From NCBI RefSeq assembly GCF_020723905.1, contig NZ_DYHZ01000001.1, positions 489,501-553,500 on the forward strand: 64,000 nt of DNA. Reading direction: 5' to 3'. Below, in pieces: positions 1 through 64,000 of this stretch (positions are counted from its first letter, which is position 1; each line of letters opens with the position of its first letter). The notes beneath the pieces were generated by a model. It was not told the origin of the DNA. It searched no databases and saw only the letters and a list, made by a program, of their open reading frames with translations. Position numbers and translations under genes: made by a program. Source of the stretch: Anaerolinea thermophila (lineage in GTDB: Bacteria > Chloroflexota > Anaerolineae > Anaerolineales > Anaerolineaceae).

Positions 1-611
1 AGCAGGGTGGGCAAATCGGGAGCAACCAGATCCACAAGACCATTTTCCACCGCTTCACTGGCTGAGACGGCGCGGGCGTTTTCAATCATTTCCTCCGCCA
101 GCCGTACAGCAGACTCACCGCGCCGCAGGGTCAAACCACGCGCGCTGGCTTTGAGGATTTCCTTAACCTTGCTTTCCATGGTCTCACCGATATCCTCGCC
201 CTGACCGCCCACCGGGCTGGCGGCACCAATTGAGGTCTCGGGAGCCATGGCAGCGGCATGTCCCGCCAGGGTCAGCATGGCGCCTGCTGAAGCCGCCATC
301 GCTCCTGCAGGCGAAACGTACACCACCACCGGAACCGGACTGTTACGGATTTGCTGAATCAGGCGGTTCATGACATCAATTTGCCCGCCGGGCGTATCCA
401 GTTCCAGAATCAGCGCTTCGGCGCCGCGCTCCTCTGCCGTGCGCATGGCACGCTTGAGGGTTTCCTGCCAGATGGGATTGAGCGGACCTTCCAGGCGAAC
501 CGTGACCACTACCGGCAAATCGCCCTGAGCGTACAGGGGAGCGGCTGTGCCCAGCCAGCCCCACGCCAACAGCACCAGAATGACCAGACGTACCCAGTTC
601 AGCCTACCCAT
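1..611 (-). CDS. NfeD/ClpP-like membrane serine protease, partial
   Basis: The gene starts at ATG 611 and runs off the left edge, leaving about 203 N-terminal residues. Residues 1-28 form a signal peptide ending near APLYAQ. A ClpP-class domain follows, with LELDTPGGQID and then PAGAMAASAG, which in NfeD proteases (such as archaeal 1510-N) carries the catalytic serine; a lysine-rich stretch near KVKEILK could supply the general base of the Ser/Lys dyad. The family cleaves membrane or stomatin-like substrates at the cell surface. The start is supported by GGAGG five bases upstream and a TATAAT box at 628-633. The C-terminal membrane and NfeD OB-fold parts are not visible. Confidence 0.85.
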   Translation of the reverse strand, partial: MGRLNWVRLVILVLLAWGWLGTAAPLYAQGDLPVVVTVRLEGPLNPIWQETLKRAMRTAEERGAEALILELDTPGGQIDVMNRLIQQIRNSPVPVVVYVSPAGAMAASAGAMLTLAGHAAAMAPETSIGAASPVGGQGEDIGETMESKVKEILKASARGLTLRRGESAVRLAEEMIENARAVSASEAVENGLVDLVAPDLPTL

Positions 612-627
612 AACGTCCTCCACTTCC

Positions 628-633
628 ATTATA
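628..633 (-). promoter_or_regulatory. -10 box of the NfeD-like gene
   Basis: On the minus strand this reads TATAAT, a perfect -10 hexamer 17 bases upstream of the ATG at 611, with GGAGG between them. The matching -35 element is poor. Confidence 0.45.
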
Positions 634-709
634 AGGCAAATAAGGGGGAAAACCTTTACCGGACTGTACCTCGTACAAACATGGCGCGAACAGATTTCCC
701 GGCTGAGGT

Positions 710-1669
710 TTACGGCTCCCACTGGAAATGGATCAACGCGGTCAGGTAGGGTTTGCCATCTAACACTTCTACCGCCACCATCCAGATGCGCCAGTCCAGT
801 TCCACACCGGCAGAGCCGGGCTTAAGCACTTTAAAGACATTGTAATTTTGCACCGACACAGGGATCACAGAGGAATCCAGCAATCCCGGGACTGTGCGCT
901 CATTACAACGCACCTCGTGGGAATGAAGAAAAGCATCCTCCAGGGCAGGAAGAACGGCTTCCTGAAAAGAACCGCTGGTCTCCAGACCGCTGGCAGGGTG
1001 CATACCCCAGTTGTGCGAATACGTGCTGGTGAACACCCAGCGAGCATGCCCGGCATCAAAGCGGATGGGTTTTCCCGAACGCCACAACCACACTGTCATA
1101 CCATGCACCGGACTGACCAGATCTGCCAGTTGTCTGCCGTCCCGCTGACGGATGGCTTGTTCGAGCGCGCCAAGCACCGCCTGTCTTTCTGTAGCAGCAC
1201 AGAAGTCCTCAGATGGAATCCATGGGGTCAGAAAGAAAGCGTTGACCCAGCCGCGCACTTTAGCATCCGAGCCGCGCTGGATTTCTACCCAGCGAGCGCC
1301 ATCCACCTGCTGAGAGGCACCGGTGAGGTACACATCCGTTGCCGTGGGTGGCAAAGCCGCCACCACCCGCGCCTGCACACCCGCCTCCGCACGGACATTC
1401 AGACGGTCTCCCTCCTGCACTTCAACCACCGCATAAGGTCCCTGCATGTGCGGGGTTGGGGTAAACATGGAAAGCGTTGGAACAAACGTCGCAGTTGCCC
1501 CTGACAGGGTTGGTGTGGGGGATGGGTTAATAGCCGGGGTTGACGGAATTGTCGGAGATGGCATCGTCGTCCCCGTGACCGTGGGGGCAGGCACAGGAGT
1601 TAACCGCTGACAGGCAGAAAAGAGCAAAAGAAGACAGCCCAAAGTCAGAGAAATAATGCGGTTGCGCAT
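710..1669 (-). CDS. SH3-domain lipoprotein of unknown function
   Basis: A 319-residue predicted lipoprotein. The start at 1669 was chosen over an upstream frame start at 1717 because it gives a clean signal peptide with lipobox LFSAC (Cys20), and AAAGG lies just upstream. After the Cys comes a Pro/Thr/Ser-rich linker to about residue 70, then a bacterial SH3-type domain (about residues 80-145: AVVEVQEGDRLNVRAEAG, with WVEIQRG and RGWVNAFFLTP), and a roughly 170-residue C-terminal domain I do not recognise. SH3_3 domains usually bind cell-wall or surface ligands. The protein is probably anchored outside the membrane; no operon partner is evident. Confidence 0.75.
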   Translation of the reverse strand: MRNRIISLTLGCLLLLFSACQRLTPVPAPTVTGTTMPSPTIPSTPAINPSPTPTLSGATATFVPTLSMFTPTPHMQGPYAVVEVQEGDRLNVRAEAGVQARVVAALPPTATDVYLTGASQQVDGARWVEIQRGSDAKVRGWVNAFFLTPWIPSEDFCAATERQAVLGALEQAIRQRDGRQLADLVSPVHGMTVWLWRSGKPIRFDAGHARWVFTSTYSHNWGMHPASGLETSGSFQEAVLPALEDAFLHSHEVRCNERTVPGLLDSSVIPVSVQNYNVFKVLKPGSAGVELDWRIWMVAVEVLDGKPYLTALIHFQWEP

Positions 1670-1688
1670 ACCATGCCTTTCTAAAATG

Positions 1689-1717
1689 AGCATAGCATGA
1701 CAGAAAGGGGAAAACAA
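1689..1717 (-). promoter_or_regulatory. Promoter of the SH3 lipoprotein gene
   Basis: The minus strand shows TTGTTT (1712-1717), a 17-base spacer and TATGCT (1689-1694), about 20 bases before the chosen ATG. A 26-base repeat (1720-1745) sits directly upstream of the -35 element. Confidence 0.5.
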
Positions 1718-1719
1718 GA

Positions 1720-1745
1720 GTGTTTCCGGATGGCATTGCTGTATT
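1720..1745. repeat. 26-bp direct repeat, copy 1
   Basis: An identical 26-base sequence, beginning GTGTTTCCGGATGGCATT, occurs at 9671-9696 in the same orientation. Both copies lie in intergenic DNA. This copy abuts the -35 element of the minus-strand gene at 1669. It is not palindromic and no transposase is near, so its nature is unknown. Confidence 0.8.
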
Positions 1746-1892
1746 GTCCTGTTTTTTCATTCCGCTTTATAAAAAACAGTCACTGACTCCCAATGAACTG
1801 CCACACATTCTTGACCGGGCTTTCGCGGCTTTTTTCTTCCCCTGTTCAACCTGCTATTCCAACTCATGTCTGAGGTTTGTTAAGCGGTAGGG

Positions 1893-1921
1893 TTGTAAGT
1901 TCCCTGTGCTTGTGCCATAAT
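1893..1921 (+). promoter_or_regulatory. Promoter of the MacA-like adaptor gene
   Basis: TTGTAA (1893-1898), a 17-base spacer and CATAAT (1916-1921) form a good sigma-70-type promoter about 50 bases upstream of the ATG at 1972. A GGAGAGGA ribosome binding site lies before the start. Confidence 0.55.
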
Positions 1922-1971
1922 AGTTCAAACAGAGCATATCTGCCTTCAGTGGGGATATTGGAGAGGAAAGC

Positions 1972-2928
1972 ATGATTCAGACATTTAACTTCAAAAAATT
2001 GAGCGCTTTTTTCATCATTGCCTTGATGTTTGTGTGCATTGCTGGTTGCAGTACTGCGCCAGGCACCCCAACTGAATCCGCCGATGCAACCCCCATCCTG
2101 CCTGAAGATACTACGTTGAGCGCCTCGGCTGAATTTGTACCGGAGCGCAGCGCGACCCTGAGTTTTGTTAACGGTGCTCAGAATGTCCGGATTCTGGTGA
2201 AACCGGGTGAGACTGTATCCGAAGGGCAATTACTTGCCACTTCAGACACTGCACAACTGCAAATTTCTGTTGACCTTGCAGAGGCTTCTGTTCGTCGGGC
2301 AGAAGTTGCCTTAGAACAACTGAAAAGCCTGCCCCAGCCAGAATCGGTGGCGGCTGCCAAAGCAGCCCTTGCCAATGCGCGGGTGAATTATGACCGTCTG
2401 GACCGCGCCGGTGCCCGCAAAATCGAGCTGGATGCAGCCCAGGCGCAGGTGGATAGCGCTCAGGCAGCTCTGGATGCTGTATTAGCCGGGGCAGATCAAA
2501 ATCAGATCCGCCTTGCCGAAATAGACTTAAGCACAGCCCAACTTGCCTTGAAACAGGCACAGATTGCACTTGAAAAAGCCGAAATTCGCGCTCCTTTTGC
2601 TGGAACCGTTATTGAAGTGTATGGTCACGATTATGAAAATCTGTCGCCTTCTCAGCCTGTCCTCTTGCTGGCAGATCTTTCCTCGATGCAATTACATACC
2701 ACGGATCTCAGTGAGGTGGACGTCGTACGAGTTAAAGTCGGTGACCCGGTATCCGTGACCATGGACGCTTTACCGGGTACCAGCCTCATCGGAACCGTAA
2801 TCCGAATTGCGGAAAAGGCTTCTCCGGGCTCTGGCGTTTACTATACGGTGATCATCGAAATTCCCCAACTTCCTGAATCGATTCGCTGGGGAATGAGCGC
2901 CTTTGTGACGTTCACTCAGGCGCCATAA
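1972..2928 (+). CDS. MacA/HlyD-like periplasmic-adaptor lipoprotein
   Basis: A 318-residue lipoprotein (lipobox IAGC, Cys26). It has the membrane-fusion-protein order: a first half-lipoyl strand with VLVKPGETV-like residues near 70-85, a long Ala/Gln-rich helical hairpin of about residues 95-200, the second half-lipoyl strand with IRAPFAGTVIEVYG, then a beta-barrel part with VKVGDPVSVTMDALPG. Such adaptors work with MacB/FtsX-type ABC transporters. Here the ABC genes are convergent and end 3 bp away, so the adaptor is transcribed separately from its likely partner. No outer-membrane channel gene is seen, which fits a monoderm cell in which the lipoprotein sits on the outer face of the membrane. 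Confidence 0.85.
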   Translation: MIQTFNFKKLSAFFIIALMFVCIAGCSTAPGTPTESADATPILPEDTTLSASAEFVPERSATLSFVNGAQNVRILVKPGETVSEGQLLATSDTAQLQISVDLAEASVRRAEVALEQLKSLPQPESVAAAKAALANARVNYDRLDRAGARKIELDAAQAQVDSAQAALDAVLAGADQNQIRLAEIDLSTAQLALKQAQIALEKAEIRAPFAGTVIEVYGHDYENLSPSQPVLLLADLSSMQLHTTDLSEVDVVRVKVGDPVSVTMDALPGTSLIGTVIRIAEKASPGSGVYYTVIIEIPQLPESIRWGMSAFVTFTQAP

Positions 2929-2930
2929 AT

Positions 2931-5516
2931 TCACTCAAACTGAATGGCTTCGAGGATGGGGGTACGCGCTGCCTGTAAGGCAGGTAGCAGGGCTGCCAGT
3001 TGAGAGACCACCAGAGCAATCACCAGCGAAAAAATCAATCCCTCTGGTGCCATCACAAATGCCAGTTTATACCCCGACATAGCCGCCATGCCAAACAAAA
3101 ACAGGCGTGTAAGCAGAATTCCTAAAACAATTCCGAAAACACCGCCCAGCAATCCCATGATGCCCGCCTCCGCCAGAACCATTCGCGCCACCTGGTTGCG
3201 CGTCAGCCCAATTGCACGCAACATACCGATTTCACGGCGACGTTCGATGACACTCATGGTAAGCGTATTAACCACCCCCAGAGATGCCACCACGATAGAG
3301 ATGACCGCCAGTACGTCGAACATGATGAAAGCCTGATCCAGAAGACTGAAGGCACGTTTACGCAGAGAATCGTTCAATTCAAGAATCAACCGATAGCGTT
3401 TACCTAATTGACGGTCAATCCGTTTCTCCACCTCTGCCGCATCTTCGCCCGGCTGGACACGCACCAGAAACGTGTTGGCATCATTGACACGAAAATAACG
3501 GCGCATATCTGCCCATGATCCCGTAATCATTTGCCCATTATTGTAAAAATCCACCACAACCGCAGCAATGGAAAAGGGATGCCATCCCGAGCGTGTGCGC
3601 ATGTAGATTGTATCCCCCGGTTTCAGCCCATATTTCTCGGATAACACACTGGAAAGAAAAACCGCATCTCCCTGAGCCAGCCGCTGTACGGCTTCCGCCG
3701 GGTTTGTCTGACCTTCACTGAAGACAAAGCCGGTTACCTGAGTATAGGATACCGGGTCAACTGCCATAAGCGTGGTCTCCTGCACATCACTGCTGGCGGT
3801 TTTCCATTGCACAGGCAGATAACGTACCGGCGCAGCCATAGCCACACCCGGTATTGCTCTCAACTGACTGCCAACCGTGCTTCGTAAGGGTACTGCCGAA
3901 TTGACATAAATATCGCCGCCCAGATACGCCTCCATCCAGAGGCGTAAATCTGAAACGAAGGATTCGGTCATCCCCCGAACCACCAGAATCATGGCTACTC
4001 CTACCAGAAGCGCCCCAACCGTGATCGTGGAGCGCAAACGGGAGCGTTCAATGTTCCGGCTCCCGAGTGTTCCGCTGGAACCGTACAACAATTTCACCAC
4101 TGGCTGCATCATACGCTCCCAGGGAGTGATTCCTGCAGGCAGGATTAACGTAACGCCCAGAAAGAGCAGGAACACAGTCAGACTACCCAGACGGAACATC
4201 GGGTCGTATGCAAAGGGGTTCCACAACAGGATAGCCACAGAGGAAGCCAGCAGCACCACACCCGGTTTCCAACCGTTAACCAGCAGCCAGCCTTCCCGTG
4301 ACTTGCCGCGGATGCGTAAGGCTTCAATTGGAGAAACATTCCCAGCCTGTCTTGCCGGCAACATGGCTCCCAGCAAGGTTACCCCTATGCCCAGCACCAG
4401 ACTGGTCAAAACGGCGGATACTGGAATGGGCATCCGAACCAGGTCAATATTTAACAACCCGCTCATCAACTGGCTTAACCCCCGGGAGAGTAAAATTCCC
4501 AGCGCCAGCCCCAGAAATGAGCCAGCCAGACCCAGCACCAGCGCTTCCAACAGCATCTGCGCGGTGATTTGCGCCTTTGTCATCCCCACCGTCCGTAGCA
4601 TACCGAATTCACGAGTGCGCTCCACCACCGTCATGGCAAAGGCGTTGTAAATCAGGTACGCACCTACGAATAAGGCAACCCCGCTCAGAAAATTCAAACC
4701 GATCTGGTAGTTATTCAACATTTCAGTAGTTCGGCGTCCCTGGCTGGCAGGCGACACAACCGAAGCACGTGTACCTAACCGTTGCTGTACATTCCGGGCA
4801 AGTAGATTCAGTTGAGCGGTGCTGGTATATGATTCTTCAACCAGTACATCTATCTGATCCACTTCGCCCGCGCGATCAAACATGCGCTGAACCGTCCTCA
4901 AAGGAGCAACGCCAAATGCCCCGTTATTGGTCAACCCCGCCCCTTCTTTTGCGATCAACCCCACCAGCAATACCCGTTCCACACCGTACGGGGTAAGGAT
5001 TCCAATGCGCTGTCCCACTTTCAAATCGTTATCCTCGGCAAAGTTCTCTACCAGAACAATTTCATTGGCTTCGGGAGAACTGGAAAGGAAACGTCCAGAC
5101 GTCACACGGTACTCACGGGCTCGCAGTTCTGCCGCGGCATCCACCCCGTGGATGATCATTCCGCCTGCATTAGCGCCAAAAAAACTTAATCCCACCTGTT
5201 CCGGCGCCGATTGACTGGCAAGAGAAGTGGTCACCTTCAGCACCGGCACTGCCTGTTGAACACCCGCCACCCGGCTCACGGCAGATACCATTTGCTCCGG
5301 CAGGGATTCACCCCCAGACACTGCCGGGATAATGGAGAGCCGCGCTGAACCGGAAGTATTGACCAGTAAACGCTGCACTGCATCCAGAGCGCTCTGGTTG
5401 GTTACGCTGATCGAAAGCATGCCTGCAACCCCAAGGGTAATCCCAAACATACTTAACAAGACCCGTGCAGGGCGCAAACGGAAAGAGCGCAGTAAGAGTA
5501 AGCGAATCAGCCTCAT
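2931..5516 (-). CDS. ABC transporter permease with two FtsX domains
   Basis: An 861-residue permease with an N-terminal transmembrane helix, a large extracellular MacB-core-like region, and two FtsX blocks: the first around residues 270-400 (REFGMLRTVGMTKAQITAQM), the second at the C-terminus (RREIGMLRAIGLTRNQVARM). This is the long, duplicated FtsX arrangement typical of LolCE-like or lipid/lipoprotein-exporting transporters in Gram-positive-type bacteria. It lies 7 bp downstream of its ATPase gene and forms one operon with the genes up to 9358. The substrate is unknown; lipoprotein, lipid or peptide handling is plausible from the family. Confidence 0.9.
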   Translation of the reverse strand: MRLIRLLLLRSFRLRPARVLLSMFGITLGVAGMLSISVTNQSALDAVQRLLVNTSGSARLSIIPAVSGGESLPEQMVSAVSRVAGVQQAVPVLKVTTSLASQSAPEQVGLSFFGANAGGMIIHGVDAAAELRAREYRVTSGRFLSSSPEANEIVLVENFAEDNDLKVGQRIGILTPYGVERVLLVGLIAKEGAGLTNNGAFGVAPLRTVQRMFDRAGEVDQIDVLVEESYTSTAQLNLLARNVQQRLGTRASVVSPASQGRRTTEMLNNYQIGLNFLSGVALFVGAYLIYNAFAMTVVERTREFGMLRTVGMTKAQITAQMLLEALVLGLAGSFLGLALGILLSRGLSQLMSGLLNIDLVRMPIPVSAVLTSLVLGIGVTLLGAMLPARQAGNVSPIEALRIRGKSREGWLLVNGWKPGVVLLASSVAILLWNPFAYDPMFRLGSLTVFLLFLGVTLILPAGITPWERMMQPVVKLLYGSSGTLGSRNIERSRLRSTITVGALLVGVAMILVVRGMTESFVSDLRLWMEAYLGGDIYVNSAVPLRSTVGSQLRAIPGVAMAAPVRYLPVQWKTASSDVQETTLMAVDPVSYTQVTGFVFSEGQTNPAEAVQRLAQGDAVFLSSVLSEKYGLKPGDTIYMRTRSGWHPFSIAAVVVDFYNNGQMITGSWADMRRYFRVNDANTFLVRVQPGEDAAEVEKRIDRQLGKRYRLILELNDSLRKRAFSLLDQAFIMFDVLAVISIVVASLGVVNTLTMSVIERRREIGMLRAIGLTRNQVARMVLAEAGIMGLLGGVFGIVLGILLTRLFLFGMAAMSGYKLAFVMAPEGLIFSLVIALVVSQLAALLPALQAARTPILEAIQFE

Positions 5517-5523
5517 GAAAGCC

Positions 5524-6279
5524 TCATTCTGACAATTCCAGGTGTTCCATGATCTCTACAATTTGACGGTAACGCTTCGGCAGGTCATCTTCCGACGAAA
5601 ACTGGATTTCCTGGTTGATTTGACCATCTTTGATAAAGACTACCCGATCAGCATAGGCCGCAGCACGAGGGTCATGGGTGACCATGACAATTGTCTGTCC
5701 CAGTTCAGTACAAGAACGGCGCAACAACTCCATCATTGCCTTGCTGGTTTTCGAATCCAGGTTTCCGGTGGGTTCATCTGCAAGAAGAATAGCCGGCTGG
5801 TTGATCAGCGCACGCGCCAGCGCTACCCGTTGCTGTTCTCCACCGGAAAGTTGATCCGGACGGTGATGACGACGGTCGGTTAAACCGATTAAATCCAGCA
5901 ACCGCACCAGAAATCCTTCATACTTGCGCGGATCCTGCCCATCAATGATCACGGGTAACAAAATATTCTCTTCTGCAGTAAGGGTGGGTAACAAATTAAA
6001 AAACTGAAACACAAAACCAATATTTCTGCGCCGCATCAGGGTTACCTGTTTATCCGACAGTCCCGAAAGTTGTTGTCCTGATAGAATCACGACTCCCCCC
6101 GAAGGCTGATCCAGTCCACCGAGCAGGTGTAGCAAGGTTGATTTCCCGCTGCCCGAAGGCCCCATAATTGCCACAAATTCACCGGCACTGACTGAAAAAT
6201 TCACCCCTGCCAGTGCACGTACCGTTACCTTACCCAGTTCATATGTCTTGTGCAAATTCTGCGCTTCAAGAATTTTCAT
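5524..6279 (-). CDS. LolD/MacB-type ABC transporter ATP-binding protein
   Basis: A 251-residue ATPase with Walker A GPSGSGKSTLL, signature LSGGEQQRVALARAL, Walker B ILLADEPTGNLD and H-loop VMVTHD. The DEPTGNLD form is characteristic of the LolD/MacB/FtsE group, which pairs with FtsX-type permeases. The start overlaps the end of the upstream PEP-synthase-like gene by 14 bp and the permease gene follows after 7 bp, so the three are co-transcribed and probably translationally coupled. Confidence 0.93.
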   Translation of the reverse strand: MKILEAQNLHKTYELGKVTVRALAGVNFSVSAGEFVAIMGPSGSGKSTLLHLLGGLDQPSGGVVILSGQQLSGLSDKQVTLMRRRNIGFVFQFFNLLPTLTAEENILLPVIIDGQDPRKYEGFLVRLLDLIGLTDRRHHRPDQLSGGEQQRVALARALINQPAILLADEPTGNLDSKTSKAMMELLRRSCTELGQTIVMVTHDPRAAAYADRVVFIKDGQINQEIQFSSEDDLPKRYRQIVEIMEHLELSE

Positions 6280-8644
6280 TTTTTACCCCCTCTACGGAGA
6301 TGTCGAGCAATAAGACCTCACCCTGATACCCATCCACTGCTACAAGCATACCATCTTTCAGGAGCGTTGCCCCTTGAACAGATACAACTGCCGGGATATG
6401 GTATTCACGGGCGATAATGGAACTGTGAGAGAGGATCCCGCCTGATTCTGCCACCACAGCACCCGCGCGGGCAAAAAGCGGTGTCCAGCCCACATCTGTA
6501 AAGGGCACCACCAGCACATCACCCTGCTGCACTTTATGGAAATCTTCCAGACCTTTCACCACCTTCACCGGTCCACGGTAATAACCTTGCGAAGTCGGTG
6601 TCCCCTTTAGCCTTGAAACCTGCATGGGCATTGCCGGGGGCGGTTGTTCACCGTAGATAATGGCGGGCAGTTGCATGTCTTCCAGCGAGGCAATTTCTGC
6701 CTTTCTCCGGTCGGGCTTCTGGTCAATCACTTCTCCTGCCTGTTCCGGATGCAAAATTGCCTGGCGAATTTCAGAAAATTCAAGGTAAAAGATATCTTCA
6801 CGCTGTTTCAGCCAGCCTTGCCGGATAAAATGATCTGCGATTGCCAGAAAACAGGGTCGGAACAATCCATATCCATACGTATACAGGGAACTGATCTGCT
6901 CTCGAAAGGCCCGGTAATACTGTGCCCTGCGAAGGATGAATTTCAAAAGGGCGCGACGAATGCCCCGCACAGGCAAATCATCAAAATCAACGGTTTTAGG
7001 CAAAACCGGGGAATCTTTGTGGTCAATTTCAAGCAATCTCAAGATGATTGTTGGGTTTTCCCGCCAGGGAACCGCTGAAAAATCGTTACCGCTGTCGCTC
7101 AAATGACCAAACCGCTTCAAAAAGGCAGAGACTTCATCCCGCAGGCTACCCAATTCATCCATTTGCTGAAATTCCTCGTAGGTGCAGGTTTGTAATCGCT
7201 GGCGGGTTTCCTCTGGCAATGTTCTCCAATGCTGGCGCAATGATTGTAAAAAGGTATTGGGGTCATACTGGCGGATGTCTTCCATGCCTTTATATTCGTC
7301 AAATTCCTCGGGAGCAATTCCCATGCGCCGGATAGACCTGGTGAACAGATTATGATAAAGCGACATCAGGAGCGGTCCAACAACGTTAAAATACGCTAAC
7401 CGCTGGACAACAGTAAATAAGCGGTCAATCTCTGCCAGTAATTCCTCTGGCTTTTTTTTGCCAACCGATTCCACTTCAAAGGAGTAGATTCCTTCACGCA
7501 ATTTCGGAAAGTGCCGGTTGATCTTCCGTTCAAAATTCAATTTATCCCAGATAAAACCGATCAACCTTGGTATGTGCTTTATCATTTTGGGGTTTAGCCG
7601 AAATTTTTGTCTGGGGGTATCAGGGGGTAAGATCCCCATCATCCGCTCAAGAACATCCGGTGGCATTCCAACCAGATCAAAAATTCGGGCGAGCGTTGTT
7701 GTATTGAAGTACGCCCGGTAGTAAAACGACTTTGCCAGATCTTCCGGTTGGATGCCGTGATCACCCACCATTTCAGCCAGCAACCGTACCCAGACTGTAT
7801 TCACCAGGGGGATATTCACGGACCAGATCAGGGGTTTAACAATCCCCGGAATCATCTCACGCGCCATACGGTTGGAATAGATATTGACTGTTTTCAATCC
7901 GGTGATTTCACGAACCTGAATCCAGAAGAGCCTTTCTCCATCAAACACCCATTCGGTATCCACAACCTGTTTAAACGCCCTGGAAATTTTTTGCACACCT
8001 TCTGCAATTTCCGTAACCCTTTGCAAGGGCAGGTATGGACTTTCAGGTTGTTCCAGCCATACACCACGACGGTTTACCCAGCGCTGAGGTGTGATTCCTT
8101 CCTGAACAAGGAAGGTGCCTTCCCCCTGTACTGCCTCTACCACTACTTCCTCAATACCGGTAAGCGGGTTGCAACTGAAGGCTACCCCGGAAACCACCGG
8201 TTTCACCATTTCCTGTAAGATGACAGCCATGTGTAATGGTTCATCGTTACGCTGTAACTTTTGCCGGTACTCATCCACCTGAAACGACTTTGCTGTAGCC
8301 CAGACCTGCCAGATGGCTTGCAAAACATTGTCCACCCCTCTTACATTCAGCACGGTCTTAAATTGACCGGCGTAAGAGCGTTCCAGCGTATCTTCAATAT
8401 CGGCTGAGGAACGCACGGCATATAACCGCTTTGGTTGAATCACCTGATTCAATGTCTGTTGTAATTCTTGAATCAAGGTGATGTCATCCGCCAGATAACG
8501 CAGATATGCTTCCCAGGGAATAACCCAGGTGAGAGGGATGCAAAACCCTTTATCTGCCAGACGGCGCAGGTTACGCGCCTTGTTACCCACCGTTGACGGT
8601 AACCTGCGATCTGATAACGAGAGGAGAATCGGTGCGGATGGCAT
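6266..8644 (-). CDS. PEP-synthase-like / rifampin-phosphotransferase-like dikinase
   Basis: A 792-residue protein. The N-terminus (about 1-250) is a PPDK/PEP-synthase ATP-grasp domain (VGNKARNLRRL, YAVRSSADIEDT, SYAGQFKTVLNV, DTEWVFDGERLFWIQVRE). About 250-690 is a long helical region without a known motif. The C-terminus (about 700-785) is the swivelling phosphohistidine domain with GGILSHSSIIAREYHIPAV, which contains the catalytic His. The C-terminal PEP-binding barrel of true PEP synthase is missing, which matches the architecture of rifampin phosphotransferases: these use ATP to phosphorylate a small molecule and release AMP and Pi. The substrate here is unknown. It begins 6 bp after the PlsY-like gene and overlaps the ABC ATPase gene, so a role linked to membrane lipids or export is possible. 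Confidence 0.8.
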   Translation of the reverse strand: MPSAPILLSLSDRRLPSTVGNKARNLRRLADKGFCIPLTWVIPWEAYLRYLADDITLIQELQQTLNQVIQPKRLYAVRSSADIEDTLERSYAGQFKTVLNVRGVDNVLQAIWQVWATAKSFQVDEYRQKLQRNDEPLHMAVILQEMVKPVVSGVAFSCNPLTGIEEVVVEAVQGEGTFLVQEGITPQRWVNRRGVWLEQPESPYLPLQRVTEIAEGVQKISRAFKQVVDTEWVFDGERLFWIQVREITGLKTVNIYSNRMAREMIPGIVKPLIWSVNIPLVNTVWVRLLAEMVGDHGIQPEDLAKSFYYRAYFNTTTLARIFDLVGMPPDVLERMMGILPPDTPRQKFRLNPKMIKHIPRLIGFIWDKLNFERKINRHFPKLREGIYSFEVESVGKKKPEELLAEIDRLFTVVQRLAYFNVVGPLLMSLYHNLFTRSIRRMGIAPEEFDEYKGMEDIRQYDPNTFLQSLRQHWRTLPEETRQRLQTCTYEEFQQMDELGSLRDEVSAFLKRFGHLSDSGNDFSAVPWRENPTIILRLLEIDHKDSPVLPKTVDFDDLPVRGIRRALLKFILRRAQYYRAFREQISSLYTYGYGLFRPCFLAIADHFIRQGWLKQREDIFYLEFSEIRQAILHPEQAGEVIDQKPDRRKAEIASLEDMQLPAIIYGEQPPPAMPMQVSRLKGTPTSQGYYRGPVKVVKGLEDFHKVQQGDVLVVPFTDVGWTPLFARAGAVVAESGGILSHSSIIAREYHIPAVVSVQGATLLKDGMLVAVDGYQGEVLLLDISVEGVKNENS

Positions 8645-8650
8645 GTAATG

Positions 8651-9358
8651 TCAATCCCTGGGTTTCGTTGTCTTCAGGAAGTACTTCTGGATCATACGGC
8701 CCATGGGGAATTTTTGCATGGCTTCATCAATGTTGACTTTGCCAGACTTCCGATCGCGGAAATAACCGCTCAATTCAGGAATTGCCGCAAAGCCAAGCAA
8801 GAGATTAGCAACCAGTACAAAGATAATCATCGCGGGGTCGCCGCGTACCAGCCACACCCATAAAACCATCAACCAGGTCCCGGCAACCATAACGATTACT
8901 GCATCACGCAGGACAACCAGTCCCAGAAACATTGACAGAGCATTGCTCACCAGTACCCCCAGTGGATCCATCACCAGAAAAGCCCCCAGCACTGGAGAAA
9001 GGCCATAACCCCCACGGAAACGATGGTACAGGGGCCAGATATGCCCGGCAATTGCCCCTGCCCCGGCAAACAGATAATAGATTTGATCGGGGAAAATGAG
9101 CCTGAAAATCAGCGTTGGCACAAAGGCTTTGATAATATCCAGCAATGCAATGATGCCTCCCCATTTTGCGCCCAGCACAATAGACGCGGTTGTAGCACCG
9201 ACTGCCCTTAACCTGTGTCCATCACCCGAATCCAGGGGAATCTGAACCTGGTTGAGGTCCTGTTCTGGTTTGAGCGTGCGTGCAATGAGACGGGCAAAGG
9301 AGATTGAGCCGATCAGATAGCCTGAAAGAACTGCCAGCAATAAAAGAGAGGAATCCAT
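8651..9358 (-). CDS. Divergent PlsY-like glycerol-3-phosphate acyltransferase family protein
   Basis: A 235-residue protein with about five to six hydrophobic segments. The start at 9358 is preferred over the frame start at 9397 because GGGGAGA lies 5-6 bases before it. It follows the PlsY plan (SGYLIGSISFARLIAR at the N-terminus, then DIIKAFVP and GHIWPLYHRFRGGYGLSP), but PlsY signature residues are altered: the usual GNPGATN region reads RAVGATTAS and the usual FKGGKG reads FRGGYG. True PlsY transfers acyl groups from acyl-phosphate to glycerol-3-phosphate. This may be a paralogue with another acceptor, or an inactive form. It is the first gene of the operon running to 2931. Confidence 0.75.
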   Translation of the reverse strand: MDSSLLLLAVLSGYLIGSISFARLIARTLKPEQDLNQVQIPLDSGDGHRLRAVGATTASIVLGAKWGGIIALLDIIKAFVPTLIFRLIFPDQIYYLFAGAGAIAGHIWPLYHRFRGGYGLSPVLGAFLVMDPLGVLVSNALSMFLGLVVLRDAVIVMVAGTWLMVLWVWLVRGDPAMIIFVLVANLLLGFAAIPELSGYFRDRKSGKVNIDEAMQKFPMGRMIQKYFLKTTKPRD

Positions 9359-9398
9359 AATTTCTCCCCGCTCAAAATGTTTTTTCCTTTGTAGCATT

Positions 9399-9428
9399 TT
9401 ATACAGCGTTAATCAACAGGTTGTGCAA
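9399..9428 (-). promoter_or_regulatory. Likely promoter of the PlsY-like operon
   Basis: The minus strand shows TTGCAC (9423-9428), about 18 bases, then GTATAA within TGTATAAAAT (9399-9404). This lies about 40 bases upstream of the chosen start at 9358. GGTTG/CAACC arms overlap the -35 element and could be an operator. Confidence 0.42.
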
Positions 9429-9670
9429 CCCAAAAAGGTTGAATGTCTGTACACCATCTGCGCCATCGGGTTTCAACACGCTCAAGGGGTTTTGTACAGG
9501 ATCCTGAAAAAACCATTTGCAGGAGCAGAAGGAAGAGAAAGTGTTTTTTCGGAGTTGTTTATCCTGCTTATCCAGAGGTGTTTACTGCCTTCCAATGAGT
9601 AACACGGCATCTTTCCCAGTGCTTTAGCGGCTTTCGTTTAGCCTGCTGTTCACCTCAAGGCAAAAACCCG

Positions 9671-9696
9671 GTGTTTCCGGATGGCATTGCTGTATT
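9671..9696. repeat. 26-bp direct repeat, copy 2
   Basis: Identical over 26 bases to 1720-1745 and in the same orientation. It lies 75 bases upstream of the MFS gene start at 9772 and about 310 bases from the PlsY-like start. A pyrimidine-rich stretch follows both copies. Confidence 0.8.
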
Positions 9697-9771
9697 TTTC
9701 TATCTTCTTCATCTTTTCCCAAAAAAAAACGGGTAGAATCAGAGGAAACGTTTACCCGTTGCAGGAGAACC

Positions 9772-11220
9772 ATGAAGGCATCATCGCAAAACAAGTGGCT
9801 GGCATTACTGGGACTGGGAATGGGGGTGTTTATGGCAACGCTGGACGCCAGCATTGTCAACATCTCCCTGCCTACACTGGTTCGGGTCTTCAACACCAGT
9901 TTTGCCACCGTGCAGTGGGTGGTTTTGAGTTACGTCGTGGTGCTGGCATCGTTGATGCTGGGAATCGCCCGCCTGGGTGACATGCGGGATAAGAAACGCA
10001 TTTACCTGACAGGACTGGGGTTGTTCACTTTCAGTTCCTTCCTGTGTGGGCTCTCCCCCTCCATCGGCTGGTTGATTGGCTTCCGCGCTTTGCAGGGACT
10101 GGGAGCCGTGATGATGCAGGCTCTGGGAAACGCGCTGGTCACCCAGATTGTCTCCCCCTCCGAGCGCGGACGCGCGCTGGGCTTGATGGGAACGACTGTC
10201 TCAGTGGGGATTGCTATCGGTCCCCCGCTGGGAGGACTGCTGATCGGCTCGATTGGCTGGCAGTCGGTCTTCTGGGTCAACGTACCGGTTGGGATTCTCA
10301 CCGCGCTGGCAGTGTTGCGCTTTGTACCTGCCTGCCCGCCTCCCAACCCTCATCAACGCTTTGACGCTGTGGGTGCGCTGGTGCTCTTCTTCACCCTCGG
10401 CGCTTACGCGCTGGGAATGACCCTCGGTCAGGATGCCGGTTTCTCCAGTCCCACAGTGCGGGCGCTTCTGCTCAGCGCTCTGGCGGGCTTGCTGGTGTTC
10501 ATCCTCATCGAGAAACGCGTTCCTCAACCCATGCTGGATCTCAACCTCTTCCGCAACCCCTTTTTCTCCATCAACCTGATGATGGGGTTTCTGGTGTTTG
10601 TGGTGCTGGCGGGCGGTTTCATCATGCCCTTTTACCTGGAAAACGTGAAAGGCTTTTCGGTGCAGATGACCGGACTGTTCCTCATGGCAAATCCGATTCT
10701 GATGGGCATCACTGCACCCATTGCCGGTTCTCTTTCCGACCGCTTTGGCTCGCGGGTAATCAGCCTGATGGGATTGCTCCTGATCGTGGCAGGTTGTATC
10801 GCCTTCGGCACCCTGCGCGCCGATACCAACACCTTTGGCATCCTCTGGCGGTTGGGAGTGCTGGGGCTGGGAATGGGTATGTTCCAGTCGCCCAACAACA
10901 GCGCCATCATGGGCGCAGTCCCGCGAGAGCGGCTGGGTGTGGCGTCGGGGCTGATCGGTCTGTCGCGTACGCTGGGCAACTCCACCGGCTTACCCCTGAT
11001 GGGCAGTCTTTTCACGGCACAGGTGCTGGCAAGCCGGTTCTATCAGTCTGGAGTGGAAATCACCCGGGCTGAGCCACAGGCCCTTGTGGACGGCATAACC
11101 GGCATGTACCACATTGCCGCGGGAGTCGTCTTGCTCTCCGCACTGCTGGCTTCTCTTGCCCTGTGGATGGACACCCGCCGCAAACGCGCCGCGCACTCCA
11201 TTCAGCCCACTCAGGGGTAA
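9772..11220 (+). CDS. MFS drug exporter, DHA2 (EmrB/QacA) family
   Basis: A 482-residue membrane protein with about 14 predicted helices, the DHA2 count. Helix 1 carries MGVFMATLDASIVNISLPTL, which includes the DHA2 motif LDxTIVNVALP in a variant form. Motif A appears as LGDMRDKKR in the first loop, and motif C as LMGTTVSVGIAIGPPLGG. These proton-driven antiporters export toxic organic compounds. GGAG lies just upstream of the start, and a strong terminator follows, so the gene looks monocistronic. Confidence 0.9.
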   Translation: MKASSQNKWLALLGLGMGVFMATLDASIVNISLPTLVRVFNTSFATVQWVVLSYVVVLASLMLGIARLGDMRDKKRIYLTGLGLFTFSSFLCGLSPSIGWLIGFRALQGLGAVMMQALGNALVTQIVSPSERGRALGLMGTTVSVGIAIGPPLGGLLIGSIGWQSVFWVNVPVGILTALAVLRFVPACPPPNPHQRFDAVGALVLFFTLGAYALGMTLGQDAGFSSPTVRALLLSALAGLLVFILIEKRVPQPMLDLNLFRNPFFSINLMMGFLVFVVLAGGFIMPFYLENVKGFSVQMTGLFLMANPILMGITAPIAGSLSDRFGSRVISLMGLLLIVAGCIAFGTLRADTNTFGILWRLGVLGLGMGMFQSPNNSAIMGAVPRERLGVASGLIGLSRTLGNSTGLPLMGSLFTAQVLASRFYQSGVEITRAEPQALVDGITGMYHIAAGVVLLSALLASLALWMDTRRKRAAHSIQPTQG

Positions 11221-11241
11221 TGGATTTGATTTTTCTTCCAC

Positions 11242-11267
11242 CGCAGGGGTTCATCCCCTGCGTTTTT
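11242..11267 (+). terminator. Rho-independent terminator after the DHA2 MFS gene
   Basis: An 8-bp perfect stem CGCAGGGG/CCCCTGCG with a five-base loop, followed by a run of five T. It lies 22 bases after the stop codon. Confidence 0.85.
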
Positions 11268-11271
11268 GTTG

Positions 11272-11277
11272 TACACT
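11272..11277 (+). promoter_or_regulatory. -10 box placed for leaderless transcription
   Basis: TACACT ends six bases before the ATG at 11284, and no Shine-Dalgarno sequence is present. The same box at the same distance precedes the gene at 18184, which suggests that transcription starts at the start codon. Confidence 0.5.
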
Positions 11278-11283
11278 ATCCTC

Positions 11284-12741
11284 ATGAAATCTCCACGCTG
11301 GTACGATTATCTCACCATTAACCTGTACTGGTTCGGGCTGAACATCCGCAATAACGCGGTAGGCGGAGTGTTCCTGCCCTATCTGCTCGCCGCCTTCGTT
11401 GCCGAAGACGTGCGCAACACCGCACTGGGCACCATTCGCACGGCCGGGCTGGTGATTGCCATGCTGGTACAACCGGCTATGGGCATCCTCAGCGATCGCA
11501 ACACCTCGCGTTTTGGGCGCAGACGTCCCTTCATTTTTGTTGGCGTTCTGCTGGATTTGCTGTGTCTGGCGTTCATTGCGGTATCGTGGAACTACACCTC
11601 CCTGCTGATTGCCATTCTGCTCATTCAGTTCACCGCCAACATCTCGCATGGCGCGGTACAGGGCTTGATTCCCGACCTTATCCCCGAAGAAAAGCGCGGC
11701 ATCGCCTCTGGCGTCAAGGGCTTCATGGAGTTGATCCCTCTTCTGCTGGTCTCCCTGATCATTGCGCGCATCGTCAGCAATGGAGGGTTCACCCTGGCGG
11801 TTTGGATTGTGGGCGGCGCGCACCTGCTGATCATGCTCCTCACCATGGTGCTGGTCAAGGAGACGCCCCTGAAAGAAAAGCCTGATATTCCTCTGGCGCC
11901 CACAATGATTCGCGTGCTGGGCATGCTGGCAGGCATTCTGGCGGGTGCCGGCGGTGGACTGGCGGCAGGCGGAGCACTGGGCGGTCTGGTCTGGCTACTG
12001 GCTCACTTTCTCTTCCAGTCCCCGGCAGCATCCATCCTGGGAATCGGGGTGGGCTGTGCCGCGGCAATGATCATTGCCGTTGGAGCGGGAGTGTGGACGG
12101 GTGCCAGCGCCACTCTGGGCTGGAAGGCAGCGCGCGAACAAAGTCCTTTCATCTGGTGGATTGTCAACCGCCTGTTCTTCTTCTCCGCGCTGACTTCCAT
12201 TCAATCCTTCTCCCTGTTCTTCCTGATGTATGTCTTTCACATCACCCGCGAGGAAGCCGTGCGCCTGAATGGAGAACTGTTCACCGTGGTGGGTATTTTC
12301 ACCCTGCTGGCAACCCTGCCGGGTGGGGTGCTTTCCGACCGCTTTGGAAGGCGCAAACTGGTGGGCATCAGCGGAGCGGTGGGGGCTCTGGGCGCGCTCA
12401 TCCTGCTCACCACGATTTTTACCCCACGTTTGCCCCTGATTTATGTGGCAGGCATCCTGCTGGGATCTGCCACCGGATTGTTCTACGCCACCTCGTGGGC
12501 GCTGGGGGTAAGCCTGGTGCCGGAAGACCAGGCCGGGCGCTATCTGGGGGTTTCCAACCTGGCAGGGGCAGGCGCGGGCATGGTCGGCACTGGCATTGGC
12601 GGACCGATTGCCGACTGGATCAACCGCATCCAGCCCGGCATGGGGTATTTCGTCATCTTTGGAGCCTACGCCCTCTTACTGATTTTGAGCGTGGTCACCC
12701 TGCGATGGGTGCAATCGAAACCCTCTTCGTCTGAAACGTAG
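11284..12741 (+). CDS. MFS transporter, sugar-type (GPH/SLC45-like)
   Basis: A 485-residue, roughly 12-helix transporter. The start at 11284 (MKSPRWYDYL) is preferred because the promoter -10 box lies between it and the preceding terminator. Motif A-like loops are visible twice: LSDRNTSRFGRRRPF after helix 2 and LSDRFGRRKLVG in the second half. The loop SDRxxxRxGRRRP resembles the glycoside-pentoside-hexuronide and SLC45 groups, so a sugar-linked substrate is possible but not shown. It ends 34 bp before the isocitrate dehydrogenase gene, with which it may be co-transcribed. Confidence 0.82.
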   Translation: MKSPRWYDYLTINLYWFGLNIRNNAVGGVFLPYLLAAFVAEDVRNTALGTIRTAGLVIAMLVQPAMGILSDRNTSRFGRRRPFIFVGVLLDLLCLAFIAVSWNYTSLLIAILLIQFTANISHGAVQGLIPDLIPEEKRGIASGVKGFMELIPLLLVSLIIARIVSNGGFTLAVWIVGGAHLLIMLLTMVLVKETPLKEKPDIPLAPTMIRVLGMLAGILAGAGGGLAAGGALGGLVWLLAHFLFQSPAASILGIGVGCAAAMIIAVGAGVWTGASATLGWKAAREQSPFIWWIVNRLFFFSALTSIQSFSLFFLMYVFHITREEAVRLNGELFTVVGIFTLLATLPGGVLSDRFGRRKLVGISGAVGALGALILLTTIFTPRLPLIYVAGILLGSATGLFYATSWALGVSLVPEDQAGRYLGVSNLAGAGAGMVGTGIGGPIADWINRIQPGMGYFVIFGAYALLLILSVVTLRWVQSKPSSSET

Positions 12742-12775
12742 AGAGATGAGAGAAATTATCGGTGAGGGAAAATCC

Positions 12776-14218
12776 ATGGACAACAAAAGAATTACCATAG
12801 CCTTTGGCGACGGTATTGGACCGGAGATTATGCGGGCAGTCCTGCGCATCCTGCAGGCAGCGCAAGCCCCGCTGGAGTGGGATGTCATCGAAATTGGCGA
12901 AGCGGTATACCGTCGGGGTGTGCTTTCGGGCATCCCCCCGGAAGCGTGGGATGTCATCCGCGCCAACCGCGTTTTGCTCAAAGCGCCGGTGACCACTCCA
13001 CAGGGAGGCGGTTACAAGAGCATCAACGTGACTCTACGCAAGACACTGGGGTTGTTTGCCAATGTACGTCCCTGCAAAGCCTACACCCCATTCGTCGCCT
13101 CGGCGCACCCGCTCATGGATCTGGTGATCATCCGCGAAAATGAAGAAGACCTGTACGGTGGAATTGAGCATCAGCAAACCGTGGAAATGACGCAGGTGCT
13201 CAAACTCATCAGCCATCCGGGGACAGAGAGCATCGTGCGCTATGCTTTTGAGTACGCCCGCGCCTACGGACGCCGCAAAGTGACCTGCATGACCAAAGAC
13301 AACATCATGAAGATCACCGATGGGCTGTTTCACCGCATCTTCAACGCCGTAGCCGAAGAATACCCCGACATTCAAGCCGAGCATCAAATCGTGGACATTG
13401 GGGCGGCGCGGGTTGCCGCCCAGCCCGAAACGCTGGATGTGATTGTCACGCCCAATCTCTACGGCGATATTCTCTCGGACGTCGCGGCACAACTGGCAGG
13501 CTCGGTGGGGCTGGCGGGGTCGTCCAACATCGGGCGAGAAATGGCAATGTTCGAAGCCATTCATGGATCAGCCCCCGATATTGCCGGGAAAGGCATTGCC
13601 AACCCTTCCGGGCTGCTGCAGGCGGCCGTGCAAATGCTGGTACATCTGGGTCTGGGAGAAACAGCGCAAACCATCGAAAACGCCTGGCTGTGTACGCTGG
13701 AAGACGGCATCCACACCGCGGATATCTACCGCGAAGGGCTGAGTCAAAAACGGGTGGGAACGGAAGCCTTCACAGATGCCATCATCGAACGCCTCGGCAG
13801 AGCCCCGGAACGCCTGCAGCCCTCGCGCTTCCGCAACACCGGCATTGAGATCCGCTTCAGCGTGCCGCGTCCCTGCTGTAAAGAACTGGTGGGGGTAGAT
13901 GTGTTCCTCGACTGGGACGAATCTGACCGCAACCCCGACGTGCTGGGCAGAAAAGTTGAAGCGTTAAGCGGGAACGGCCTTTCTCTGAGGATGATCACCA
14001 ACCGTGGAGTTAAGGTGTACCCGGGCGGACTGCCCGAAACCTTCTGCTCTGACCACTGGCGCTGCCGCTTCCTGGCACAGGAGGGGCAAAAGGCGGAATA
14101 TAATCAGATCCTCGATTTGTTGAGACGGTTCAACGAAGCCGGGCTGGAAGTCATTAAAACCGAAAATCTCTACACCTTTGACGGCGTGCCCGGCTATTCT
14201 GCCGGACAGGGGGAGTAA
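12776..14218 (+). CDS. icd: Isocitrate dehydrogenase family, probably NAD-dependent
   Basis: A 480-residue beta-decarboxylating dehydrogenase. The start at 12776 follows GGTGAGGGA at seven bases. Family motifs are IAFGDGIGPEI, SINVTLRKTLGLFANVRP (substrate Ser/Asn/Arg cluster), IIRENEEDLYGGIEHQQT and YGDILSDVAAQLAGSVGLAG. The long C-terminal extension (about residues 340-480) and the RENxEDLYxGIEH form match the Thermus-type isocitrate dehydrogenase rather than isopropylmalate dehydrogenase. The cofactor loop reads HGSAPDIAGK; NADP enzymes have Lys-Tyr where Asp-Ile stands, so NAD use is inferred. The role would be 2-oxoglutarate supply. Confidence 0.82.
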   Translation: MDNKRITIAFGDGIGPEIMRAVLRILQAAQAPLEWDVIEIGEAVYRRGVLSGIPPEAWDVIRANRVLLKAPVTTPQGGGYKSINVTLRKTLGLFANVRPCKAYTPFVASAHPLMDLVIIRENEEDLYGGIEHQQTVEMTQVLKLISHPGTESIVRYAFEYARAYGRRKVTCMTKDNIMKITDGLFHRIFNAVAEEYPDIQAEHQIVDIGAARVAAQPETLDVIVTPNLYGDILSDVAAQLAGSVGLAGSSNIGREMAMFEAIHGSAPDIAGKGIANPSGLLQAAVQMLVHLGLGETAQTIENAWLCTLEDGIHTADIYREGLSQKRVGTEAFTDAIIERLGRAPERLQPSRFRNTGIEIRFSVPRPCCKELVGVDVFLDWDESDRNPDVLGRKVEALSGNGLSLRMITNRGVKVYPGGLPETFCSDHWRCRFLAQEGQKAEYNQILDLLRRFNEAGLEVIKTENLYTFDGVPGYSAGQGE

Positions 14219-14240
14219 ACTTCAGACCAGATTGAAAGAG

Positions 14241-14269
14241 AAACAGGGCAGGAAAAACCTGCCCTGTTT
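14241..14269. terminator. Bidirectional terminator between convergent genes
   Basis: A perfect 12-bp stem AAACAGGGCAGG/CCTGCCCTGTTT with a five-A loop lies between the dehydrogenase gene (plus) and the nucleotidase gene (minus). A-rich and T-rich stem ends suit both strands. Confidence 0.8.
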
Positions 14270-14293
14270 CGATCAAGAGATCACGTCAAAGGA

Positions 14294-17200
14294 TTACTTG
14301 AAGATGGCAGGGATGTAAGCCCGCGGCGTGACGTACTGGAGACGTCCTTCAATCTGCGGGTTGATTGGTTTGACCGTGCCGGGATCCTGCAGGTATTCAA
14401 TGACGGCATCGCGCACGTAGTACTGCGTGTCGTTCTCGATCTGGCTGAGTGGCCAGAGGGAAACGCCGCTGTCGTTGAAGTTGCACGAACCGGCTGCCAG
14501 GTAGTTCACCGTGGAAACCCGGTAGTATTTGCTGGCATCGTTGAAGTCCACCCGATGTTCTACGCCGCTGGTATCGGTGAAGTACAGCGCCACCACATTG
14601 TTACCGCTTGGCAGGGCAGGATAGGTATCGTTGTAGATAATGCGCCCACCCTTATTGATGTCCAGCATGCAGGTGGTGTAGTACGAGTATCCGCCTGCGC
14701 CGGGCACGTACTTATAGTAGTAGTAGTTGCGGTAAGCGCGTTCAAGGACGGCTTTCAACTGTGGACCGTTCATGCGCAGGGTCACCAGCGAGTTCTCATA
14801 GGGCATGAGGGTGAACATGTTCGCCACCGTCAGCGTGACCGGATTGCTCGGGCTGGCGGTTGTTGCCACCACCTGATTGGTCATCGCACCGGAGAGGTGG
14901 AAGTCAACCGTCACACCTTCCTTGCGCAGTTTCCACACCGAGGCATCTGCCTGCAGGTTGGCGGCATTGGTTTCTTCGGTGTACGCCGTGCGGGCATCAA
15001 TGGGGGTAATGGTATCGCCCAGCGTGGTGTTGTTGTACGCCGTCAGCAGGGCATTGTAGGGATCCACAATGGCTTTGATGGTCGGGTCTTCGGTGACCGC
15101 AGTACCCACGGAGATGTATTTCCCTGTGCGGGAAACCACGTCGTAGGTCGCGCCGCCGGTGAGGGATTTGGCGCGCAAGCCCAGGACCACCTCACCCAGA
15201 TAGGTATTGTAGCGGTACGCCTGGGTCACCAGCACCGGTTTGCCATCCGGATTGCCGAGGATCGTCGGCAGGTATTTGTAGGGACCAAAGCCCTTGGAAG
15301 GATCGGTGTGGCTGTGACCGCCAATGATGGCATCCAGTCCGCTCACCTGCGCGGCAAGATAGGTGTCCACGTTGGTGTCCACCTCTACGCTCGCAGGATT
15401 CTCGGTGAAGCCGATATGGGTCAGGGCAATCACCACATCACTGCTGGACCGCAGCATGGGCGCGTAGGATTGCGCCGTGGTGATGGGGTTCGGGAAGGTC
15501 AAGCCCGGAATGTTGGACGGCAGTTCGTAATTGGAGATACGGTGGTTGCCGATGCCCAGGATAGACACCCGGATGTTTTCCGGTCCCACAATCTTGCGCA
15601 CATACGGCAGAACGGGCACCTTGTTCAACCCGTAGGAGCCGTCATCCTGAATGTTGGCTTGCAACATGGGGAAGTTGGCATCCTGCAGGGTTGAGACAAA
15701 CACATCCTTCCCAAAGTTAAACTCGTGATTGCCCAGCGTCATGGCGTCATAGCCCATAGCGTTGAAGGCTTTAATGAGCGGGTTCATGCGCAGTTCAGCG
15801 GGCAGAGACGTGCCATCCGCAGCATACCCCAGAGCGGCGGTCTTGAAGTAATACATCATCGAGTCGCCCTGGATGTTATCGCCTGCCGTCAGCAGAAGGG
15901 TGCGGGTGGGGTTAAAGGTACGTTCCTGTTTAATGATGGTTGCCAGTTGCGTATACCCCTGGAAAGAACCACTCTTGAGCAGGCGACCGTGCGAATCATT
16001 GTGATGGAGGATGGTCACCGGGATGATCGGATCGGTATCGAAGGTGTCATCGCCATCACGGGCAATACGCCCATCCACCGTGCGATCATAGGGCGACTTG
16101 GTGGGATCAACATCCGGGTTGTAATGATTCTTCATCCAGTTATTGACCTGATTGAGCATGTCGCCCCAGTAGGAAAGCACTTTGAAGTACTTGAAGGGGG
16201 TGAAGCCATCCTGACCGGCAGGAGCCAGGAATTCATTGGTGGCTACGCGGTAGGTTTTGTTGGCATCAATGGGCACCCAGGCGGAGGTGGCTTTGTCCCA
16301 GACCTGAATGTCGTACGCGCCCCAAGCCCAGGTGGTTCCAGCAGTCACATAGCGGTAGAACTTGTAGCGGATGCCGGAAACCTGCAAAGCGCCCTTGAAG
16401 AGCGTGGCAGACTGGTTGAGCAGTTCAACAATCTGAGCGCCGGTCATCTCTCCGACCACCGTCTGATTGCCAAACGGCAGAATGTTGAACATCTTGCCAT
16501 ACGTCACCAGACAGGGATAGGAAGGACAATCGCTTGCTGTGATATCGGCGCGCAAGCCACCCGGGTTGTTGAAGACCATGTCCACATCGTTGGCAGGCTC
16601 GGCATCGTTGTTGAGTTCGTTGTAGATGGCATCGTTGACCATCTCACCCATCAAGCCGTTGCCGTTGTAATCCCGCACAATGGGCACATTGGTATAGAAG
16701 ATGGGTTCATTGATGAGCGCCTGATACGCCGGATCATTGACATAACCCTCCACCAGCGCCTTAATCGTGGGATCTTCTGCTCCGGTCGTGCTCACCGCAT
16801 GTTTCGTCCACGTCATGGAGATGGCACCCGTGGTGCGGTTGACGGTGAAGTCCACCTGCCCCACCTTACGACCGGCATAATGCGCCTGCACCACCATTGT
16901 GTTGCCCACCATGGTCGCGGTGGCTAAATCCGTGTGGCTGTGCCCGCCAATGATCAGGTTGACCGGTTTGCCAGCAGTGTTGAGTTTCTGTGCCAGCGTC
17001 TGATCGCCATACACGGTGAAGCCGTAGCCATACCCGCCGTCGGTGTAGCCATTGTGCGAGAGCACCACAATGACATCCGAGGCGGCATCCAGCGCATCAT
17101 AATAGTGCAGAATAGAGTCAGCCGGATCTTTGAAGCACAACCCTGCTGTGGCTTCCGCGATGGTGATGTAGGGAGTTTCAATCGAGGAAACGCCGATCAC

Positions 17201-17767
17201 GCCCACGCGCAGAGGGGTGGTAGCCGTGGGAATTTCGTACACATGATACGGCTCGGTCACAAAGGAGGGCAGATCCCAACCCGCCGAAGCGCAGTCGCTG
17301 GCAGTACCCTTCAGCACAATATTGGCGGCAATGAAGGGGAATTCTTTGGTATTGGGATCGCCATCATCCGTGGTCGCTTGAGCCACACGCTGCGAAAGGA
17401 TCGTTTGCCCCCAGTCAAACTCGTGGTTCCCGAAGGTGACGCCATCATACCCGATTGTCTTGTAGTAGGCGATGGTGGGTTCACCTTTCTGAATATTGGA
17501 GAGCAGGCTCCCCTGCATGATATCGCCGGCATCGAGCAGAAGCACCTGCTGTCCCAGAGCCGCTTTTGCCGCGCGAATATTATTGATCACCGCGGCAACC
17601 CGCGCCGCCCCCGGATTGGATCCGGAAAGTTCCAGGTTGCCATGGAAGTCATTGGTGTGAAGGATGGTGAACTGGACAATGTCGCTGGACTGAGCCATTG
17701 CCGCCGAGGGCAGCATAAGGCTCAGAACCAGAATCAGGGCAAATACCCGATAGAACAATTTAGACAT
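14294..17767 (-). CDS. Secreted tandem 5'-nucleotidase (two UshA-like units)
   Basis: A 1157-residue secreted protein. The start at 17767 (MSKLFYRVF) is favoured by GGGAGGGT upstream and a typical signal peptide ending AMAQ (residue 26); the longer frame from 17929 adds a basic, non-signal stretch. Two complete metallophosphatase plus 5-nucleotidase-C units follow. Unit 1 has ILHTNDFHGNLE, GNHEFDWG and GGHSHTDLA; unit 2 has ILHHNDSHGRLL, GNHEFNFG and GGHSHTDPS. Both keep the metal-binding Asp, His and Asn residues, so both may be active on nucleotides or sugar-nucleotides outside the cell. UshA itself has one unit and about 550 residues. The last residues are AYIPAIFK, a short hydrophobic, basic-ended tail. 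Confidence 0.9.
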   Translation of the reverse strand: MSKLFYRVFALILVLSLMLPSAAMAQSSDIVQFTILHTNDFHGNLELSGSNPGAARVAAVINNIRAAKAALGQQVLLLDAGDIMQGSLLSNIQKGEPTIAYYKTIGYDGVTFGNHEFDWGQTILSQRVAQATTDDGDPNTKEFPFIAANIVLKGTASDCASAGWDLPSFVTEPYHVYEIPTATTPLRVGVIGVSSIETPYITIAEATAGLCFKDPADSILHYYDALDAASDVIVVLSHNGYTDGGYGYGFTVYGDQTLAQKLNTAGKPVNLIIGGHSHTDLATATMVGNTMVVQAHYAGRKVGQVDFTVNRTTGAISMTWTKHAVSTTGAEDPTIKALVEGYVNDPAYQALINEPIFYTNVPIVRDYNGNGLMGEMVNDAIYNELNNDAEPANDVDMVFNNPGGLRADITASDCPSYPCLVTYGKMFNILPFGNQTVVGEMTGAQIVELLNQSATLFKGALQVSGIRYKFYRYVTAGTTWAWGAYDIQVWDKATSAWVPIDANKTYRVATNEFLAPAGQDGFTPFKYFKVLSYWGDMLNQVNNWMKNHYNPDVDPTKSPYDRTVDGRIARDGDDTFDTDPIIPVTILHHNDSHGRLLKSGSFQGYTQLATIIKQERTFNPTRTLLLTAGDNIQGDSMMYYFKTAALGYAADGTSLPAELRMNPLIKAFNAMGYDAMTLGNHEFNFGKDVFVSTLQDANFPMLQANIQDDGSYGLNKVPVLPYVRKIVGPENIRVSILGIGNHRISNYELPSNIPGLTFPNPITTAQSYAPMLRSSSDVVIALTHIGFTENPASVEVDTNVDTYLAAQVSGLDAIIGGHSHTDPSKGFGPYKYLPTILGNPDGKPVLVTQAYRYNTYLGEVVLGLRAKSLTGGATYDVVSRTGKYISVGTAVTEDPTIKAIVDPYNALLTAYNNTTLGDTITPIDARTAYTEETNAANLQADASVWKLRKEGVTVDFHLSGAMTNQVVATTASPSNPVTLTVANMFTLMPYENSLVTLRMNGPQLKAVLERAYRNYYYYKYVPGAGGYSYYTTCMLDINKGGRIIYNDTYPALPSGNNVVALYFTDTSGVEHRVDFNDASKYYRVSTVNYLAAGSCNFNDSGVSLWPLSQIENDTQYYVRDAVIEYLQDPGTVKPINPQIEGRLQYVTPRAYIPAIFK

Positions 17768-17902
17768 AATCTGTACCCTCCCGAGAATTCGAAAGAATGT
17801 GTTTTGAAACCGGAACGAACCTTCAACGGAAAATCTGGAACGCCTTCGTGTGACTGTCTCACCTCCTTTCCTGTCCCCTTCTACCTGCACAACCCGATTG
17901 TT

Positions 17903-17948
17903 GCTCCAAGAAAATCTACCCCGCTTCATCAGAGTGGAGCGGGTTTTT
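17903..17948. promoter_or_regulatory. Mutually exclusive hairpins in the nucleotidase leader
   Basis: GCTCCA (17903-17908) can pair with TGGAGC (17935-17940), while CCCGCT (17920-17925) can pair with AGCGGG (17938-17943). The two stems share bases and exclude each other. A T-run follows on the plus strand. A regulatory switch is possible, but no known riboswitch was recognised. Confidence 0.3.
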
Positions 17949-18012
17949 ACTGTCGTTTTCCCGGAATCAATCGCGTGAAGGGAACGTCTACATGAATCAT
18001 GGCGTATTAATC

Positions 18013-18040
18013 ATTATAGAACTTTTTTACGAAAGGGCAA
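18013..18040 (-). promoter_or_regulatory. Promoter of the tandem nucleotidase gene
   Basis: The minus strand reads TTGCCC (18035-18040), a 16-base spacer and a perfect TATAAT (18013-18018). Confidence 0.55.
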
Positions 18041-18171
18041 ATTTTTGTTATTTCTGTCAGAGAAAATTCATGACAATTTTACGGTTATTAAGAGAATTCT
18101 GGGATAATGACCTGTCAATATCTGGTTAAGGGTTTCTTAAACTGAGCGCAACCTTGCCCCGCAATTCATGC

Positions 18172-18177
18172 TACACT
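18172..18177 (+). promoter_or_regulatory. -10 box placed for leaderless transcription
   Basis: TACACT ends exactly six bases before ATG 18184, the same geometry as at 11272-11284. There is no Shine-Dalgarno sequence. Confidence 0.5.
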
Positions 18178-18183
18178 AACAGT

Positions 18184-18957
18184 ATGCAATCTCTCGCGGA
18201 AATGATGGCAAAAATTGAAAACGCCCGTCCTGCCCTTTCTCAGATGGATGGATTTGCCGACTTTGAAGCCCGGTATCTGGCGCTCAGTGATGAACTGCTG
18301 GCAGGCACACCGGAAGAAACACTGCTCCCCCGCCTGACAGCGCTCTTACAGGCGTTCCCCCATATTGCTCAATCCGTTGGGCTGGAAACAGCCATTTCAA
18401 CCCCCGAGCCAGATGAAGAACTGCCTTCCTCCGCAGTTGATTCTGCTTCCCATGTCTACCCTGGAGGTGTTTCCATGACAACCCCTGTTCCTGAACCTGC
18501 TCCCCGCAATCCCGTCTCATTCAAGGTTGAAGATATCATCACCATTTTTAAAGAGGTGGTGACCGCCATTATTGCCATCCTGCTGGTGGCAACCACAGTT
18601 CGCATGTTGTGGGTCTCTCTGCAACTGGTGGGCGATGAAATGCGCATCAATCAAGCCCGCGAATTGATTATGGTGATGACCGGACTGGTTGGCGCAGTCA
18701 TCGGCTACTACTTCGGGCGCATCCCTGCCGATGCCCGCGCGGCGCAAGCCATTCAACAAGCCCAGCAAGCCACCGAAGAGCGCACTGAGATCAGCGCTCA
18801 GGCTGAAGTCCTTGCCGAGTCGGTCGAAAAGGTGATACGACGTCTGCCCGGAGAAGCCGCCACCCTGCGCGGCGAAGGCGGAACGCCGCTTGCAGGCGAA
18901 CTTGAAGACCTGCAGGAGAGTATTCAACGACTGCGAACGCTGAGCCGCAGGCGTTAA
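18184..18957 (+). CDS. Membrane protein with C-terminal coiled coil, CHAT partner
   Basis: A 257-residue protein I do not recognise. The N-terminal half (1-110) is cytoplasmic-looking, helical to about residue 70 and then Pro/Ser-rich. Two hydrophobic segments lie at about 125-147 and 161-178, followed by FGRIPADARAAQAIQQAQQA and a long Ala/Gln/Glu-rich helix (about 183-255) likely to form a coiled coil. With two spans, both ends would face the same side. The start at 18184 is set by the promoter box six bases upstream. The CHAT-domain gene follows after 21 bp in the same direction, so the two are probably one operon and may form a membrane-tethered complex. Confidence 0.6.
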   Translation: MQSLAEMMAKIENARPALSQMDGFADFEARYLALSDELLAGTPEETLLPRLTALLQAFPHIAQSVGLETAISTPEPDEELPSSAVDSASHVYPGGVSMTTPVPEPAPRNPVSFKVEDIITIFKEVVTAIIAILLVATTVRMLWVSLQLVGDEMRINQARELIMVMTGLVGAVIGYYFGRIPADARAAQAIQQAQQATEERTEISAQAEVLAESVEKVIRRLPGEAATLRGEGGTPLAGELEDLQESIQRLRTLSRRR

Positions 18958-18978
18958 CCTCTACGGGTTGGATGTTCC

Positions 18979-20853
18979 ATGGAACTGCCCATTTCCCGGG
19001 ATTTTGTTGCGCTTTCCTGCGACCTGCCAATTTCGCTGGGGCTGGAAATCCTGCGTTCTTCCGGAGCACATTTTCTGGTGCTGTTTCGTCAAAAGGACAG
19101 TCAGGAGTACTACTATCTTTTCTACCGCGAAGAAGTAGAGTTTCAGGCACAGCGTTATCCGCCCGATGCCCCGCTGGAGCGCGTCCTCGACCTGCACGAA
19201 TGGCGTGCCGACACCGTCACCGAGGTTGCCGGGTTTCCCCGTGAACTCCCCGAGCGGTTGATTGTGCTGGATCACGGCACAGTGGCAGGGGTGTTTGCTC
19301 CCCCTCTTGCCCGGGCTGGTAGAGACGATTTGGAAACCGGCGCAGAAGCCTCTACATCAGCAGGCGGGGAGATGGAAGCCCTGCCGGTGCTGATTCCCCT
19401 GCAAGCCCGCGCCGACCTTCCCGGCAGCGCCCGAGTCGGAGAAACCATTTCTCTGGAAGTGATCATTTCGTCCCTCGAACAGGAAGCATCTGCCGGGGCG
19501 TTAACCTTTTCCGCAGCGCAGGGTGCAACGCTTCAGATCACGGTGCAGGCGCGCCGCGGACTGGAGGTGACAGGGGATGCCTCTCAATCCTTTGTTCTTT
19601 CCGCGCCGCCGGTGCACTGGGAACATACGTTTACCCTGCGCGCCACCCGGGAAGGCACAGCCGAGGCACGGGTGCTGATCTTTGGCGCCGGTGTGCTGAT
19701 GGGGTATCTCAGTCTGCGCACCGAGGTGCAGGCGGTATCGGAAAGTCCTGAAACCGCCTCACTCTCATCTACACGCACCAGTCTGCCCACCGTTCAGGTG
19801 AGCGCACCGGATTTGCAAATCGTCATCCTTGAGGAAAATGACGGCAATCAACGGGGCTTTACCCTGCTGGTCAACGCCGCCGACCCGACGCTGGGCATCA
19901 ATTTTGCCACCTTCGGTCCAATTTATTTTCAGAGCGATCCGGGGCGGTATTTTGAGACCTTCTACCGCGAGATCGATTCGCTGTATCGCCTGCCCGACCG
20001 GCAAACCGCTCAAACCCTGTTGAAAGCCTGCGGAACCACGCTTTTTACCAGCCTTTTCCCTGCCGATGTACAGCAACTGCTGTGGAGCATCCGCGAGCGC
20101 ATCCAGAGCGTGCTGATTCAATCCACTGAGCCCTGGATTCCATGGGAATTATGCGCCCTGCGCGGGGTAGAACATGGGCAGGTACAGGAAGGTCCGTTCT
20201 TCAGTCAGGCGTACGCCGTGACCCGCTGGATCCCGGGGATTTCGCTCAAGAGCATGCTGAACCTGAGCCGGATCGGGGTGGTGATTCCGCTGAATTCCGG
20301 GCTACCTTTTGCAGAAGAAGAATGGCAGTTCCTGCAATTGCTGGCAGGGAACGGGCGCCGGGTAGAGCGCCTCCCGGCACGGTTTTTGCCCCTCGTTCAG
20401 GCGTTCACAGCCGGTGAATACACCGCCTGGCATTTCAGCGGTCACGGGGTGATGCGCGCTGGCGATCCTCTGCGCGCTGAGATGATCCTTGAAGAACCGC
20501 CTGCTTTCACCCCCATGTTGTTAAGCGGCGCGCTGGCAAACGTTGGAAAAACCAGCCCGCTGGTTTTCCTCAATGCCTGTCAGATTGGACAGAGCGGTAT
20601 GGCACTGACCGAGACAGGAGGCTGGGCACAGCAGTTCATCCGCGCCGGGGCGGCGGCTTTCATCGGGGCGTACTGGTCGGTGCAGGATTCTGGTGCAAAA
20701 GCCTTTGCTCAGGCTCTGTACCGCCATCTGCTGAATGGTGAAACGCTGGGGCAGTCCGCGCTCGCCGCGCGGCAGGAAATTCTGCCCGGTCACCCCCTCA
20801 CGGCACTGGCATACACGGTTTTTGGACATCCCAACGCTGTTTGCGCGGGTTAA
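18979..20853 (+). CDS. CHAT-domain (caspase-like) protein
   Basis: A 624-residue protein with no signal peptide. Residues 1-110 are an alpha/beta region that weakly resembles a CBS-type ligand domain (LIVLDHGTVAGVFAP). About 135-255 is beta-rich and Ig-like. About 275-365 is a second beta region (IVILEENDGNQRGFTLLVNA). The C-terminal 250 residues are a CHAT domain with His489 in WHFSGHG and Cys534 in VFLNACQIG, the catalytic pair of the caspase-like clan, plus the terminal ALAYTVFGHPN. CHAT proteases cleave partner proteins in signalling or cell-death pathways. The upstream membrane/coiled-coil gene is the obvious partner. The substrate is not evident. Confidence 0.8.
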   Translation: MELPISRDFVALSCDLPISLGLEILRSSGAHFLVLFRQKDSQEYYYLFYREEVEFQAQRYPPDAPLERVLDLHEWRADTVTEVAGFPRELPERLIVLDHGTVAGVFAPPLARAGRDDLETGAEASTSAGGEMEALPVLIPLQARADLPGSARVGETISLEVIISSLEQEASAGALTFSAAQGATLQITVQARRGLEVTGDASQSFVLSAPPVHWEHTFTLRATREGTAEARVLIFGAGVLMGYLSLRTEVQAVSESPETASLSSTRTSLPTVQVSAPDLQIVILEENDGNQRGFTLLVNAADPTLGINFATFGPIYFQSDPGRYFETFYREIDSLYRLPDRQTAQTLLKACGTTLFTSLFPADVQQLLWSIRERIQSVLIQSTEPWIPWELCALRGVEHGQVQEGPFFSQAYAVTRWIPGISLKSMLNLSRIGVVIPLNSGLPFAEEEWQFLQLLAGNGRRVERLPARFLPLVQAFTAGEYTAWHFSGHGVMRAGDPLRAEMILEEPPAFTPMLLSGALANVGKTSPLVFLNACQIGQSGMALTETGGWAQQFIRAGAAAFIGAYWSVQDSGAKAFAQALYRHLLNGETLGQSALAARQEILPGHPLTALAYTVFGHPNAVCAG

Positions 20854-20880
20854 AAATTTCCTTACAGGAGCAACGTACCT

Positions 20881-22368
20881 ATGACCACCCAAATCTTTGC
20901 TGATCGTCTTCGTACGCTGGGGTCCATCGAACCCACACTGTTTGGCGGTTTCCTCGAACACATGGGGCGCGCCATTTATCAGGGCATTTACGAGCCCGGT
21001 TCTCCGCTTGCCGACGAACGCGGTTTCCGCCGCGATGTTCTGCAAGCCCTGCGCGAACTGGCGCCCACCATCATCCGCTATCCGGGTGGGAATTTCCTGA
21101 GCGGGTACCACTGGATGGATGGAATTGGTCCGAAAGAACAGCGTCCACGCCGCCGCGAACTGGCATGGAAATCCATCGAAACCAATCAGTTTGGCGTGGA
21201 TGAATTCATCGAGTACTGCCGGGAACTGAATACCCAACCCATGCTGGGGGTGAATCTGGGCACCGGAACGCTGGATGAAGCCGGCGCGCTGGTGGAGTAC
21301 TGCAACGCGCCCCGGGGAACGTATTACGCGGACCTGCGCGCCCGTTACGGTCATCCGGAACCGTACGGGGTCAGGGTATGGTGCCTTGGCAATGAGATGG
21401 ACGGACCATGGCAAATCGGTCATCTGGAAGCGCATGAATACGCGCGTAAAGCCCTGGAAACCGCCAAGGTCATGAAATGGCAGGATGCCTCCATTCAACT
21501 GGTGCTGTGCGGCTCATCCGGCGCAACCATGCCCACCTTCCCGGAATGGGATCGCATTGCCCTGGAGGAATGCTGGGAACAGGTGGATTACCTCTCCCTG
21601 CACCAGTACGTGGGCAATCATCATCAGGACACGCAGAACTATCTGGGGTTGACCCGTTTCTTTGAGTACCACCTGCAAACTTTAGAGGGCACCCTGCGCT
21701 ACGTCAAAGCCAGAAAACGCTCCAGACACGACGTTTATCTGTCCTGGGATGAGTGGAACGTGTGGTACAAGGCACAGGAAGTGGACGGTCAATGGACGGA
21801 AGCGCCCCACTTAATCGAGGAAGTCTATAACCTCGAAGATGCGCTGGTGGTGGCGTTATGGATGAACGTCTTCCTGCGCTTCAGCCATGTGCTGAAAATC
21901 GCCTGCATGGCGCAACTGGTCAACATCATCGCCCCCATCCTCACCCATCCGGATGGACTGGTGCGGCAGACCATTTACTACCCCTTCCAGTTATTCCGCC
22001 GGTACGCCAGCGGGAAATCTCTGGATTTGCTGGTACAGTCGCCGCAGGTGGAAACCCGCGAGTTTGGAGAGGTGCCGCTGATTGACGCCGCAGGAAGTTA
22101 CGATGAGGAAAGCGGACGCACCACCCTGTTCCTTGTCAACCGCAGCCTGAGCGAAGCCGAAACGGTAGACCTGCACTTTGCGGGATGGACGCCGGGCGCG
22201 GCGGCGCGATTGATTTGCCTGACCGGCAAGGATCCAAAGGAAGCCAATACCTTCGAGAATCCCACAGCGATTGTTCCGCAGGATGCCGGCATGCTGCCCC
22301 TTCAGGACGGAAAAGCCACTCTCAAGGTGCCGCCGCTTTCCCTTACAGTGATTGCCTTCGGCGGCTAA
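20881..22368 (+). CDS. abfA: GH51 alpha-L-arabinofuranosidase
   Basis: A 495-residue glycosidase, the usual length for the intracellular GH51 family, with no signal peptide. Family signatures are [35 protein letters not shown] and [10 protein letters not shown]. Glu172 in [11 protein letters not shown] is the expected acid/base and Glu291 in SWDEWNVWY the nucleophile. It releases arabinose from arabino-oligosaccharides in the cytoplasm. An AGGAG motif lies about 11 bases before the start. It is 27 bp after the CHAT gene, perhaps by chance, and ends overlapping the convergent MFS gene by four bases. Confidence 0.93.
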
Positions 22369-23654
22369 TCCCCCTGCAGAGACGCGGGAGCAGGCTCACG
22401 GGCTTGCTCCCGCCCTTTCCAGAAGAACGCCCAGTAAAGGTACGTGGACAGGGTGTAGAGGATGAGGGTGATCAGGAAGGGGGGATGAAACCCATAGTGT
22501 TTTTGCAGCCATCCGCTGATGATCGGTGAAAATGCCCAGCCAAAATTGTTTGCCATGCTTACCAGACTGGCAACGGTCGCGCGCGCCTGCGGCTCGCAGT
22601 GCTCCATGACGAAGGTTTGATACACCGGTCCGCTCATGTTCATCAGCGCCAGACGAATGAAATATGCCCCCGCGCTGACCACAAACCACGGCGCAAACCC
22701 CAGCACGGCAAGAAACGGAATGCTCAGCGCCTGGGTGATGACCACCAGTTCGATTTTTCCGTAACGTTCTGCCAGCGGTGGAGCGATCATTAAACCGGCT
22801 CCCATTGCCAGCGACCCCCATGCAAACAGGGTGCCGATAACCGGATCGGGCTGATGGTGGACCTGCCGGAAGAAGACGTTCATGAAGGGCATGAACATGC
22901 CCGCCCCGATGGACGTTGCCAGCATGGGCACAATCAGGCGGGAGAAAAGCCCGGCATTCTGGCGAATGTACGCCAGCGAAGCAAAACCCGAACGTGGGGT
23001 ATTGGTGCGAATGGGCTTCAGGAATGTCAGCGGCAGGGTGGCTCCCAGCGAGGCAAAGGCAATCACCAGCAGAGAAGCGCCGTACGCCGCCGTGGAAGTG
23101 GCAGGCACCCCCTGCAACGCTCCCATCCAGGTGGGAAGATACCCGCCAATCCAGTTCCCCACGAAGGCAGATGCCATCATCAAGCCGGAACTGAAACTGA
23201 AGAGATAGGTGCGTTCTTCTTCCCCGCTGTTTTCCATCAGGAAAGGACCGGAGGTCACCCCGGATAAACTCTGTCCCAACCCCATGAGGATGTTGGCAAG
23301 AAGCAGTACAGAAACCGAAGGCACCAGGACCACCAGGGCAACCGTCGCGGCAGTGAGCAGATAGCCCAGAATCAGCGAGGGTTTGCGCCCCAGACGATCT
23401 GCCAGATATCCCATGGGGAGAGCGGCAAGCAGTGCGGTGAGGCTGGAAGCGGTGACCAGCATCCCCAGAATGGCTTGATCCAACCCCCGGCTGAGCACGT
23501 AGAAATTGAACAGCAGACGGTACACGCCCATCGCCGCACCGGAAAGCACCACCGAAGCCAGGTACAGGCGGGCATTGGGCTGGAAAGCGGCTAAGCGCTG
23601 AGCATACAGGCGTAACACTGCGCTGGTGCGGCGCAGAGTGAAGCGAGGTTGCAT
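22365..23654 (-). CDS. MFS transporter regulated with an ArsR-type gene
   Basis: A 429-residue, roughly 12-helix MFS protein. The motif A loop is [18 protein letters not shown]. The second half has [12 protein letters not shown] and [17 protein letters not shown]. It starts 6 bp after the ArsR-type regulator gene and shares its operon, so it is probably the regulated transporter. Export of a toxic or signalling compound is a guess. Its 3' end contains a 9-bp hairpin that may terminate the convergent GH51 transcript. Confidence 0.85.
22384..22413. terminator. Hairpin inside the 3' end of the MFS gene
   Basis: GCGGGAGCA (22384-22392) pairs perfectly with TGCTCCCGC (22405-22413) around a 12-base loop, followed by CCTTTCC on the plus strand. 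It could stop the convergent GH51 transcript just past its stop codon. The T-run is weak. Confidence 0.4.
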
Positions 23655-23660
23655 CTTGGG

Positions 23661-24731
23661 TCACTCCTCAGGGGAATTGAGAGAATGCAGATAATCTTCC
23701 AGCGCCTCCAGCGCCGTTTGAAGCGCCCCTTCGCGCAGGGCATAGCGGCGCTCGGCGCCGGGTAGAAGGGTGATCTCTACCAGACCGGCAAGGCGGAGGA
23801 TGTTGAGGTGATGCACCACGGTAGGAGCGCGCAGACGCAGTAAACGCGCCAGTTCGCTGGGGGTACGCGGAGATTGTGCCATAAGCCGCAGAATGGCAAG
23901 GCGGGAAGGATCGGCAAGTGCTTTGAGGGCATCCACCAGTACCTCGGGGGCCATGTTCTGCGGAGAAAGACAGGCTTCGGTGGTGCGGGCGCCGAATAAA
24001 ATCAGCAAACTGCCGGGACGCACCCGCCCGTAAAAGACCAGCGGGGTGGTCCAGAATGAGGGGATCAGGATGACCTCATCCAGAGAAGCGAATTCGGCAA
24101 AGTGCACCCCGCGGGAGAGTTCATCCACCAGCGCCTCGGGGGAAAGGCGGCCTGCCAGTTCCTGCGCCCGCTCCAGGGCGCGGCGCAAAGTGGGACGGAT
24201 GCGCTCCTCTTCTTCGGCAAAGAAGACTTCGTAATAGGTTTGCAGGGCTTGCAGATAGGCTTCGCCAAATTCCGCCGGGCGCGCCCAGGCTTCAGCAAGG
24301 TGTTCAAGGGTCTGGGTGTTAAAAGAAATTCCCCTGCGCTGATAGTGACTGCGGATTACCTCCAGTTCGGCTGGAACCCACGACTGGCGCCGGGTGATCT
24401 TGCCCAGGGTTTCGATGATCTGCGGTGAGTGCTCCGGTGAGTACGTCAATGCGGGCAGGCGCTCGGCGGGGGGGAGAAGCGCCAGTGCGGAGAGAGCGTC
24501 TGCGGCGGTGCGGGCTCCAGCCGACTGAAGGTATAACCAGTGCAGGGGAACGGGTAGGAACGACTGGACTTTTTCAAGGAACTCACGCTGTGCCGCGGGG
24601 AGCCTGGAACGAACCCCCGCTGCCCGGGCAGGTCTGAGCCCGAACTGATTGGGACGGTGCAGCACATACAGGCTGACAAATAAATCGTATGCGGTGGACT
24701 CGTCCCATTGAAGTGCTGGCATTGCGGTCAC
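23661..24731 (-). CDS. ArsR-type winged-helix transcriptional regulator
   Basis: A 356-residue protein. The first 240 residues are helical and unlike a standard ArsR protein; they may sense a ligand. The C-terminal part (about 255-345) is an ArsR winged helix: LKALADPSRLAILRLMAQ, then TPSELARLLRLRAPTVVHHL as recognition helix region and LAGLVEITLLPGAERRYALR as wing. The frame starts with GTG at 24731 and has ATG at 24722; neither has a Shine-Dalgarno sequence. Two palindromes just upstream are probable autoregulatory operators. The MFS gene follows after 6 bp, so this looks like a self-regulated efflux operon. Confidence 0.82.
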   Translation of the reverse strand: MTAMPALQWDESTAYDLFVSLYVLHRPNQFGLRPARAAGVRSRLPAAQREFLEKVQSFLPVPLHWLYLQSAGARTAADALSALALLPPAERLPALTYSPEHSPQIIETLGKITRRQSWVPAELEVIRSHYQRRGISFNTQTLEHLAEAWARPAEFGEAYLQALQTYYEVFFAEEEERIRPTLRRALERAQELAGRLSPEALVDELSRGVHFAEFASLDEVILIPSFWTTPLVFYGRVRPGSLLILFGARTTEACLSPQNMAPEVLVDALKALADPSRLAILRLMAQSPRTPSELARLLRLRAPTVVHHLNILRLAGLVEITLLPGAERRYALREGALQTALEALEDYLHSLNSPEE

Positions 24732-24736
24732 AGGTT

Positions 24737-24754
24737 GTTAGATAATCGTCTAAC
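24737..24754. promoter_or_regulatory. Operator palindrome 1 of the ArsR-type regulator
   Basis: GTTAGATAATCGTCTAAC has perfect six-base arms GTTAGA/TCTAAC. It lies six bases upstream of the GTG start and overlaps a possible -10 (TTATCT on the minus strand). Confidence 0.7.
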
Positions 24755-24756
24755 GC

Positions 24757-24774
24757 ATTAGATAATAATCTAAT
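24757..24774. promoter_or_regulatory. Operator palindrome 2 of the ArsR-type regulator
   Basis: ATTAGATAATAATCTAAT is an 18-base palindrome with arms ATTAGAT/ATCTAAT. It shares TTAGATAAT..TCTAA with palindrome 1, and the two centres are 20 bases apart, close to two helical turns. This suggests cooperative binding of two dimers on one DNA face. Confidence 0.7.
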
Positions 24775-24799
24775 TCTCAACAAAAGTCAAGGGATTCGC

Positions 24800-24826
24800 A
24801 AAAAAATCCCCCCATTTTCTGGGGGG
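24800..24826 (-). terminator. Rho-independent terminator of the HIT gene
   Basis: On the minus strand CCCCCC/GGGGGG form a stem (24808-24813 with 24821-24826) around a seven-base loop, followed by a seven-base T-run. It lies about 30 bases after the HIT stop codon. Confidence 0.75.
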
Positions 24827-24856
24827 AAAAGGGGGAGATGGGGGAAAATCGGGAAA

Positions 24857-25354
24857 TCAGGGCTTGCGCAGGCGTTCATCCACCCGCACCCGGATGCGCC
24901 GATAGGTTTCTGTCAAATCTTCAGGGATGACGCGGGTCTCGCCTATGGTGGACATAAAGTTGGTATCGCCCTGCCAGCGCGGAACGATGTGGAGATGAAC
25001 ATGTTCGGCGATGCCCGCGCCCGCCGCCGCGCCAATGTTCGCCCCTAAGTTGAAGGCTTCGGGGTGGTATTCATCGCGCAGGAGGATCATCATCTCGGTC
25101 ATCAGTTCCATCATCTCACTGCGGGTGGCAGAGTCCAGTTTTTCCAGTGAATCCACGTGGGCAACGGGTACGACCATTACATGCCCGGTGGTATAGGGAT
25201 AGCGGTTCAAAATCACAAACGATTTTTCGCCCCGCCAGACGATTAAATTCTCCACCCCGTCGGGCTGACGCAAGGCATCACAAAAAATACAGGTTTCAGT
25301 TTTGTTGTTATCCATCATGTACCTCATTCGCCACGGAGACCACAGCGTTTGCAT
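24857..25354 (-). CDS. HIT family nucleotide hydrolase
   Basis: A 165-residue protein. The start at 25354 (MQTLWSPWRMRYM) was chosen over the frame start at 25453 because GGGGAGGTGTG lies directly before it. The N-terminus has a zinc-type CIFCDAL motif, then NRYPYTTGHVMVVPVAHV, and the catalytic histidine triad HVHLHIVPRW near residue 125. The family hydrolyses dinucleoside polyphosphates or nucleotide conjugates; the WSPWRMxYM opening is typical of bacterial Ap4A-phosphorylase-like HIT proteins. It is monocistronic, with a terminator on each side. Confidence 0.9.
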   Translation of the reverse strand: MQTLWSPWRMRYMMDNNKTETCIFCDALRQPDGVENLIVWRGEKSFVILNRYPYTTGHVMVVPVAHVDSLEKLDSATRSEMMELMTEMMILLRDEYHPEAFNLGANIGAAAGAGIAEHVHLHIVPRWQGDTNFMSTIGETRVIPEDLTETYRRIRVRVDERLRKP

Positions 25355-25473
25355 CACACCTCCCCGTACCTGTAGAATTGCCAACCGTCTGCCCTCACCC
25401 ACTTGACCCCGCCGCACCTTCAGAGCAGAACCAGGTTTGTACAATTTTAACACATTCCTCCGGAATGAAAAAA

Positions 25474-25492
25474 GACGGCTTGTTCAGCCGTC
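25474..25492. terminator. Bidirectional terminator ending the polysaccharide cluster
   Basis: GACGGCT/AGCCGTC form a 7-bp stem around a five-base loop. On the minus strand six T follow; on the plus strand TCTTTTT follows. It lies seven bases past the last gene of the cluster. Confidence 0.8.
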
Positions 25493-25499
25493 TTCTTTT

Positions 25500-26543
25500 T
25501 CAGGGCATTCCCTCTAACGCCGGCACCCGCCCTCGCCGATCTTTCCAGCGACGGGCAAAACGGATCAATCCAACCAGAAAGCCCAATCCATAACTGAGGT
25601 GCAGGATGGCAAAGACGAGAGGCAGGAGGGGAAAATACCGCCATCCCCGCCGCGATGCCGTGATGACAGATGCCAGCAGGTTGGCGAGAAGATACCCCCC
25701 CGGCACAATCAGCGCCATCCAGCGGACACCCGGAATGAACGCCATGACCCCCGACCCGGCAAGGGCAAGCACAAAAAGCGGCGGCACAAACTGACGCAGG
25801 CGCATCTGGCGGGGGTGTTTTTGCAACACCCGCACCTTCCAGTAGCCATATTGAAAATACTGGCGCCAAAGACCCCCTGGCGAACTACGCACAGTATATT
25901 CAGAACGGATTCTTGGGGAGAGTAATATTTTCCCCCCCATCGCTCTGGTTCGATAATTGAATTCATCATCCTGATCGCGAATTAATTCTTCATCAAATAA
26001 TCCCGCCGCACGAAAATGATCTCGACGCCAACACCCCATATAGACGGTGTCAACCCATTCTTCCCGATTTGAATAATGAAAACGTGCCCCACCCACTCCA
26101 AACGGCGAACTGGTGACATGTGCAACCACTTCTCCAAAAAAAGTGGTTCCATGTCCATCCATTCTTCCGCCCACATTATCTGCTCCACTCTGCAAGATCG
26201 CTATCACACACTCACGAACATAATCGGGAGCGATTCGGGTATGCCCATCCACCCGCACAATGATTTCCCCTCTGGCTTCACGAATACCGATGTTCAACCC
26301 CGTCGGGACGATTCCACCCGGATTATCCAGAAGACGGATACTGGGAGGAGCAGGGTGCTCGTCTATGATTCGTTGAACTCGATCGCGCGTCCCATCGGTT
26401 GACCTTCCATCTATCACCAGAATTTCCAGGCGATCGGCGGGGTAATCCTGCGCCAGCACCGCCTGAAGACAACGCTCAATGTAGCGCGCCTCATTGCGGA
26501 TGGGGATGAGAACAGAAACAAAGGGAAATTCGTTACAGGTCAT
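25500..26543 (-). CDS. GT2 family glycosyltransferase with membrane C-terminus
   Basis: A 347-residue GT-A glycosyltransferase. The N-terminus reads FVSVLIPIRNEARYIERCL, with ILVIDGRSTDGTRD and IIVRVDGHTRIAPDY (the second acidic motif, binding nucleotide-sugar and metal), and RDQDDEFNYRTRAMGG near residue 205. Two or three hydrophobic segments follow from about 255 to 335, and the tail is basic. This layout resembles succinoglycan-type exopolysaccharide transferases that work at the inner membrane face. It is the last gene of the cluster; its ATG overlaps the methyltransferase stop (ATGA). Confidence 0.88.
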   Translation of the reverse strand: MTCNEFPFVSVLIPIRNEARYIERCLQAVLAQDYPADRLEILVIDGRSTDGTRDRVQRIIDEHPAPPSIRLLDNPGGIVPTGLNIGIREARGEIIVRVDGHTRIAPDYVRECVIAILQSGADNVGGRMDGHGTTFFGEVVAHVTSSPFGVGGARFHYSNREEWVDTVYMGCWRRDHFRAAGLFDEELIRDQDDEFNYRTRAMGGKILLSPRIRSEYTVRSSPGGLWRQYFQYGYWKVRVLQKHPRQMRLRQFVPPLFVLALAGSGVMAFIPGVRWMALIVPGGYLLANLLASVITASRRGWRYFPLLPLVFAILHLSYGLGFLVGLIRFARRWKDRRGRVPALEGMP

Positions 26544-27235
26544 TTTTTGACCAGCAATCCAATATTATGTGTGCGTAAAAAAGAAATCTTCCTTAACACC
26601 GGGTATAGAAAAGGCGTGGCTTTTCCAAACCGACGCGCCAGTGGGGGTAACAGGGTTACCGTTCGAAGTGTGAGAATAAACCCCGGGAACAATCCTTCAA
26701 TGTCCTCTCGCTTCACCCCCCGTACGTGCGGATTGGTGGGATTGTTGTAGCGAAAGTCGTACCACAGGATAGCGCCACCCCTCTTGAGGACACGGATTGC
26801 TTCCCGGGCAACATTTTGACGCATTTGCGCATCCAGGATAGAACTGAATACGGTGAAGAACAATACCAGATCGAACATTTCATCCGGATATGGAAGGTTT
26901 TCCGCATTTACGCACTCAAAGTGCATTTGAGGATAACTCACACGTGCTTCCTCAATGCGGTCCACGAGCAGGTCCACTCCGTATAAATCAGACGGATTTG
27001 CCCCCCATTCCAGAAGATCAGCAAGTACTTTCCCGCTTCCACAGCCCACTTCCAGAATCTTCTTCCCCTGAAGAGGAAGAAAACCTGCCTGACCCAGCAT
27101 TTCATAAGCGGCTTTTTGCCTCTCCCGGTAAATTGCCGCATTACCCGGGTTTTCCTGTCGCCACAAAACCTGACGCCGGGCTTCACGATACTCCTGATAT
27201 ACCTTACGAATACGTTCAACCTCAGGATTGTCCAT
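26540..27235 (-). CDS. SAM-dependent methyltransferase
   Basis: A 231-residue class I methyltransferase. ATG 27235 is preferred to GTG 27238 because AGGG lies six bases upstream. Motif I is ILEVGCGSGKVLADLL, motif II ends with the acidic residue of YGVDLL, followed by VNAENLPYPDEMFDLVL (motif IV region) and AIRVLKRGGAILWYDF. It probably methylates a sugar or a polysaccharide end, a common chain-terminating step in ABC-exported polysaccharides. It is coupled to the GT2 gene. Its 5' end overlaps the tail of a CapK remnant. Confidence 0.85.
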   Translation of the reverse strand: MDNPEVERIRKVYQEYREARRQVLWRQENPGNAAIYRERQKAAYEMLGQAGFLPLQGKKILEVGCGSGKVLADLLEWGANPSDLYGVDLLVDRIEEARVSYPQMHFECVNAENLPYPDEMFDLVLFFTVFSSILDAQMRQNVAREAIRVLKRGGAILWYDFRYNNPTNPHVRGVKREDIEGLFPGFILTLRTVTLLPPLARRFGKATPFLYPVLRKISFLRTHNIGLLVKK

Positions 27236-27395
27236 CACTCACCCTGGAAATGACCATGCGAAATTTTCCTGCCCGGGTACGGGGAATTTCCTGTACCGGC
27301 TCAACCATCACTTTGACTTCTTTTCCCAGTCGCTGTTGCACCCGGCGAACAATATCCTCAACATCAGCGTTGCCAAACTCCTCAGTTGGCACCAC
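27222..27395 (-). pseudogene. C-terminal remnant of a CapK-like ligase
   Basis: An open frame of 57 codons, from GTG 27395 to TGA 27222-27224, with an in-frame stop just upstream. It reads FGNADVEDIVRRVQQRL, VKVMVEPVQEIPRTRAGKF and MVISRVSDG. This matches the tail of the neighbouring full CapK-like gene residue by residue in layout (FSDATEKEIIHRLRQRVG, ERVDTIPRGPNGKF, SVVSKIH). It therefore looks like the orphaned 3' end of a second or former ligase gene. It has no adenylation core and is unlikely to be functional, although GAAGAGG precedes the GTG. Confidence 0.7.
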
Positions 27396-27408
27396 TCATG
27401 CCTCTTCA

Positions 27409-28785
27409 TTAATGTATTTTTGACACCACGGACTGAAACTTACCATTGGGACCGCGGGGAATGGTATCCACCCTTTCTAAGGTAATGTGCATCTCTTCAC
27501 CTACCCGCTGACGTAAACGGTGAATAATTTCTTTTTCAGTTGCATCAGAAAACCCTTTATCAGCAACGTATCGAACATGTAAGGTATATAAATCCAATTG
27601 AATAACTTGCCCTTCCTGCACTGGGAGATTGTAAAAAACCGGATTGATCCAAAATATTTTTCTTCCGTCTGGCAGGGTAATCATATCATTTGCCCGACCA
27701 TAAATTTCGCCCAAAAGAGGTAAATTTCTACCACATCTACATGCCTCTCCTGAACCTAAAGAACCGCGATCTCCAACCCGGTAGCGAATAAAAGGCATAT
27801 GAGGATTGAGAAGTCCTGTAATAATGAATTCTCCTTCAGTATTATCATGACATATCTCTCCATTTTCTGAAAGAATCTCCAGAATCCCTGCTTCAGGCCA
27901 AATATGCATCTTTCCATACTCGCACTCACTTGCCCCAAAAATATATTCTCCCATACCATATGTATTTCTCACCGGGCAATGAAAAGCAAGACTCATTATT
28001 TGACGTGCCCTAGGCGTAAGCATCTCCGCATTTGAGATAATCACTTTAAGAGGGGGAGGATTTAAGCCCTGATCCAAAATAAATGAAGCAAGGAGCCCTG
28101 CTGAAGAAGGATAAACCACTAAATGAGAAATCCTATGCTTGATAAGCGCATCCACATAATCCTTTGCACGGTCAGAATGGAGATGAAATGTAGAGAGATA
28201 TAACTGGTTTAAGGAAAAGTTATAAACCCAGTAAGGAGGAATGTATTGTTCAACTGGGGTAACCAGTTGTCCTCCCATAATTCCCCAAGGATCATGAATT
28301 GAGACCCCATTCCAGCGCCTGATTCGACACTCATAAAGAGCATACCATAAATGCAATGAATCCCTATCCATATAAACAGATAAAGGAGTTCCTGTCGTTC
28401 CACTTGTATGGTCTTCAAACAGGAATTGAGGATGCACCTCAGATACAAAAGCCTTCGGGTTCTTTTTTACCTCACTTTTCTCCAGGACCTGCCAGTTTTC
28501 CAACACCTCCCATGAAGCGCGATCGCCCTGGCGGCGGCGGTGTGACCATTGTTCACGGTAGTATGGCACCTGCGTGGCGGCATGGTGGAGCATCCATGCC
28601 AGGCGCTCCTCCTGCCACGCCTTCCAGCGTTCGGCGCTCCAGGTTTCGCGTTCCAGCGCCTCTTCAACCAGACGTTCGGTCTCGGGTCCATAGCGCCACC
28701 AGCGCAGGTAGGCTCCGCGAGCGCTGGCAGCCAGCACCCGCAGCGGATAGGGCAGGGAGTGGTAAAAGGAAAGAAGATTAGACAT
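27409..28785 (-). CDS. CapK/PaaK-like adenylate-forming ligase
   Basis: A 458-residue protein. ATG 28785 (or 28797) is chosen because the long upstream frame runs over the preceding glycosyltransferase gene. The phosphate loop is HTSGTTGTPLSVYMD, with IISNAEMLTPRARQIM, NTYGMGEYIFGASECEYG and RYRVGDRGSLG as later adenylation motifs and IPRGPNGKF carrying the C-terminal Lys. CapK relatives in capsule clusters probably activate an acid for transfer to the polysaccharide; the substrate is unknown. The 5' 300 bases are GC-rich (68% in 28561-28620) and the rest AT-rich (40% in 28081-28140), so the gene is probably a recombinant. Confidence 0.82.
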   Translation of the reverse strand: MSNLLSFYHSLPYPLRVLAASARGAYLRWWRYGPETERLVEEALERETWSAERWKAWQEERLAWMLHHAATQVPYYREQWSHRRRQGDRASWEVLENWQVLEKSEVKKNPKAFVSEVHPQFLFEDHTSGTTGTPLSVYMDRDSLHLWYALYECRIRRWNGVSIHDPWGIMGGQLVTPVEQYIPPYWVYNFSLNQLYLSTFHLHSDRAKDYVDALIKHRISHLVVYPSSAGLLASFILDQGLNPPPLKVIISNAEMLTPRARQIMSLAFHCPVRNTYGMGEYIFGASECEYGKMHIWPEAGILEILSENGEICHDNTEGEFIITGLLNPHMPFIRYRVGDRGSLGSGEACRCGRNLPLLGEIYGRANDMITLPDGRKIFWINPVFYNLPVQEGQVIQLDLYTLHVRYVADKGFSDATEKEIIHRLRQRVGEEMHITLERVDTIPRGPNGKFQSVVSKIH

Positions 28786-29860
28786 TAGAAATGACATCCG
28801 AAAACACTTTTTCCCACATGGGCAAAACCACGTCCCAGTCGAACTGTTCGGCTTTGCGGCGGGCATTGCGGGAGAGGTGTTCCGCCAGCCCGGGTTCGGT
28901 GAGAATGCGCTGCACAGCCCCTGCCATCGCCTGCGCATCCCCGGGGGGCACAAGCAGAGCGTCTTTTCCATCATCCAGCAGATACGGAATGCCTCCCACA
29001 CTGGTGCTGACCACACACAGACCACAGGCAAGGGCTTCCAGTACGCTGACAGGGGTATTATCCACATCCGTTGTATTCAAAAAAATCTCCCCCTGAGAAA
29101 GCCATTCAGGCACTTCCCGTTTGGGTACACCCGGCACAATCCGAACAGCGTTCTGCAGTCCCATCTTTTCGATCTCCTGAAGCGTTTCCTGTAAAGCGCC
29201 ATCCCCTTTATCCGGTCCAATCATGGTCAGATGAATCTCCGGAAAGGATTGCCGTAAAAGCGCAAGAACGCGGGGAGCCATCTGGGGACGATAGATGCGG
29301 TGAAACGCACGCAGCCAGATCAACCGTGGGGAAACCGATGAACGCAGCCGAAAAGGATATTTCCCCACCTCCAGTGGATTGGGAATAACCAGAATGTCTT
29401 CTCGATAGGGACGCAGGGCTTCCTGCAGGTAGCGGGAAGGGGCGACCACTACCTTTGCCCCGCTCAGGAGGCGCCGCATCCGCCCCGGATGGCGGCGGGC
29501 AAAACGGGGCAGATTTCCACCATGCAGAACCAGCACAAACGGCTTCTTCAGCATCCGCAGGAACAAAACGACCGCCTCCGCCCAGAGGAAAGCCGCCCCA
29601 CTGTACACCTCTACCAGCGCCACCGCACAGGCATTGCGTTTCTGCCACACCGTGAACAGCATATCCAGCAGGCGCAGAAAGCGGTTGAAAACGTGGGAGG
29701 TTTCCTCCACCTGCCAGCCGCGGGCACGCAGGCGTTCGGCAAGGTCTTCGCCTACCGCCCGTGTTCCACCGCGGGCTGAGAGATAATTGCCGATGAATAA
29801 AAGGGCCGGGAAAGAGGCTTTTTCAGGAGTGAGAGGGGACATCGGGACGAGAAACCTCAT
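28778..29860 (-). CDS. GT4 family glycosyltransferase
   Basis: A 360-residue GT-B transferase. The N-terminal domain opens LFIGNYLSARGGTRAVGEDL. The C-terminal nucleotide-sugar domain has LIWLRAFHRIYRPQ, MIGPDKGDG and the EX7E-type motif in TPVSVLEALACGLCVVSTSVGG. ATG 29860 overlaps the TGA of the mini-gene before it, and its stop overlaps the CapK start, so the genes are coupled. Base composition here is GC-rich, like the chromosomal backbone. Confidence 0.87.
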   Translation of the reverse strand: MRFLVPMSPLTPEKASFPALLFIGNYLSARGGTRAVGEDLAERLRARGWQVEETSHVFNRFLRLLDMLFTVWQKRNACAVALVEVYSGAAFLWAEAVVLFLRMLKKPFVLVLHGGNLPRFARRHPGRMRRLLSGAKVVVAPSRYLQEALRPYREDILVIPNPLEVGKYPFRLRSSVSPRLIWLRAFHRIYRPQMAPRVLALLRQSFPEIHLTMIGPDKGDGALQETLQEIEKMGLQNAVRIVPGVPKREVPEWLSQGEIFLNTTDVDNTPVSVLEALACGLCVVSTSVGGIPYLLDDGKDALLVPPGDAQAMAGAVQRILTEPGLAEHLSRNARRKAEQFDWDVVLPMWEKVFSDVISNV

Positions 29861-29994
29861 GAGGAGTACGCCATCCAGTCTCGCAGCCTCAAGAAAATTA
29901 CATTATCTGGCAAAAAGTCTGTAATCCAGAGAACAAAATGGAGCGGAAAATCGTATCGAAGATAAATTTTCAGTCGGTTCCAGGAAAAGCCCAT
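29857..29994 (-). pseudogene. 45-codon remnant resembling an acetyltransferase N-terminus
   Basis: A short open frame from ATG 29994 to TGA 29857-29859. TGAGGAAAT lies about seven bases before the ATG, the frame begins 25 bases inside the preceding glycosyltransferase gene, and its stop overlaps the next start (ATGA). The product reads MGFSWNRLKIYLRYDFP, FVLWITDFLPDNVIFLRLRD, then MAYSS. A hydrophobic stretch followed by LPDxxxFxRLR is how many hexapeptide-repeat O-acetyltransferases of polysaccharide clusters begin. The whole left-handed helix domain is missing, so I read it as a deletion remnant kept in the operon. A genuine mini-protein is the alternative. Confidence 0.5.
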
Positions 29995-31148
29995 CGTTTG
30001 ATTTCCTCAACCATCAAAGGGATTTGCGACTCCAGCGTAACCTTTTCCGCCAGTTCCAACCCTTGTGAAATACATTTTTTCCTGAGCATGGGGTCATGAA
30101 TCAACGAATAAACTGCATCCACCAGCATGTCAGGACGATTGGGTGGAATAAGAACCGCTGCACCCTCAATAAAGTGAGGGATAGATCCCACGCGCGTTGC
30201 CACCACCGGTAAACTGTGCGCCATGGCTTCCCAGATAGAACGGGGAAAACCTTCAAAATCAGATTTAGAAGCCAGCACAAATATATCAGCCCGACGATAA
30301 TACGCAAACAGTTTCTCGCCCAGCGGAATATGCCCATGGAGAAACAGACGATCCGAAACACCGTGCCTTTGTGCCTGTTCCTTCATCTCTTCTACCACCG
30401 GGTCGCCCTTCACCTCTCCACCCACCACATCCAGAACCACATCTTCTCCCTGTTTCACCAGTTGTGCCAGAGCCTCAACCATTTCCAGCAGCCCCTTAGC
30501 ACGATCCAGACGCCCCACATACAACAGTCGAACAGGACGAGAGGCACAGGTATCCTCCCTCCGGTAGAAATCCCCTTCGTGTAAGGTCGTTGTACGGATT
30601 TCCACCAGACGGGGCACCAGCGACCTGTATTCAAAATATAATTTCCGGCTATTGACAAAAGTCAGACTGCGGCGGGCAACCCGCAATTGCTGAGAAGAGT
30701 TCCAACGGGCAAACAGGCGGATGGCTTCTTTTCGCCAGCGCGGCTGGGGCAAATCATCCACGCCAGACAGGTAATCCCCAACCAGAAGAAGGGCTATGGG
30801 CACTTTTCCGGCAGCGCTTGCCATTGCCGGAAGCAGGGGGGAAGGTCCCCGCAGAAGGAGCGCATCCAGTTCATCGCGCCGCTCCCGCAGGGATGCAGCG
30901 TATTGCCTACCAAGCAAGACCCTCAGAGGTACCGGCAACCGCTTTCCAATATTCACCCACTCAACGTTAGGAGAAAGGATGGGGTAATCCATCAAAGTCA
31001 CTTCTGAGGGAAGAGGTTCATGCAAAAAGCAAACAACCTTCTCAGAAAACGACGCCAGTGAATCCACAAAACGTCCCTGATAACCGGGCATGTACAGGAT
31101 GCCATCTTGCTTCATTGCCGGCACGTGATAATAAAACCCAAGGCGCAT
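29970..31148 (-). CDS. GT4 family glycosyltransferase
   Basis: A 392-residue GT-B transferase. It begins MRLGFYYHVPAMKQDGILYM; the C-terminal domain has LLYVGRLDRAKGLLEMVEAL, DVVGGEVKGDP, HGHIPLGEKLFAYYRRADIF and the EX7E motif EGFPRSIWEAMAHSLPVVAT. It starts on the last base of the ligase-like gene's stop (TGATG), so the two are translationally coupled. The donor and acceptor are not predictable. Confidence 0.87.
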   Translation of the reverse strand: MRLGFYYHVPAMKQDGILYMPGYQGRFVDSLASFSEKVVCFLHEPLPSEVTLMDYPILSPNVEWVNIGKRLPVPLRVLLGRQYAASLRERRDELDALLLRGPSPLLPAMASAAGKVPIALLLVGDYLSGVDDLPQPRWRKEAIRLFARWNSSQQLRVARRSLTFVNSRKLYFEYRSLVPRLVEIRTTTLHEGDFYRREDTCASRPVRLLYVGRLDRAKGLLEMVEALAQLVKQGEDVVLDVVGGEVKGDPVVEEMKEQAQRHGVSDRLFLHGHIPLGEKLFAYYRRADIFVLASKSDFEGFPRSIWEAMAHSLPVVATRVGSIPHFIEGAAVLIPPNRPDMLVDAVYSLIHDPMLRKKCISQGLELAEKVTLESQIPLMVEEIKRWAFPGTD

Positions 31149-32401
31149 CAGGTCCCCCTTTCCAGCCTCTGCGAAGTTTCAATGACCGCCGCAACCAGTC
31201 CGTACATCAGCCAGGTGCCCGTGTTGGTCAATCCAGAAAGCGCCCAGAGATGCAGACTCATCCCTATAAAACCGGCGTACATTCCCAATCCCCACAGCGC
31301 CCGGCGCCGCGCCAGCCGTACCACCGCCCGGGCACCGCGAATCACAAGAATGCCCAGCAAAAGGACAAACGGAACACTACCTGCCAGCCCGTTTTCTGCC
31401 AGAAAAGAAAGATACGAATTATGGGAAGATTTGACATCAAAATGCGATTGCGGTGCATATGAGAGTACACGGGGAATCTCCAGCGGCACCGATTCCTTGG
31501 TCCAGCGGTACACCCCTACCCCAATCAGTGGGGACCGGGCAAACAGGCGGATTCCCTTTTGATTCATCAACAATCGAATGGCATAAGATTTATCCTCATC
31601 CAGTTTCTGCAGGGTGGCAAAGCGCTGATTGACCGCCCCCACCACCTGCTCGGGAGCCGCCAGCAACAGAACCAGGAACACTCCCACCAGCATCAGGATA
31701 CTGATCACTCTGCCCAGATAGCGCGGGTAGGCAATCACCAGCAGGATCAGAAAAACCAGCAACCCTACCAGCAACCCAAACCACGAACCACGCGAGCCGT
31801 TGATCGCCACCACACTCCACAACGCAAGCAAGGCTATCCCCCATCCCCAGCGTCGCAAGCCACGCGCTTGAAAAAAGCACGCCAGCAACAATGGAGAAAA
31901 GGTGGAAAACAGCCAGCCATAGGTATTCTGAGAGAAGAATTTCGTCCCCGTCCATGCGCCGATATTCCCCAGCGTGGCAATTTCATACCAGCGCAGGAGT
32001 GCCGTGCCGGTCAACCCCAGTGCCATTGCCACCATTAAACGTCCCCCCATTCCAGGACAGGAAGCCACATACCCGGTAATGACAAACACCACCAGCCAGT
32101 AGGCATAGCGGATGAGACCCACAACGCCGTCCCGGTCAAAATCAGTGCCGCCGCTGAGCAGACCGTTGAGGGTGGCGGCGAGAAAAATCCCCCCCCAGAT
32201 GGCTGCTGCCAGCCCAATCCAGAGCCGATGACGATGGAACCAAGCCTCCTGCGGTCGCAGGAACACCTCCAGCGCCACCAGAAAGAACAGCGGCGCGGAG
32301 ATGGACAATCCCAGCAGAGGCACATCCCACAGGGGAATGGCAACATAAGCGCAGATCAGGGTGAAGAGAGACAGTGAAAATTGCGATAAAGAACGTTTCA
32401 C
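31148..32401 (-). CDS. O-antigen ligase/polymerase-like (Wzy_C) membrane protein
   Basis: A 417-residue protein with about ten to twelve hydrophobic segments. The family block is VAINGSRGSWFGLLVGLLVF, followed by an extracellular loop with ARSPLIGVGVYRW and the typical SHNSYLSFLAENGLAG. Such proteins join or polymerise lipid-linked glycans on the outer membrane face. Its presence beside an ABC (Wzm/Wzt) exporter suggests a ligase that attaches the exported glycan to an acceptor, rather than a Wzy polymerase, since I saw no Wzx flippase in the window. Confidence 0.82.
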   Translation of the reverse strand: MKRSLSQFSLSLFTLICAYVAIPLWDVPLLGLSISAPLFFLVALEVFLRPQEAWFHRHRLWIGLAAAIWGGIFLAATLNGLLSGGTDFDRDGVVGLIRYAYWLVVFVITGYVASCPGMGGRLMVAMALGLTGTALLRWYEIATLGNIGAWTGTKFFSQNTYGWLFSTFSPLLLACFFQARGLRRWGWGIALLALWSVVAINGSRGSWFGLLVGLLVFLILLVIAYPRYLGRVISILMLVGVFLVLLLAAPEQVVGAVNQRFATLQKLDEDKSYAIRLLMNQKGIRLFARSPLIGVGVYRWTKESVPLEIPRVLSYAPQSHFDVKSSHNSYLSFLAENGLAGSVPFVLLLGILVIRGARAVVRLARRRALWGLGMYAGFIGMSLHLWALSGLTNTGTWLMYGLVAAVIETSQRLERGT

Positions 32402-32410
32402 CAGATGCCG

Positions 32411-33460
32411 CTACCCCATTTTTTGAGCCTGAGCGAGAGCCTGTTCAGCTTCTGCCCACCAGTCTATGTGTGGGGTCAGCACCTGTGATGTTGGGTTCTG
32501 AAAAATTCCCCGCACTGCCCCAACTGTGTACCCCAGAGCATACTGAACGCGATACAACCTAAACCCTGTAATGGCTTTTGCCCATAACCATACTGCATTA
32601 AACAGGTAACTGCGTAAAAGATACAAGCGATCGGATATTTGAGGAGATGAATCTCCCCGATAAATATTATTCAACAAACGCCGGCTGTAGGCTACAGCCC
32701 GGGCTTTTTTATACGGATCTACAGGATATGCCTTTGGGGTATCTTCTCCAGGGTGCAGAAATACGGCACACGAAGCGTAAAGCAGTTTGCCATACCGAAG
32801 CACTCGCCTTGCAAGAAAGGTATCTTCTCCCATACCACAACCGATATGGGTCAGGGCAAATAAATCCTCCGAGAAACAATCCGGCAATAGAGCGTTCATG
32901 CGAAATGCCATGGCTCCTCCTCGCAACCATTCCACATTGTGGTAATCCTTCCCATCCTCTGGTGGCAACTTGCGATCCCCGGCGGGGGTGAGCGCACCGG
33001 TAAGGAATTTGCGAGACGGGTAAACCGGGTGAAAAAGGCTTCTGCCGCCTTTATTGGATTGCTCTGAATGACCTTTTCCCATAACAATTCTGGCTGTCAC
33101 TGCCACCACGCCTGGGTCGCTGAATAAGGGGGCAAGCATCTTCTCAACCGCATCGGGCTGTTCAATTCTCAGGTCATCATCCAGATAAAGAAGAAACGGC
33201 ACCCCCTGGTCTTTTGCTACCCGCCACCCTAGGTAGCGCTGGTAAGCAAGATTGGGATGATTGGAAGGAACATAATATACAGGGAAAGGTGCACTGGCTT
33301 TCCATTTAGAAAGCATATCAAAAACTTTTGTGGGGTTCGGGTCACCATCAACAATAATCAACACATCGGGCAAAATCTGCCGAAGCAAATCCTGTAAAAG
33401 TTGTTGAAGTAAGTGAACCCGTCGATATGTACAAATACAGAGAGCATAGTTTGAAAACAT
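32411..33460 (-). CDS. GT2 family glycosyltransferase
   Basis: A 349-residue GT-A transferase. It has YALCICTYRRVHLLQQLLQD, LIIVDGDPNPTKVFD and the metal-binding LLYLDDDLRIEQPDAVEKM. Later, EWLRGGAMAFRMNALLP and GMGEDTFLARRVLRYGKL carry the acidic catalytic region. There is a short hydrophobic tail segment. It is 9 bp upstream of the O-antigen-ligase-like gene in one operon. Confidence 0.85.
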   Translation of the reverse strand: MFSNYALCICTYRRVHLLQQLLQDLLRQILPDVLIIVDGDPNPTKVFDMLSKWKASAPFPVYYVPSNHPNLAYQRYLGWRVAKDQGVPFLLYLDDDLRIEQPDAVEKMLAPLFSDPGVVAVTARIVMGKGHSEQSNKGGRSLFHPVYPSRKFLTGALTPAGDRKLPPEDGKDYHNVEWLRGGAMAFRMNALLPDCFSEDLFALTHIGCGMGEDTFLARRVLRYGKLLYASCAVFLHPGEDTPKAYPVDPYKKARAVAYSRRLLNNIYRGDSSPQISDRLYLLRSYLFNAVWLWAKAITGFRLYRVQYALGYTVGAVRGIFQNPTSQVLTPHIDWWAEAEQALAQAQKMG

Positions 33461-33472
33461 AGAATAACTGCT

Positions 33473-34624
33473 TCACCACAATTTCTGATAAAAAGCAATA
33501 TTACGAGAGAGCCATTCATCTTTATCGAATCTTTCAATCACTCTTTTTCGCGCGTTTATTCCTAAATCTACCGCCCACCGAGGATTTTTCAATAACATTA
33601 CAACTTTTTCAGCGATATCTAAAGGGTCATACGGGTTACACAGCAAACCACTAATACCATCTTCAATAACTTCCGGTCCAGAAGTCCGGTTGGTAAGCAC
33701 GACGGCTTTTCCCACAGCCATCGCTTCCAGTGGAGCAATTGGAAATGCTTCTGCTTTAGAAGGAAATACCGCAATGAAAGTTTGTCTGAGTAAAGTAAGA
33801 AGTTCATTCCTGTTTACATGACCAGTAAAGACGAATTGATCCCGTATCCCTTCAGGTATCCTGTTCTTAAATTCTTCAATTCGGATAGGCGTAGACTTTC
33901 CTACAATATAAACCTTACAAGGCGAAAACTTTTGACAAACCAAAATCATGGCATTCAAAAATTCGTCAATTCCTTTCCGCCACACCAGAGAACCAATAAA
34001 GATAATCCCATCCGAAGAAATTGATTGTTGCAAATTGGGAGTAAAAAACTGCGAATCTACTGCGTTATGAATAACATCGAAGGAACGGTTTTTTAATCCA
34101 AACTGTTCGATAGTCTTTCGTCCCGTATAGTCCGAAACGGCCACAATGGATTGAGCGCGAGACAATTGCTGTTTTTCAAAAAAATAGGTAAGGCGCGACG
34201 CACGCTGTACACCCATTTCAAGGTCAAAGTGAAGTGCTGAACCATTTAAGCGACAAACCAGTGGAACCAGTCTTGGAGCGCCAAGTGCAAGGGGCCCCTG
34301 ATAATCGGGAGTCTCAATAATCTGAAAGGGATGTCTGAGATGAATTTTCTTTACCCAAACATAAAGCCATAGCCTGTCAAAAAGCATACCCACGCGCCTA
34401 CCTACCAGTGGAACCGTGGAAGAAAGACGCACAACATCAACCCCTTTCAAAACTTCTTTTCTGGCTGTAAACAGAGGTATTTTATCTTGAGGATGCACCC
34501 CTACAATAGTGACCTGATATCCCTTTTGTACCAGGTTTTCCGCAAGGTCACGGGTCATCGTCCCAATCCCACCATGAAGAGAAGGAGGGTACTCTTCACA
34601 AATATAACCAATGTGAGCCCCCAT
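33473..34624 (-). CDS. GT4 family glycosyltransferase
   Basis: A 383-residue GT-B transferase. The N-terminus (IGYICEEYPPSLHGGIGTMT) is the glycogen-synthase-like acceptor domain. The C-terminal half has IIFIGSLVWRKGIDEFLNAM, FTGHVNRNELLTLLRQ and EAFPIAPLEAMAVGKAVVLT, the EX7E motif. It is AT-rich compared with the window as a whole, in line with the acquired middle part of the cluster. Gaps to its neighbours are 12 and 14 bp. Confidence 0.88.
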   Translation of the reverse strand: MGAHIGYICEEYPPSLHGGIGTMTRDLAENLVQKGYQVTIVGVHPQDKIPLFTARKEVLKGVDVVRLSSTVPLVGRRVGMLFDRLWLYVWVKKIHLRHPFQIIETPDYQGPLALGAPRLVPLVCRLNGSALHFDLEMGVQRASRLTYFFEKQQLSRAQSIVAVSDYTGRKTIEQFGLKNRSFDVIHNAVDSQFFTPNLQQSISSDGIIFIGSLVWRKGIDEFLNAMILVCQKFSPCKVYIVGKSTPIRIEEFKNRIPEGIRDQFVFTGHVNRNELLTLLRQTFIAVFPSKAEAFPIAPLEAMAVGKAVVLTNRTSGPEVIEDGISGLLCNPYDPLDIAEKVVMLLKNPRWAVDLGINARKRVIERFDKDEWLSRNIAFYQKLW

Positions 34625-34638
34625 GCTTTCAATTTCCT

Positions 34639-35838
34639 TTACAGTTGATAAATATGAGAGTACATTTCTACAAATTGGGTAACCACTCTGTCAATCGAAA
34701 AATGCTGAACGACTCTTTGGCGAGCGTTTTTGCCCATCTGGATGAGCAAATCCGGGTTACTGAGTAAATACTCAATTTTATCTGCAAAATCCTTCGCGTC
34801 TCTTCTGCGAGCAATCATACCAGTTACTCCATCCTGGATATTTTCTGGAAGCCCCCCCGCATCGGAGCACACTACCGGCAAACCACACGCCTGTGCCTGA
34901 AGCACGCTATTATTAAACCCCTCATTTACACTACCCAATACGTAAAGATCTGCTTTTTGCATCCATTGTTTCTTGACCTCTGGTTTTGACCAGCCCAACA
35001 GATGAACATGTTCTTCCAGATGTAAATCTTTTATGGTGTATAGAACTGAATGCTCCTGATCACCTGTTCCTGAAATGTAGTAGTGAATTCTCCAACCCTT
35101 GTCCAACAAAATACGAATCGCCTCCAATAAGTATTCAAATCCCTTTATCCAATACAAACGGGCAGCGGTATAAAAAAGCCATTCATCATTTTTTCCCTTT
35201 GCCGGTTTGGGGTATTGGCTGGGATGGTAAAAATTAATATCAACCATGGGAGATATTATCGAATAATTTGGCTTAAGGAATCCTTGATGTTGTGCTTCTA
35301 CATACAAATGGCGGGAAATAAAATGCAACCAATCGGCGTTTTCAAACAAAGGAGAAAACAACCCGGGGTAAAAGATTAAGTCCTGTCCCCGAAAACTTAC
35401 CAGGGTTTTAGCATGAAATAATTCTCCCAATTCAAACCGTCTGAGCGCAATTCTCGGATAGTTAAAATGCACAATATCAAATTGCATGTTACCCCACGGG
35501 AAATATTCAGTAATTTTGCGGAAAGAACTTCTCCAAACTTTTTCGTATTTCTGGACAGTTCTCATTAAAAACATCACTCGGACAGGTTGAAATAAGAACC
35601 AAATGCTTTTTTGATAATTCTCCAAAGGAACTTTTGTTGGAGAGCGTAAGTTACCAAGCACATGCACCCGATTGGTAAAAAACGAGGCGGTAAGCCCTTC
35701 ATCTACGCTTGTTTGCAAGTCTTTGCTTTCTGTGAAAATATGAATATCTATTCCAGAGTCAAGCAATCCTTTTACCCACCTTCCAATATGATCATGGGAA
35801 GGATCGAGAAAAGAAGTGGAAACAATGGCAACTTTCAT
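34639..35838 (-). CDS. GT4 family glycosyltransferase with altered EX7E motif
   Basis: A 399-residue GT-B transferase beginning MKVAIVSTSFLDPSHDHIGR. The C-terminal half has WLFYTAARLYWIKGFEYLLE, HLLGWSKPEVKKQWMQKADL and EGFNNSVLQAQACGLPVVCS. The second Glu of the usual EX7E motif is Gln here; that Glu normally contacts the donor ribose, so activity may be altered, though some active members vary at this site. TATAAT ends 11 bases before the ATG without a Shine-Dalgarno sequence, so an internal, possibly leaderless promoter may lie in the 150-bp gap upstream. Confidence 0.85.
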   Translation of the reverse strand: MKVAIVSTSFLDPSHDHIGRWVKGLLDSGIDIHIFTESKDLQTSVDEGLTASFFTNRVHVLGNLRSPTKVPLENYQKSIWFLFQPVRVMFLMRTVQKYEKVWRSSFRKITEYFPWGNMQFDIVHFNYPRIALRRFELGELFHAKTLVSFRGQDLIFYPGLFSPLFENADWLHFISRHLYVEAQHQGFLKPNYSIISPMVDINFYHPSQYPKPAKGKNDEWLFYTAARLYWIKGFEYLLEAIRILLDKGWRIHYYISGTGDQEHSVLYTIKDLHLEEHVHLLGWSKPEVKKQWMQKADLYVLGSVNEGFNNSVLQAQACGLPVVCSDAGGLPENIQDGVTGMIARRRDAKDFADKIEYLLSNPDLLIQMGKNARQRVVQHFSIDRVVTQFVEMYSHIYQL

Positions 35839-35988
35839 AGTGTGAATAAATTATAAATAGAATAAAAATAGAGTCATTCCAACCTGTCCAAAATATCGAG
35901 AAACGACAAAACAAGACTGTGAAAACAGCACCTGTGCGCAATAGTCTCCCCATACATTATGGGTACAAATACACTGACGACACGAATT

Positions 35989-37140
35989 TTACCCACTTAG
36001 CGCCTCTTGATAAAATGAAGCAAACTCGGTGGCATGACGTTCCGCTGAAAATAGCAATTTAGCCCTTTCGTAAGCAGCGGTGCGCAGTCTCTCCATCAAA
36101 TGGAAATCTTGAACAAGAATCAATTTTTCTGGCCATAAATGGGGAGAAAACGGAGGAAGAAGCACTCCTGTTACCCCATCATCAATAATTTCCCGGGTAC
36201 CACCAACACTGGTTGCAAACACTGGCACGCCATTCACAACCGCCTCAATCAGAGAATTGCTTAACCCTTCAGCAATTGAAGATTGAATATATGCATGCGC
36301 TGCTCGCATGTGGATTTGAATGTCTCCATACCCCAGTTTGCCGGGGAAAACTATATCCGAATCAAGTCCCATCATTTTACGCAAATACAACAGATGATCC
36401 ATCTCAGGGCCATCCCCTGCCAGGATTAGTTGAGCCATAAAACCTGTTTTTTGCAGTCTATTCAATGCAAAAATTAACTGGTCAAAACCTTTGTGCCATA
36501 CCATTCTTCCAGTGGAAAGAAAATGGTACATACCTTTTGGTTGTGAAGAAGAGTACTCTGGCAAGTTTTCAGGAATGGGAAGGGTTGTATAAATGGTTTT
36601 AATCGTCTTGCAAACTCCGTACCATTCTTTGACCAGATTTCCCAGTGCATTGCACACACTGTGAATAGAGGTGGCATTTTCAAGGGTTTGAATAAAAATC
36701 TCTTTCTGCTTCACCGATTGAAGCGGAAAAACCTGGACATCACTTCCTCTCAGACTGATCGTATAAGGCACCCCCAGCATATCAGGAATCCATGCCATGG
36801 ATGCTGCCAGACCGGCATTATGAAAATGGATCAGATCCGGACACAGCCGATCAAAAAAACCCAGTATTACCTTGTTGGATAATGCTTTCTCCGGGCTTGC
36901 AATACTTCGGAAGGTTAACCAGCGAGTACTGATAATTTTATCAGGAAGACTCAAGTGATTAAAGTTAGGCATGATTGAGGCGGGTAAGTTTAGAGAGGGC
37001 AATGCAAGGCTGGCAGAGCCAGAATAGTCATAACTGCGTGCCACCAGATGAACAAAGATACCATGTTCAACCAGTGACTGAATATGCCTTTGGATAAAGG
37101 TTTCTGGTGGGAAAGTATTAGATACTTCGATAATTTTCAT
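35989..37140 (-). CDS. GT4 family glycosyltransferase
   Basis: A 383-residue GT-B transferase starting MKIIEVSNTFPPETFIQRHI. It has YTISLRGSDVQVFP in the N-terminal domain and FLSTGRMVWHKGFDQLIFAL, LAGDGPEMDHL and EGLSNSLIEAVVNGVPVFAT (EX7E) in the C-terminal domain. It is AT-rich and flanked by unusually large gaps for this cluster (150 and 349 bp), which suggests insertion or loss of genes on both sides. Confidence 0.87.
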   Translation of the reverse strand: MKIIEVSNTFPPETFIQRHIQSLVEHGIFVHLVARSYDYSGSASLALPSLNLPASIMPNFNHLSLPDKIISTRWLTFRSIASPEKALSNKVILGFFDRLCPDLIHFHNAGLAASMAWIPDMLGVPYTISLRGSDVQVFPLQSVKQKEIFIQTLENATSIHSVCNALGNLVKEWYGVCKTIKTIYTTLPIPENLPEYSSSQPKGMYHFLSTGRMVWHKGFDQLIFALNRLQKTGFMAQLILAGDGPEMDHLLYLRKMMGLDSDIVFPGKLGYGDIQIHMRAAHAYIQSSIAEGLSNSLIEAVVNGVPVFATSVGGTREIIDDGVTGVLLPPFSPHLWPEKLILVQDFHLMERLRTAAYERAKLLFSAERHATEFASFYQEALSG

Positions 37141-37489
37141 GAGCCTTTTACCCCTTAAAAAACCCTTTCAAATCCCTTTCACCTGCTTGTTAAAAATCCT
37201 GTCTTGCTGGGTGTAAAACTGCGCCCGGTAACAAAATAAAAGTTGCACTAACTAAAATTCCCGCTTTGCCCCTCGAAGTTCCAATCAGAACTATCAGAAA
37301 TGGCAATTTGAATGTTACCTAAACACCATTTGATTAAGGCATTCATATTTCACAAAGCGTAAAAAAAACAAGCACAATATCAGCAAAATAGTTGTCGGCT
37401 TGATCAATTCAGATATCCATGAAAATCCCCTAACCGCTTCTGTGATATTTTCTGCGGATTGATACAGATTCTGCCTTTTTCGACATGTC
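37141..37489. other. AT-rich gap, possibly holding decayed membrane-protein sequence
   Basis: This is the largest gap inside the cluster. No intact gene is seen. On the minus strand two short frames read as hydrophobic peptide: TTILLILCLFFLRFVKYE (about 37326-37405) and, in another frame, FLIVLIGTSRGKAGILVSAT (about 37230-37305). The SRG-plus-hydrophobic pattern recalls O-antigen polymerase proteins. Decay of such a gene is possible but weakly supported. Confidence 0.3.
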
Positions 37490-38728
37490 TTAAGTCAGCC
37501 GCAGAGAATTAATAAAATCAAGCAATTCATCTGCCACACGTTGATAGGAGAAAAATGAATGAGCGCGTTCTGCTGCTTTCTGCCCAAATTGTTCACGAAT
37601 CGAGGAACTGGATAATACCTCAAGCGCGCGGGACAATTCCTGTTCTGCGTTTAACGGGTCAATCAAAATACCGGTATCCTCGATGACTTCTGGATTCCCC
37701 CCCACCCGGGTAGCAATACAGGGAATCCCAAATCCCATGGACTCCATCAGAAATAATGAATTGGCTTCTCCTTCTTCAGGCATTGAAAGCAATACAGAAA
37801 TATCTGCCGCTGAATAAAGAAATTGGAGATTTTCCCGGTCCAGCCATCCTGGATATTGGACAACATAATCTGGAAGGTGAGAAGATAATTTTTTCAATTC
37901 ATCAACAAGCTGGAAATTTCCGTAAGTTTCTCTCGCAGGATCCCCTGCAATAACCAGACGAAGTTTAGGATTCTTCTGATATGCATTTAAGAAGCCCTTT
38001 ACCAATGGCATCAGTCCTTTAGTGGGTTGCAACCTGCCCGCATATATAATCAAAATTTCTTCCGGGCGAATTCTCCACTGGCGTCTTGCAACCTCTCTCA
38101 AAGCGTTTCTCTTTTCAGGGTGAGCCCACTCTAAATCTATGGCGTTCAATATTACTCTATATGGAATGTTACATTGCCCAAATTTTGCTTTCAAACCTTC
38201 AACCACGGATTTCGTGATAAACACAATTCCATCGAATCTGGTTTCCAATTCATTCCACTGTTGAAAATTAATATTATTGTGTAAAATGCTCCCGTGATAA
38301 TAATAAACATGTTTCGAATGAGGGAGAAATTTCGCAGCCAGCAAAGCCAGTTTCAAATCCACATGAGTAATAATAAAAGTGGGGCGGATTTTTTTGGCTA
38401 TTTGCAGCGCATGGAAATAACGAGAACAAATCTCAGGATTAGCCACTCTAAAAATTTTTTTACGAACACGGTACGGAATAAACGAAAACACATTTTTATA
38501 ACGAGAATCGGCATGATAGTATATAGACGGATCGTAAATTAAATTTTTTAAACGATTATCCCAGAAGGATATCACTTTAATATTTTCCTGATCGAGTAAT
38601 AGACGGATTGGATGGTCAATCAAATCTACTATCCCATGGTGATCACCCAGTGGAGGAAGGGTTTTTTTATTACTAACAAGGATAAGAATTGTCTCTTTAG
38701 AACTTTCCCGGGTGAAACTCTTGACCAT
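37490..38728 (-). CDS. GT4 family glycosyltransferase
   Basis: A 412-residue GT-B transferase. ATG 38728 is chosen because the longer frame from 38824 lies inside the Wzt-like gene. It has ILILVSNKKTLPPLGDHHGI at the start, then YYYHGSILHNNINFQQW, LIIYAGRLQPTKGLMPLVKG, YPGWLDRENLQFLYSAADIS and GEANSLFLMESMGFGIPCIA (EX7E). Sequence is AT-rich. The gap to the Wzt-like gene is 10 bp. Confidence 0.85.
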   Translation of the reverse strand: MVKSFTRESSKETILILVSNKKTLPPLGDHHGIVDLIDHPIRLLLDQENIKVISFWDNRLKNLIYDPSIYYHADSRYKNVFSFIPYRVRKKIFRVANPEICSRYFHALQIAKKIRPTFIITHVDLKLALLAAKFLPHSKHVYYYHGSILHNNINFQQWNELETRFDGIVFITKSVVEGLKAKFGQCNIPYRVILNAIDLEWAHPEKRNALREVARRQWRIRPEEILIIYAGRLQPTKGLMPLVKGFLNAYQKNPKLRLVIAGDPARETYGNFQLVDELKKLSSHLPDYVVQYPGWLDRENLQFLYSAADISVLLSMPEEGEANSLFLMESMGFGIPCIATRVGGNPEVIEDTGILIDPLNAEQELSRALEVLSSSSIREQFGQKAAERAHSFFSYQRVADELLDFINSLRLT

Positions 38729-38738
38729 TTTTCTGACT

Positions 38739-40013
38739 TCAGTCTTCAATCTCAATCTCCCATCGGGGATGAAAATACACGACTCCGATGCGAGGATCGG
38801 GGGGTCTACCTGACTCATACACATCCGCCTCTATAACCGAAAATCTCAGACACCCCATCAAAGCATCTACATCTTTGGGTTCATCCCCTAACCAGATATC
38901 TACGGTATATTGCCCCTGAAGAAGCGGAACATGCGGGACTACACAAGTAAGGGTAGCAGAATGGTACGGACGATCAATTCGGCGTAATTCAACCCTCCTT
39001 GTATTGAGTCCACCCACCGTTCCTCTTGAAGCATGATGGATAGTGATCCCCAAAAACGGTTTCGATAAATGTCTTCCCTGTGGACAGGAATATTTAACCT
39101 TAATAATCAAATCGGAACCCATTGGGACCGTATCAGTATTTTCTCCTCTAGCATTTACTAATTTTACAGAAGTAATGTAAGGTAACGCCCATTTTGGACG
39201 GTATTCATTCAGATCGATTTTCTCAACAGATGGGACCCTCAAGTATTCTTCAATTACCTTTGAAGATTGCTCTCTCAATTTTATGGTTCCATTTTCCAAA
39301 AAAATACTCGTCGGGCACAGATTTACCACCGCCGCCATATTGTGACTGACGAAGAGCACCGTCCTGCCCTCCTGAGAAGACACCTCGCCCATTTTCCCCA
39401 GGCACTTTTTCTGAAACTCAGCATCGCCCACCGCCAGCACCTCATCCACCAGGAGGATCTCCGCATCCAGATGGGCGGCGACTGCAAAGGCAAGGCGCAC
39501 ATACATTCCGCTGGAGTAGCGCTTCACCGGGGTATCAATGAAGGGCTCAATCTCTGCAAAGGCGACGATTTCATCGAACTTGCGGTCAATCTCACGGCGG
39601 GACATGCCGAGGATGGCGCCATTGAGGTAAATATTCTCCCGTCCGGTCAGTTCGGGATGGAAGCCGGTGCCCACCTCCAGCAAACTGGCAATGCGTCCTT
39701 TCACCTTCACCCTGCCCTCGGTGGGCGCGGTGATGCGCGAAAGAATCTTGAGCAGGGTGCTCTTCCCGGCTCCATTGCGCCCGATGATGCCCAACACTTC
39801 TCCCTGCTCCACGGTGAACGAAACATCCTTCAGCGCCCAGATGATCTCACCATCGCGGTTACCGTGGTCTTCCTGTCCAATCTTCAGCAGGGGGTTGGGC
39901 TTACCGCGCAATTTTGCCCACCACACTTCTAAATCGCGTGCAAAGGTGCCCGTGCCAATTTGACCGAGGCGATAGGCTTTGGAAAGGTGTTCAACAGAGA
40001 TTACAGTACCCAT
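38739..40013 (-). CDS. Wzt/TagH-like polysaccharide ABC exporter ATPase
   Basis: A 424-residue ATPase. The nucleotide-binding domain (about 1-240) has IIGRNGAGKSTLLKILSRI, YSSGMYVRLAFAVAAHLD and EILLVDEVLAVGD. The C-terminal 180 residues are a Wzt-type beta-sandwich (SDLIIKVKYSCPQG, YTVDIWLGDEPKDVDALMG) that in O9a-type systems binds the finished glycan end. The two halves differ sharply in composition: 68% GC in 39421-39480 against 30% in 39241-39300. The glycan-binding end therefore appears to have been exchanged together with the downstream AT-rich glycosyltransferases. Partner permease: 41165-42043. Confidence 0.9.
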   Translation of the reverse strand: MGTVISVEHLSKAYRLGQIGTGTFARDLEVWWAKLRGKPNPLLKIGQEDHGNRDGEIIWALKDVSFTVEQGEVLGIIGRNGAGKSTLLKILSRITAPTEGRVKVKGRIASLLEVGTGFHPELTGRENIYLNGAILGMSRREIDRKFDEIVAFAEIEPFIDTPVKRYSSGMYVRLAFAVAAHLDAEILLVDEVLAVGDAEFQKKCLGKMGEVSSQEGRTVLFVSHNMAAVVNLCPTSIFLENGTIKLREQSSKVIEEYLRVPSVEKIDLNEYRPKWALPYITSVKLVNARGENTDTVPMGSDLIIKVKYSCPQGRHLSKPFLGITIHHASRGTVGGLNTRRVELRRIDRPYHSATLTCVVPHVPLLQGQYTVDIWLGDEPKDVDALMGCLRFSVIEADVYESGRPPDPRIGVVYFHPRWEIEIED

Positions 40014-40015
40014 TG

Positions 40016-41101
40016 TTATCCGAAGTAAACTCTAGCGATGTACCAGGCATAAACAAATTGACTGGCTATTAAACCAACCAATACCATAACCACTAACCAA
40101 GGTTTAGACAAAAGAGCATTACGCCATTCAGGAAACGAGGCAAAAATACCCACAAACGGGATTACTAATAGCCGACTGAACCGAACTGCCGCCCAAATTT
40201 CACTCTGGTTTAGAAAAACAAAAAGAAGAGCGACTCCCAGTATAAGTGCCACTCCATAAGGAGAGTAAACCGATTTCTTTTGAACCTGTATTACCAATAA
40301 GGAAAATGTAAACACAGCGAAAGCCCAGAGAAGAATACCTTTGATTAAAGACTTTTCCCCTCCCTGTAATAAGGTTCCAATCAAACCATCCAGAACAGGT
40401 AAATGACTTCTGGAAGATACCTCTACCTGTAAATTACTGGAAAATATCCATGTAAGAGAATGATGATATGTTGCCCCTAAAGCCCACAATAATCCTATAG
40501 GCAGTCCCAGCAACAGGAAAAACGGTAAAAATTCTTTTATTGCCAGTTTTTTTGAGGAAAGAAGATATGCAATAACTATTAATCCTACAAATAACCACAT
40601 TGCTTTATGAGTAATCAGAGATATTCCAAAGAAAAGTCCGGCAAAAAACATGCGTTTTGAAATCAGGAAAAGAAACCCAGCGAGGAAGAAAAATATCGCA
40701 GGAATATCTGCTAATGGAACCACAGTGTAAGTTAAGCCAACAAAGGGCCATAAACCAAACAAAAGGACCCCTAAATTTGAAATTTGAGCGTCCAGACCCA
40801 TTTTCTTGAAAATCTGGACTAACACCACAGCACTGCCCAGAAACGAAATCAAATTAATGCCTGTCATCAAGAATACTGGTTGAAGTAACCCAAAAGTAAC
40901 CAGGCGGAAAAGAGCAATGAGAAGAGGATACCCAGGAACATGAAATGAGTGATAAGGCGTTTTCCAAGATAAACTATTGTTCCAGTAATCTAAAACATCC
41001 GACTGCATAAAGTTATGGTGCAGTACTGAACTCATAAAAATAGATAAAAACAGAAAAAGAAAAAGGAGAAAAATCAAAACTGAACGGGAGTTTTTAAGCA
41101 T
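40016..41101 (-). CDS. Multi-spanning membrane protein, GT39/PMT-like
   Basis: A 361-residue protein with about nine or ten hydrophobic segments. After the first helix comes FMQSDVLDYWNNSLSW, an acidic loop placed like the catalytic loop of GT-C (dolichyl-phosphate-mannose-type) transferases, then PYHSFHVPGYPLLIALFRLV and VPLADIPAIFFFLAGF. It is short for a GT-C enzyme, which usually exceeds 450 residues. A lipid-linked sugar transferase is plausible but unproven. It is AT-rich and sits between the two exporter genes, 2 bp from Wzt, a sign of insertion into an ancestral wzm-wzt pair. Confidence 0.65.
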   Translation of the reverse strand: MLKNSRSVLIFLLFLFLFLSIFMSSVLHHNFMQSDVLDYWNNSLSWKTPYHSFHVPGYPLLIALFRLVTFGLLQPVFLMTGINLISFLGSAVVLVQIFKKMGLDAQISNLGVLLFGLWPFVGLTYTVVPLADIPAIFFFLAGFLFLISKRMFFAGLFFGISLITHKAMWLFVGLIVIAYLLSSKKLAIKEFLPFFLLLGLPIGLLWALGATYHHSLTWIFSSNLQVEVSSRSHLPVLDGLIGTLLQGGEKSLIKGILLWAFAVFTFSLLVIQVQKKSVYSPYGVALILGVALLFVFLNQSEIWAAVRFSRLLVIPFVGIFASFPEWRNALLSKPWLVVMVLVGLIASQFVYAWYIARVYFG

Positions 41102-41164
41102 GGGCTTTCCTTATCGATATAGACTATACCAATTCTGGTGATGTAACCATTCATCTCCTCCTGC

Positions 41165-42043
41165 TTACACCGTATCCATGAACGTCTGCTCGACACGGTT
41201 AAAGATCACCGCACCGATGAACACCAGCACCACCATGAAGAGAAAACTGTACAGCAACTGCCCCGGGCTTACCGTACCGGCGCCCAGGAAAGCAAAACGG
41301 AAGGCTTCAACAATGGGCGTCATGGGGTTTGCCTGCAGAAGCGGCTGAAAACGCGCCGGGATGGACGAAACCGGATAAATCACCGGCGTGGCGTACATGA
41401 GCAACTGCACGCCAAACTGCACCAGAAAGCGCAGGTCACGGTATTTGGTGGTCAGCGAAGAAATGATGATGCCAAACCCCAGTCCCAGCCCAGCCATCAT
41501 CAGCACCAGGATGGGCGAAAGCGCCACCCATGCCCAGTTCATGTGGATGGGCGTACCCCGCAGGATAAAGAAAACCACAAACCCCAGGAAAAGCACAAAC
41601 TGCATCAGAAAAGTGATCAGATTGGAAATGAGGATGGATACCGGAACCGCCATGCGGGGGAAATACACCTTGCCGAACAGGCTGGCATTCTGCACGAAGG
41701 TATTGGATGTCTTGTTCAAACACTCGGCAAAGTAAGACCAGATCACCGTTCCAGACATGTAAAAAAGGAACTGCGGCAACCCATCCGTGGGCAGACTGGC
41801 AATCCTGCCAAAAATGACCGTGAAGGTAATGGTGGTCAACAGCGGCTGAATCAGGTACCACAGCGGACCCAGAATAGTTTGCTTATACGCCGCCACAAAA
41901 TCCCGGCGCACAAAGAGCAGAACCAGGTCGCGGTAACGCCACAGTTCACCCAGACGTAAATCCAGCAGGTTGCGCTGGGGCTGAATAATCAGGTCCCAGT
42001 TCTCGCTGGTTTGGGGAGTTATAGAAGAAGGTTTAATGGTCAT
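41165..42043 (-). CDS. Wzm/TagG-like polysaccharide ABC exporter permease
   Basis: A 292-residue ABC-2 permease with about six helices. The amphipathic N-terminal segment reads LRLGELWRYRDLVLLFVRRD, followed by YKQTILGPLWYLIQPLLTTI, the classical TagG/Wzm sequence, and LRFLVQFGVQLLMYATPVIY, LLQANPMTPIVEAFRFAFLG. With the Wzt-like ATPase it exports undecaprenyl-linked polysaccharide or a teichoic-acid-like polymer. It is the first gene of the minus-strand cluster and is GC-rich like the chromosomal backbone. Confidence 0.92.
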   Translation of the reverse strand: MTIKPSSITPQTSENWDLIIQPQRNLLDLRLGELWRYRDLVLLFVRRDFVAAYKQTILGPLWYLIQPLLTTITFTVIFGRIASLPTDGLPQFLFYMSGTVIWSYFAECLNKTSNTFVQNASLFGKVYFPRMAVPVSILISNLITFLMQFVLFLGFVVFFILRGTPIHMNWAWVALSPILVLMMAGLGLGFGIIISSLTTKYRDLRFLVQFGVQLLMYATPVIYPVSSIPARFQPLLQANPMTPIVEAFRFAFLGAGTVSPGQLLYSFLFMVVLVFIGAVIFNRVEQTFMDTV

Positions 42044-42172
42044 ATCCGTTGATATCTATCGGTTGGCGGGCGCGCTCCGCCCTTTCGACAGGAGACGCGC
42101 TCCAGCCGGGAGTCATCCTTTCTGTGAGGCGCCGGCTCGCTTTCGTCTTCCCGGACAAAAGACCAGCGGCGC

Positions 42173-42201
42173 GTTATATCTCAGAAAAAACTTACCTTTA
42201 A
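42173..42201 (-). promoter_or_regulatory. Probable promoter of the polysaccharide cluster
   Basis: On the minus strand TTAAAG (42196-42201), a 17-base spacer and TATAAC (42173-42178) lie about 130 bases before the Wzm-like start and downstream of a terminator. The -35 match is modest. Confidence 0.4.
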
Positions 42202-42261
42202 AACCAGAACCCTGCCGATACCCCTATCCATCCCCCGCTTTCTGCCAGCAGGGGAGGCATC

Positions 42262-42289
42262 AAGAAAAAGCCTCTCCCCTCAGAGGCTT
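42262..42289 (-). terminator. Rho-independent terminator of the candidate small RNA
   Basis: A perfect 8-bp stem AAGCCTCT/AGAGGCTT (42268-42275 with 42282-42289) around a six-base loop; on the minus strand it runs into TTTTTCTT. Confidence 0.65.
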
Positions 42290-42306
42290 CATCTGCCTGC
42301 TACAGA

Positions 42307-42429
42307 ATGGAAAAGCCCAATGGAAATCCCATATCCCAAGCCCTGAACCCGGAAGATGTGCAATGTGAAATGGTAAACTTCTGTGAGACCTGCCCCAATG
42401 ATACCCCCATAGATATTGTGGGCTTCTGA
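42307..42429 (+). CDS. Possible 40-residue cysteine-containing peptide
   Basis: An open frame of 40 codons opposite the candidate small RNA. The product starts MEKPNGNPISQALNPED and contains the cysteine pattern CEMVNFCETCP (CX5CX2C) before a short acidic, hydrophobic tail. No Shine-Dalgarno sequence is visible. The pattern could bind a metal or be a modified-peptide precursor, but no maturation gene is near and the frame may be chance. Confidence 0.25.
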   Translation: MEKPNGNPISQALNPEDVQCEMVNFCETCPNDTPIDIVGF

Positions 42430-42444
42430 AAACGCTTTAAGGAA

Positions 42445-42473
42445 ATTCTAATGCAACCCGACGAATATGGCAA
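42445..42473 (-). promoter_or_regulatory. Promoter of the candidate small RNA
   Basis: On the minus strand TTGCCA (42468-42473), exactly 17 bases, then TAGAAT (42445-42450): a strong sigma-70-type match pointing towards the polysaccharide cluster. Confidence 0.55.
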
Positions 42474-42520
42474 GTTACAAAAGCGTTAAATTCTTAATAC
42501 CCAAAGACCAGCGGGCAGGG

Positions 42521-42526
42521 TACAAT
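42521..42526 (+). promoter_or_regulatory. -10 box of xseA
   Basis: TACAAT lies nine bases before the ATG at 42536, with no Shine-Dalgarno sequence in between. This suggests a leaderless or nearly leaderless xseAB transcript. Confidence 0.5.
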
Positions 42527-42535
42527 TAAGCCCAC

Positions 42536-43777
42536 ATGGAAATGCCTTCTCTATTTCCCAGCCCCACCCTGAGCGTCAGCGAACTGACCCGCCTCATCCG
42601 CACCCTGCTGGAAAGCGAACCTGCCCTGAGCGAAATCTGGGTGGCGGGAGAAATTTCCAACTTCACCCGCGCTGCCTCGGGGCACATGTACTTCACCCTC
42701 AAAGACAGCGGCGCGGCTCTGAAATGTGTCATCTGGCGGAATGCCGCACGCACCCTGCGGGTGGCTTTGCAGGATGGAATGGCAATCGAAGCCTTTGGTT
42801 CGATCGGGGTGTACGAACAGGGCGGGAACTATCAGTTCTACATCACCGCAGTGCGACCGGCAGGGGAAGGCTGGCTGTACCAGCAGTTCCTGCGCCTGAA
42901 AGCCCGACTGGAAGCCGAAGGATTGTTTGCCGAAGAGCGCAAACGTCCCATTCCGCCCTTTCCCAGACGCATTGGCGTGGTCACCTCGCCCACCGGCGCC
43001 GCCCTGCAGGACATCCTCAACACCCTGCAGAGGCGCTACCCGCTGGTGGAAGTCGTTCTGGCTCCCTCAGCCGTGCAGGGGGAGGAAGCCCCACTGGAAC
43101 TGGTGCGCGCGCTCGAAGCGCTCAACCGCATTCCCGACCTGGATGTGATTCTGCTGGCGCGGGGCGGAGGCTCCATAGAAGATCTGTGGGCGTTCAACGA
43201 TGAAAGCGTGGTGCGCGCCGTTGCCGCCTCGCGCGTACCGGTCATCACCGGCGTGGGACACGAAACCGACTTCACTCTGGTGGATTTTGCCGCCGATCTG
43301 CGCGCGCCCACCCCGACCGGCGCCGCCACCCTTGCCACCCCCGACCGCACCGATTTGCTCATCCAGATGGAACGCATGCTTCAGCGGCTGAACCGCCTGG
43401 CAGTTCAACGGCTGAAACAGGAAAGCGACCGTCTGCGTCAAATAGACCTGCGCCTGCGGCGCGTCTCACCGGTGCGGCGCGTGGAAGACAACCGTCAGCG
43501 GCTGGATACCGCCCTCCTGCGTCTGCAAAATGCCGCCTCACGCCAGATTGCCCTGCGGCAGGCGCACCTGCAAGCCCTGACCGCACATCTGAGCGCGCTC
43601 AATCCGCTGGCAGTGCTGGATCGCGGTTACGCCCTGATTGAAAGCCCGCAGGGCAACATCCTCACCCGCGCCCGGCAAGCGCACCCCGGAGATGCCATCC
43701 ACATCCATCTGGCAGATGGCAAACTGGCGGCAACGGTGGAAAAAGTCCTGCTTCATCCTGCCGAGGGAGAGAAATAA
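42536..43777 (+). CDS. xseA: Exodeoxyribonuclease VII large subunit
   Basis: A 413-residue protein of typical length. The N-terminal OB fold (about 10-105) has LSEIWVAGEISNFTRAASGH and MYFTLKDSGAALKCVIWRNA. The catalytic core has RRIGVVTSPTGAALQDILNT, ILLARGGGSIEDLWAFNDE and PVITGVGHETDFTLVDFAAD. A helical region follows, with the terminal LDRGYALIESPQG. With XseB it degrades single-stranded DNA from both ends to oligonucleotides in the cytoplasm. The stop overlaps the xseB start (TAATG). Confidence 0.96.
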   Translation: MEMPSLFPSPTLSVSELTRLIRTLLESEPALSEIWVAGEISNFTRAASGHMYFTLKDSGAALKCVIWRNAARTLRVALQDGMAIEAFGSIGVYEQGGNYQFYITAVRPAGEGWLYQQFLRLKARLEAEGLFAEERKRPIPPFPRRIGVVTSPTGAALQDILNTLQRRYPLVEVVLAPSAVQGEEAPLELVRALEALNRIPDLDVILLARGGGSIEDLWAFNDESVVRAVAASRVPVITGVGHETDFTLVDFAADLRAPTPTGAATLATPDRTDLLIQMERMLQRLNRLAVQRLKQESDRLRQIDLRLRRVSPVRRVEDNRQRLDTALLRLQNAASRQIALRQAHLQALTAHLSALNPLAVLDRGYALIESPQGNILTRARQAHPGDAIHIHLADGKLAATVEKVLLHPAEGEK

Positions 43778-43998
43778 TGGAACCGTCTCATGATTTTGAA
43801 ACGCTCTCGTTTGAAGACGCCATGCGCGAACTGGAAGCCATTCTCGAAAAACTGGAAACCGCCCAACCCTCTCTGGAAGAGACTCTGAGCCTGTATGAAC
43901 GCGGGCAGGCGCTGGCAAAACACTGCGCCACGTTGCTGGAACAGGCGGAAGTGCGCATTCAAATGCTCAACGGGAGCAACGGAACTGAATTGGGATAG
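43777..43998 (+). CDS. xseB: Exodeoxyribonuclease VII small subunit
   Basis: A 73-residue, all-helical protein with the family core SFEDAMRELEAILEKLE, LEETLSLYERGQALAKHC and LEQAEVRIQML. Several copies wrap the XseA helical domain. It begins on the last base of the xseA stop, so translation is coupled and stoichiometry is probably set that way. Confidence 0.95.
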   Translation: MEPSHDFETLSFEDAMRELEAILEKLETAQPSLEETLSLYERGQALAKHCATLLEQAEVRIQMLNGSNGTELG

Positions 43999-44003
43999 GA
44001 AAC

Positions 44004-44453
44004 ATGTTCCAGGAGTTGCTTTCCAACCACGTCTTATGGATCAGCCTGATTGCCTGGGGGCTGGCGCAATTCCTCAAGCCATTTCTGGAGTTTCTAGAAA
44101 CACGCCGCTGGGTGTGGGGTTTATGGTTTTCCAGCGGCGGCATGCCCAGTTCACACTCTGCCCTCATCGTCAGTGCCATGGTTGCCATTGGACTGTTCCA
44201 TGGCTTTGATACCCCCCTCTTCGCGCTTGCCGTGGCAATGGCAATGATCGTCCTCTACGACGCCGCCGGGGTGCGTCGCGAAGCCGGAAAACACGCCGAG
44301 CGCATCAATCTGCTCATTGAAGAGTTCCTTGCCGGACATCCCATCAGCGAACAGGAACTGAAAGAGGTCATCGGGCACACCCCGGGCGAGGTAGTTGCCG
44401 GGGTGGTGCTGGGCATCCTGTGCGCCATCATTGGCTTTGGGGTGTGGGGCTAA
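44004..44453 (+). CDS. Divergent PAP2 / DUF212 membrane protein
   Basis: A 149-residue protein with about four helices. The characteristic block is FSSGGMPSSHSALIVSAMVA, followed by IVLYDAAGVRREAGKHAERI and LKEVIGHTPGEVVAGVVLG near the C-terminus. The PSSHS and GHTPxEV motifs are the PAP2-phosphatase-like active-site remnants of the DUF212 (YuiD-like) family. The substrate is unknown. It follows xseB by 5 bp in one operon and overlaps the convergent subtilase gene by four bases. Confidence 0.88.
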   Translation: MFQELLSNHVLWISLIAWGLAQFLKPFLEFLETRRWVWGLWFSSGGMPSSHSALIVSAMVAIGLFHGFDTPLFALAVAMAMIVLYDAAGVRREAGKHAERINLLIEEFLAGHPISEQELKEVIGHTPGEVVAGVVLGILCAIIGFGVWG

Positions 44454-47400
44454 GGCAGAGGAGCATCCTTGAAAATGGGGAAAAGGATGAGGCGGTAAGG
44501 CGTATAACGCAGGCACACCGCGGGCGTCAGGCGCAGTTCAAAGCGCGTCACTCTGCCGGTAACGCTAATCGACGAATCCACCACCTTCAAACGCCAGATT
44601 CCCTGCGCCGGCATGCCATCCAGCACGCGCAAAGGCGACTCAGGCTGGAACGAGCCGGTGAACGGGGGTCTCCCCTGACTGATGGGGATACGGGCTTCAT
44701 CGTCAAAAATCGTATTTATAAAGTTATCGCCATATGCTCCGCGCTGGTTTGCCAGCAGAATTTCCCTGGTATCCGGCGCAATCAGGGAGATTGTCAGATC
44801 GCCTGTATAGGTATGCTCGATATTCACCAGCACATCCACATCAAAAATCTGGAACTCATCAGTCACCTCCAGCGGCACCTCCACACCGCTGGGATTGTTA
44901 TCGGGAATTGTAAAAGAGCCTTCCATGAGGTGTGTCATTTGCCCGCCCGGTTGTGCCGCAGCAGGGATGCCCAGCGTCCTCCGCCACCATTCCTGCTGAC
45001 CGGAAAGCACCTGTAAAGTTACTTCCGGCGCCAGAAAACAGTCATTGTCCAGACTCAACCGGATTCGCAAGGGGGTGAGATTCTCGCGTGCCTCACCCGC
45101 AGGGATGGCGGGAAAATCGGATTGTCCCTGTGAGATGCTCACATCACCCGCCGTATCGAGCAGCGCGGCATGCACGGCATCTGCCTGCGCCGCGCCAACA
45201 TTGCGCAGGGTTATCCAGATGTCCCCTGTCTCGCCGGGTTGCAGAACGCCATCAAGGTTGCCCGTTACCTCCTGAATGCGCACGGCATCCATCACCAGCA
45301 AGGCTTGAGGCGGAACCACTTCGGCATTGCTGATCACCAAGGCAAAATCCTGGTCGGTTGGGTCGCTGTTGCCCGGCACGCCGTCTCCCGCCAGTTGACG
45401 CGCCATCACCCGCACCCGAAACACACCTTCTCCGGCGCGCTCCAGCGTCACCCGCTCCACGTTGTTGAGTCTATCCGCCGACCCTCCGGGGCTGGAGAAC
45501 GCCCCCGCAAAATGATTGCCGTTAAACTGCGCACCCTGAGCGGTGACCAGCAAATCCAGATCGTTGACCAGCGCTATTCCCGCCCAGGGGGTGCCGGGGG
45601 CATCTGTCCACACCAGCGTCACCGCCAGCGGCTGGTCCGGATTGAGCGGGCGCAGGTACATCTCAATCATCTGCCCGCTTTCGGTAAGCAGGAGGTCCTG
45701 ATCCCGGAGCACCCATCCGGGGGCATTCAAAATGTTTTCCAGGGCAGGCATTCCCCATCCCTGCCCCGTCGAAGGAAGATCCTGTCCGGCATCCACGCCT
45801 GTCAGGTAACGGGCTGAATGGATGATCAGGGCTTTCAGCATGGCCGGGCTGGGAGACTGCCCCGACGACAGCACCCGCTGATAGTACTCGTACAGCAGTT
45901 GCGCCATACCCGCCACCGCAGGCGTCGAATGGCTGGTGCCGGAAGACCAGGTAAACAACGTCTGGCTGGTAGGGTAATACTTTGGACCGCATACCGAATT
46001 GCCGTTATACGCAGGATCGCGGGAAGCCGCGCCCTGCACATGCGTACCCGGCGCAACCACATCGGGCTTGGCGCGCCCATCCTGCGTTGGACCACGGGAT
46101 GAGAAAGCGGCGATATCATCGGCACTGTCGCTGTCCATCCACAAACAGCCATCCAGCACACCATGATCGCGGGGATTTTCCGTTGCTCCAACAGTCAGGA
46201 CGTTTTTAGCAGTTCCCGGCGTAGAAATGGAAGTCGCATACGGTCCGCGGTTGCCTGCGGCAAAGACGTGAAGCATTTCCTGATTCCCTGCCACCGAAGG
46301 CAGGGCATCGCGCGTCAGGGCATCATACGCCTGGGAATCGACGGTATAGGCTCCGTCATCACGTCCACCCCAGGAATTGCTGGTCAGGCGCGCGCCCTGC
46401 TGATAGGCTGGCTGGAGAATGCCGCTGTATGACCCCGAACACCGCGTCCAGTCAAACCCACCCGCATTGGAAAAGAGTTTGGTTGCCGCAACCCTGCCAA
46501 AAGGCGAAACGCCCAGCCCCAGTTGAAATCCGCCCGTTTCGTAACTTTGCGTCTCGGCATCGTATCCTGCCAGAATGCCGACGTTGATCGTTCCATGTCC
46601 ACCCACATTGTTCCCCAGAGGATCGCTCGTACAGTTGTGGATATACGTCACCCGATCCGGATTAACGGGAGAGCCAAAGCGGTAAAAGTTCGGATGCAGA
46701 GAAGCGTCGGCATTCCCGGCATCCAGACCATCATCCATCACATCCACCAGCGGGTACGCTTCCGGACTGGTGGGAAATCCCTGCGCGGTCAACCAATCCA
46801 GATACCCGGGGGATTCGGCAACTACCTTCCCAGAGGAAAGCGCATAATTGCCCGCCAGCACCTGCCCCTGAATTTCATCCAGCAGTTCAGGAATCAGCAA
46901 AGGTTCCACATTAACCACTCCGGGAAGAGCCGCCGCTTCGCGCAATCGCCCGGCAGGCAGACGCAGGCGCAAATTGACCAGGTTCATCACCTGCTCCCGC
47001 TCGCCATACCGCGCCAGCGCCCAGCCTTCCAGTTTCTCCAGCATGGCATCCAGATTTTCCGCACCCGCAAACACCTGCACGGTGACATCCACCTCTCCCT
47101 GTGGAGCAGGCCTGGCATCCGGACGCAGGGCAGGCGCCAGCCGATAGTAGGGATGATACGCCCCCTGCCAGTTCACGGCTTTTGCCGTAGAAATATCCAG
47201 AGCAGAAAGACGCTGATCGGGAGCGCTCCCGTACACCAGCCAGGCTTGATCGGGGACATACGCAACTGGTATCAACCCGGCTCGCTGCAGTCCCGCCAGC
47301 CACTCATCGCGCACAGGCGCGGCAAACTGCACCAGCCATAACTGCGCCTCCCCGCTGACAACCAAGGGCTGACGCCACCCCTGCGGCAAGATGGGTTCTA

Positions 47401-47701
47401 CCCTTTCTGCCGATGGATCAAGCGTTACCCCACGCAAATACACTTTTGGGACAAGTATCTGGAACGAAGCAGGCAGTTGGTTCTGCGCCCGCGGCACCCG
47501 CCACACAGAAAACATTCCGTAATCGGCGATTTCTTCTGCGCCCTGTTCTGCCAGCAGGCGGGCATCCCCGGAAGAAGAAACCTCAACCAGCAAAGATGCC
47601 TCCTCAGGTTGTCCCTGTGCATCGGCGCCTCCCACCATGCTGACCGCAACCCATAAAAACAGCCATACCAGCACCAGCACAGACCTGAGGGAACGACTCA
47701 C
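44450..47701 (-). CDS. Secreted S8 subtilisin-like protease with P domain
   Basis: A 1083-residue secreted protease that begins with GTG 47701 after an AGAAAGG motif. It has a signal peptide (ending near GGADAQG), then a propeptide-like region to about 290. The catalytic triad is Asp in PLVDVMDDGLDAG, His in GGHGTINVGILAG and Ser in SSGTSHSTPAVAGMAQ, with NSWGGRDDGAY for the oxyanion Asn. A beta-sandwich and Ig-like region follow, and a C-terminal proprotein-convertase P domain (SFTIPDNNPSG, VNIEHTYTGDLTISLIAP, GIWRLKVVDSS). It probably degrades proteins for nutrition. The tail reads RLILFPIFKDAPLP. Confidence 0.92.
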   Translation of the reverse strand: MSRSLRSVLVLVWLFLWVAVSMVGGADAQGQPEEASLLVEVSSSGDARLLAEQGAEEIADYGMFSVWRVPRAQNQLPASFQILVPKVYLRGVTLDPSAERVEPILPQGWRQPLVVSGEAQLWLVQFAAPVRDEWLAGLQRAGLIPVAYVPDQAWLVYGSAPDQRLSALDISTAKAVNWQGAYHPYYRLAPALRPDARPAPQGEVDVTVQVFAGAENLDAMLEKLEGWALARYGEREQVMNLVNLRLRLPAGRLREAAALPGVVNVEPLLIPELLDEIQGQVLAGNYALSSGKVVAESPGYLDWLTAQGFPTSPEAYPLVDVMDDGLDAGNADASLHPNFYRFGSPVNPDRVTYIHNCTSDPLGNNVGGHGTINVGILAGYDAETQSYETGGFQLGLGVSPFGRVAATKLFSNAGGFDWTRCSGSYSGILQPAYQQGARLTSNSWGGRDDGAYTVDSQAYDALTRDALPSVAGNQEMLHVFAAGNRGPYATSISTPGTAKNVLTVGATENPRDHGVLDGCLWMDSDSADDIAAFSSRGPTQDGRAKPDVVAPGTHVQGAASRDPAYNGNSVCGPKYYPTSQTLFTWSSGTSHSTPAVAGMAQLLYEYYQRVLSSGQSPSPAMLKALIIHSARYLTGVDAGQDLPSTGQGWGMPALENILNAPGWVLRDQDLLLTESGQMIEMYLRPLNPDQPLAVTLVWTDAPGTPWAGIALVNDLDLLVTAQGAQFNGNHFAGAFSSPGGSADRLNNVERVTLERAGEGVFRVRVMARQLAGDGVPGNSDPTDQDFALVISNAEVVPPQALLVMDAVRIQEVTGNLDGVLQPGETGDIWITLRNVGAAQADAVHAALLDTAGDVSISQGQSDFPAIPAGEARENLTPLRIRLSLDNDCFLAPEVTLQVLSGQQEWWRRTLGIPAAAQPGGQMTHLMEGSFTIPDNNPSGVEVPLEVTDEFQIFDVDVLVNIEHTYTGDLTISLIAPDTREILLANQRGAYGDNFINTIFDDEARIPISQGRPPFTGSFQPESPLRVLDGMPAQGIWRLKVVDSSISVTGRVTRFELRLTPAVCLRYTPYRLILFPIFKDAPLP

Positions 47702-47790
47702 GGTTAAACCTTTCTGTCAGAAACAGGAAACCCGTTGGTAGGGATTATTTTCAATTATACCTTTGAGAAGTGAAAATGCTCAGGCAAGTG

Positions 47791-47808
47791 TTTATATTTG
47801 TTTATAAA
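47791..47808. promoter_or_regulatory. AT-rich inverted repeat, possible operator
   Basis: TTTATA and TATAAA arms around a six-base centre, in an AT-rich stretch resembling Fur/PerR-type boxes. It is upstream of the peroxiredoxin gene. Confidence 0.3.
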
Positions 47809-47846
47809 TACTCTCTAATAAGAACTATTCTCTAAAGAATATCAAA

Positions 47847-47864
47847 ATCACCCTTTTGGGTGAT
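47847..47864. promoter_or_regulatory. Perfect inverted repeat, operator or hairpin
   Basis: ATCACCC/GGGTGAT around TTTT, a perfect 7-bp stem. There is no T-run, so an operator is more likely than a terminator. Confidence 0.4.
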
Positions 47865-47925
47865 AGAAACTATCCCTCAAAGTTGGACAATACAGAAGAA
47901 AAACGCAGTAAAATTGTTGATGATT

Positions 47926-47940
47926 GGGTAATTAATACCC
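47926..47940. promoter_or_regulatory. Short palindrome near the peroxiredoxin promoter
   Basis: GGGTAATTAATACCC has arms GGGTA/TACCC around ATTAA, 75 bases before the start at 48016, in a likely promoter position. Confidence 0.35.
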
Positions 47941-48015
47941 GAATGATTGCAACTTTTGCAAAATAAACACATCCAAATCAGTAGAAACCCTTTCAAGAAA
48001 GTGAGGAAAAATCCC

Positions 48016-48666
48016 ATGTCTGAACAAACACAAGTTTCCACCTTCCCGCGTTTGAACGAACCCGCTCCCGAATTTGAAGCCGTAACCACTCACGGCGTTC
48101 TGCGCCTTTCCGATTTCCGCGACCGCTGGTTAATTCTCTTCTCACACCCTGCCGATTTTACGCCGGTATGCACCACCGAATTCATCGCTTTTGCCGAGAT
48201 TTATCCCGAACTGCAAAAGCGCGGTGTGGATTTGCTCGGTTTGAGCATTGACAGCGTGTACTCGCACATTGCCTGGGTGCGCAACATCGAAGAGAAGACC
48301 GGCGTTAAGATTCCCTTCCCGGTGATTGCCGACCTGAACAAAGAAGTGGCGACCCTCTACGGCATGATCCAGCCCGGCGCCAGCAAGACCGAAGCCGTCC
48401 GCGCCGTCTTTATCATTGACCCCAAAGGCATTCTGCGGGCAATGATTTACTACCCGCTGACCACCGGTCGCAACATGGATGAAATCCTGCGCCTGATTGA
48501 CGCTCTGCAAACCAGCGATCAGTACGGTGTAGCCACCCCTGCCAACTGGAGACCCGGCGATAAGGTCATCGTCCCGGCACCCAAGACCGTGGACGCGGTG
48601 GATGTGACCCCCAAACCCGGCTACGAAGTGATTGACTGGTATCTGGTCAAGAAAGAATTGAAGTAA
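48016..48666 (+). CDS. Peroxiredoxin, Prx6 (1-Cys) type
   Basis: A 216-residue peroxiredoxin. ATG 48016 follows GTGAGGAAAA and is preferred to the frame start at 47947. The peroxidatic Cys52 lies in HPADFTPVCTTEFIAFAE, with the later conserved Arg in KTEAVRAVFIIDPKG. No second Cys is visible, and the long C-terminal arm (VATPANWRPGDKVIVPAP) marks the Prx6 group common in thermophiles. It reduces hydrogen and organic peroxides. The winged-helix gene follows after 3 bp, suggesting redox-linked or shared expression. Confidence 0.93.
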   Translation: MSEQTQVSTFPRLNEPAPEFEAVTTHGVLRLSDFRDRWLILFSHPADFTPVCTTEFIAFAEIYPELQKRGVDLLGLSIDSVYSHIAWVRNIEEKTGVKIPFPVIADLNKEVATLYGMIQPGASKTEAVRAVFIIDPKGILRAMIYYPLTTGRNMDEILRLIDALQTSDQYGVATPANWRPGDKVIVPAPKTVDAVDVTPKPGYEVIDWYLVKKELK

Positions 48667-48669
48667 CCT

Positions 48670-48900
48670 ATGGCGTGCGTCAATCCGGATGGTACCCTGA
48701 CCCCTTCAGCGCTGGCGGTGCTTAAGGCAGTGAAGCAAGCCCCGCAAACCGCCGAGGCGCTGGCGGCGCTGGTGGGTTTGCCCCTCTTCCGCGTACGCAG
48801 CAGTCTGCGCGAATTGCGCGAAGCCGGGTTACTCATCGAAAGTGGGGGCGTCTATCACCTCACCCCTCAGGGTGAGGAAACCCTGAAAAAACAGGGCTGA
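48670..48900 (+). CDS. Small winged-helix DNA-binding protein
   Basis: A 76-residue protein made of one winged helix-turn-helix: ALAVLKAVKQAPQTAEALA as first helices, VGLPLFRVRSSLRELREAGL as recognition helix, and a wing in LIESGGVYHLTPQGEETL. The layout is MarR/ArsR-like without a sensor domain or Cys residues suited to peroxide sensing (its one Cys is residue 3). It sits 3 bp after the peroxiredoxin gene and before a strong terminator, so the two share a transcript. It may regulate this operon. Confidence 0.75.
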   Translation: MACVNPDGTLTPSALAVLKAVKQAPQTAEALAALVGLPLFRVRSSLRELREAGLLIESGGVYHLTPQGEETLKKQG

Positions 48901-48919
48901 GTAAATTTCTGAACCATTT

Positions 48920-48953
48920 GGGAGCCTGATATGAAAACAGGCTCCCGTTTTTT
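48920..48953 (+). terminator. Rho-independent terminator after the winged-helix gene
   Basis: A 9-bp perfect stem GGGAGCCTG/CAGGCTCCC around a nine-base loop, then GTTTTTT. It overlaps the last bases of the convergent glycosidase gene. Confidence 0.88.
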
Positions 48954-51270
48954 AAGAAGGAATTTTCTGCAAGACAATGCTGCCATCCTGAACCGTCAGC
49001 CTCACTGCGCCGGATGGGAGGTGGAGCACCTCTCCAGCATGGATCACCTGATAGCCATCCAGAGATAACTGTGCCGTTCCTTCTGCCGGCTCTATCTGGA
49101 ATATGAGACGGTCTTCCGTCTCCACAATTCCTGTCACCTCGCTGGTCAAATAATCAATACACACCCCAGCGCGCGCCTGCCACTCCAGTGGCAAAATCAA
49201 CCCCCGGCGTGCGGGCAGGCAGAGAGGCAACCCGCCAAATAATTCCTGCCCCTGCAATGAGATTCGCGCTTCCACCGGATCATCCTGGTAATTGTTGACG
49301 AACAGGAACCTGCCGTTTTCCCCTTCGCTCAGGCGCACATCCAGCCAGTCGCTCAATTCAAACTGTGATGGGCAATCCATACGGACAGCCATGCGGTGCA
49401 GGACTTCGAGATCTTCCAGCGTATTTGCCGGGAACGCCGCACCCAGCATCATAACCTGCCCGGCGCCCAGAGAACGAATAAAGCCCACCGCTTCCCCCTG
49501 TTGATTAAAGGCAAAGACCTCGTCAAAATCGCCCTCAAAACGCTCCACAAAAGATGCAGGGATGTCCGGCAAATCCCAGATCCGAATAGAAGCACCTTCA
49601 AACGGCTCAGCATCGTAGATTGCGCGAATGCCCAGCGCATCCCTGAGCAGGGTACAGGGACGATGAAGGAAATCCTCCTCGCACATGCGCCCCACCAGAA
49701 TCAACCTGCCGCCTTGTTGCACATACTCCACCAGTTTTTGTTGAACAGAAGCATCGCACTGCTTCTCCATCATGACCCATAAAACAGGAAAACGGGCTGG
49801 AGTCAGAGTTGCCCGGCTGAGTTCCACCGCATTGAACGGACGATGGATCAGTGCCAATCCGCGGGCGATAAAATCAAACAAAACCACCTCTCGCTGATGG
49901 GTAAGCACATCCGTCTGTGGACGGGTAGCGGGATGATTCACCTCGGTCATAAAGTAGTCCAGTACAAACCCAACTGTGGTGATCACACGGGGCTTTGCCA
50001 GCGTCAAATCCTCCCCATATGCCTGAAGCACCCGTGAAAGTCTGGGGTAGCGGTGGTAATGCCGCCGCAGGGAGCCGTCCTTTCGCACCGGGTGTCCCCA
50101 GTCATGCCGTTTGACCGGGCTGAGAACAGGATGATTTTCCCCATCAAAAAACAGGTAATGGTTGAACGCCCGCATGCCCACCGACAGACACAGACGGGTA
50201 TGCAAATCGTAGAAAGAAGTCTGTGCACCGCCAAAATCCTGATTTCCTCCTGCCTGAAACTCAATGGAAAAGAGCGGCTGGCAGGGATTCTGCAGGGCTC
50301 TGGTCATTTCGTTGACCAGCAAGAGTTGATGAAAATTGCCTTCCCCAATCTCCAGCGGGTACACATCTGTAGCGCTGAGCATACCCGGAATCTCCATGAC
50401 TTCCACCAGTTGAGACAAGCCAATGGGAAAGGTCTTACCGCCATTCCCAAACCCATGGATATTGATGACCGGCGGCACCTCCATTCCACAGGCTCGAGCT
50501 TGCTCCCAAAGCCATCCGGCATACTCCCGCAGATAATGCCGGTAGAACCGGCGGTATTCCTCCACAACCCATCTGCCGTACACCGCGCTGGGCGATTGCA
50601 TTTCCTGCCGGAGAAAATCCTCCAACCCCTCTAACGGTACGCCTGCGGGGATATTTTTTCCATATATTTCCCGCAAGTACGTCGCAAAACGCGAAAGCGT
50701 GTCGGGATGGATATCCAGCAGATTCCGCACCCAGTGAATCATGCCCATTTCGTTATCTAACTGCACCAGCAAAATGTTTCCCCCGTGGGTCACCTGCCGC
50801 GGCGTCAACACCCCAAACACTGCCCGATACCAGGTCTGGACGCAGGTAAGAAAGTCCGGGTGCAGGTAAGTGACAATATTCTGAGGCTTGCCATCCTGCC
50901 CGATCAAAGCCACCTGCGGGTACCGTTCAAACACCCATGCAGGAATACCTTCGTTTCGGGTCTCTGCCATAATGTAGGGTCCCGGACGGGCAATGATCCA
51001 CAACCCCATCTGCGTTGCCAGATCCAGAAAACCCTGCAAATTGCGCAGAGGATGGGTATGCCCATCCAGATCTATTTCATCGGGATCCGGCTGATGCCAC
51101 AACCACGGAATATAACTGGCAACGGCATTAAACCCGGCCTGTTTCAGCAAGCCTAAACGATGCTCCCACTGATCGGATGGGGTACGGAAATAATGAAACT
51201 CACCTGCCTGCAAAAGAACCGGATGATCATCCAGCCAGAACTGCCCGTCCTTAACCGAGAAGTTTGCCAT
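48952..51270 (-). CDS. GH35-type beta-galactosidase-like glycosidase
   Basis: A 772-residue protein without a signal peptide. The TIM barrel opens with LLQAGEFHYFRTPSDQWEHR, GFNAVASYIPWLWHQPDP and IIARPGPYIMAETRNEGIPA, all GH35 signatures. The acid/base Glu lies in LVQLDNEMGM (usually QxENEYG) and the nucleophile probably in LFSIEFQAGG. The C-terminal 300 residues form a Rossmann-like trimerisation domain and beta domains, as in GH42-like enzymes. It probably removes terminal beta-linked sugars from imported oligosaccharides in the cytoplasm. It is the last gene of the large uptake operon, 4 bp after the cytoplasmic PF10091 gene. Confidence 0.83.
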   Translation of the reverse strand: MANFSVKDGQFWLDDHPVLLQAGEFHYFRTPSDQWEHRLGLLKQAGFNAVASYIPWLWHQPDPDEIDLDGHTHPLRNLQGFLDLATQMGLWIIARPGPYIMAETRNEGIPAWVFERYPQVALIGQDGKPQNIVTYLHPDFLTCVQTWYRAVFGVLTPRQVTHGGNILLVQLDNEMGMIHWVRNLLDIHPDTLSRFATYLREIYGKNIPAGVPLEGLEDFLRQEMQSPSAVYGRWVVEEYRRFYRHYLREYAGWLWEQARACGMEVPPVINIHGFGNGGKTFPIGLSQLVEVMEIPGMLSATDVYPLEIGEGNFHQLLLVNEMTRALQNPCQPLFSIEFQAGGNQDFGGAQTSFYDLHTRLCLSVGMRAFNHYLFFDGENHPVLSPVKRHDWGHPVRKDGSLRRHYHRYPRLSRVLQAYGEDLTLAKPRVITTVGFVLDYFMTEVNHPATRPQTDVLTHQREVVLFDFIARGLALIHRPFNAVELSRATLTPARFPVLWVMMEKQCDASVQQKLVEYVQQGGRLILVGRMCEEDFLHRPCTLLRDALGIRAIYDAEPFEGASIRIWDLPDIPASFVERFEGDFDEVFAFNQQGEAVGFIRSLGAGQVMMLGAAFPANTLEDLEVLHRMAVRMDCPSQFELSDWLDVRLSEGENGRFLFVNNYQDDPVEARISLQGQELFGGLPLCLPARRGLILPLEWQARAGVCIDYLTSEVTGIVETEDRLIFQIEPAEGTAQLSLDGYQVIHAGEVLHLPSGAVRLTVQDGSIVLQKIPS

Positions 51271-51274
51271 GAGT

Positions 51275-52507
51275 TTATTCCTTTCTAGAGGTAAAGCCCA
51301 GAATCCCCAGGGCTTTCTGAACGAGCGGGCTGTTTGTATACACGTCCCATACCAACCCCGTCAGATAGTTCTCGAGCATGATCATGGAAAGACCTTTGTT
51401 AAACCCATACAGCGCCTGACTGTACCACGGCGGAAGTACGTCCAGATTGTAAGCATCATAGAAGCCGTATTTTCCCCACGTCTGTGGGTGGTGATGATAA
51501 AGATACTCTGCCATTGCCAGCACTTCCTCTGGCGCAAAGGGAAGGGAAGCCAGCGCTCCAGAAATGGAGACCGTACCATCATGCTCGGGTTCCTGCAAGG
51601 CAGGGGCGCTTCCAAAAACCCGGTACCCATGCGGACTATCGCCTGCGTTCAACCCCCAGGAATGGGCGTGATAGGTGCGATAGCGATGCGCATTCTGCAT
51701 GCAAAAGGCTCGGTTGGCAAGCGTTGCCAGACGGGAATTTTCAAACCAGTCAACGCCATCCGGGTCCAGCAGCGAGCGGACATCCAGCCATGCCTCACTC
51801 AACTGGTAACAGAACAGGTTACCACCCGGATTGATGATGATAGACTTTCCCTCAAACTCTCCCGTGTGTCGAGTAAACCCGGCATACAGAGCGCGGGCAG
51901 TCTCTGAATGGAGGAATGGCGCGGCTTGCAGATACATCATCTTTTGCTCTGCCGCCATATCCCATTGATGGATAAAACCCGGATCACCGCCAACGTAATC
52001 CCCATCCCAATCCGGATTGTACGCCATGCGGAAGAGGGTCTTATTGTCTTTTTCAAACACGATAAACTGCCAGTCCACACGATGAAGAAGAGCCCCGGCA
52101 AGGTCATTTGTTTCTACATCGTCAAAATACGCCGCTGCAGTGATCACGCCGTTCAGGCAAATCGCCGTATCAATGGTGGAGTACTCGCACTTCCCGTGCC
52201 GCCCTGCGGTTTCCAGATCCAGAAAATGGGCAAAAAAACCGCGGTGGTGCGGAACATGCTCCAGCAGAGTGTGCAGGGTGCGGCGGACAATTTGAAGCGC
52301 CTGAGCGCGGCTTAACCGGCTGTGTTCATATGCAAGGACCCAGCCGGTCAGGGCAAACCCCACACTGGCAATGGAAGCAATCTGCGGGGTTTTTGTCGTA
52401 TCCACTGCCAGCCCAAATCCACGACTGGATGGATTCAAATTGGTGGTTTGCAGGAAAAAGTCAATCGAGCCGTTGAGTTCCTGTTCGATAATCTGCCGGG
52501 CTTTCAT
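51275..52507 (-). CDS. Cytoplasmic PF10091 (GH144-like) glycosidase
   Basis: A 410-residue protein. ATG 52507 follows AAGGTGAGG and is preferred to the longer frame. Family signatures are SIASVGFALTGWVLAYEHSR, EYSTIDTAICLNGVITAAAY, HQWDMAAEQKMMYLQAA and YGFYDAYNLD, which match the glucoamylase-like domain that includes GH144 endo-beta-1,2-glucanases. No signal peptide is present, so it acts on imported oligosaccharides. It overlaps the end of the LacI gene by 47 bp, which points to tight coupling. A secreted paralogue is encoded at 53509. Confidence 0.8.
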   Translation of the reverse strand: MKARQIIEQELNGSIDFFLQTTNLNPSSRGFGLAVDTTKTPQIASIASVGFALTGWVLAYEHSRLSRAQALQIVRRTLHTLLEHVPHHRGFFAHFLDLETAGRHGKCEYSTIDTAICLNGVITAAAYFDDVETNDLAGALLHRVDWQFIVFEKDNKTLFRMAYNPDWDGDYVGGDPGFIHQWDMAAEQKMMYLQAAPFLHSETARALYAGFTRHTGEFEGKSIIINPGGNLFCYQLSEAWLDVRSLLDPDGVDWFENSRLATLANRAFCMQNAHRYRTYHAHSWGLNAGDSPHGYRVFGSAPALQEPEHDGTVSISGALASLPFAPEEVLAMAEYLYHHHPQTWGKYGFYDAYNLDVLPPWYSQALYGFNKGLSMIMLENYLTGLVWDVYTNSPLVQKALGILGFTSRKE

Positions 52508-53516
52508 GTTGAGCCTCACCTTGAGAAGAGGAAGAACGAAGCAGAGATGACCGACGCACAATCAAGCGGGTGGGCATGCGTTCCATGGTGATGGACTTTT
52601 CTTCTTCCAGAAAGTCAATTAACTGCCGCGCGGCTTTGCTTCCCCACAGATGACGAGACATATTGACCGACGAAAGCGGCGGGTTAAGAAACGGCGCCAG
52701 GACAATATCATCGAAGCCAACCACGCCCACATCTTCAGGAATGCGCAACCCGTGTGCCTGAAAGGCTTTCATCAGCCCGATTGCCATCTGGTCATTGGCA
52801 CAGAAAACCGCCTCAGGGACATCATGATTTTCAATCATCTGCAAAGCGGCTTGATAACCCGATTTTTCGTTGAAATCGCCCTGATAGATACGATACTGAA
52901 CCTGGTGCTTATCGGCTTCTTCCATGAACGTGAGCATACGCTCACGGTTGTCAAAGGAATCCCCGGCACCGGAGACGAAGTGCACCAGCCGCGCTCCCTG
53001 CTCTACCAGATGCGCCATCACCTCCCGGACGCCGTTAACGTTATCAATCAGTAGAGGGAATAAATAATCCACCTTGAGGAAACGATCCAGCGCTACAATG
53101 GGAAAACGCTGCGAAGCAAGCCGTATGAGAGTTTCACTGGGAATGCGGGTGTCAAAGACGATTGCGCCGTCCACCTGGCGCTGAGTTAAAATCTTGCTGA
53201 TGGTGCGGCTCGCCGGGCATACAATTAAGTCGTACTGTGTTTCCAGCGCCACCGCATGGATGCCGTCCAGAATTTGTTCAAAGAACAACCCGCCAAACCC
53301 GGAAATGAACACGCCGATCGTATGGGTTTTGCGCTTCTTCAGATGGCGCGCAAAGGCATTGGGATGGTAATTCAGTTCCTCAGCGGCTTTGAGCACGCGC
53401 TGGCGAGTTTCTTCGCTGATGGTCCCGGTTCCGTTCAGGGCATAGGAAGCCGCAGCAATGCTTACCCGGGCATACTTTGCCACATCCTTAATGGTCACGC
53501 CGTCTTTTTTAGCCAT
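52461..53516 (-). CDS. LacI family transcriptional regulator
   Basis: A 351-residue regulator. The N-terminal helix-turn-helix is VTIKDVAKYARVSIAAASYA with the hinge helix region HPNAFARHLKKRKTHTIGVF. The periplasmic-binding-like sensor domain has DGAIVFDTRIPS, VEQGARLVHFVSGAGD, AVFCANDQMAIGLMKAF and VGVVGFDDI. It probably senses an intracellular oligosaccharide and controls this operon, in which it lies. The extended C-terminal tail (after RLIVRRSSLL) is produced by the overlap with the next gene. Confidence 0.92.
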   Translation of the reverse strand: MAKKDGVTIKDVAKYARVSIAAASYALNGTGTISEETRQRVLKAAEELNYHPNAFARHLKKRKTHTIGVFISGFGGLFFEQILDGIHAVALETQYDLIVCPASRTISKILTQRQVDGAIVFDTRIPSETLIRLASQRFPIVALDRFLKVDYLFPLLIDNVNGVREVMAHLVEQGARLVHFVSGAGDSFDNRERMLTFMEEADKHQVQYRIYQGDFNEKSGYQAALQMIENHDVPEAVFCANDQMAIGLMKAFQAHGLRIPEDVGVVGFDDIVLAPFLNPPLSSVNMSRHLWGSKAARQLIDFLEEEKSITMERMPTRLIVRRSSLLRSSSSQGEAQHESPADYRTGTQRLD

Positions 53517-54897
53517 GTTTTTCCAGATTTAAACGCTCCAGTCCTTTCAGAATGATGGGGTTCTGCATCATAATTCGCCAGACAATCTCATCTTCATAGT
53601 TTGCCAGCATCAGGAGCGAAATGCCTTTATCAATACCAATTACATCACTGGCATACCATTTTCTGGTCAAATTATATGCATCCTTAAACCCGTAACGCCC
53701 TTTGAGGGCTTCAATGGTGTAGTAATTCTGCATGGCGCGCAGGGAATCTTGTGGGGTAAAGACAATCGAGCCAATCGCTCCAGCAGGGGGGATGGTATCG
53801 TCCACCAGATGGGCTTTATTGTCATATCCTGAGGGGGGAGCGCCGTACCTGCCCTCATACCCGTTGGGCCCATCGCAGGCGGTTAACCCCCAGGCGTCTG
53901 GTCCCAGGGTCAGGTATTTTGCATCCATAGTTTCGGCATAACGCACCTGCGCCAGCGAGGCTTGCACCGAATTTTCAAACCAGTTCACCCCTTTCTGATC
54001 TGTGTAGTTGCGAAAATCCAGCCAGGCATGGCTGAACTGATAGGTAAAGAGGGAGCCAAACCATGAGTGAATGAACGGTTTAACCCCTTCTCCGTATTTC
54101 GCCACGTGGCGGGTAAAAGTATAGTAGGGTCTGGCATCCACGGGATGGGTATCGGACCCAGCTGCCAGCACGTAAAGCATCAACTGTTCGGCGTAAAAAT
54201 CCCAGTGCCCTTCAAAACCTTTTTCGGGGCGGTAAGCCATGTAAAACATCTGCCGGGATTCGTCCAGAAACCATCCCCAGTTGACCGCATCGTACAGGCG
54301 CCGGGCTTTTTGTTCAATTTCCCCACCAAAGTACTGACCGACGGAAAGCACTCCCATGAACAGGATTGCCGTATCAATGCTGGAAACCTCGCTCTCCCAC
54401 GCCCGCTTACCGGATTGCATATCCAGAAAATGATAGTAAAAGCCTTCTGTCCGCTCCAGATTTTCCAGCGTATCCAGTGTGCGGGTCACCCGTTCAAAAG
54501 CCTGTTCGTAGGAAATGTACCCCTTTTCCACGCCAACGATGTAAGCCGTCAATCCAAATCCCAGCGAGGCAATACTGGCAATGCCCTCTGAACCGGGGTA
54601 GCGGTCTCGAATCAACCCATAAGCGGGGCTGTCAGGATCGGTATTTGCCTGTTCCCAGAAGAAATCGAAAGCGCCTTTCATCTCATAAGCCACAATTTCT
54701 TCCGGGTCTACCGGTACCGGCGTAAGCGTCGACGTTGGAGAAGGCTCTGCCGTGGAAGTGACGGTGAGTACAACCTGCGTGAAAGTAGGCTCGGGGGTGA
54801 ACGAAAGCACAGGTGACATCGTAGTCCGTGTGGCAGGAGTCGCACAGGCAGAGAGCACAAGCGCCACCGACAGAAGGGAAACAAAAAGTTTATTCAC
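53509..54897 (-). CDS. Secreted PF10091 (GH144-like) lipoprotein glycosidase
   Basis: A 462-residue lipoprotein (lipobox VLSAC, Cys18) starting with GTG, overlapping the permease stop by 8 bp. A Thr/Pro-rich linker spans about 20-60, then the same domain as the gene at 51275: IASIASLGFGLTAYIVGVEK, EVSSIDTAILFMGVLSVGQY, GHWDFYAEQLMLYVLAAGSD and YGFKDAYNLTRKWY. Family members hydrolyse beta-1,2-glucan. Anchored outside the membrane, it could cut the polymer before import by the adjacent permeases. Confidence 0.82.
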   Translation of the reverse strand: MNKLFVSLLSVALVLSACATPATRTTMSPVLSFTPEPTFTQVVLTVTSTAEPSPTSTLTPVPVDPEEIVAYEMKGAFDFFWEQANTDPDSPAYGLIRDRYPGSEGIASIASLGFGLTAYIVGVEKGYISYEQAFERVTRTLDTLENLERTEGFYYHFLDMQSGKRAWESEVSSIDTAILFMGVLSVGQYFGGEIEQKARRLYDAVNWGWFLDESRQMFYMAYRPEKGFEGHWDFYAEQLMLYVLAAGSDTHPVDARPYYTFTRHVAKYGEGVKPFIHSWFGSLFTYQFSHAWLDFRNYTDQKGVNWFENSVQASLAQVRYAETMDAKYLTLGPDAWGLTACDGPNGYEGRYGAPPSGYDNKAHLVDDTIPPAGAIGSIVFTPQDSLRAMQNYYTIEALKGRYGFKDAYNLTRKWYASDVIGIDKGISLLMLANYEDEIVWRIMMQNPIILKGLERLNLEKHG

Positions 54898-55822
54898 CGG
54901 TAATTCCCGTCCTTTCTACGGATTCGACAAACCATTTTTGCATGACAAAATACATCAACAACAGCGGCAGGATATTGAGGAATGTGCCGCTCATCTTCAC
55001 CGCTTCATTGATGCGGTCAAAAATGTTGACCATACCTGGCGGATAGAGATTTTCATACGCCTGAGTGAATTTTGCCAGTTGCATCGGCAGGGTCTGAATC
55101 CCGCCCTCGAGGAAAATGACCGTCAGGTACGTTTCGTTCCAATACCACACAATGGAGAAGATGATTGAAATAACATAGGCTGGGATAGCCGTTGGCACGG
55201 CAATACGTGCAAAGACCAGCCAGTCTGAGGCTCCATCCAGGCGAGCGGCTTCTTCCAGCACTTTGGGCATGGATACAAACATCTGATAAAAAATCAGGAT
55301 GAAGATAGCACTACGATATCCCTGTCCAAAAGTTGCCGGAAGAAGGAGCGAGAGGATATTGCCCAGCAATCCCAACTGGCGGTAGGTGAGCATCTGCGGG
55401 ATGACAGTGGTTTGCGGCGGGATGATGAAGGTTGCCAGAATCAGCCCCATGATGAGATGCTTCCCCGGAAACCGGTAACGCGCCAGCCCATAACCGATTA
55501 CCGAGCACACCAGCGTTTGAATGAGCGATGGAGCCACACTGACCAGAATGGTATTCACCAGGTTGACGGGGTAGTTCAACACCCGGAAGGCTTTGACATA
55601 ATTCCCCAGATACAACTCGCTGGGGACCCATTGCACCATGGGATTGAGCAAATCCTGCGGGCTTTTGATGCTGGTGACGAACATGAACAACAACGGGTAA
55701 AGATAGACAAAACCAATGGCAATGAGAAGCAGGTAAAGAAACAGGGTAAAAAGCGCCCCATAACTGGTACGGCTTCCCAGAAGCCACAGTCGAATGCGTT
55801 CTTTGTTAACCGTAAACCTCAT
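54890..55822 (-). CDS. Sugar ABC transporter permease, MalG type (pair 2)
   Basis: A 310-residue permease with six helices. ATG 55822 follows GAGGAGG at six bases, better than the longer frame start at 55852. It has FMFVTSIKSPQDLLNPMV after helix 1 and the EAA loop EAARLDGASDWLVFARIAVP, which docks to the ATPase. It pairs with the MalF-type gene 10 bp upstream. Together with the pair at 60950-62799 the operon has two complete permease pairs. Confidence 0.9.
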   Translation of the reverse strand: MRFTVNKERIRLWLLGSRTSYGALFTLFLYLLLIAIGFVYLYPLLFMFVTSIKSPQDLLNPMVQWVPSELYLGNYVKAFRVLNYPVNLVNTILVSVAPSLIQTLVCSVIGYGLARYRFPGKHLIMGLILATFIIPPQTTVIPQMLTYRQLGLLGNILSLLLPATFGQGYRSAIFILIFYQMFVSMPKVLEEAARLDGASDWLVFARIAVPTAIPAYVISIIFSIVWYWNETYLTVIFLEGGIQTLPMQLAKFTQAYENLYPPGMVNIFDRINEAVKMSGTFLNILPLLLMYFVMQKWFVESVERTGITGE

Positions 55823-55832
55823 GGCAACCTCC

Positions 55833-56714
55833 TCACCGCTCCCTTGTGCCAAAGGTCAACCCGGCATAAACCACACCCAGCAGCACCACCAGCGCCAGGA
55901 AGAAAATATACGACATGGCGCTGGCATAACCAATGCCACCCTGTACATCATAAGTGCGGGAGTAGATATAGCGAATCACCTCATTTTCGGAAAAGTGCGA
56001 CAGGGTAATGATGGTATAAACCGCATTGACAATGGTGGTTGACGTTAACGAGGGCAGGGTGATTTTCCAGAACGATTCCCAAGCCGAGGCGCCATCAATT
56101 GCGGCGGCTTCATAGATACTGCGGTCAATTTTCTGGAATCCTGCCAGATAAATCAGGATTTGCACCCCTGAAAACCAGAGGATGAGGATAAACGAAGTCA
56201 GCAGGTACTCTGCTGGATTACGCAGAAAAGCAGGCAACTGTTGCAGAAACTGCGTCACCGCCGCCGAGGAGGCTACCTGCGGTGCAGATGCCGCCCCCTG
56301 CGCGGTCAGTTCTTTGATGACCGGTCCGCTGGTAATGACCACCGGCAGGAAGAAAATCGTGCGGAACACCCCCCGCAACTTAAAGCGCAGGTTGAGCAAA
56401 AGCGCAATGATCATCGAGAAAATCAACACCACCGGCACAGAGACTAGCGTTTTGATCACATATTCAATGAGAAGTTCCACAAAGTTTGGATCGGTAAACA
56501 GAGCGCGGGTGTAATTTTGCCACTCCCGATAATCCATCACTATGCCCGTTGCCATAACAGTGACTTCATTCAAACTGTAACGCAAGGTTTCCACCAGTGG
56601 AGCCAGGGTGAACACCAGAAAGCCAACGATCCAGATGAGTACAAAGGTATAGCCATGCAGAGCTTCGCGAGCACGGTGCGACATCTCTCCACGGAGCAGT
56701 TTACGGATGTTCAT
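55833..56714 (-). CDS. Sugar ABC transporter permease, MalF type (pair 2)
   Basis: A 293-residue permease with six helices. The EAA loop is EAAAIDGASAWESFWKITLP. A periplasmic loop between helices 3 and 4 is somewhat extended (TAQGAASAPQVASSAAVTQF), which is unusual for this type. The start overlaps the DUF5696-type gene's stop by 4 bp, linking this pair to the upstream secreted protein. Confidence 0.9.
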   Translation of the reverse strand: MNIRKLLRGEMSHRAREALHGYTFVLIWIVGFLVFTLAPLVETLRYSLNEVTVMATGIVMDYREWQNYTRALFTDPNFVELLIEYVIKTLVSVPVVLIFSMIIALLLNLRFKLRGVFRTIFFLPVVITSGPVIKELTAQGAASAPQVASSAAVTQFLQQLPAFLRNPAEYLLTSFILILWFSGVQILIYLAGFQKIDRSIYEAAAIDGASAWESFWKITLPSLTSTTIVNAVYTIITLSHFSENEVIRYIYSRTYDVQGGIGYASAMSYIFFLALVVLLGVVYAGLTFGTRER

Positions 56715-58951
56715 GGCACACCTCCCACACTCAGATTCTCCACCAGGATCGCATCCCGCGGCGGGAAAGTCACCCCTTCCACCTGAAAAGGCTGATCCGT
56801 GTAATTCACCCCAATTTGTTTTCCATTGCTGTAGGTCACCAGTACCACGCCTTCCTGCAGTACCGTGCGAGAGACAATGCTTGCTCCGCGCACCGCACCC
56901 AGACGAGTGTTGAGCCAGTCATACACCCGTTCGATTTCCGCACGCCATTGATGAATGGAGGAAGTGTAAATCCAGCGCGAACGGGTTTCGAGGATTTTTG
57001 CCGTTTCTTGATAGGTAACAAAGAAGGATGGATATACGCCATAATCTGCATGACGCAACAGGTCTTCCTGAAGGTCAGGAGAAAAATTCAACGCCTGCCC
57101 GTAATATGGCACAAACCCGGAAAGGGCGATTTGCAGGAAAGGCACGGTATCGGTAGTGTAAAGATAACCACTACTGGAGGATGGAAGATCATACACGGCA
57201 GAAGTAACGCCCCACAGATAATCGTTCGGCGCGTACAAACCTACCGGAGTTGGCAAACCGCTTAACAGGTCCTGGTAAGCCGTGATGGTCTGCTCACGGT
57301 TCAAAGGTGGCCTGGTGCGAAAATCGCTGTAGAGAAGCGTGCCAATCCCGTCCAGCGCCAGCCCCAGGGGGGGATCCTCAAAGAAATCATCCGCCAGCGA
57401 GGTCAGACGTTCTTGAATGGCATCCAGGTTCAAATAATACTGCTTTTTAAAGCGGTTGTACCCTTCCAGATTAAGGTTGGCAATGGAACGAGCCAGATCA
57501 AACCGGGGGGAGTACCCCGGCTCTCCCAAATAAGCCGCCTGCGCGTCAAAATAGAGCGAGAGACGCCCTCCCTGTGCATGAACCTGTTCTGCCAGCGCGC
57601 GCAGGTCTGATTGCGAACCCAGAGCAGATTCCAGTTTCAGCGCGCTCGGGAACATGCTCGAAGGTCCCAGCGGTTGCCAGCCGTACAGGATCACCTCAGG
57701 ATGACTGACCTGAAGTGTCTCCACAATCTGACGGGCCTGCTCAAATGTAGTCATCGGGATGGCTTCATTCCAGAGGAGAACCTTCCTGCGCTCAGCAGTA
57801 AGAAACTCCAGGCGAATGCCAATGCGATCATCCAGAATGGGACTGGCTTTGAGCATACCCTTTTGCCGTAAATACTGCTGGTAACTGCGCGCCATACCCA
57901 CGTAATCGCTATCGCCTCCGGTGAGGAAGCGGTAGTGCAACACCACATCAAAAGCGTTGGTCTGCGGCTGCAGGGCAGTCACCCCCGCACCGGCACGGTT
58001 GGTAGGCTGGAAATAACTCTCATTGTAAATAAACGCATAGTGGAGAAAATTAAACGAGGTAATGATACCCGCAGGGTGAGCCTGGATCTCGGCGTAACCC
58101 GCACCGCGTTCCAGAACGGCAAGATAAGCATTTTGATGATACCCGTGCACCATTCCTATCACCGGAACCGAAACGCGGAAGGGACGACGCAAATCCGGGT
58201 CAAAAGCCATGCGGGTACTCATGCCCAAATCGGCGCCGTACACCCTGCCGTAAAACATATTCTTGGCTTTGGTCTGTGCGCTGAAGCGGATGAGCGCGCC
58301 AGCACCATCGGGCAGGAACATGTAGCCGGGCACTTCATCTCTGCGGGTAGCGGCAAAGAAGGGATATACATACAGCATACCCAGTTTAAACTCCGCCCTG
58401 TCCTGGCGAATACGATCAAAAGGTATCTCTACCCGCACACCGTCTTCTTCAAGGATCAGATTAACACCGATAGTAATTCCCGGATCGGTAAATGTCACCA
58501 GTGCCTCAACGCCTTGCGCCACAGGGCTCACTTCCAGAGTGTGTTTGGCGTTTGTGATGGAAGCCCGTTTGGGAGTGGCTTTCTGGTCGAGGTAATCAAT
58601 ACTGATACCGCTCTGAGCAAACGCCGTCCAGGTCTTATTCAAACGATCATCACGGGTAACCTCGTCCAGGTTGGAGTGCCACACATACCCGCTCCGCCGA
58701 TCCACCACCTTGAACGCCAGACGCTCGAAATCCACGAACAGGCGGAAAGTCTCATTTTCCGCAACCATGCGGTAGGATTCAGGGATATCCTGTCGAATCT
58801 GCCAGTCGGTGCGGAGGGTATCCACATGCGTGTACTGGTTGGTGGAATAGGCATCGGGCAGGCGCATGGCTTGAAGCGGCTGAACACCGAGGCTGAACAC
58901 CAGCACCGCAAGCAAAACCACTCTCCCGAAAAAGAATTTTGCTTTAGCCAC
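56711..58951 (-). CDS. Secreted DUF5696-type protein, possible glycosidase
   Basis: A 746-residue secreted protein. GTG 58951 is chosen: AGGAGG lies nine bases upstream, it overlaps the previous stop by 8 bp, and it gives a clean signal peptide. About 60-330 is beta-rich ([57 protein letters not shown]). About 390-650 looks like a TIM barrel ([33 protein letters not shown]), and a small beta domain ends it. A beta-sandwich before a barrel resembles GH31/GH101-type hydrolases, and Asp in [12 protein letters not shown] could be catalytic; this is inference. The position between two permease pairs suggests a glycan-processing or binding role outside the cell. Confidence 0.7.
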
Positions 58952-60953
58952 GGAGCCTGACCTCCTGCAAAATGCTTTGAATGAAGTCGAACAGTTGCCC
59001 AAAAAGGACATACAGAATGTAACCTGTCAGCAGGAACATGCCCATCGTAAAGAGGGTGATGAGAATGTTGCGCACGGTTTCAGAGAACGAGTAGTTGTGA
59101 ATTTCCATCACCATCAGGAAGAGCATTAACCCTACCCAGGCATACATTAACTGCGTGGAGAAGGTGAAAATGAACACCTCGTTCAGGGTCAGAACATTCG
59201 AAAGCAAGGCAATGGGCAATGAAAACAGTGCGTAAGGGAACAAACTGTACGCCGTACCAATGACCACATCGCGAATCCTGCCTTCGCCGTCGCTGATGGT
59301 CGAGACCAGGTAGTTGGCAGCGTTCCACAGGAAAATCAACCCGACGGTGTAAAGAATTTCATTCTCCACCCGGATAAACGCCGGCGAAGGATATGGGTTA
59401 AAGGGAAACGCCGTAAGATACAGCGAGAGAATCCGTGCAATCACCACCCACGCATAGAGGACAAAAGCAAAGCGCAAACTACCACGCAGATTCTTTTTGA
59501 TGTAGTAAAAACTGTCGGCAGGCTGTTTGATAAAACGGAAGAGGAACACGAAATCGTCAACCCATTTATAGCGCAACAGTCCGTTCAACCAGGCACGCAC
59601 AGGGTCCAGCCAGCGCTTCCGCCGTTCCAGGCGTTGGAAAATGCTCTGCGCCAGCGAGAATACCATCACCCCCACAATGAAAGGCGAAAGGTACTTTTGC
59701 AGGATGACATTGCGCAATTCCCAGAAGGCTTGCGAGTAACCCTGGCGATCATACGCATAACGGTAGGACTGCAAAGCGCGGGGAAAATCGCGTTCCTTGA
59801 AATAAGCATCTGCCAGCGCCTGATACGCCAGGATAAACGAACCATTATAGGTGAGGATCTCCTCGAAATAGGGTTTGGCTTCGCTATAATACCCCTCCAT
59901 GTACAGGCGCACGCCCTGATGGACACGGCGGGCAAATTCCGTCGCCCGATAGATAACCACCGCGTTCTTGTCCTTATCCAGCACATAAATCTGTCCCTGA
60001 TAACGCGCCACTGCGGTGGGATTGATCAGCGTACCCATGCGCTGATCGCCCTGGTCTTTGGCTTTGAAGCGGAAAAGCAAAAAGCCCTTGGTATCGTACT
60101 CGTAAATTTCTCCATCTGCGCTCACCGCGACCAGTAAACCATCCTCGCTGACATGAACATCGCGAAAGGCGGAAGAGCCCACAGTATCAGGGAAAACGTT
60201 CTTCCCGGCGATGGTGAATTTGCGGATGCTCTTGTTGGGGAACGTACCGGCGGTGATGGTATAAACCATCGCCTGCCGGTCAATGGTGATGTTAGAGGGA
60301 GACGCGGCTTCGTTTTTGACGAACTGCTCCAGTTGCTCTTTGGTGAGAAACAAACGCTGGAGAATCATTTTGAGCGACATGGTGGCGGTGTTCGCACCAA
60401 AATAACCGATGAAGCGCCCATCCATGTTCATTTGCACCACGCCATTGACGGAACCCTCACTGATGATGTAGAGATTTTTACGTGGATCTACGGCAATTTT
60501 GCGCGGTAAAAACTCCCGTGTCTTTCCAAACAGTGGCTCTTTGGGACGACCAAATTCTTTGAACAGGGTGCCATCGGGCTGAAAGATGAACACTTCATTC
60601 TTCTTGGCATCGGCGACGTAAACCAGTCCATCTTCATCTACGAACACTCCCGTTGGGCTCTGCAAAACACCCTTGCCCATCACCATGGTTTCCTGAAAAT
60701 TCCTGAACTGTACAATTCTGCCCTTACCCGTATCTGCCACGTAGAGAGTGCCATCAGGCATAATGACCATATCCTCCGCGCCAGAGATGGGCAAATCCAC
60801 CTCCGCCACAGGGATATAGGCATCCTGCGTCATAAAAAGACGTCCGCCCGGACCCAGCGCCCAGGTGGTATAGGGCGGATCAGCGCTCACCTGTGGTCTG
60901 GGAAGAGCGAGCAGGACCACAAAAATCAACAGAACAAGGCGAAACTGTTTCAT
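58944..60953 (-). CDS. NHL-propeller/TPR/Yip1-like membrane protein
   Basis: A 669-residue protein. ATG 60953 overlaps the permease stop (ATGA) and gives a signal peptide; the longer frame runs through the permease gene. Residues 25-345 carry NHL-type repeats ([53 protein letters not shown]), so a beta-propeller outside the membrane. About 350-420 are TPR-like ([39 protein letters not shown]). From 440 on are about six helices with a Yip1-like core. It may bind glycan or the solute-binding protein and dock it to the permeases. I know no characterised protein with this order. Confidence 0.75.
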
Positions 60954-61858
60954 CCCTTCAGCCCCGAGTGAGACATGGTGCTCATCACCTGACTCTGCAT
61001 GAAGATGAAAATGATCAGGTTCGGCAGGAACATGATCAGCGAAGCCGCCGCGGCAATTCCCTGACCGGCAACCACATTGGCACCCGCTGACGTTGAGGTC
61101 AGTGTGGTGAGGTAAAAAGCAAATGTCTTGAGACTTTCGTTGGTGATGTACAACGAGGATGTATCGGCGTTGTTCCATGCCGCCTGAAACGAGAGGATGG
61201 CAATGGTGGCAATCGCCGGGCGGATCATCGGTAGAATGATCTGCCAGTAAATCCACAGGTCAGAAGCCCCGTCAATCTGCGCCGCTTCCACTACCTCATC
61301 CGGTATGCCGTCAATAAACTGCTTGATAAGGAACAATCCCACCGGCATTGCCAGCATGGGTAGAATGTGCACCCAGAAGGTATCCATCAGATGTAAACGC
61401 TCAATGATGAGAAAGCGCGGGATGGTCACGGCAATGGGCACAAACATCAACGCCACCGTATTAATGGCAAAAAGGGTTTGCTTCAATTTAAAACGCTTTT
61501 TGGAGAGTGCATATGCCGCCGTAGAGGAAATCACCACCGAAGTCACCACCGTTACCACCGTCACTACAATGCTGTTGAACAGGTAGCGGCTGACCGGAAT
61601 GCTGGAAGCAGACATGCGGCTGAACAAATCTGCGAAGTTTTTCAGGGTAGGATTGACGACAAAGAAACGCGGTGGGTAAGCAAACAATTCATCCGGCGGC
61701 TTGAAAGCGTGGGAGAAGATAAAGATGATTGGCAGGAGCATAAATGCCGAGAGGGGCAGGAGAATCAGATAAAACTTAATCTGGCTGGGATGAAACCCCT
61801 GTGGATTAATGCCCCGATTGCGATAACTGGATACTGTTCGAAACCATCTTCTGCGCAT
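60950..61858 (-). CDS. Sugar ABC transporter permease, MalG type (pair 1)
   Basis: A 302-residue permease with six helices. ATG 61858 follows AAGGA and lies 11 bp after the MalF-type stop; the longer frame would overlap it. It has [20 protein letters not shown] and the EAA loop [20 protein letters not shown]. It pairs with the gene at 61870 and is distinct in sequence from pair 2, so this is not a recent duplication. Confidence 0.9.
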
Positions 61859-61869
61859 GGCAATTTTCC

Positions 61870-62799
61870 TTACTCTTCTCTGAACAACCGGTTTGCCACC
61901 CGGGCAAAGAACCACACCATCAGCAACAACACTACCGAAACCGCGGCTGCGTAGCCCATTTCGTAGCGGAAAAAGCCGTAATCCTCAATGTGATTGACAA
62001 TCAATTGCCCGGCATACTGCGGGGTAGGATTGCTTCCTGAGAGGGTCACCCCGATGGATCCCGCCTGGAAGGTGGCAACGATTGCCATGACCGCTCCAAA
62101 GAGCATTTGCGGTTTCATCGAAGGAATGGTGATATAGATGATTTCCTGAAAGCGGTTGCGAATGCCATCAATACTGCCTGCCTCATACAGTTCGGGATTG
62201 ATCTCGAGAATCCCCGCCAGCATGGCTAAGAACCCCACCCCCATGCTGCTCCACAGAGTCACAATGATCATGATAGGCATGAGGTAATGGGGAGACTGCA
62301 ACCACTGAATCGGCTCTTGAATAAGATTGAGGCTGAGCAGGAAACTGTTGAGATAGCCGGTCTGATCCCCGCTGAACAGCGCCTGCCATACTACCGTCAT
62401 CGCCACTCCTGCCGTCATGGAAGGAGAGTAAAGAATCAACGCAAAAATGGTGCGAGGCACTTTGGGCAATTGTGCCAGCATCCACGCCAGGATGAAGGAA
62501 AGCAGGTATCCCCCCGGTCCTACAAGGACAGCAAACTGGATCGTATTAGGGAGGACATACCGCATGAAGATATCATCCTGTGTCAACAGGGTGATATAGT
62601 TCTTTAAGGCAAGGAAATGCGGCGGCTGAATCGTATCGAAGAAGGTAAAGGAGAGCAAAATGGCAACCAGCACCGGCACCGCGATAAAAATCAGGAACAT
62701 CAGCGCATACCCGGACACAAATCCATAGGCACTGGCTTCTTTCATCCACCACTTTTTGAGCGAAAGCACGAGAGAAGATTGAGATTTAGCGGTTTGCAT
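61870..62799 (-). CDS. Sugar ABC transporter permease, MalF type (pair 1)
   Basis: A 309-residue permease with six helices. The EAA loop reads [20 protein letters not shown], with Gly-Ser in place of the usual two Ala. [20 protein letters not shown] precedes helix 2. It overlaps the 3' end of the solute-binding protein gene by 14 bp, so binding protein and pair 1 form the conventional importer unit. No ATPase gene accompanies it; a shared MsmK-type ATPase elsewhere is implied. Confidence 0.9.
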
Positions 62800-64000
62800 T
62801 CTCCATCCAGCCTTTCACAGTTTCAATGGTGGGAACTTTGATTTCCCTGACCCGCACGCCGTTTTGAATGTACCCAAACTCTTCCATTTTGCGCAAAATC
62901 TCGCGGTTAATCACAATGACGGCGTTATCAATTGCCACGCGGGGATTGGCGCCATCAAAGACGATGCGATTCCAGACATTGCTCAACTCACGTTCCTGCA
63001 TGTAACTTCCCGGCAGTTTCACCGGTTCCTGCAACCACTGCCACTGTTCCAGGATCACTTCTTTATGCTCTTCAGGAATGGGCAGGGCTTTGAAGGCTTC
63101 CAGATTGGCGGAATTCCACAGGTATTCCAGCCCGTAGTTGAGGATCAACTCCTGCTGGAAGGACTTCTGCGTCTCGGTGGACATCCACCATTTAAGGAAC
63201 GCCCACGACTCCGCCGGTTTATCGGTATCGGCAAACATGATACAGGCTTGCGCAGATCCGGTAGCGTAGCGCAGTTGCCTGCCATCAGGCAACACTGTAG
63301 CCGGGTAAAGACTCATCCCCCATAAACCGTCAATCTCCGGTGCTGCGGTGAGTAGTTTGATATACGTCTCAAAGTTGGAAATGCCAATCGGGATACTGCC
63401 GTAACGGAAGCGGTCGTAAAAATTGGCAGTGGTGAGGGGCATGCCGTAAATCGTGAAACTCTCCGCCATGAAGCGGATGGCGTTAATGGCTTCCTCTGTA
63501 CCCAGACCCGACATACCGTCCGGGGTGTACAGTTGCGCGCCATGGTTGAAAATATAGGGTGCGGTGACCAGATACCCCTTCAACCCTGCGCCGCTGGAGA
63601 GGGGTGTATTGTAGTTCAAACCATAACGCTGAAGTTCGGGGAGAATTTCAATCACTTCCTGCCAGGTCTGGGGGATGGGCAAGCCCAGTGACCCCATCAC
63701 ATCGCGGCGGTAATACGTCACCCAGAAATCCTGCGTTTCCGGAATGGCATATACCGAATCATCAATGATGTATGAAAGCAATGAGCCGGGTGAATAAATG
63801 CGAATGAAAGCGTCAAAATCATCGAACGAACGCAAATCATACAGTGCGTTGCGGATGGCAAGTTCGTAAGGAATATTGGTGCTGATGCCCAGCGCCACAT
63901 CCGGTTGAATCCCCGCGGCAACCGCCAGTGCCAGTTTGGACTCGTTAGGCATAATTGCAAATCTCACCTTAATGCCGGTTTGGGGAGTAAACTGCTGATC
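62786..64000 (-). CDS. Sugar ABC transporter solute-binding protein, partial
   Basis: The C-terminal part, about 404 residues, of a family 1 extracellular solute-binding protein; the N-terminus with its signal or lipoprotein peptide lies beyond 64000. An internal GTG at 63967 is not the real start, as the frame continues to the edge ([12 protein letters not shown]). Typical family stretches are [43 protein letters not shown] and [19 protein letters not shown]. It delivers an oligosaccharide to the permeases. It is the first visible gene of the operon. Confidence 0.9.

Follow-up and report, generated by a model that had tools for sequence, protein, structure and literature searches.

A conserved seven-gene core with two permease pairs within a putative β-1,2-glucan operon of Anaerolinea thermophila

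The 64,000-nucleotide stretch of Anaerolinea thermophila DNA analysed here (the window) ends within a run of minus-strand genes that encode glycan-active enzymes, a LacI-family regulator, two permease pairs and two large proteins lying between the pairs (Table 1). Eleven of these genes, including that of the binding protein SBP1, are in the window, and the operon continues beyond it to a total of 13, its upstream end comprising a second binding protein (SBP2) and a GH94 phosphorylase. A first-pass annotation had described ten, mostly overlapping, minus-strand genes spanning 48952-64000 with one visible binding protein; strand, overlaps and the operon itself are borne out, but the count is 11 when SBP1 is included, and SBP2 and GH94 follow beyond the window. 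From SBP1 to GH35 nine of the ten gene junctions overlap and the last is a 4-nt gap, while the intergenic gaps beyond the window are 155 nt (SBP1/SBP2) and 107 nt (SBP2/GH94). The PF10091 enzyme without a signal peptide starts at the ATG at 52507 (longest open reading frame from 52561) and the DUF5696 protein at the GTG at 58951 (longest open reading frame from 59011). Domain matches confirmed the identities and places previously given to the GH35-type enzyme, LacI, the two PF10091 enzymes, both permease pairs and DUF5696. The two large proteins, which had been termed secreted, do lie between the pairs, but one of them, the NHL protein, bears a Yip1 membrane domain and is not simply secreted. 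No ATPase is encoded within the operon, as noted earlier; the one OB_MalK-type ATPase found in the genome is on a separate contig (C2:186966).

Table 1. Genes and features of the operon, in window positions
Feature	Coordinates	Strand	Domain matches and remarks
GH35-type enzyme, without signal peptide	48952..51270	-	PF01301 E 2e-39
PF10091 (GH144-type) enzyme without signal peptide	51275..52507	-	PF10091 E 6.2e-66
LacI-family regulator	52461..53516	-	PF00356 E 7.6e-18, PF13377 E 2.9e-33
PF10091 (GH144-type) enzyme with lipoprotein-like signal	53509..54897	-	PF10091 E 2.5e-65
Permease G2 (MalG-like), core	54890..55852	-	PF00528 E 7.3e-14; EAA loop at residue 201
Permease F2 (MalF-like), core	55833..56714	-	PF00528 E 1.9e-8; EAA loop at 202
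DUF5696 protein, core	56711..58951	-	PF18952 E 4.5e-170
NHL β-propeller + TPR + transmembrane helix + Yip1 protein, core	58944..60953	-	PF01436, PF04893
Permease G1 (MalG-like), core	60950..61915	-	PF00528 E 8.4e-18; EAA loop at 210
Permease F1 (MalF-like), core	61870..62799	-	PF00528 E 8.3e-11; EAA loop at 206
SBP1, core	62786..65668 (window holds C-terminal part, to 64000)	-	960 aa total
SBP2	65824-67272, beyond window (genome contig C5)	-	482 aa
GH94	67380-69827, beyond window (genome contig C5)	-	815 aa
Operator (16-bp palindrome)	69865-69880, beyond window		just upstream of GH94

A role for the GH35-type protein as an ordinary β-galactosidase was rejected because its best solved relative is the β-1,2-glucosyltransferase IaSGT (7vkw, E 7.9e-74 over residues 13-664). 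Other GH35 structures matched more weakly (5gsm, E 5.8e-60; 8oug, E 3.3e-52). The enzyme is also near GlmA-type proteins (E 5.8e-60); the NCBIfam model for exo-β-D-glucosaminidase gave it 202 bits, where 1500 would be needed to pass. Residues NE at 173-174, E337 (in EFQAG) and E103 align with the Asn-Glu acid/base motif, the nucleophile Glu and Glu102 of IaSGT, respectively, whose roles are given in PMC8861115. The PF10091 enzyme with the lipoprotein-like signal matched 8xul with E 1.8e-66 and the signal-less enzyme matched 8xul (E 9e-36) and 5gzh (E 2.4e-27); 8xul is XcSGL, locus tag XCC2207 (PMC12102758). E237 and E205 of the two PF10091 proteins align with a Gln position in chain 8xul, taken to be a mutant of the clan Glu of XcSGL, E239. 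The GH94 enzyme carries both domains of its family (PF17167, E 3.3e-117; PF06165, E 9.4e-81) and is also near cellobiose phosphorylases (E 1.6e-142).

Both binding proteins match PF13416 (SBP1, E 9e-19; SBP2, E 3.6e-23). The N-terminal half of SBP1 is not an SBP domain, and the best solved relative of its C-terminal half is the sophoro-oligosaccharide binder Lin1841. SBP2 has an orthologue in PDB 22hh-22hl (named extracellular solute-binding protein family 1; E 3.7e-237), and the 265 residues of it that were compared do not differ from SBP2 of a further locus with the same operon (L178). The relationships of GH35 to IaSGT, of both PF10091 enzymes to GH144 and of SBP1 to Lin1841 back the β-1,2-glucan substrate guessed at earlier for this locus, and the assignment is thus supported at the level of sequence. 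It is not new, since the enzyme set resembles a published β-1,2-glucan cluster. A sophoro-oligosaccharide system of Listeria innocua is encoded by lin1839-lin1843. That system likewise combines a GH94 enzyme with an ABC importer and an oligosaccharide binder and, as described in PMC12369401 and PMC8861115, has one binder and a GH3 enzyme, whereas at the A. thermophila locus permease pairs and binders each number two, and DUF5696, NHL/Yip1, GH144-type and GH35 genes are present. The Ignavibacterium album cluster IALB_1177-1187 contains the same kinds of enzyme as the A. thermophila operon. Compared by description, it has two transporters, one of the ABC type and one TonB-dependent, and the accessible text makes no mention of DUF5696, NHL/Yip1 or a double permease pair (PMC8861115).

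A perfect 16-bp LacI-type palindrome just upstream of GH94 occurs once in the genome, and the motif (≤4 mismatches) is present in 17 of 17 testable loci, this one counted. The N-terminal region of LacI is similar among orthologues, and the regulator is a candidate reader of the operator. Genome-wide, operator-like sites (≤3 mismatches) are at background, with 10 forward hits, the operon's own site counted, versus 10 in the reversed control. A LacI-like scan with a guessed consensus found no match in the operon's own loci, and promoter and terminator scans gave numbers at or below shuffle level (4 versus a mean of 5.8, and 8 versus 8.7, respectively). With genes that overlap so tightly and a single operator conserved ahead of GH94, the sequence speaks for regulation as one unit, and thereby against separate transcription of the two halves, an alternative raised by the first-pass annotation and addressed here by sequence only.

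Seven of the genes form a core whose order, SBP1-F1-G1-NHL/TPR/Yip1-DUF5696-F2-G2, is intact in 48 of the 60 named loci with enough flank; a further 20 of the 80 named loci are cut by contig ends and were left out of this count. These loci come from at least two phyla, Chloroflexota and Bacillota, and include the Paenibacillus neighbourhoods to which the first-pass annotation had pointed; the missing co-occurrence that would have counted against that annotation is thus not what was found. As the order is kept in other genomes, the arrangement is far beyond chance. Among 301 genomes of the phylum Chloroflexota, DUF5696 (E<1e-70) is present in 26, the NHL/Yip1 profile is strong in exactly those 26, and the SBP1 N-terminal half is found in 24 of them and in no other. 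Weak DUF5696 matches were left out of the module members; L044 was rejected as a NagBb-like GH129 protein (5wzn, E 4.6e-96) and L011 because, judged by eye, it resembles an α-amylase N-terminus. Single departures comprise G1 with F1 and SBP1 not detected (L160), DUF5696 on its own (L171), F2 and G2 fused in one open reading frame (L152) and two loci that look frame-broken (L151, L122). We found no paper on DUF5696 and no published account of the module, be it among work on Yip1/NHL/ABC combinations, judged by listings, or on β-1,2-glucan in Chloroflexota, in a literature search that had most subscription papers outside its reach. The new element of the locus is the conserved core, the enzyme set itself being of a known type.

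The enzymes that flank the core vary among loci, being replaced elsewhere by other enzymes or by none. This led us to reject both the first-pass reading of the core as a β-1,2-glucan device and the view that the whole operon is a β-1,2-glucan speciality; the core instead looks like a general glycan-import module. The surroundings of the module yielded no glycan enzyme in several Chloroflexota lineages, and in Paenibacillus its neighbours are mostly ATPases, binding proteins or regulators, so that glycan transport in these lineages is proposed solely from transporter homology. Response regulator domains in 6, and histidine kinase domains in 5, of 113 proteins encoded near the module at 29 non-Chloroflexota loci, together with a propeller and TPR that in the predicted model suit protein contacts, could indicate that the module is mainly a sensor or cell-surface complex whose permease-like subunits signal and do not import. 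This is very unlikely, as an ATPase often adjoins the module (a MalK-type domain occurs in 20 of the same 113 proteins) and the regulator at the A. thermophila locus is a LacI protein, not a two-component system. Moreover, all four BPD_transp_1 permeases of the locus carry the EAA loop, which is kept in most detected copies of each across loci (F1 96/98, G1 92/100, F2 102/111, G2 101/109).

Eight Paenibacillus loci and one from other Bacillota (L141) lack SBP1-F1-G1 and keep NHL/Yip1-DUF5696-F2-G2; these half modules form an eight-row clade nested among full modules. Their existence casts doubt on the single double-permease machine proposed earlier and makes two importers that are coupled more likely than one indivisible machine. 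A single physical super-importer, in which all four permeases assemble with NHL/Yip1 and DUF5696, and DUF5696 and the propeller link one translocation core to the other, would account for the almost unchanging gene order, in which a permease pair stands on either side of the two accessory genes, and for DUF5696, NHL/Yip1 and the SBP1 N-terminal half marking the same genomes. The distance matrices of the seven proteins also correlate at 0.89-0.98 (60 non-redundant loci), although such values are also expected from common inheritance of one operon. Given this, the half modules and a locus with the two halves in reverse order (L071), we regard such an assembly as unlikely.

The predicted model of the NHL/TPR/Yip1 protein (pLDDT 87.9) has an NHL propeller that matches known structures. 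That of DUF5696 (pLDDT 91.2) begins with a hydrophobic helix at the N-terminus, which is followed by a GH129-like fold aligning with 5opq (Z 28.0, rmsd 3.8, 574 residues) and the GH129 structure 5wzn (Z 27.2, rmsd 4.1, 567 residues). A detectable sequence profile also links DUF5696 to the GH129/GH167-type glycosidases NagBb and DagB. The fold is common to DUF5696, NagBb and DagB over the whole length (for the two enzymes, see PMC8106489 and PMC5698469); in contrast to these enzymes, DUF5696 is encoded among the genes of an ABC importer and next to a putative membrane scaffold, and no catalytic acid pair common to the family was found among 28 glucan-clade and 40 other rows. Because a GH129-like fold is thus combined with the lack of a family-wide catalytic pair, DUF5696 is probably a non-catalytic ectodomain. 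A Glu, which is the acid/base residue in GH129 (E478 of NagBb), is present at position 597 in 3 of the 40 non-clade rows and in none of the tallied clade rows.

Within the glucan clade, by contrast, 26 of the 28 rows carry Asp at position 554 (D554; 2 of 40 others) and 25 of them at position 597 (D597), such that DUF5696 may be catalytic at the A. thermophila locus. With its full-length GH129-like fold (Z 27-28), the protein of this clade could be a working GH129/GH167-type glycosidase or transglycosylase that, for example, trims a substituent or an α link before import, its relatives elsewhere being dead. Consistent with this, one of the two non-clade rows with Asp at 554 (L152) carries GH144-type genes. 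We nevertheless consider an active enzyme unlikely. All 28 clade rows have Asn at position 596 (596/597 are N/D in the window protein), and two Erysipelotrichaceae members of the clade (L154, L158) have Gly at 554 even though both have GH94, and L158 additionally GH144 and GH35. The profile alignment also places D554 at NagBb D430 and not at the nucleophile D435 (PMC5698469), which lies beside a gap, and this leaves D554 as no more than a candidate for the nucleophile.

Taken together, the observed gene content, order, co-occurrence, folds and operator conservation make it fairly probable that this is a LacI-controlled operon for β-1,2-glucan uptake and breakdown built on a general glycan-import module of two coupled importers. 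The putatively lipid-anchored GH144-type enzyme would cut extracellular β-1,2-glucan into oligomers, which SBP1 and SBP2 would capture for import via F1/G1 and F2/G2, both pairs being powered by a common MalK-type ATPase encoded elsewhere. Inside the cell the oligomers would pass to GH94, the GH35 transferase and the other GH144-type enzyme for processing. One importer would comprise SBP1-F1-G1 and the other F2-G2 with two dedicated accessory proteins: NHL/TPR/Yip1 would be a scaffold in the membrane whose propeller lies outside the cell, and DUF5696 a GH129-like ectodomain whose most likely task is to bind or present glycan rather than to cut it. The heavy chain of heteromeric amino-acid transporters, 4F2hc/SLC3A2, joins a glycosidase-like ectodomain that is catalytically dead to a transporter. 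Its logic is similar, although it belongs to another GH family and another transporter class, and the likeness is confined to the barrel (weak TIM-barrel match, E 0.29-0.56). It is possible, if doubtful, that DUF5696, as a pseudo-glycosidase ectodomain, and NHL/TPR/Yip1, as a membrane propeller scaffold, are dedicated subunits coupling two ABC cores in a new class of glycan importer, a counterpart in logic to 4F2hc in which cargo enzymes are swapped round a fixed chassis.

If this is correct, DUF5696 and NHL/TPR/Yip1, two families without a known role, would belong to an importer of wide occurrence, and a transporter accessory would have arisen through reuse of a glycosidase fold. The core would provide a genomic marker for glycan-uptake loci of Chloroflexota and Paenibacillus and a system in which to ask what makes two permease pairs necessary in an importer, while the β-1,2-glucan locus would offer a defined substrate with which to assay the general module.

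All of the genes that the first-pass annotation had named were found on the minus strand within the window, which spans positions 489501-553500 of its contig, and the near-continuous overlap it described holds: between SBP1 and GH35, neighbouring genes overlap at nine of ten junctions, by 8 nt at that between the NHL and DUF5696 genes (GTG start of DUF5696), and at the tenth they are 4 nt apart. The last gene of the window is the C-terminal part of a 960-aa binding protein (SBP1) completed in the adjoining contig sequence, upstream of which lie SBP2, a lipoprotein-like binding protein of 482 aa, and then an 815-aa GH94 protein. The operon therefore comprises 13 genes, in the order GH94, SBP2, SBP1, F1, G1, NHL/TPR/Yip1, DUF5696, F2, G2, secreted PF10091, LacI, cytoplasmic PF10091 and GH35, where F and G are MalF- and MalG-like permeases.

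A 16-bp palindrome, perfect and centred on CG, lies in the space upstream of GH94 and occurs once in the genome. The exact 16-mer was present in 4 of 298 genomes of the class, all four with the locus (reversed control in one); each of these sites precedes DUF5696 by 11-12 kb, and every one of the four loci has GH94. From 22 stretches, four in which no GH94 was seen and one with GH94 cut by a contig end were left out. With the pattern derived from the window's own locus, a site with up to four mismatches lies close to the GH94 start at all 17 remaining loci (15 with up to three, 13 with up to two); the window's own locus is counted, and four of the 17 are closely related to one another (family f82). 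The reversed pattern matched at 0/17, shuffles averaged 0.3 matches and never exceeded 4, and of 155 other 700-nt segments taken from these loci one matched. At three loci the sole operator-like site falls within the longest open reading frame, presumably because the start is called too early. We infer that the operon's LacI protein would read the palindrome.

The nearest relative of the GH35 protein is IaSGT, a β-1,2-glucosyltransferase, with the Asn-Glu motif and nucleophile Glu in register. Structures of stand-alone oligoglucan phosphorylases exist, and none was among the 20 solved matches listed for GH94. A solved orthologue of SBP2 is 22hh, which over 265 residues shows no difference from the SBP2 encoded in L178, a genome with the same operon. 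Both PF10091 proteins match CpSGL and XcSGL, the latter being the GH144 enzyme XCC2207 (PMC12102758), and the best solved relative of the SBP1 C-terminal half is Lin1841, a sophoro-oligosaccharide binder (PMC12369401). The same enzyme set is already described for Ignavibacterium (PMC8861115). The earlier proposal of a β-1,2-glucan substrate is therefore sound on these relatives and has precedent. The operon's two PF10091 proteins are the only matches in the genome, where no cyclic glucan synthase with PF10091 was found, so that an external source of the glucan is probable.

The first-pass annotation had also anticipated that the DUF5696/Yip1/paired-permease neighbourhood would recur in other genomes, as it does. 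A profile scan of the named genome collection, in which two peptide patterns bias the sample, gave 82 DUF5696 relatives, of which 80 were kept. Using role profiles built from Chloroflexota loci, SBP1-F1-G1-NHL/Yip1-DUF5696-F2-G2 was intact at 48 of the 60 assessable loci (those with 8 kb or more of upstream and 2.2 kb or more of downstream sequence); 20 more are cut by contig ends. Ten of the other 12 retain NHL/Yip1-DUF5696-F2-G2 but lack a complete first half, one has F2 and G2 fused (L152) and one is a lone DUF5696 (L171). Among 43 further loci, some on the same contigs as the named ones, 31 of 33 assessable cores were intact; the two that deviate (L070 and L071) belong to one genome, G244, and L071 has the halves in the other order. 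Public annotation of two plasmid records, from Paenibacillus and Butyrivibrio, gives the same core order, with NHL and Yip1 as separate genes in Butyrivibrio and some other genomes. Among the papers listed in searches of an open-access collection, none was seen to describe the module.

Coordinates of individual features at the window and at DUF5696-related stretches (L)
Feature	Stretch	Coordinates	Strand	Remark
1-Cys peroxiredoxin gene	window	47947-48666	plus	immediately past operon 3′ end
F2 and G2 in one 636-aa open frame	L152	12050-13960		core otherwise complete
Glucan-type locus	L160	6875-14074		G1 present, F1 and SBP1 not detected upstream; assembly fault or real loss
AnmK-β-lactamase fusion	L183	3789-6182		adjoins freestanding module
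D,D-carboxypeptidase	L193	5332-6327		
NagBb-like GH129 protein, Chloroflexota	L044	760-2664		E 4.6e-96 against 5wzn (PDB)
NagBb-like GH129 protein, Chloroflexota	L042	805-2718		65% identical to L044 protein

A single sample of 301 genomes from the phylum includes 26 with a full DUF5696 (E<1e-70). The NHL/Yip1 profile matched 219 of the same genomes at E<=0.001, because NHL propellers are common; at 1e-30 or better, these thresholds having been chosen once the gaps had been seen, it retrieved the same 26, the weakest being G593, at a contig end, and the next best genome reaching 1.3e-25. The SBP1 N-terminal half occurs in 24 genomes, all within the 26; in the other two (G169 and G593) DUF5696 is near a contig end. 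Distances among the seven core proteins alone correlate at 0.89-0.98 (60 loci), and at 0.86-0.97 across the 41 loci outside the glucan group.

The DUF5696 structure model (pLDDT 91.2, pTM 0.89) best matches the solved GH129/GH167-type glycosidases DagB (Z 28.0, rmsd 3.8, 574 residues) and NagBb (Z 27.3), the next family scoring 18.4, and the DUF5696 alignment profile also finds both by sequence (E 5.3e-13 and 1.5e-9). Residues were tallied in 68 of 77 usable rows, comprising 28 more than 42% identical to the window protein (the glucan group) and 40 others. D554 is kept in 26/28 versus 2/40, N596 in 28/28 versus 25/40 and D563 in 28/28 versus 33/40; D597 is present in 25/28, the others having no Asp listed and Glu in 3/40. 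No acid pair of the barrel is kept family-wide in the 68 rows, and D554 does not pair with the GH129 nucleophile when the profile is aligned to two members of GH129. We conclude that the role shared by the family is probably not catalysis, although proteins of the glucan clade may depart from this. The NHL/TPR/Yip1 model (pLDDT 87.9, pTM 0.75) comprises a signal-like helix, a six-bladed-type propeller, TPR helices, a long helix (412-455) and a helical Yip1 part, and its solved matches are NHL propellers. The sequence reads as placing the propeller and TPR outside and a basic stretch inside.

In a quick maximum-likelihood tree (99 rows, with SH-aLRT as the sole support measure, midpoint rooting and several long branches), one supported group of 33 (99) unites glucan-type Chloroflexota proteins with two from Erysipelotrichaceae, other Chloroflexota modules being placed elsewhere. 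The half modules of eight Paenibacillus loci cluster together (99) next to full modules, suggesting that they probably lost the first half; L141 stands apart as another half module. GC content is 38% in the Erysipelotrichaceae loci as against 55-61% in L131, L134 and L135, the glucan-type Chloroflexota loci for which it was measured, a difference that speaks for transfer rather than binning error alone, and the Chloroflexota-type operons of these metagenome-assembled genomes (L154 and L158) were probably transferred horizontally as a whole unit.

Beyond the glucan loci, the cargo around the core varies. At L101, the sole such locus scanned, GH2, GH42 and a GH106-like protein are encoded upstream of a half module; GH51-type domains occur beside L119 and L123, GH16 at L159, GH13 at L162, a GLAA-B-type protein at L167, GH43 in Butyrivibrio, and two GH144-type genes and a GH3 at L152, from a rumen Bacilli genome. 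The 113 neighbour proteins at 29 loci outside Chloroflexota, counted from the 25 commonest of 72 families, include OB_MalK (20), SBP_bac_1 (19), response regulators (6) and histidine kinases (5). The Paenibacillus cellulosilyticus plasmid NZ_CP054609.1 (L072) carries an unusual cargo downstream, four LLM-class flavin-dependent oxidoreductases and two binding proteins. At 11 loci of other Chloroflexota no glycoside hydrolase appeared among the 25 families listed, of 38 in all, for 28 neighbours; ten of these viewed singly include AnmK-β-lactamase, RNase J, RelA/SpoT, ThiG and D,D-carboxypeptidase, and a cell-wall link of the module is possible there. Glycan enzymes are thus a common, not a universal, cargo.

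The half modules and L071 indicate that F2-G2 belongs with NHL/Yip1-DUF5696, and the L152 fusion that F2 and G2 form one pair. The evidence is best fitted by an operon that encodes two importers: the first would consist of SBP1-F1-G1, and the second of F2-G2, to which NHL/Yip1 and DUF5696 would be dedicated accessories and SBP2-type binders partners, a MalK-type ATPase being predicted to be common to both importers.
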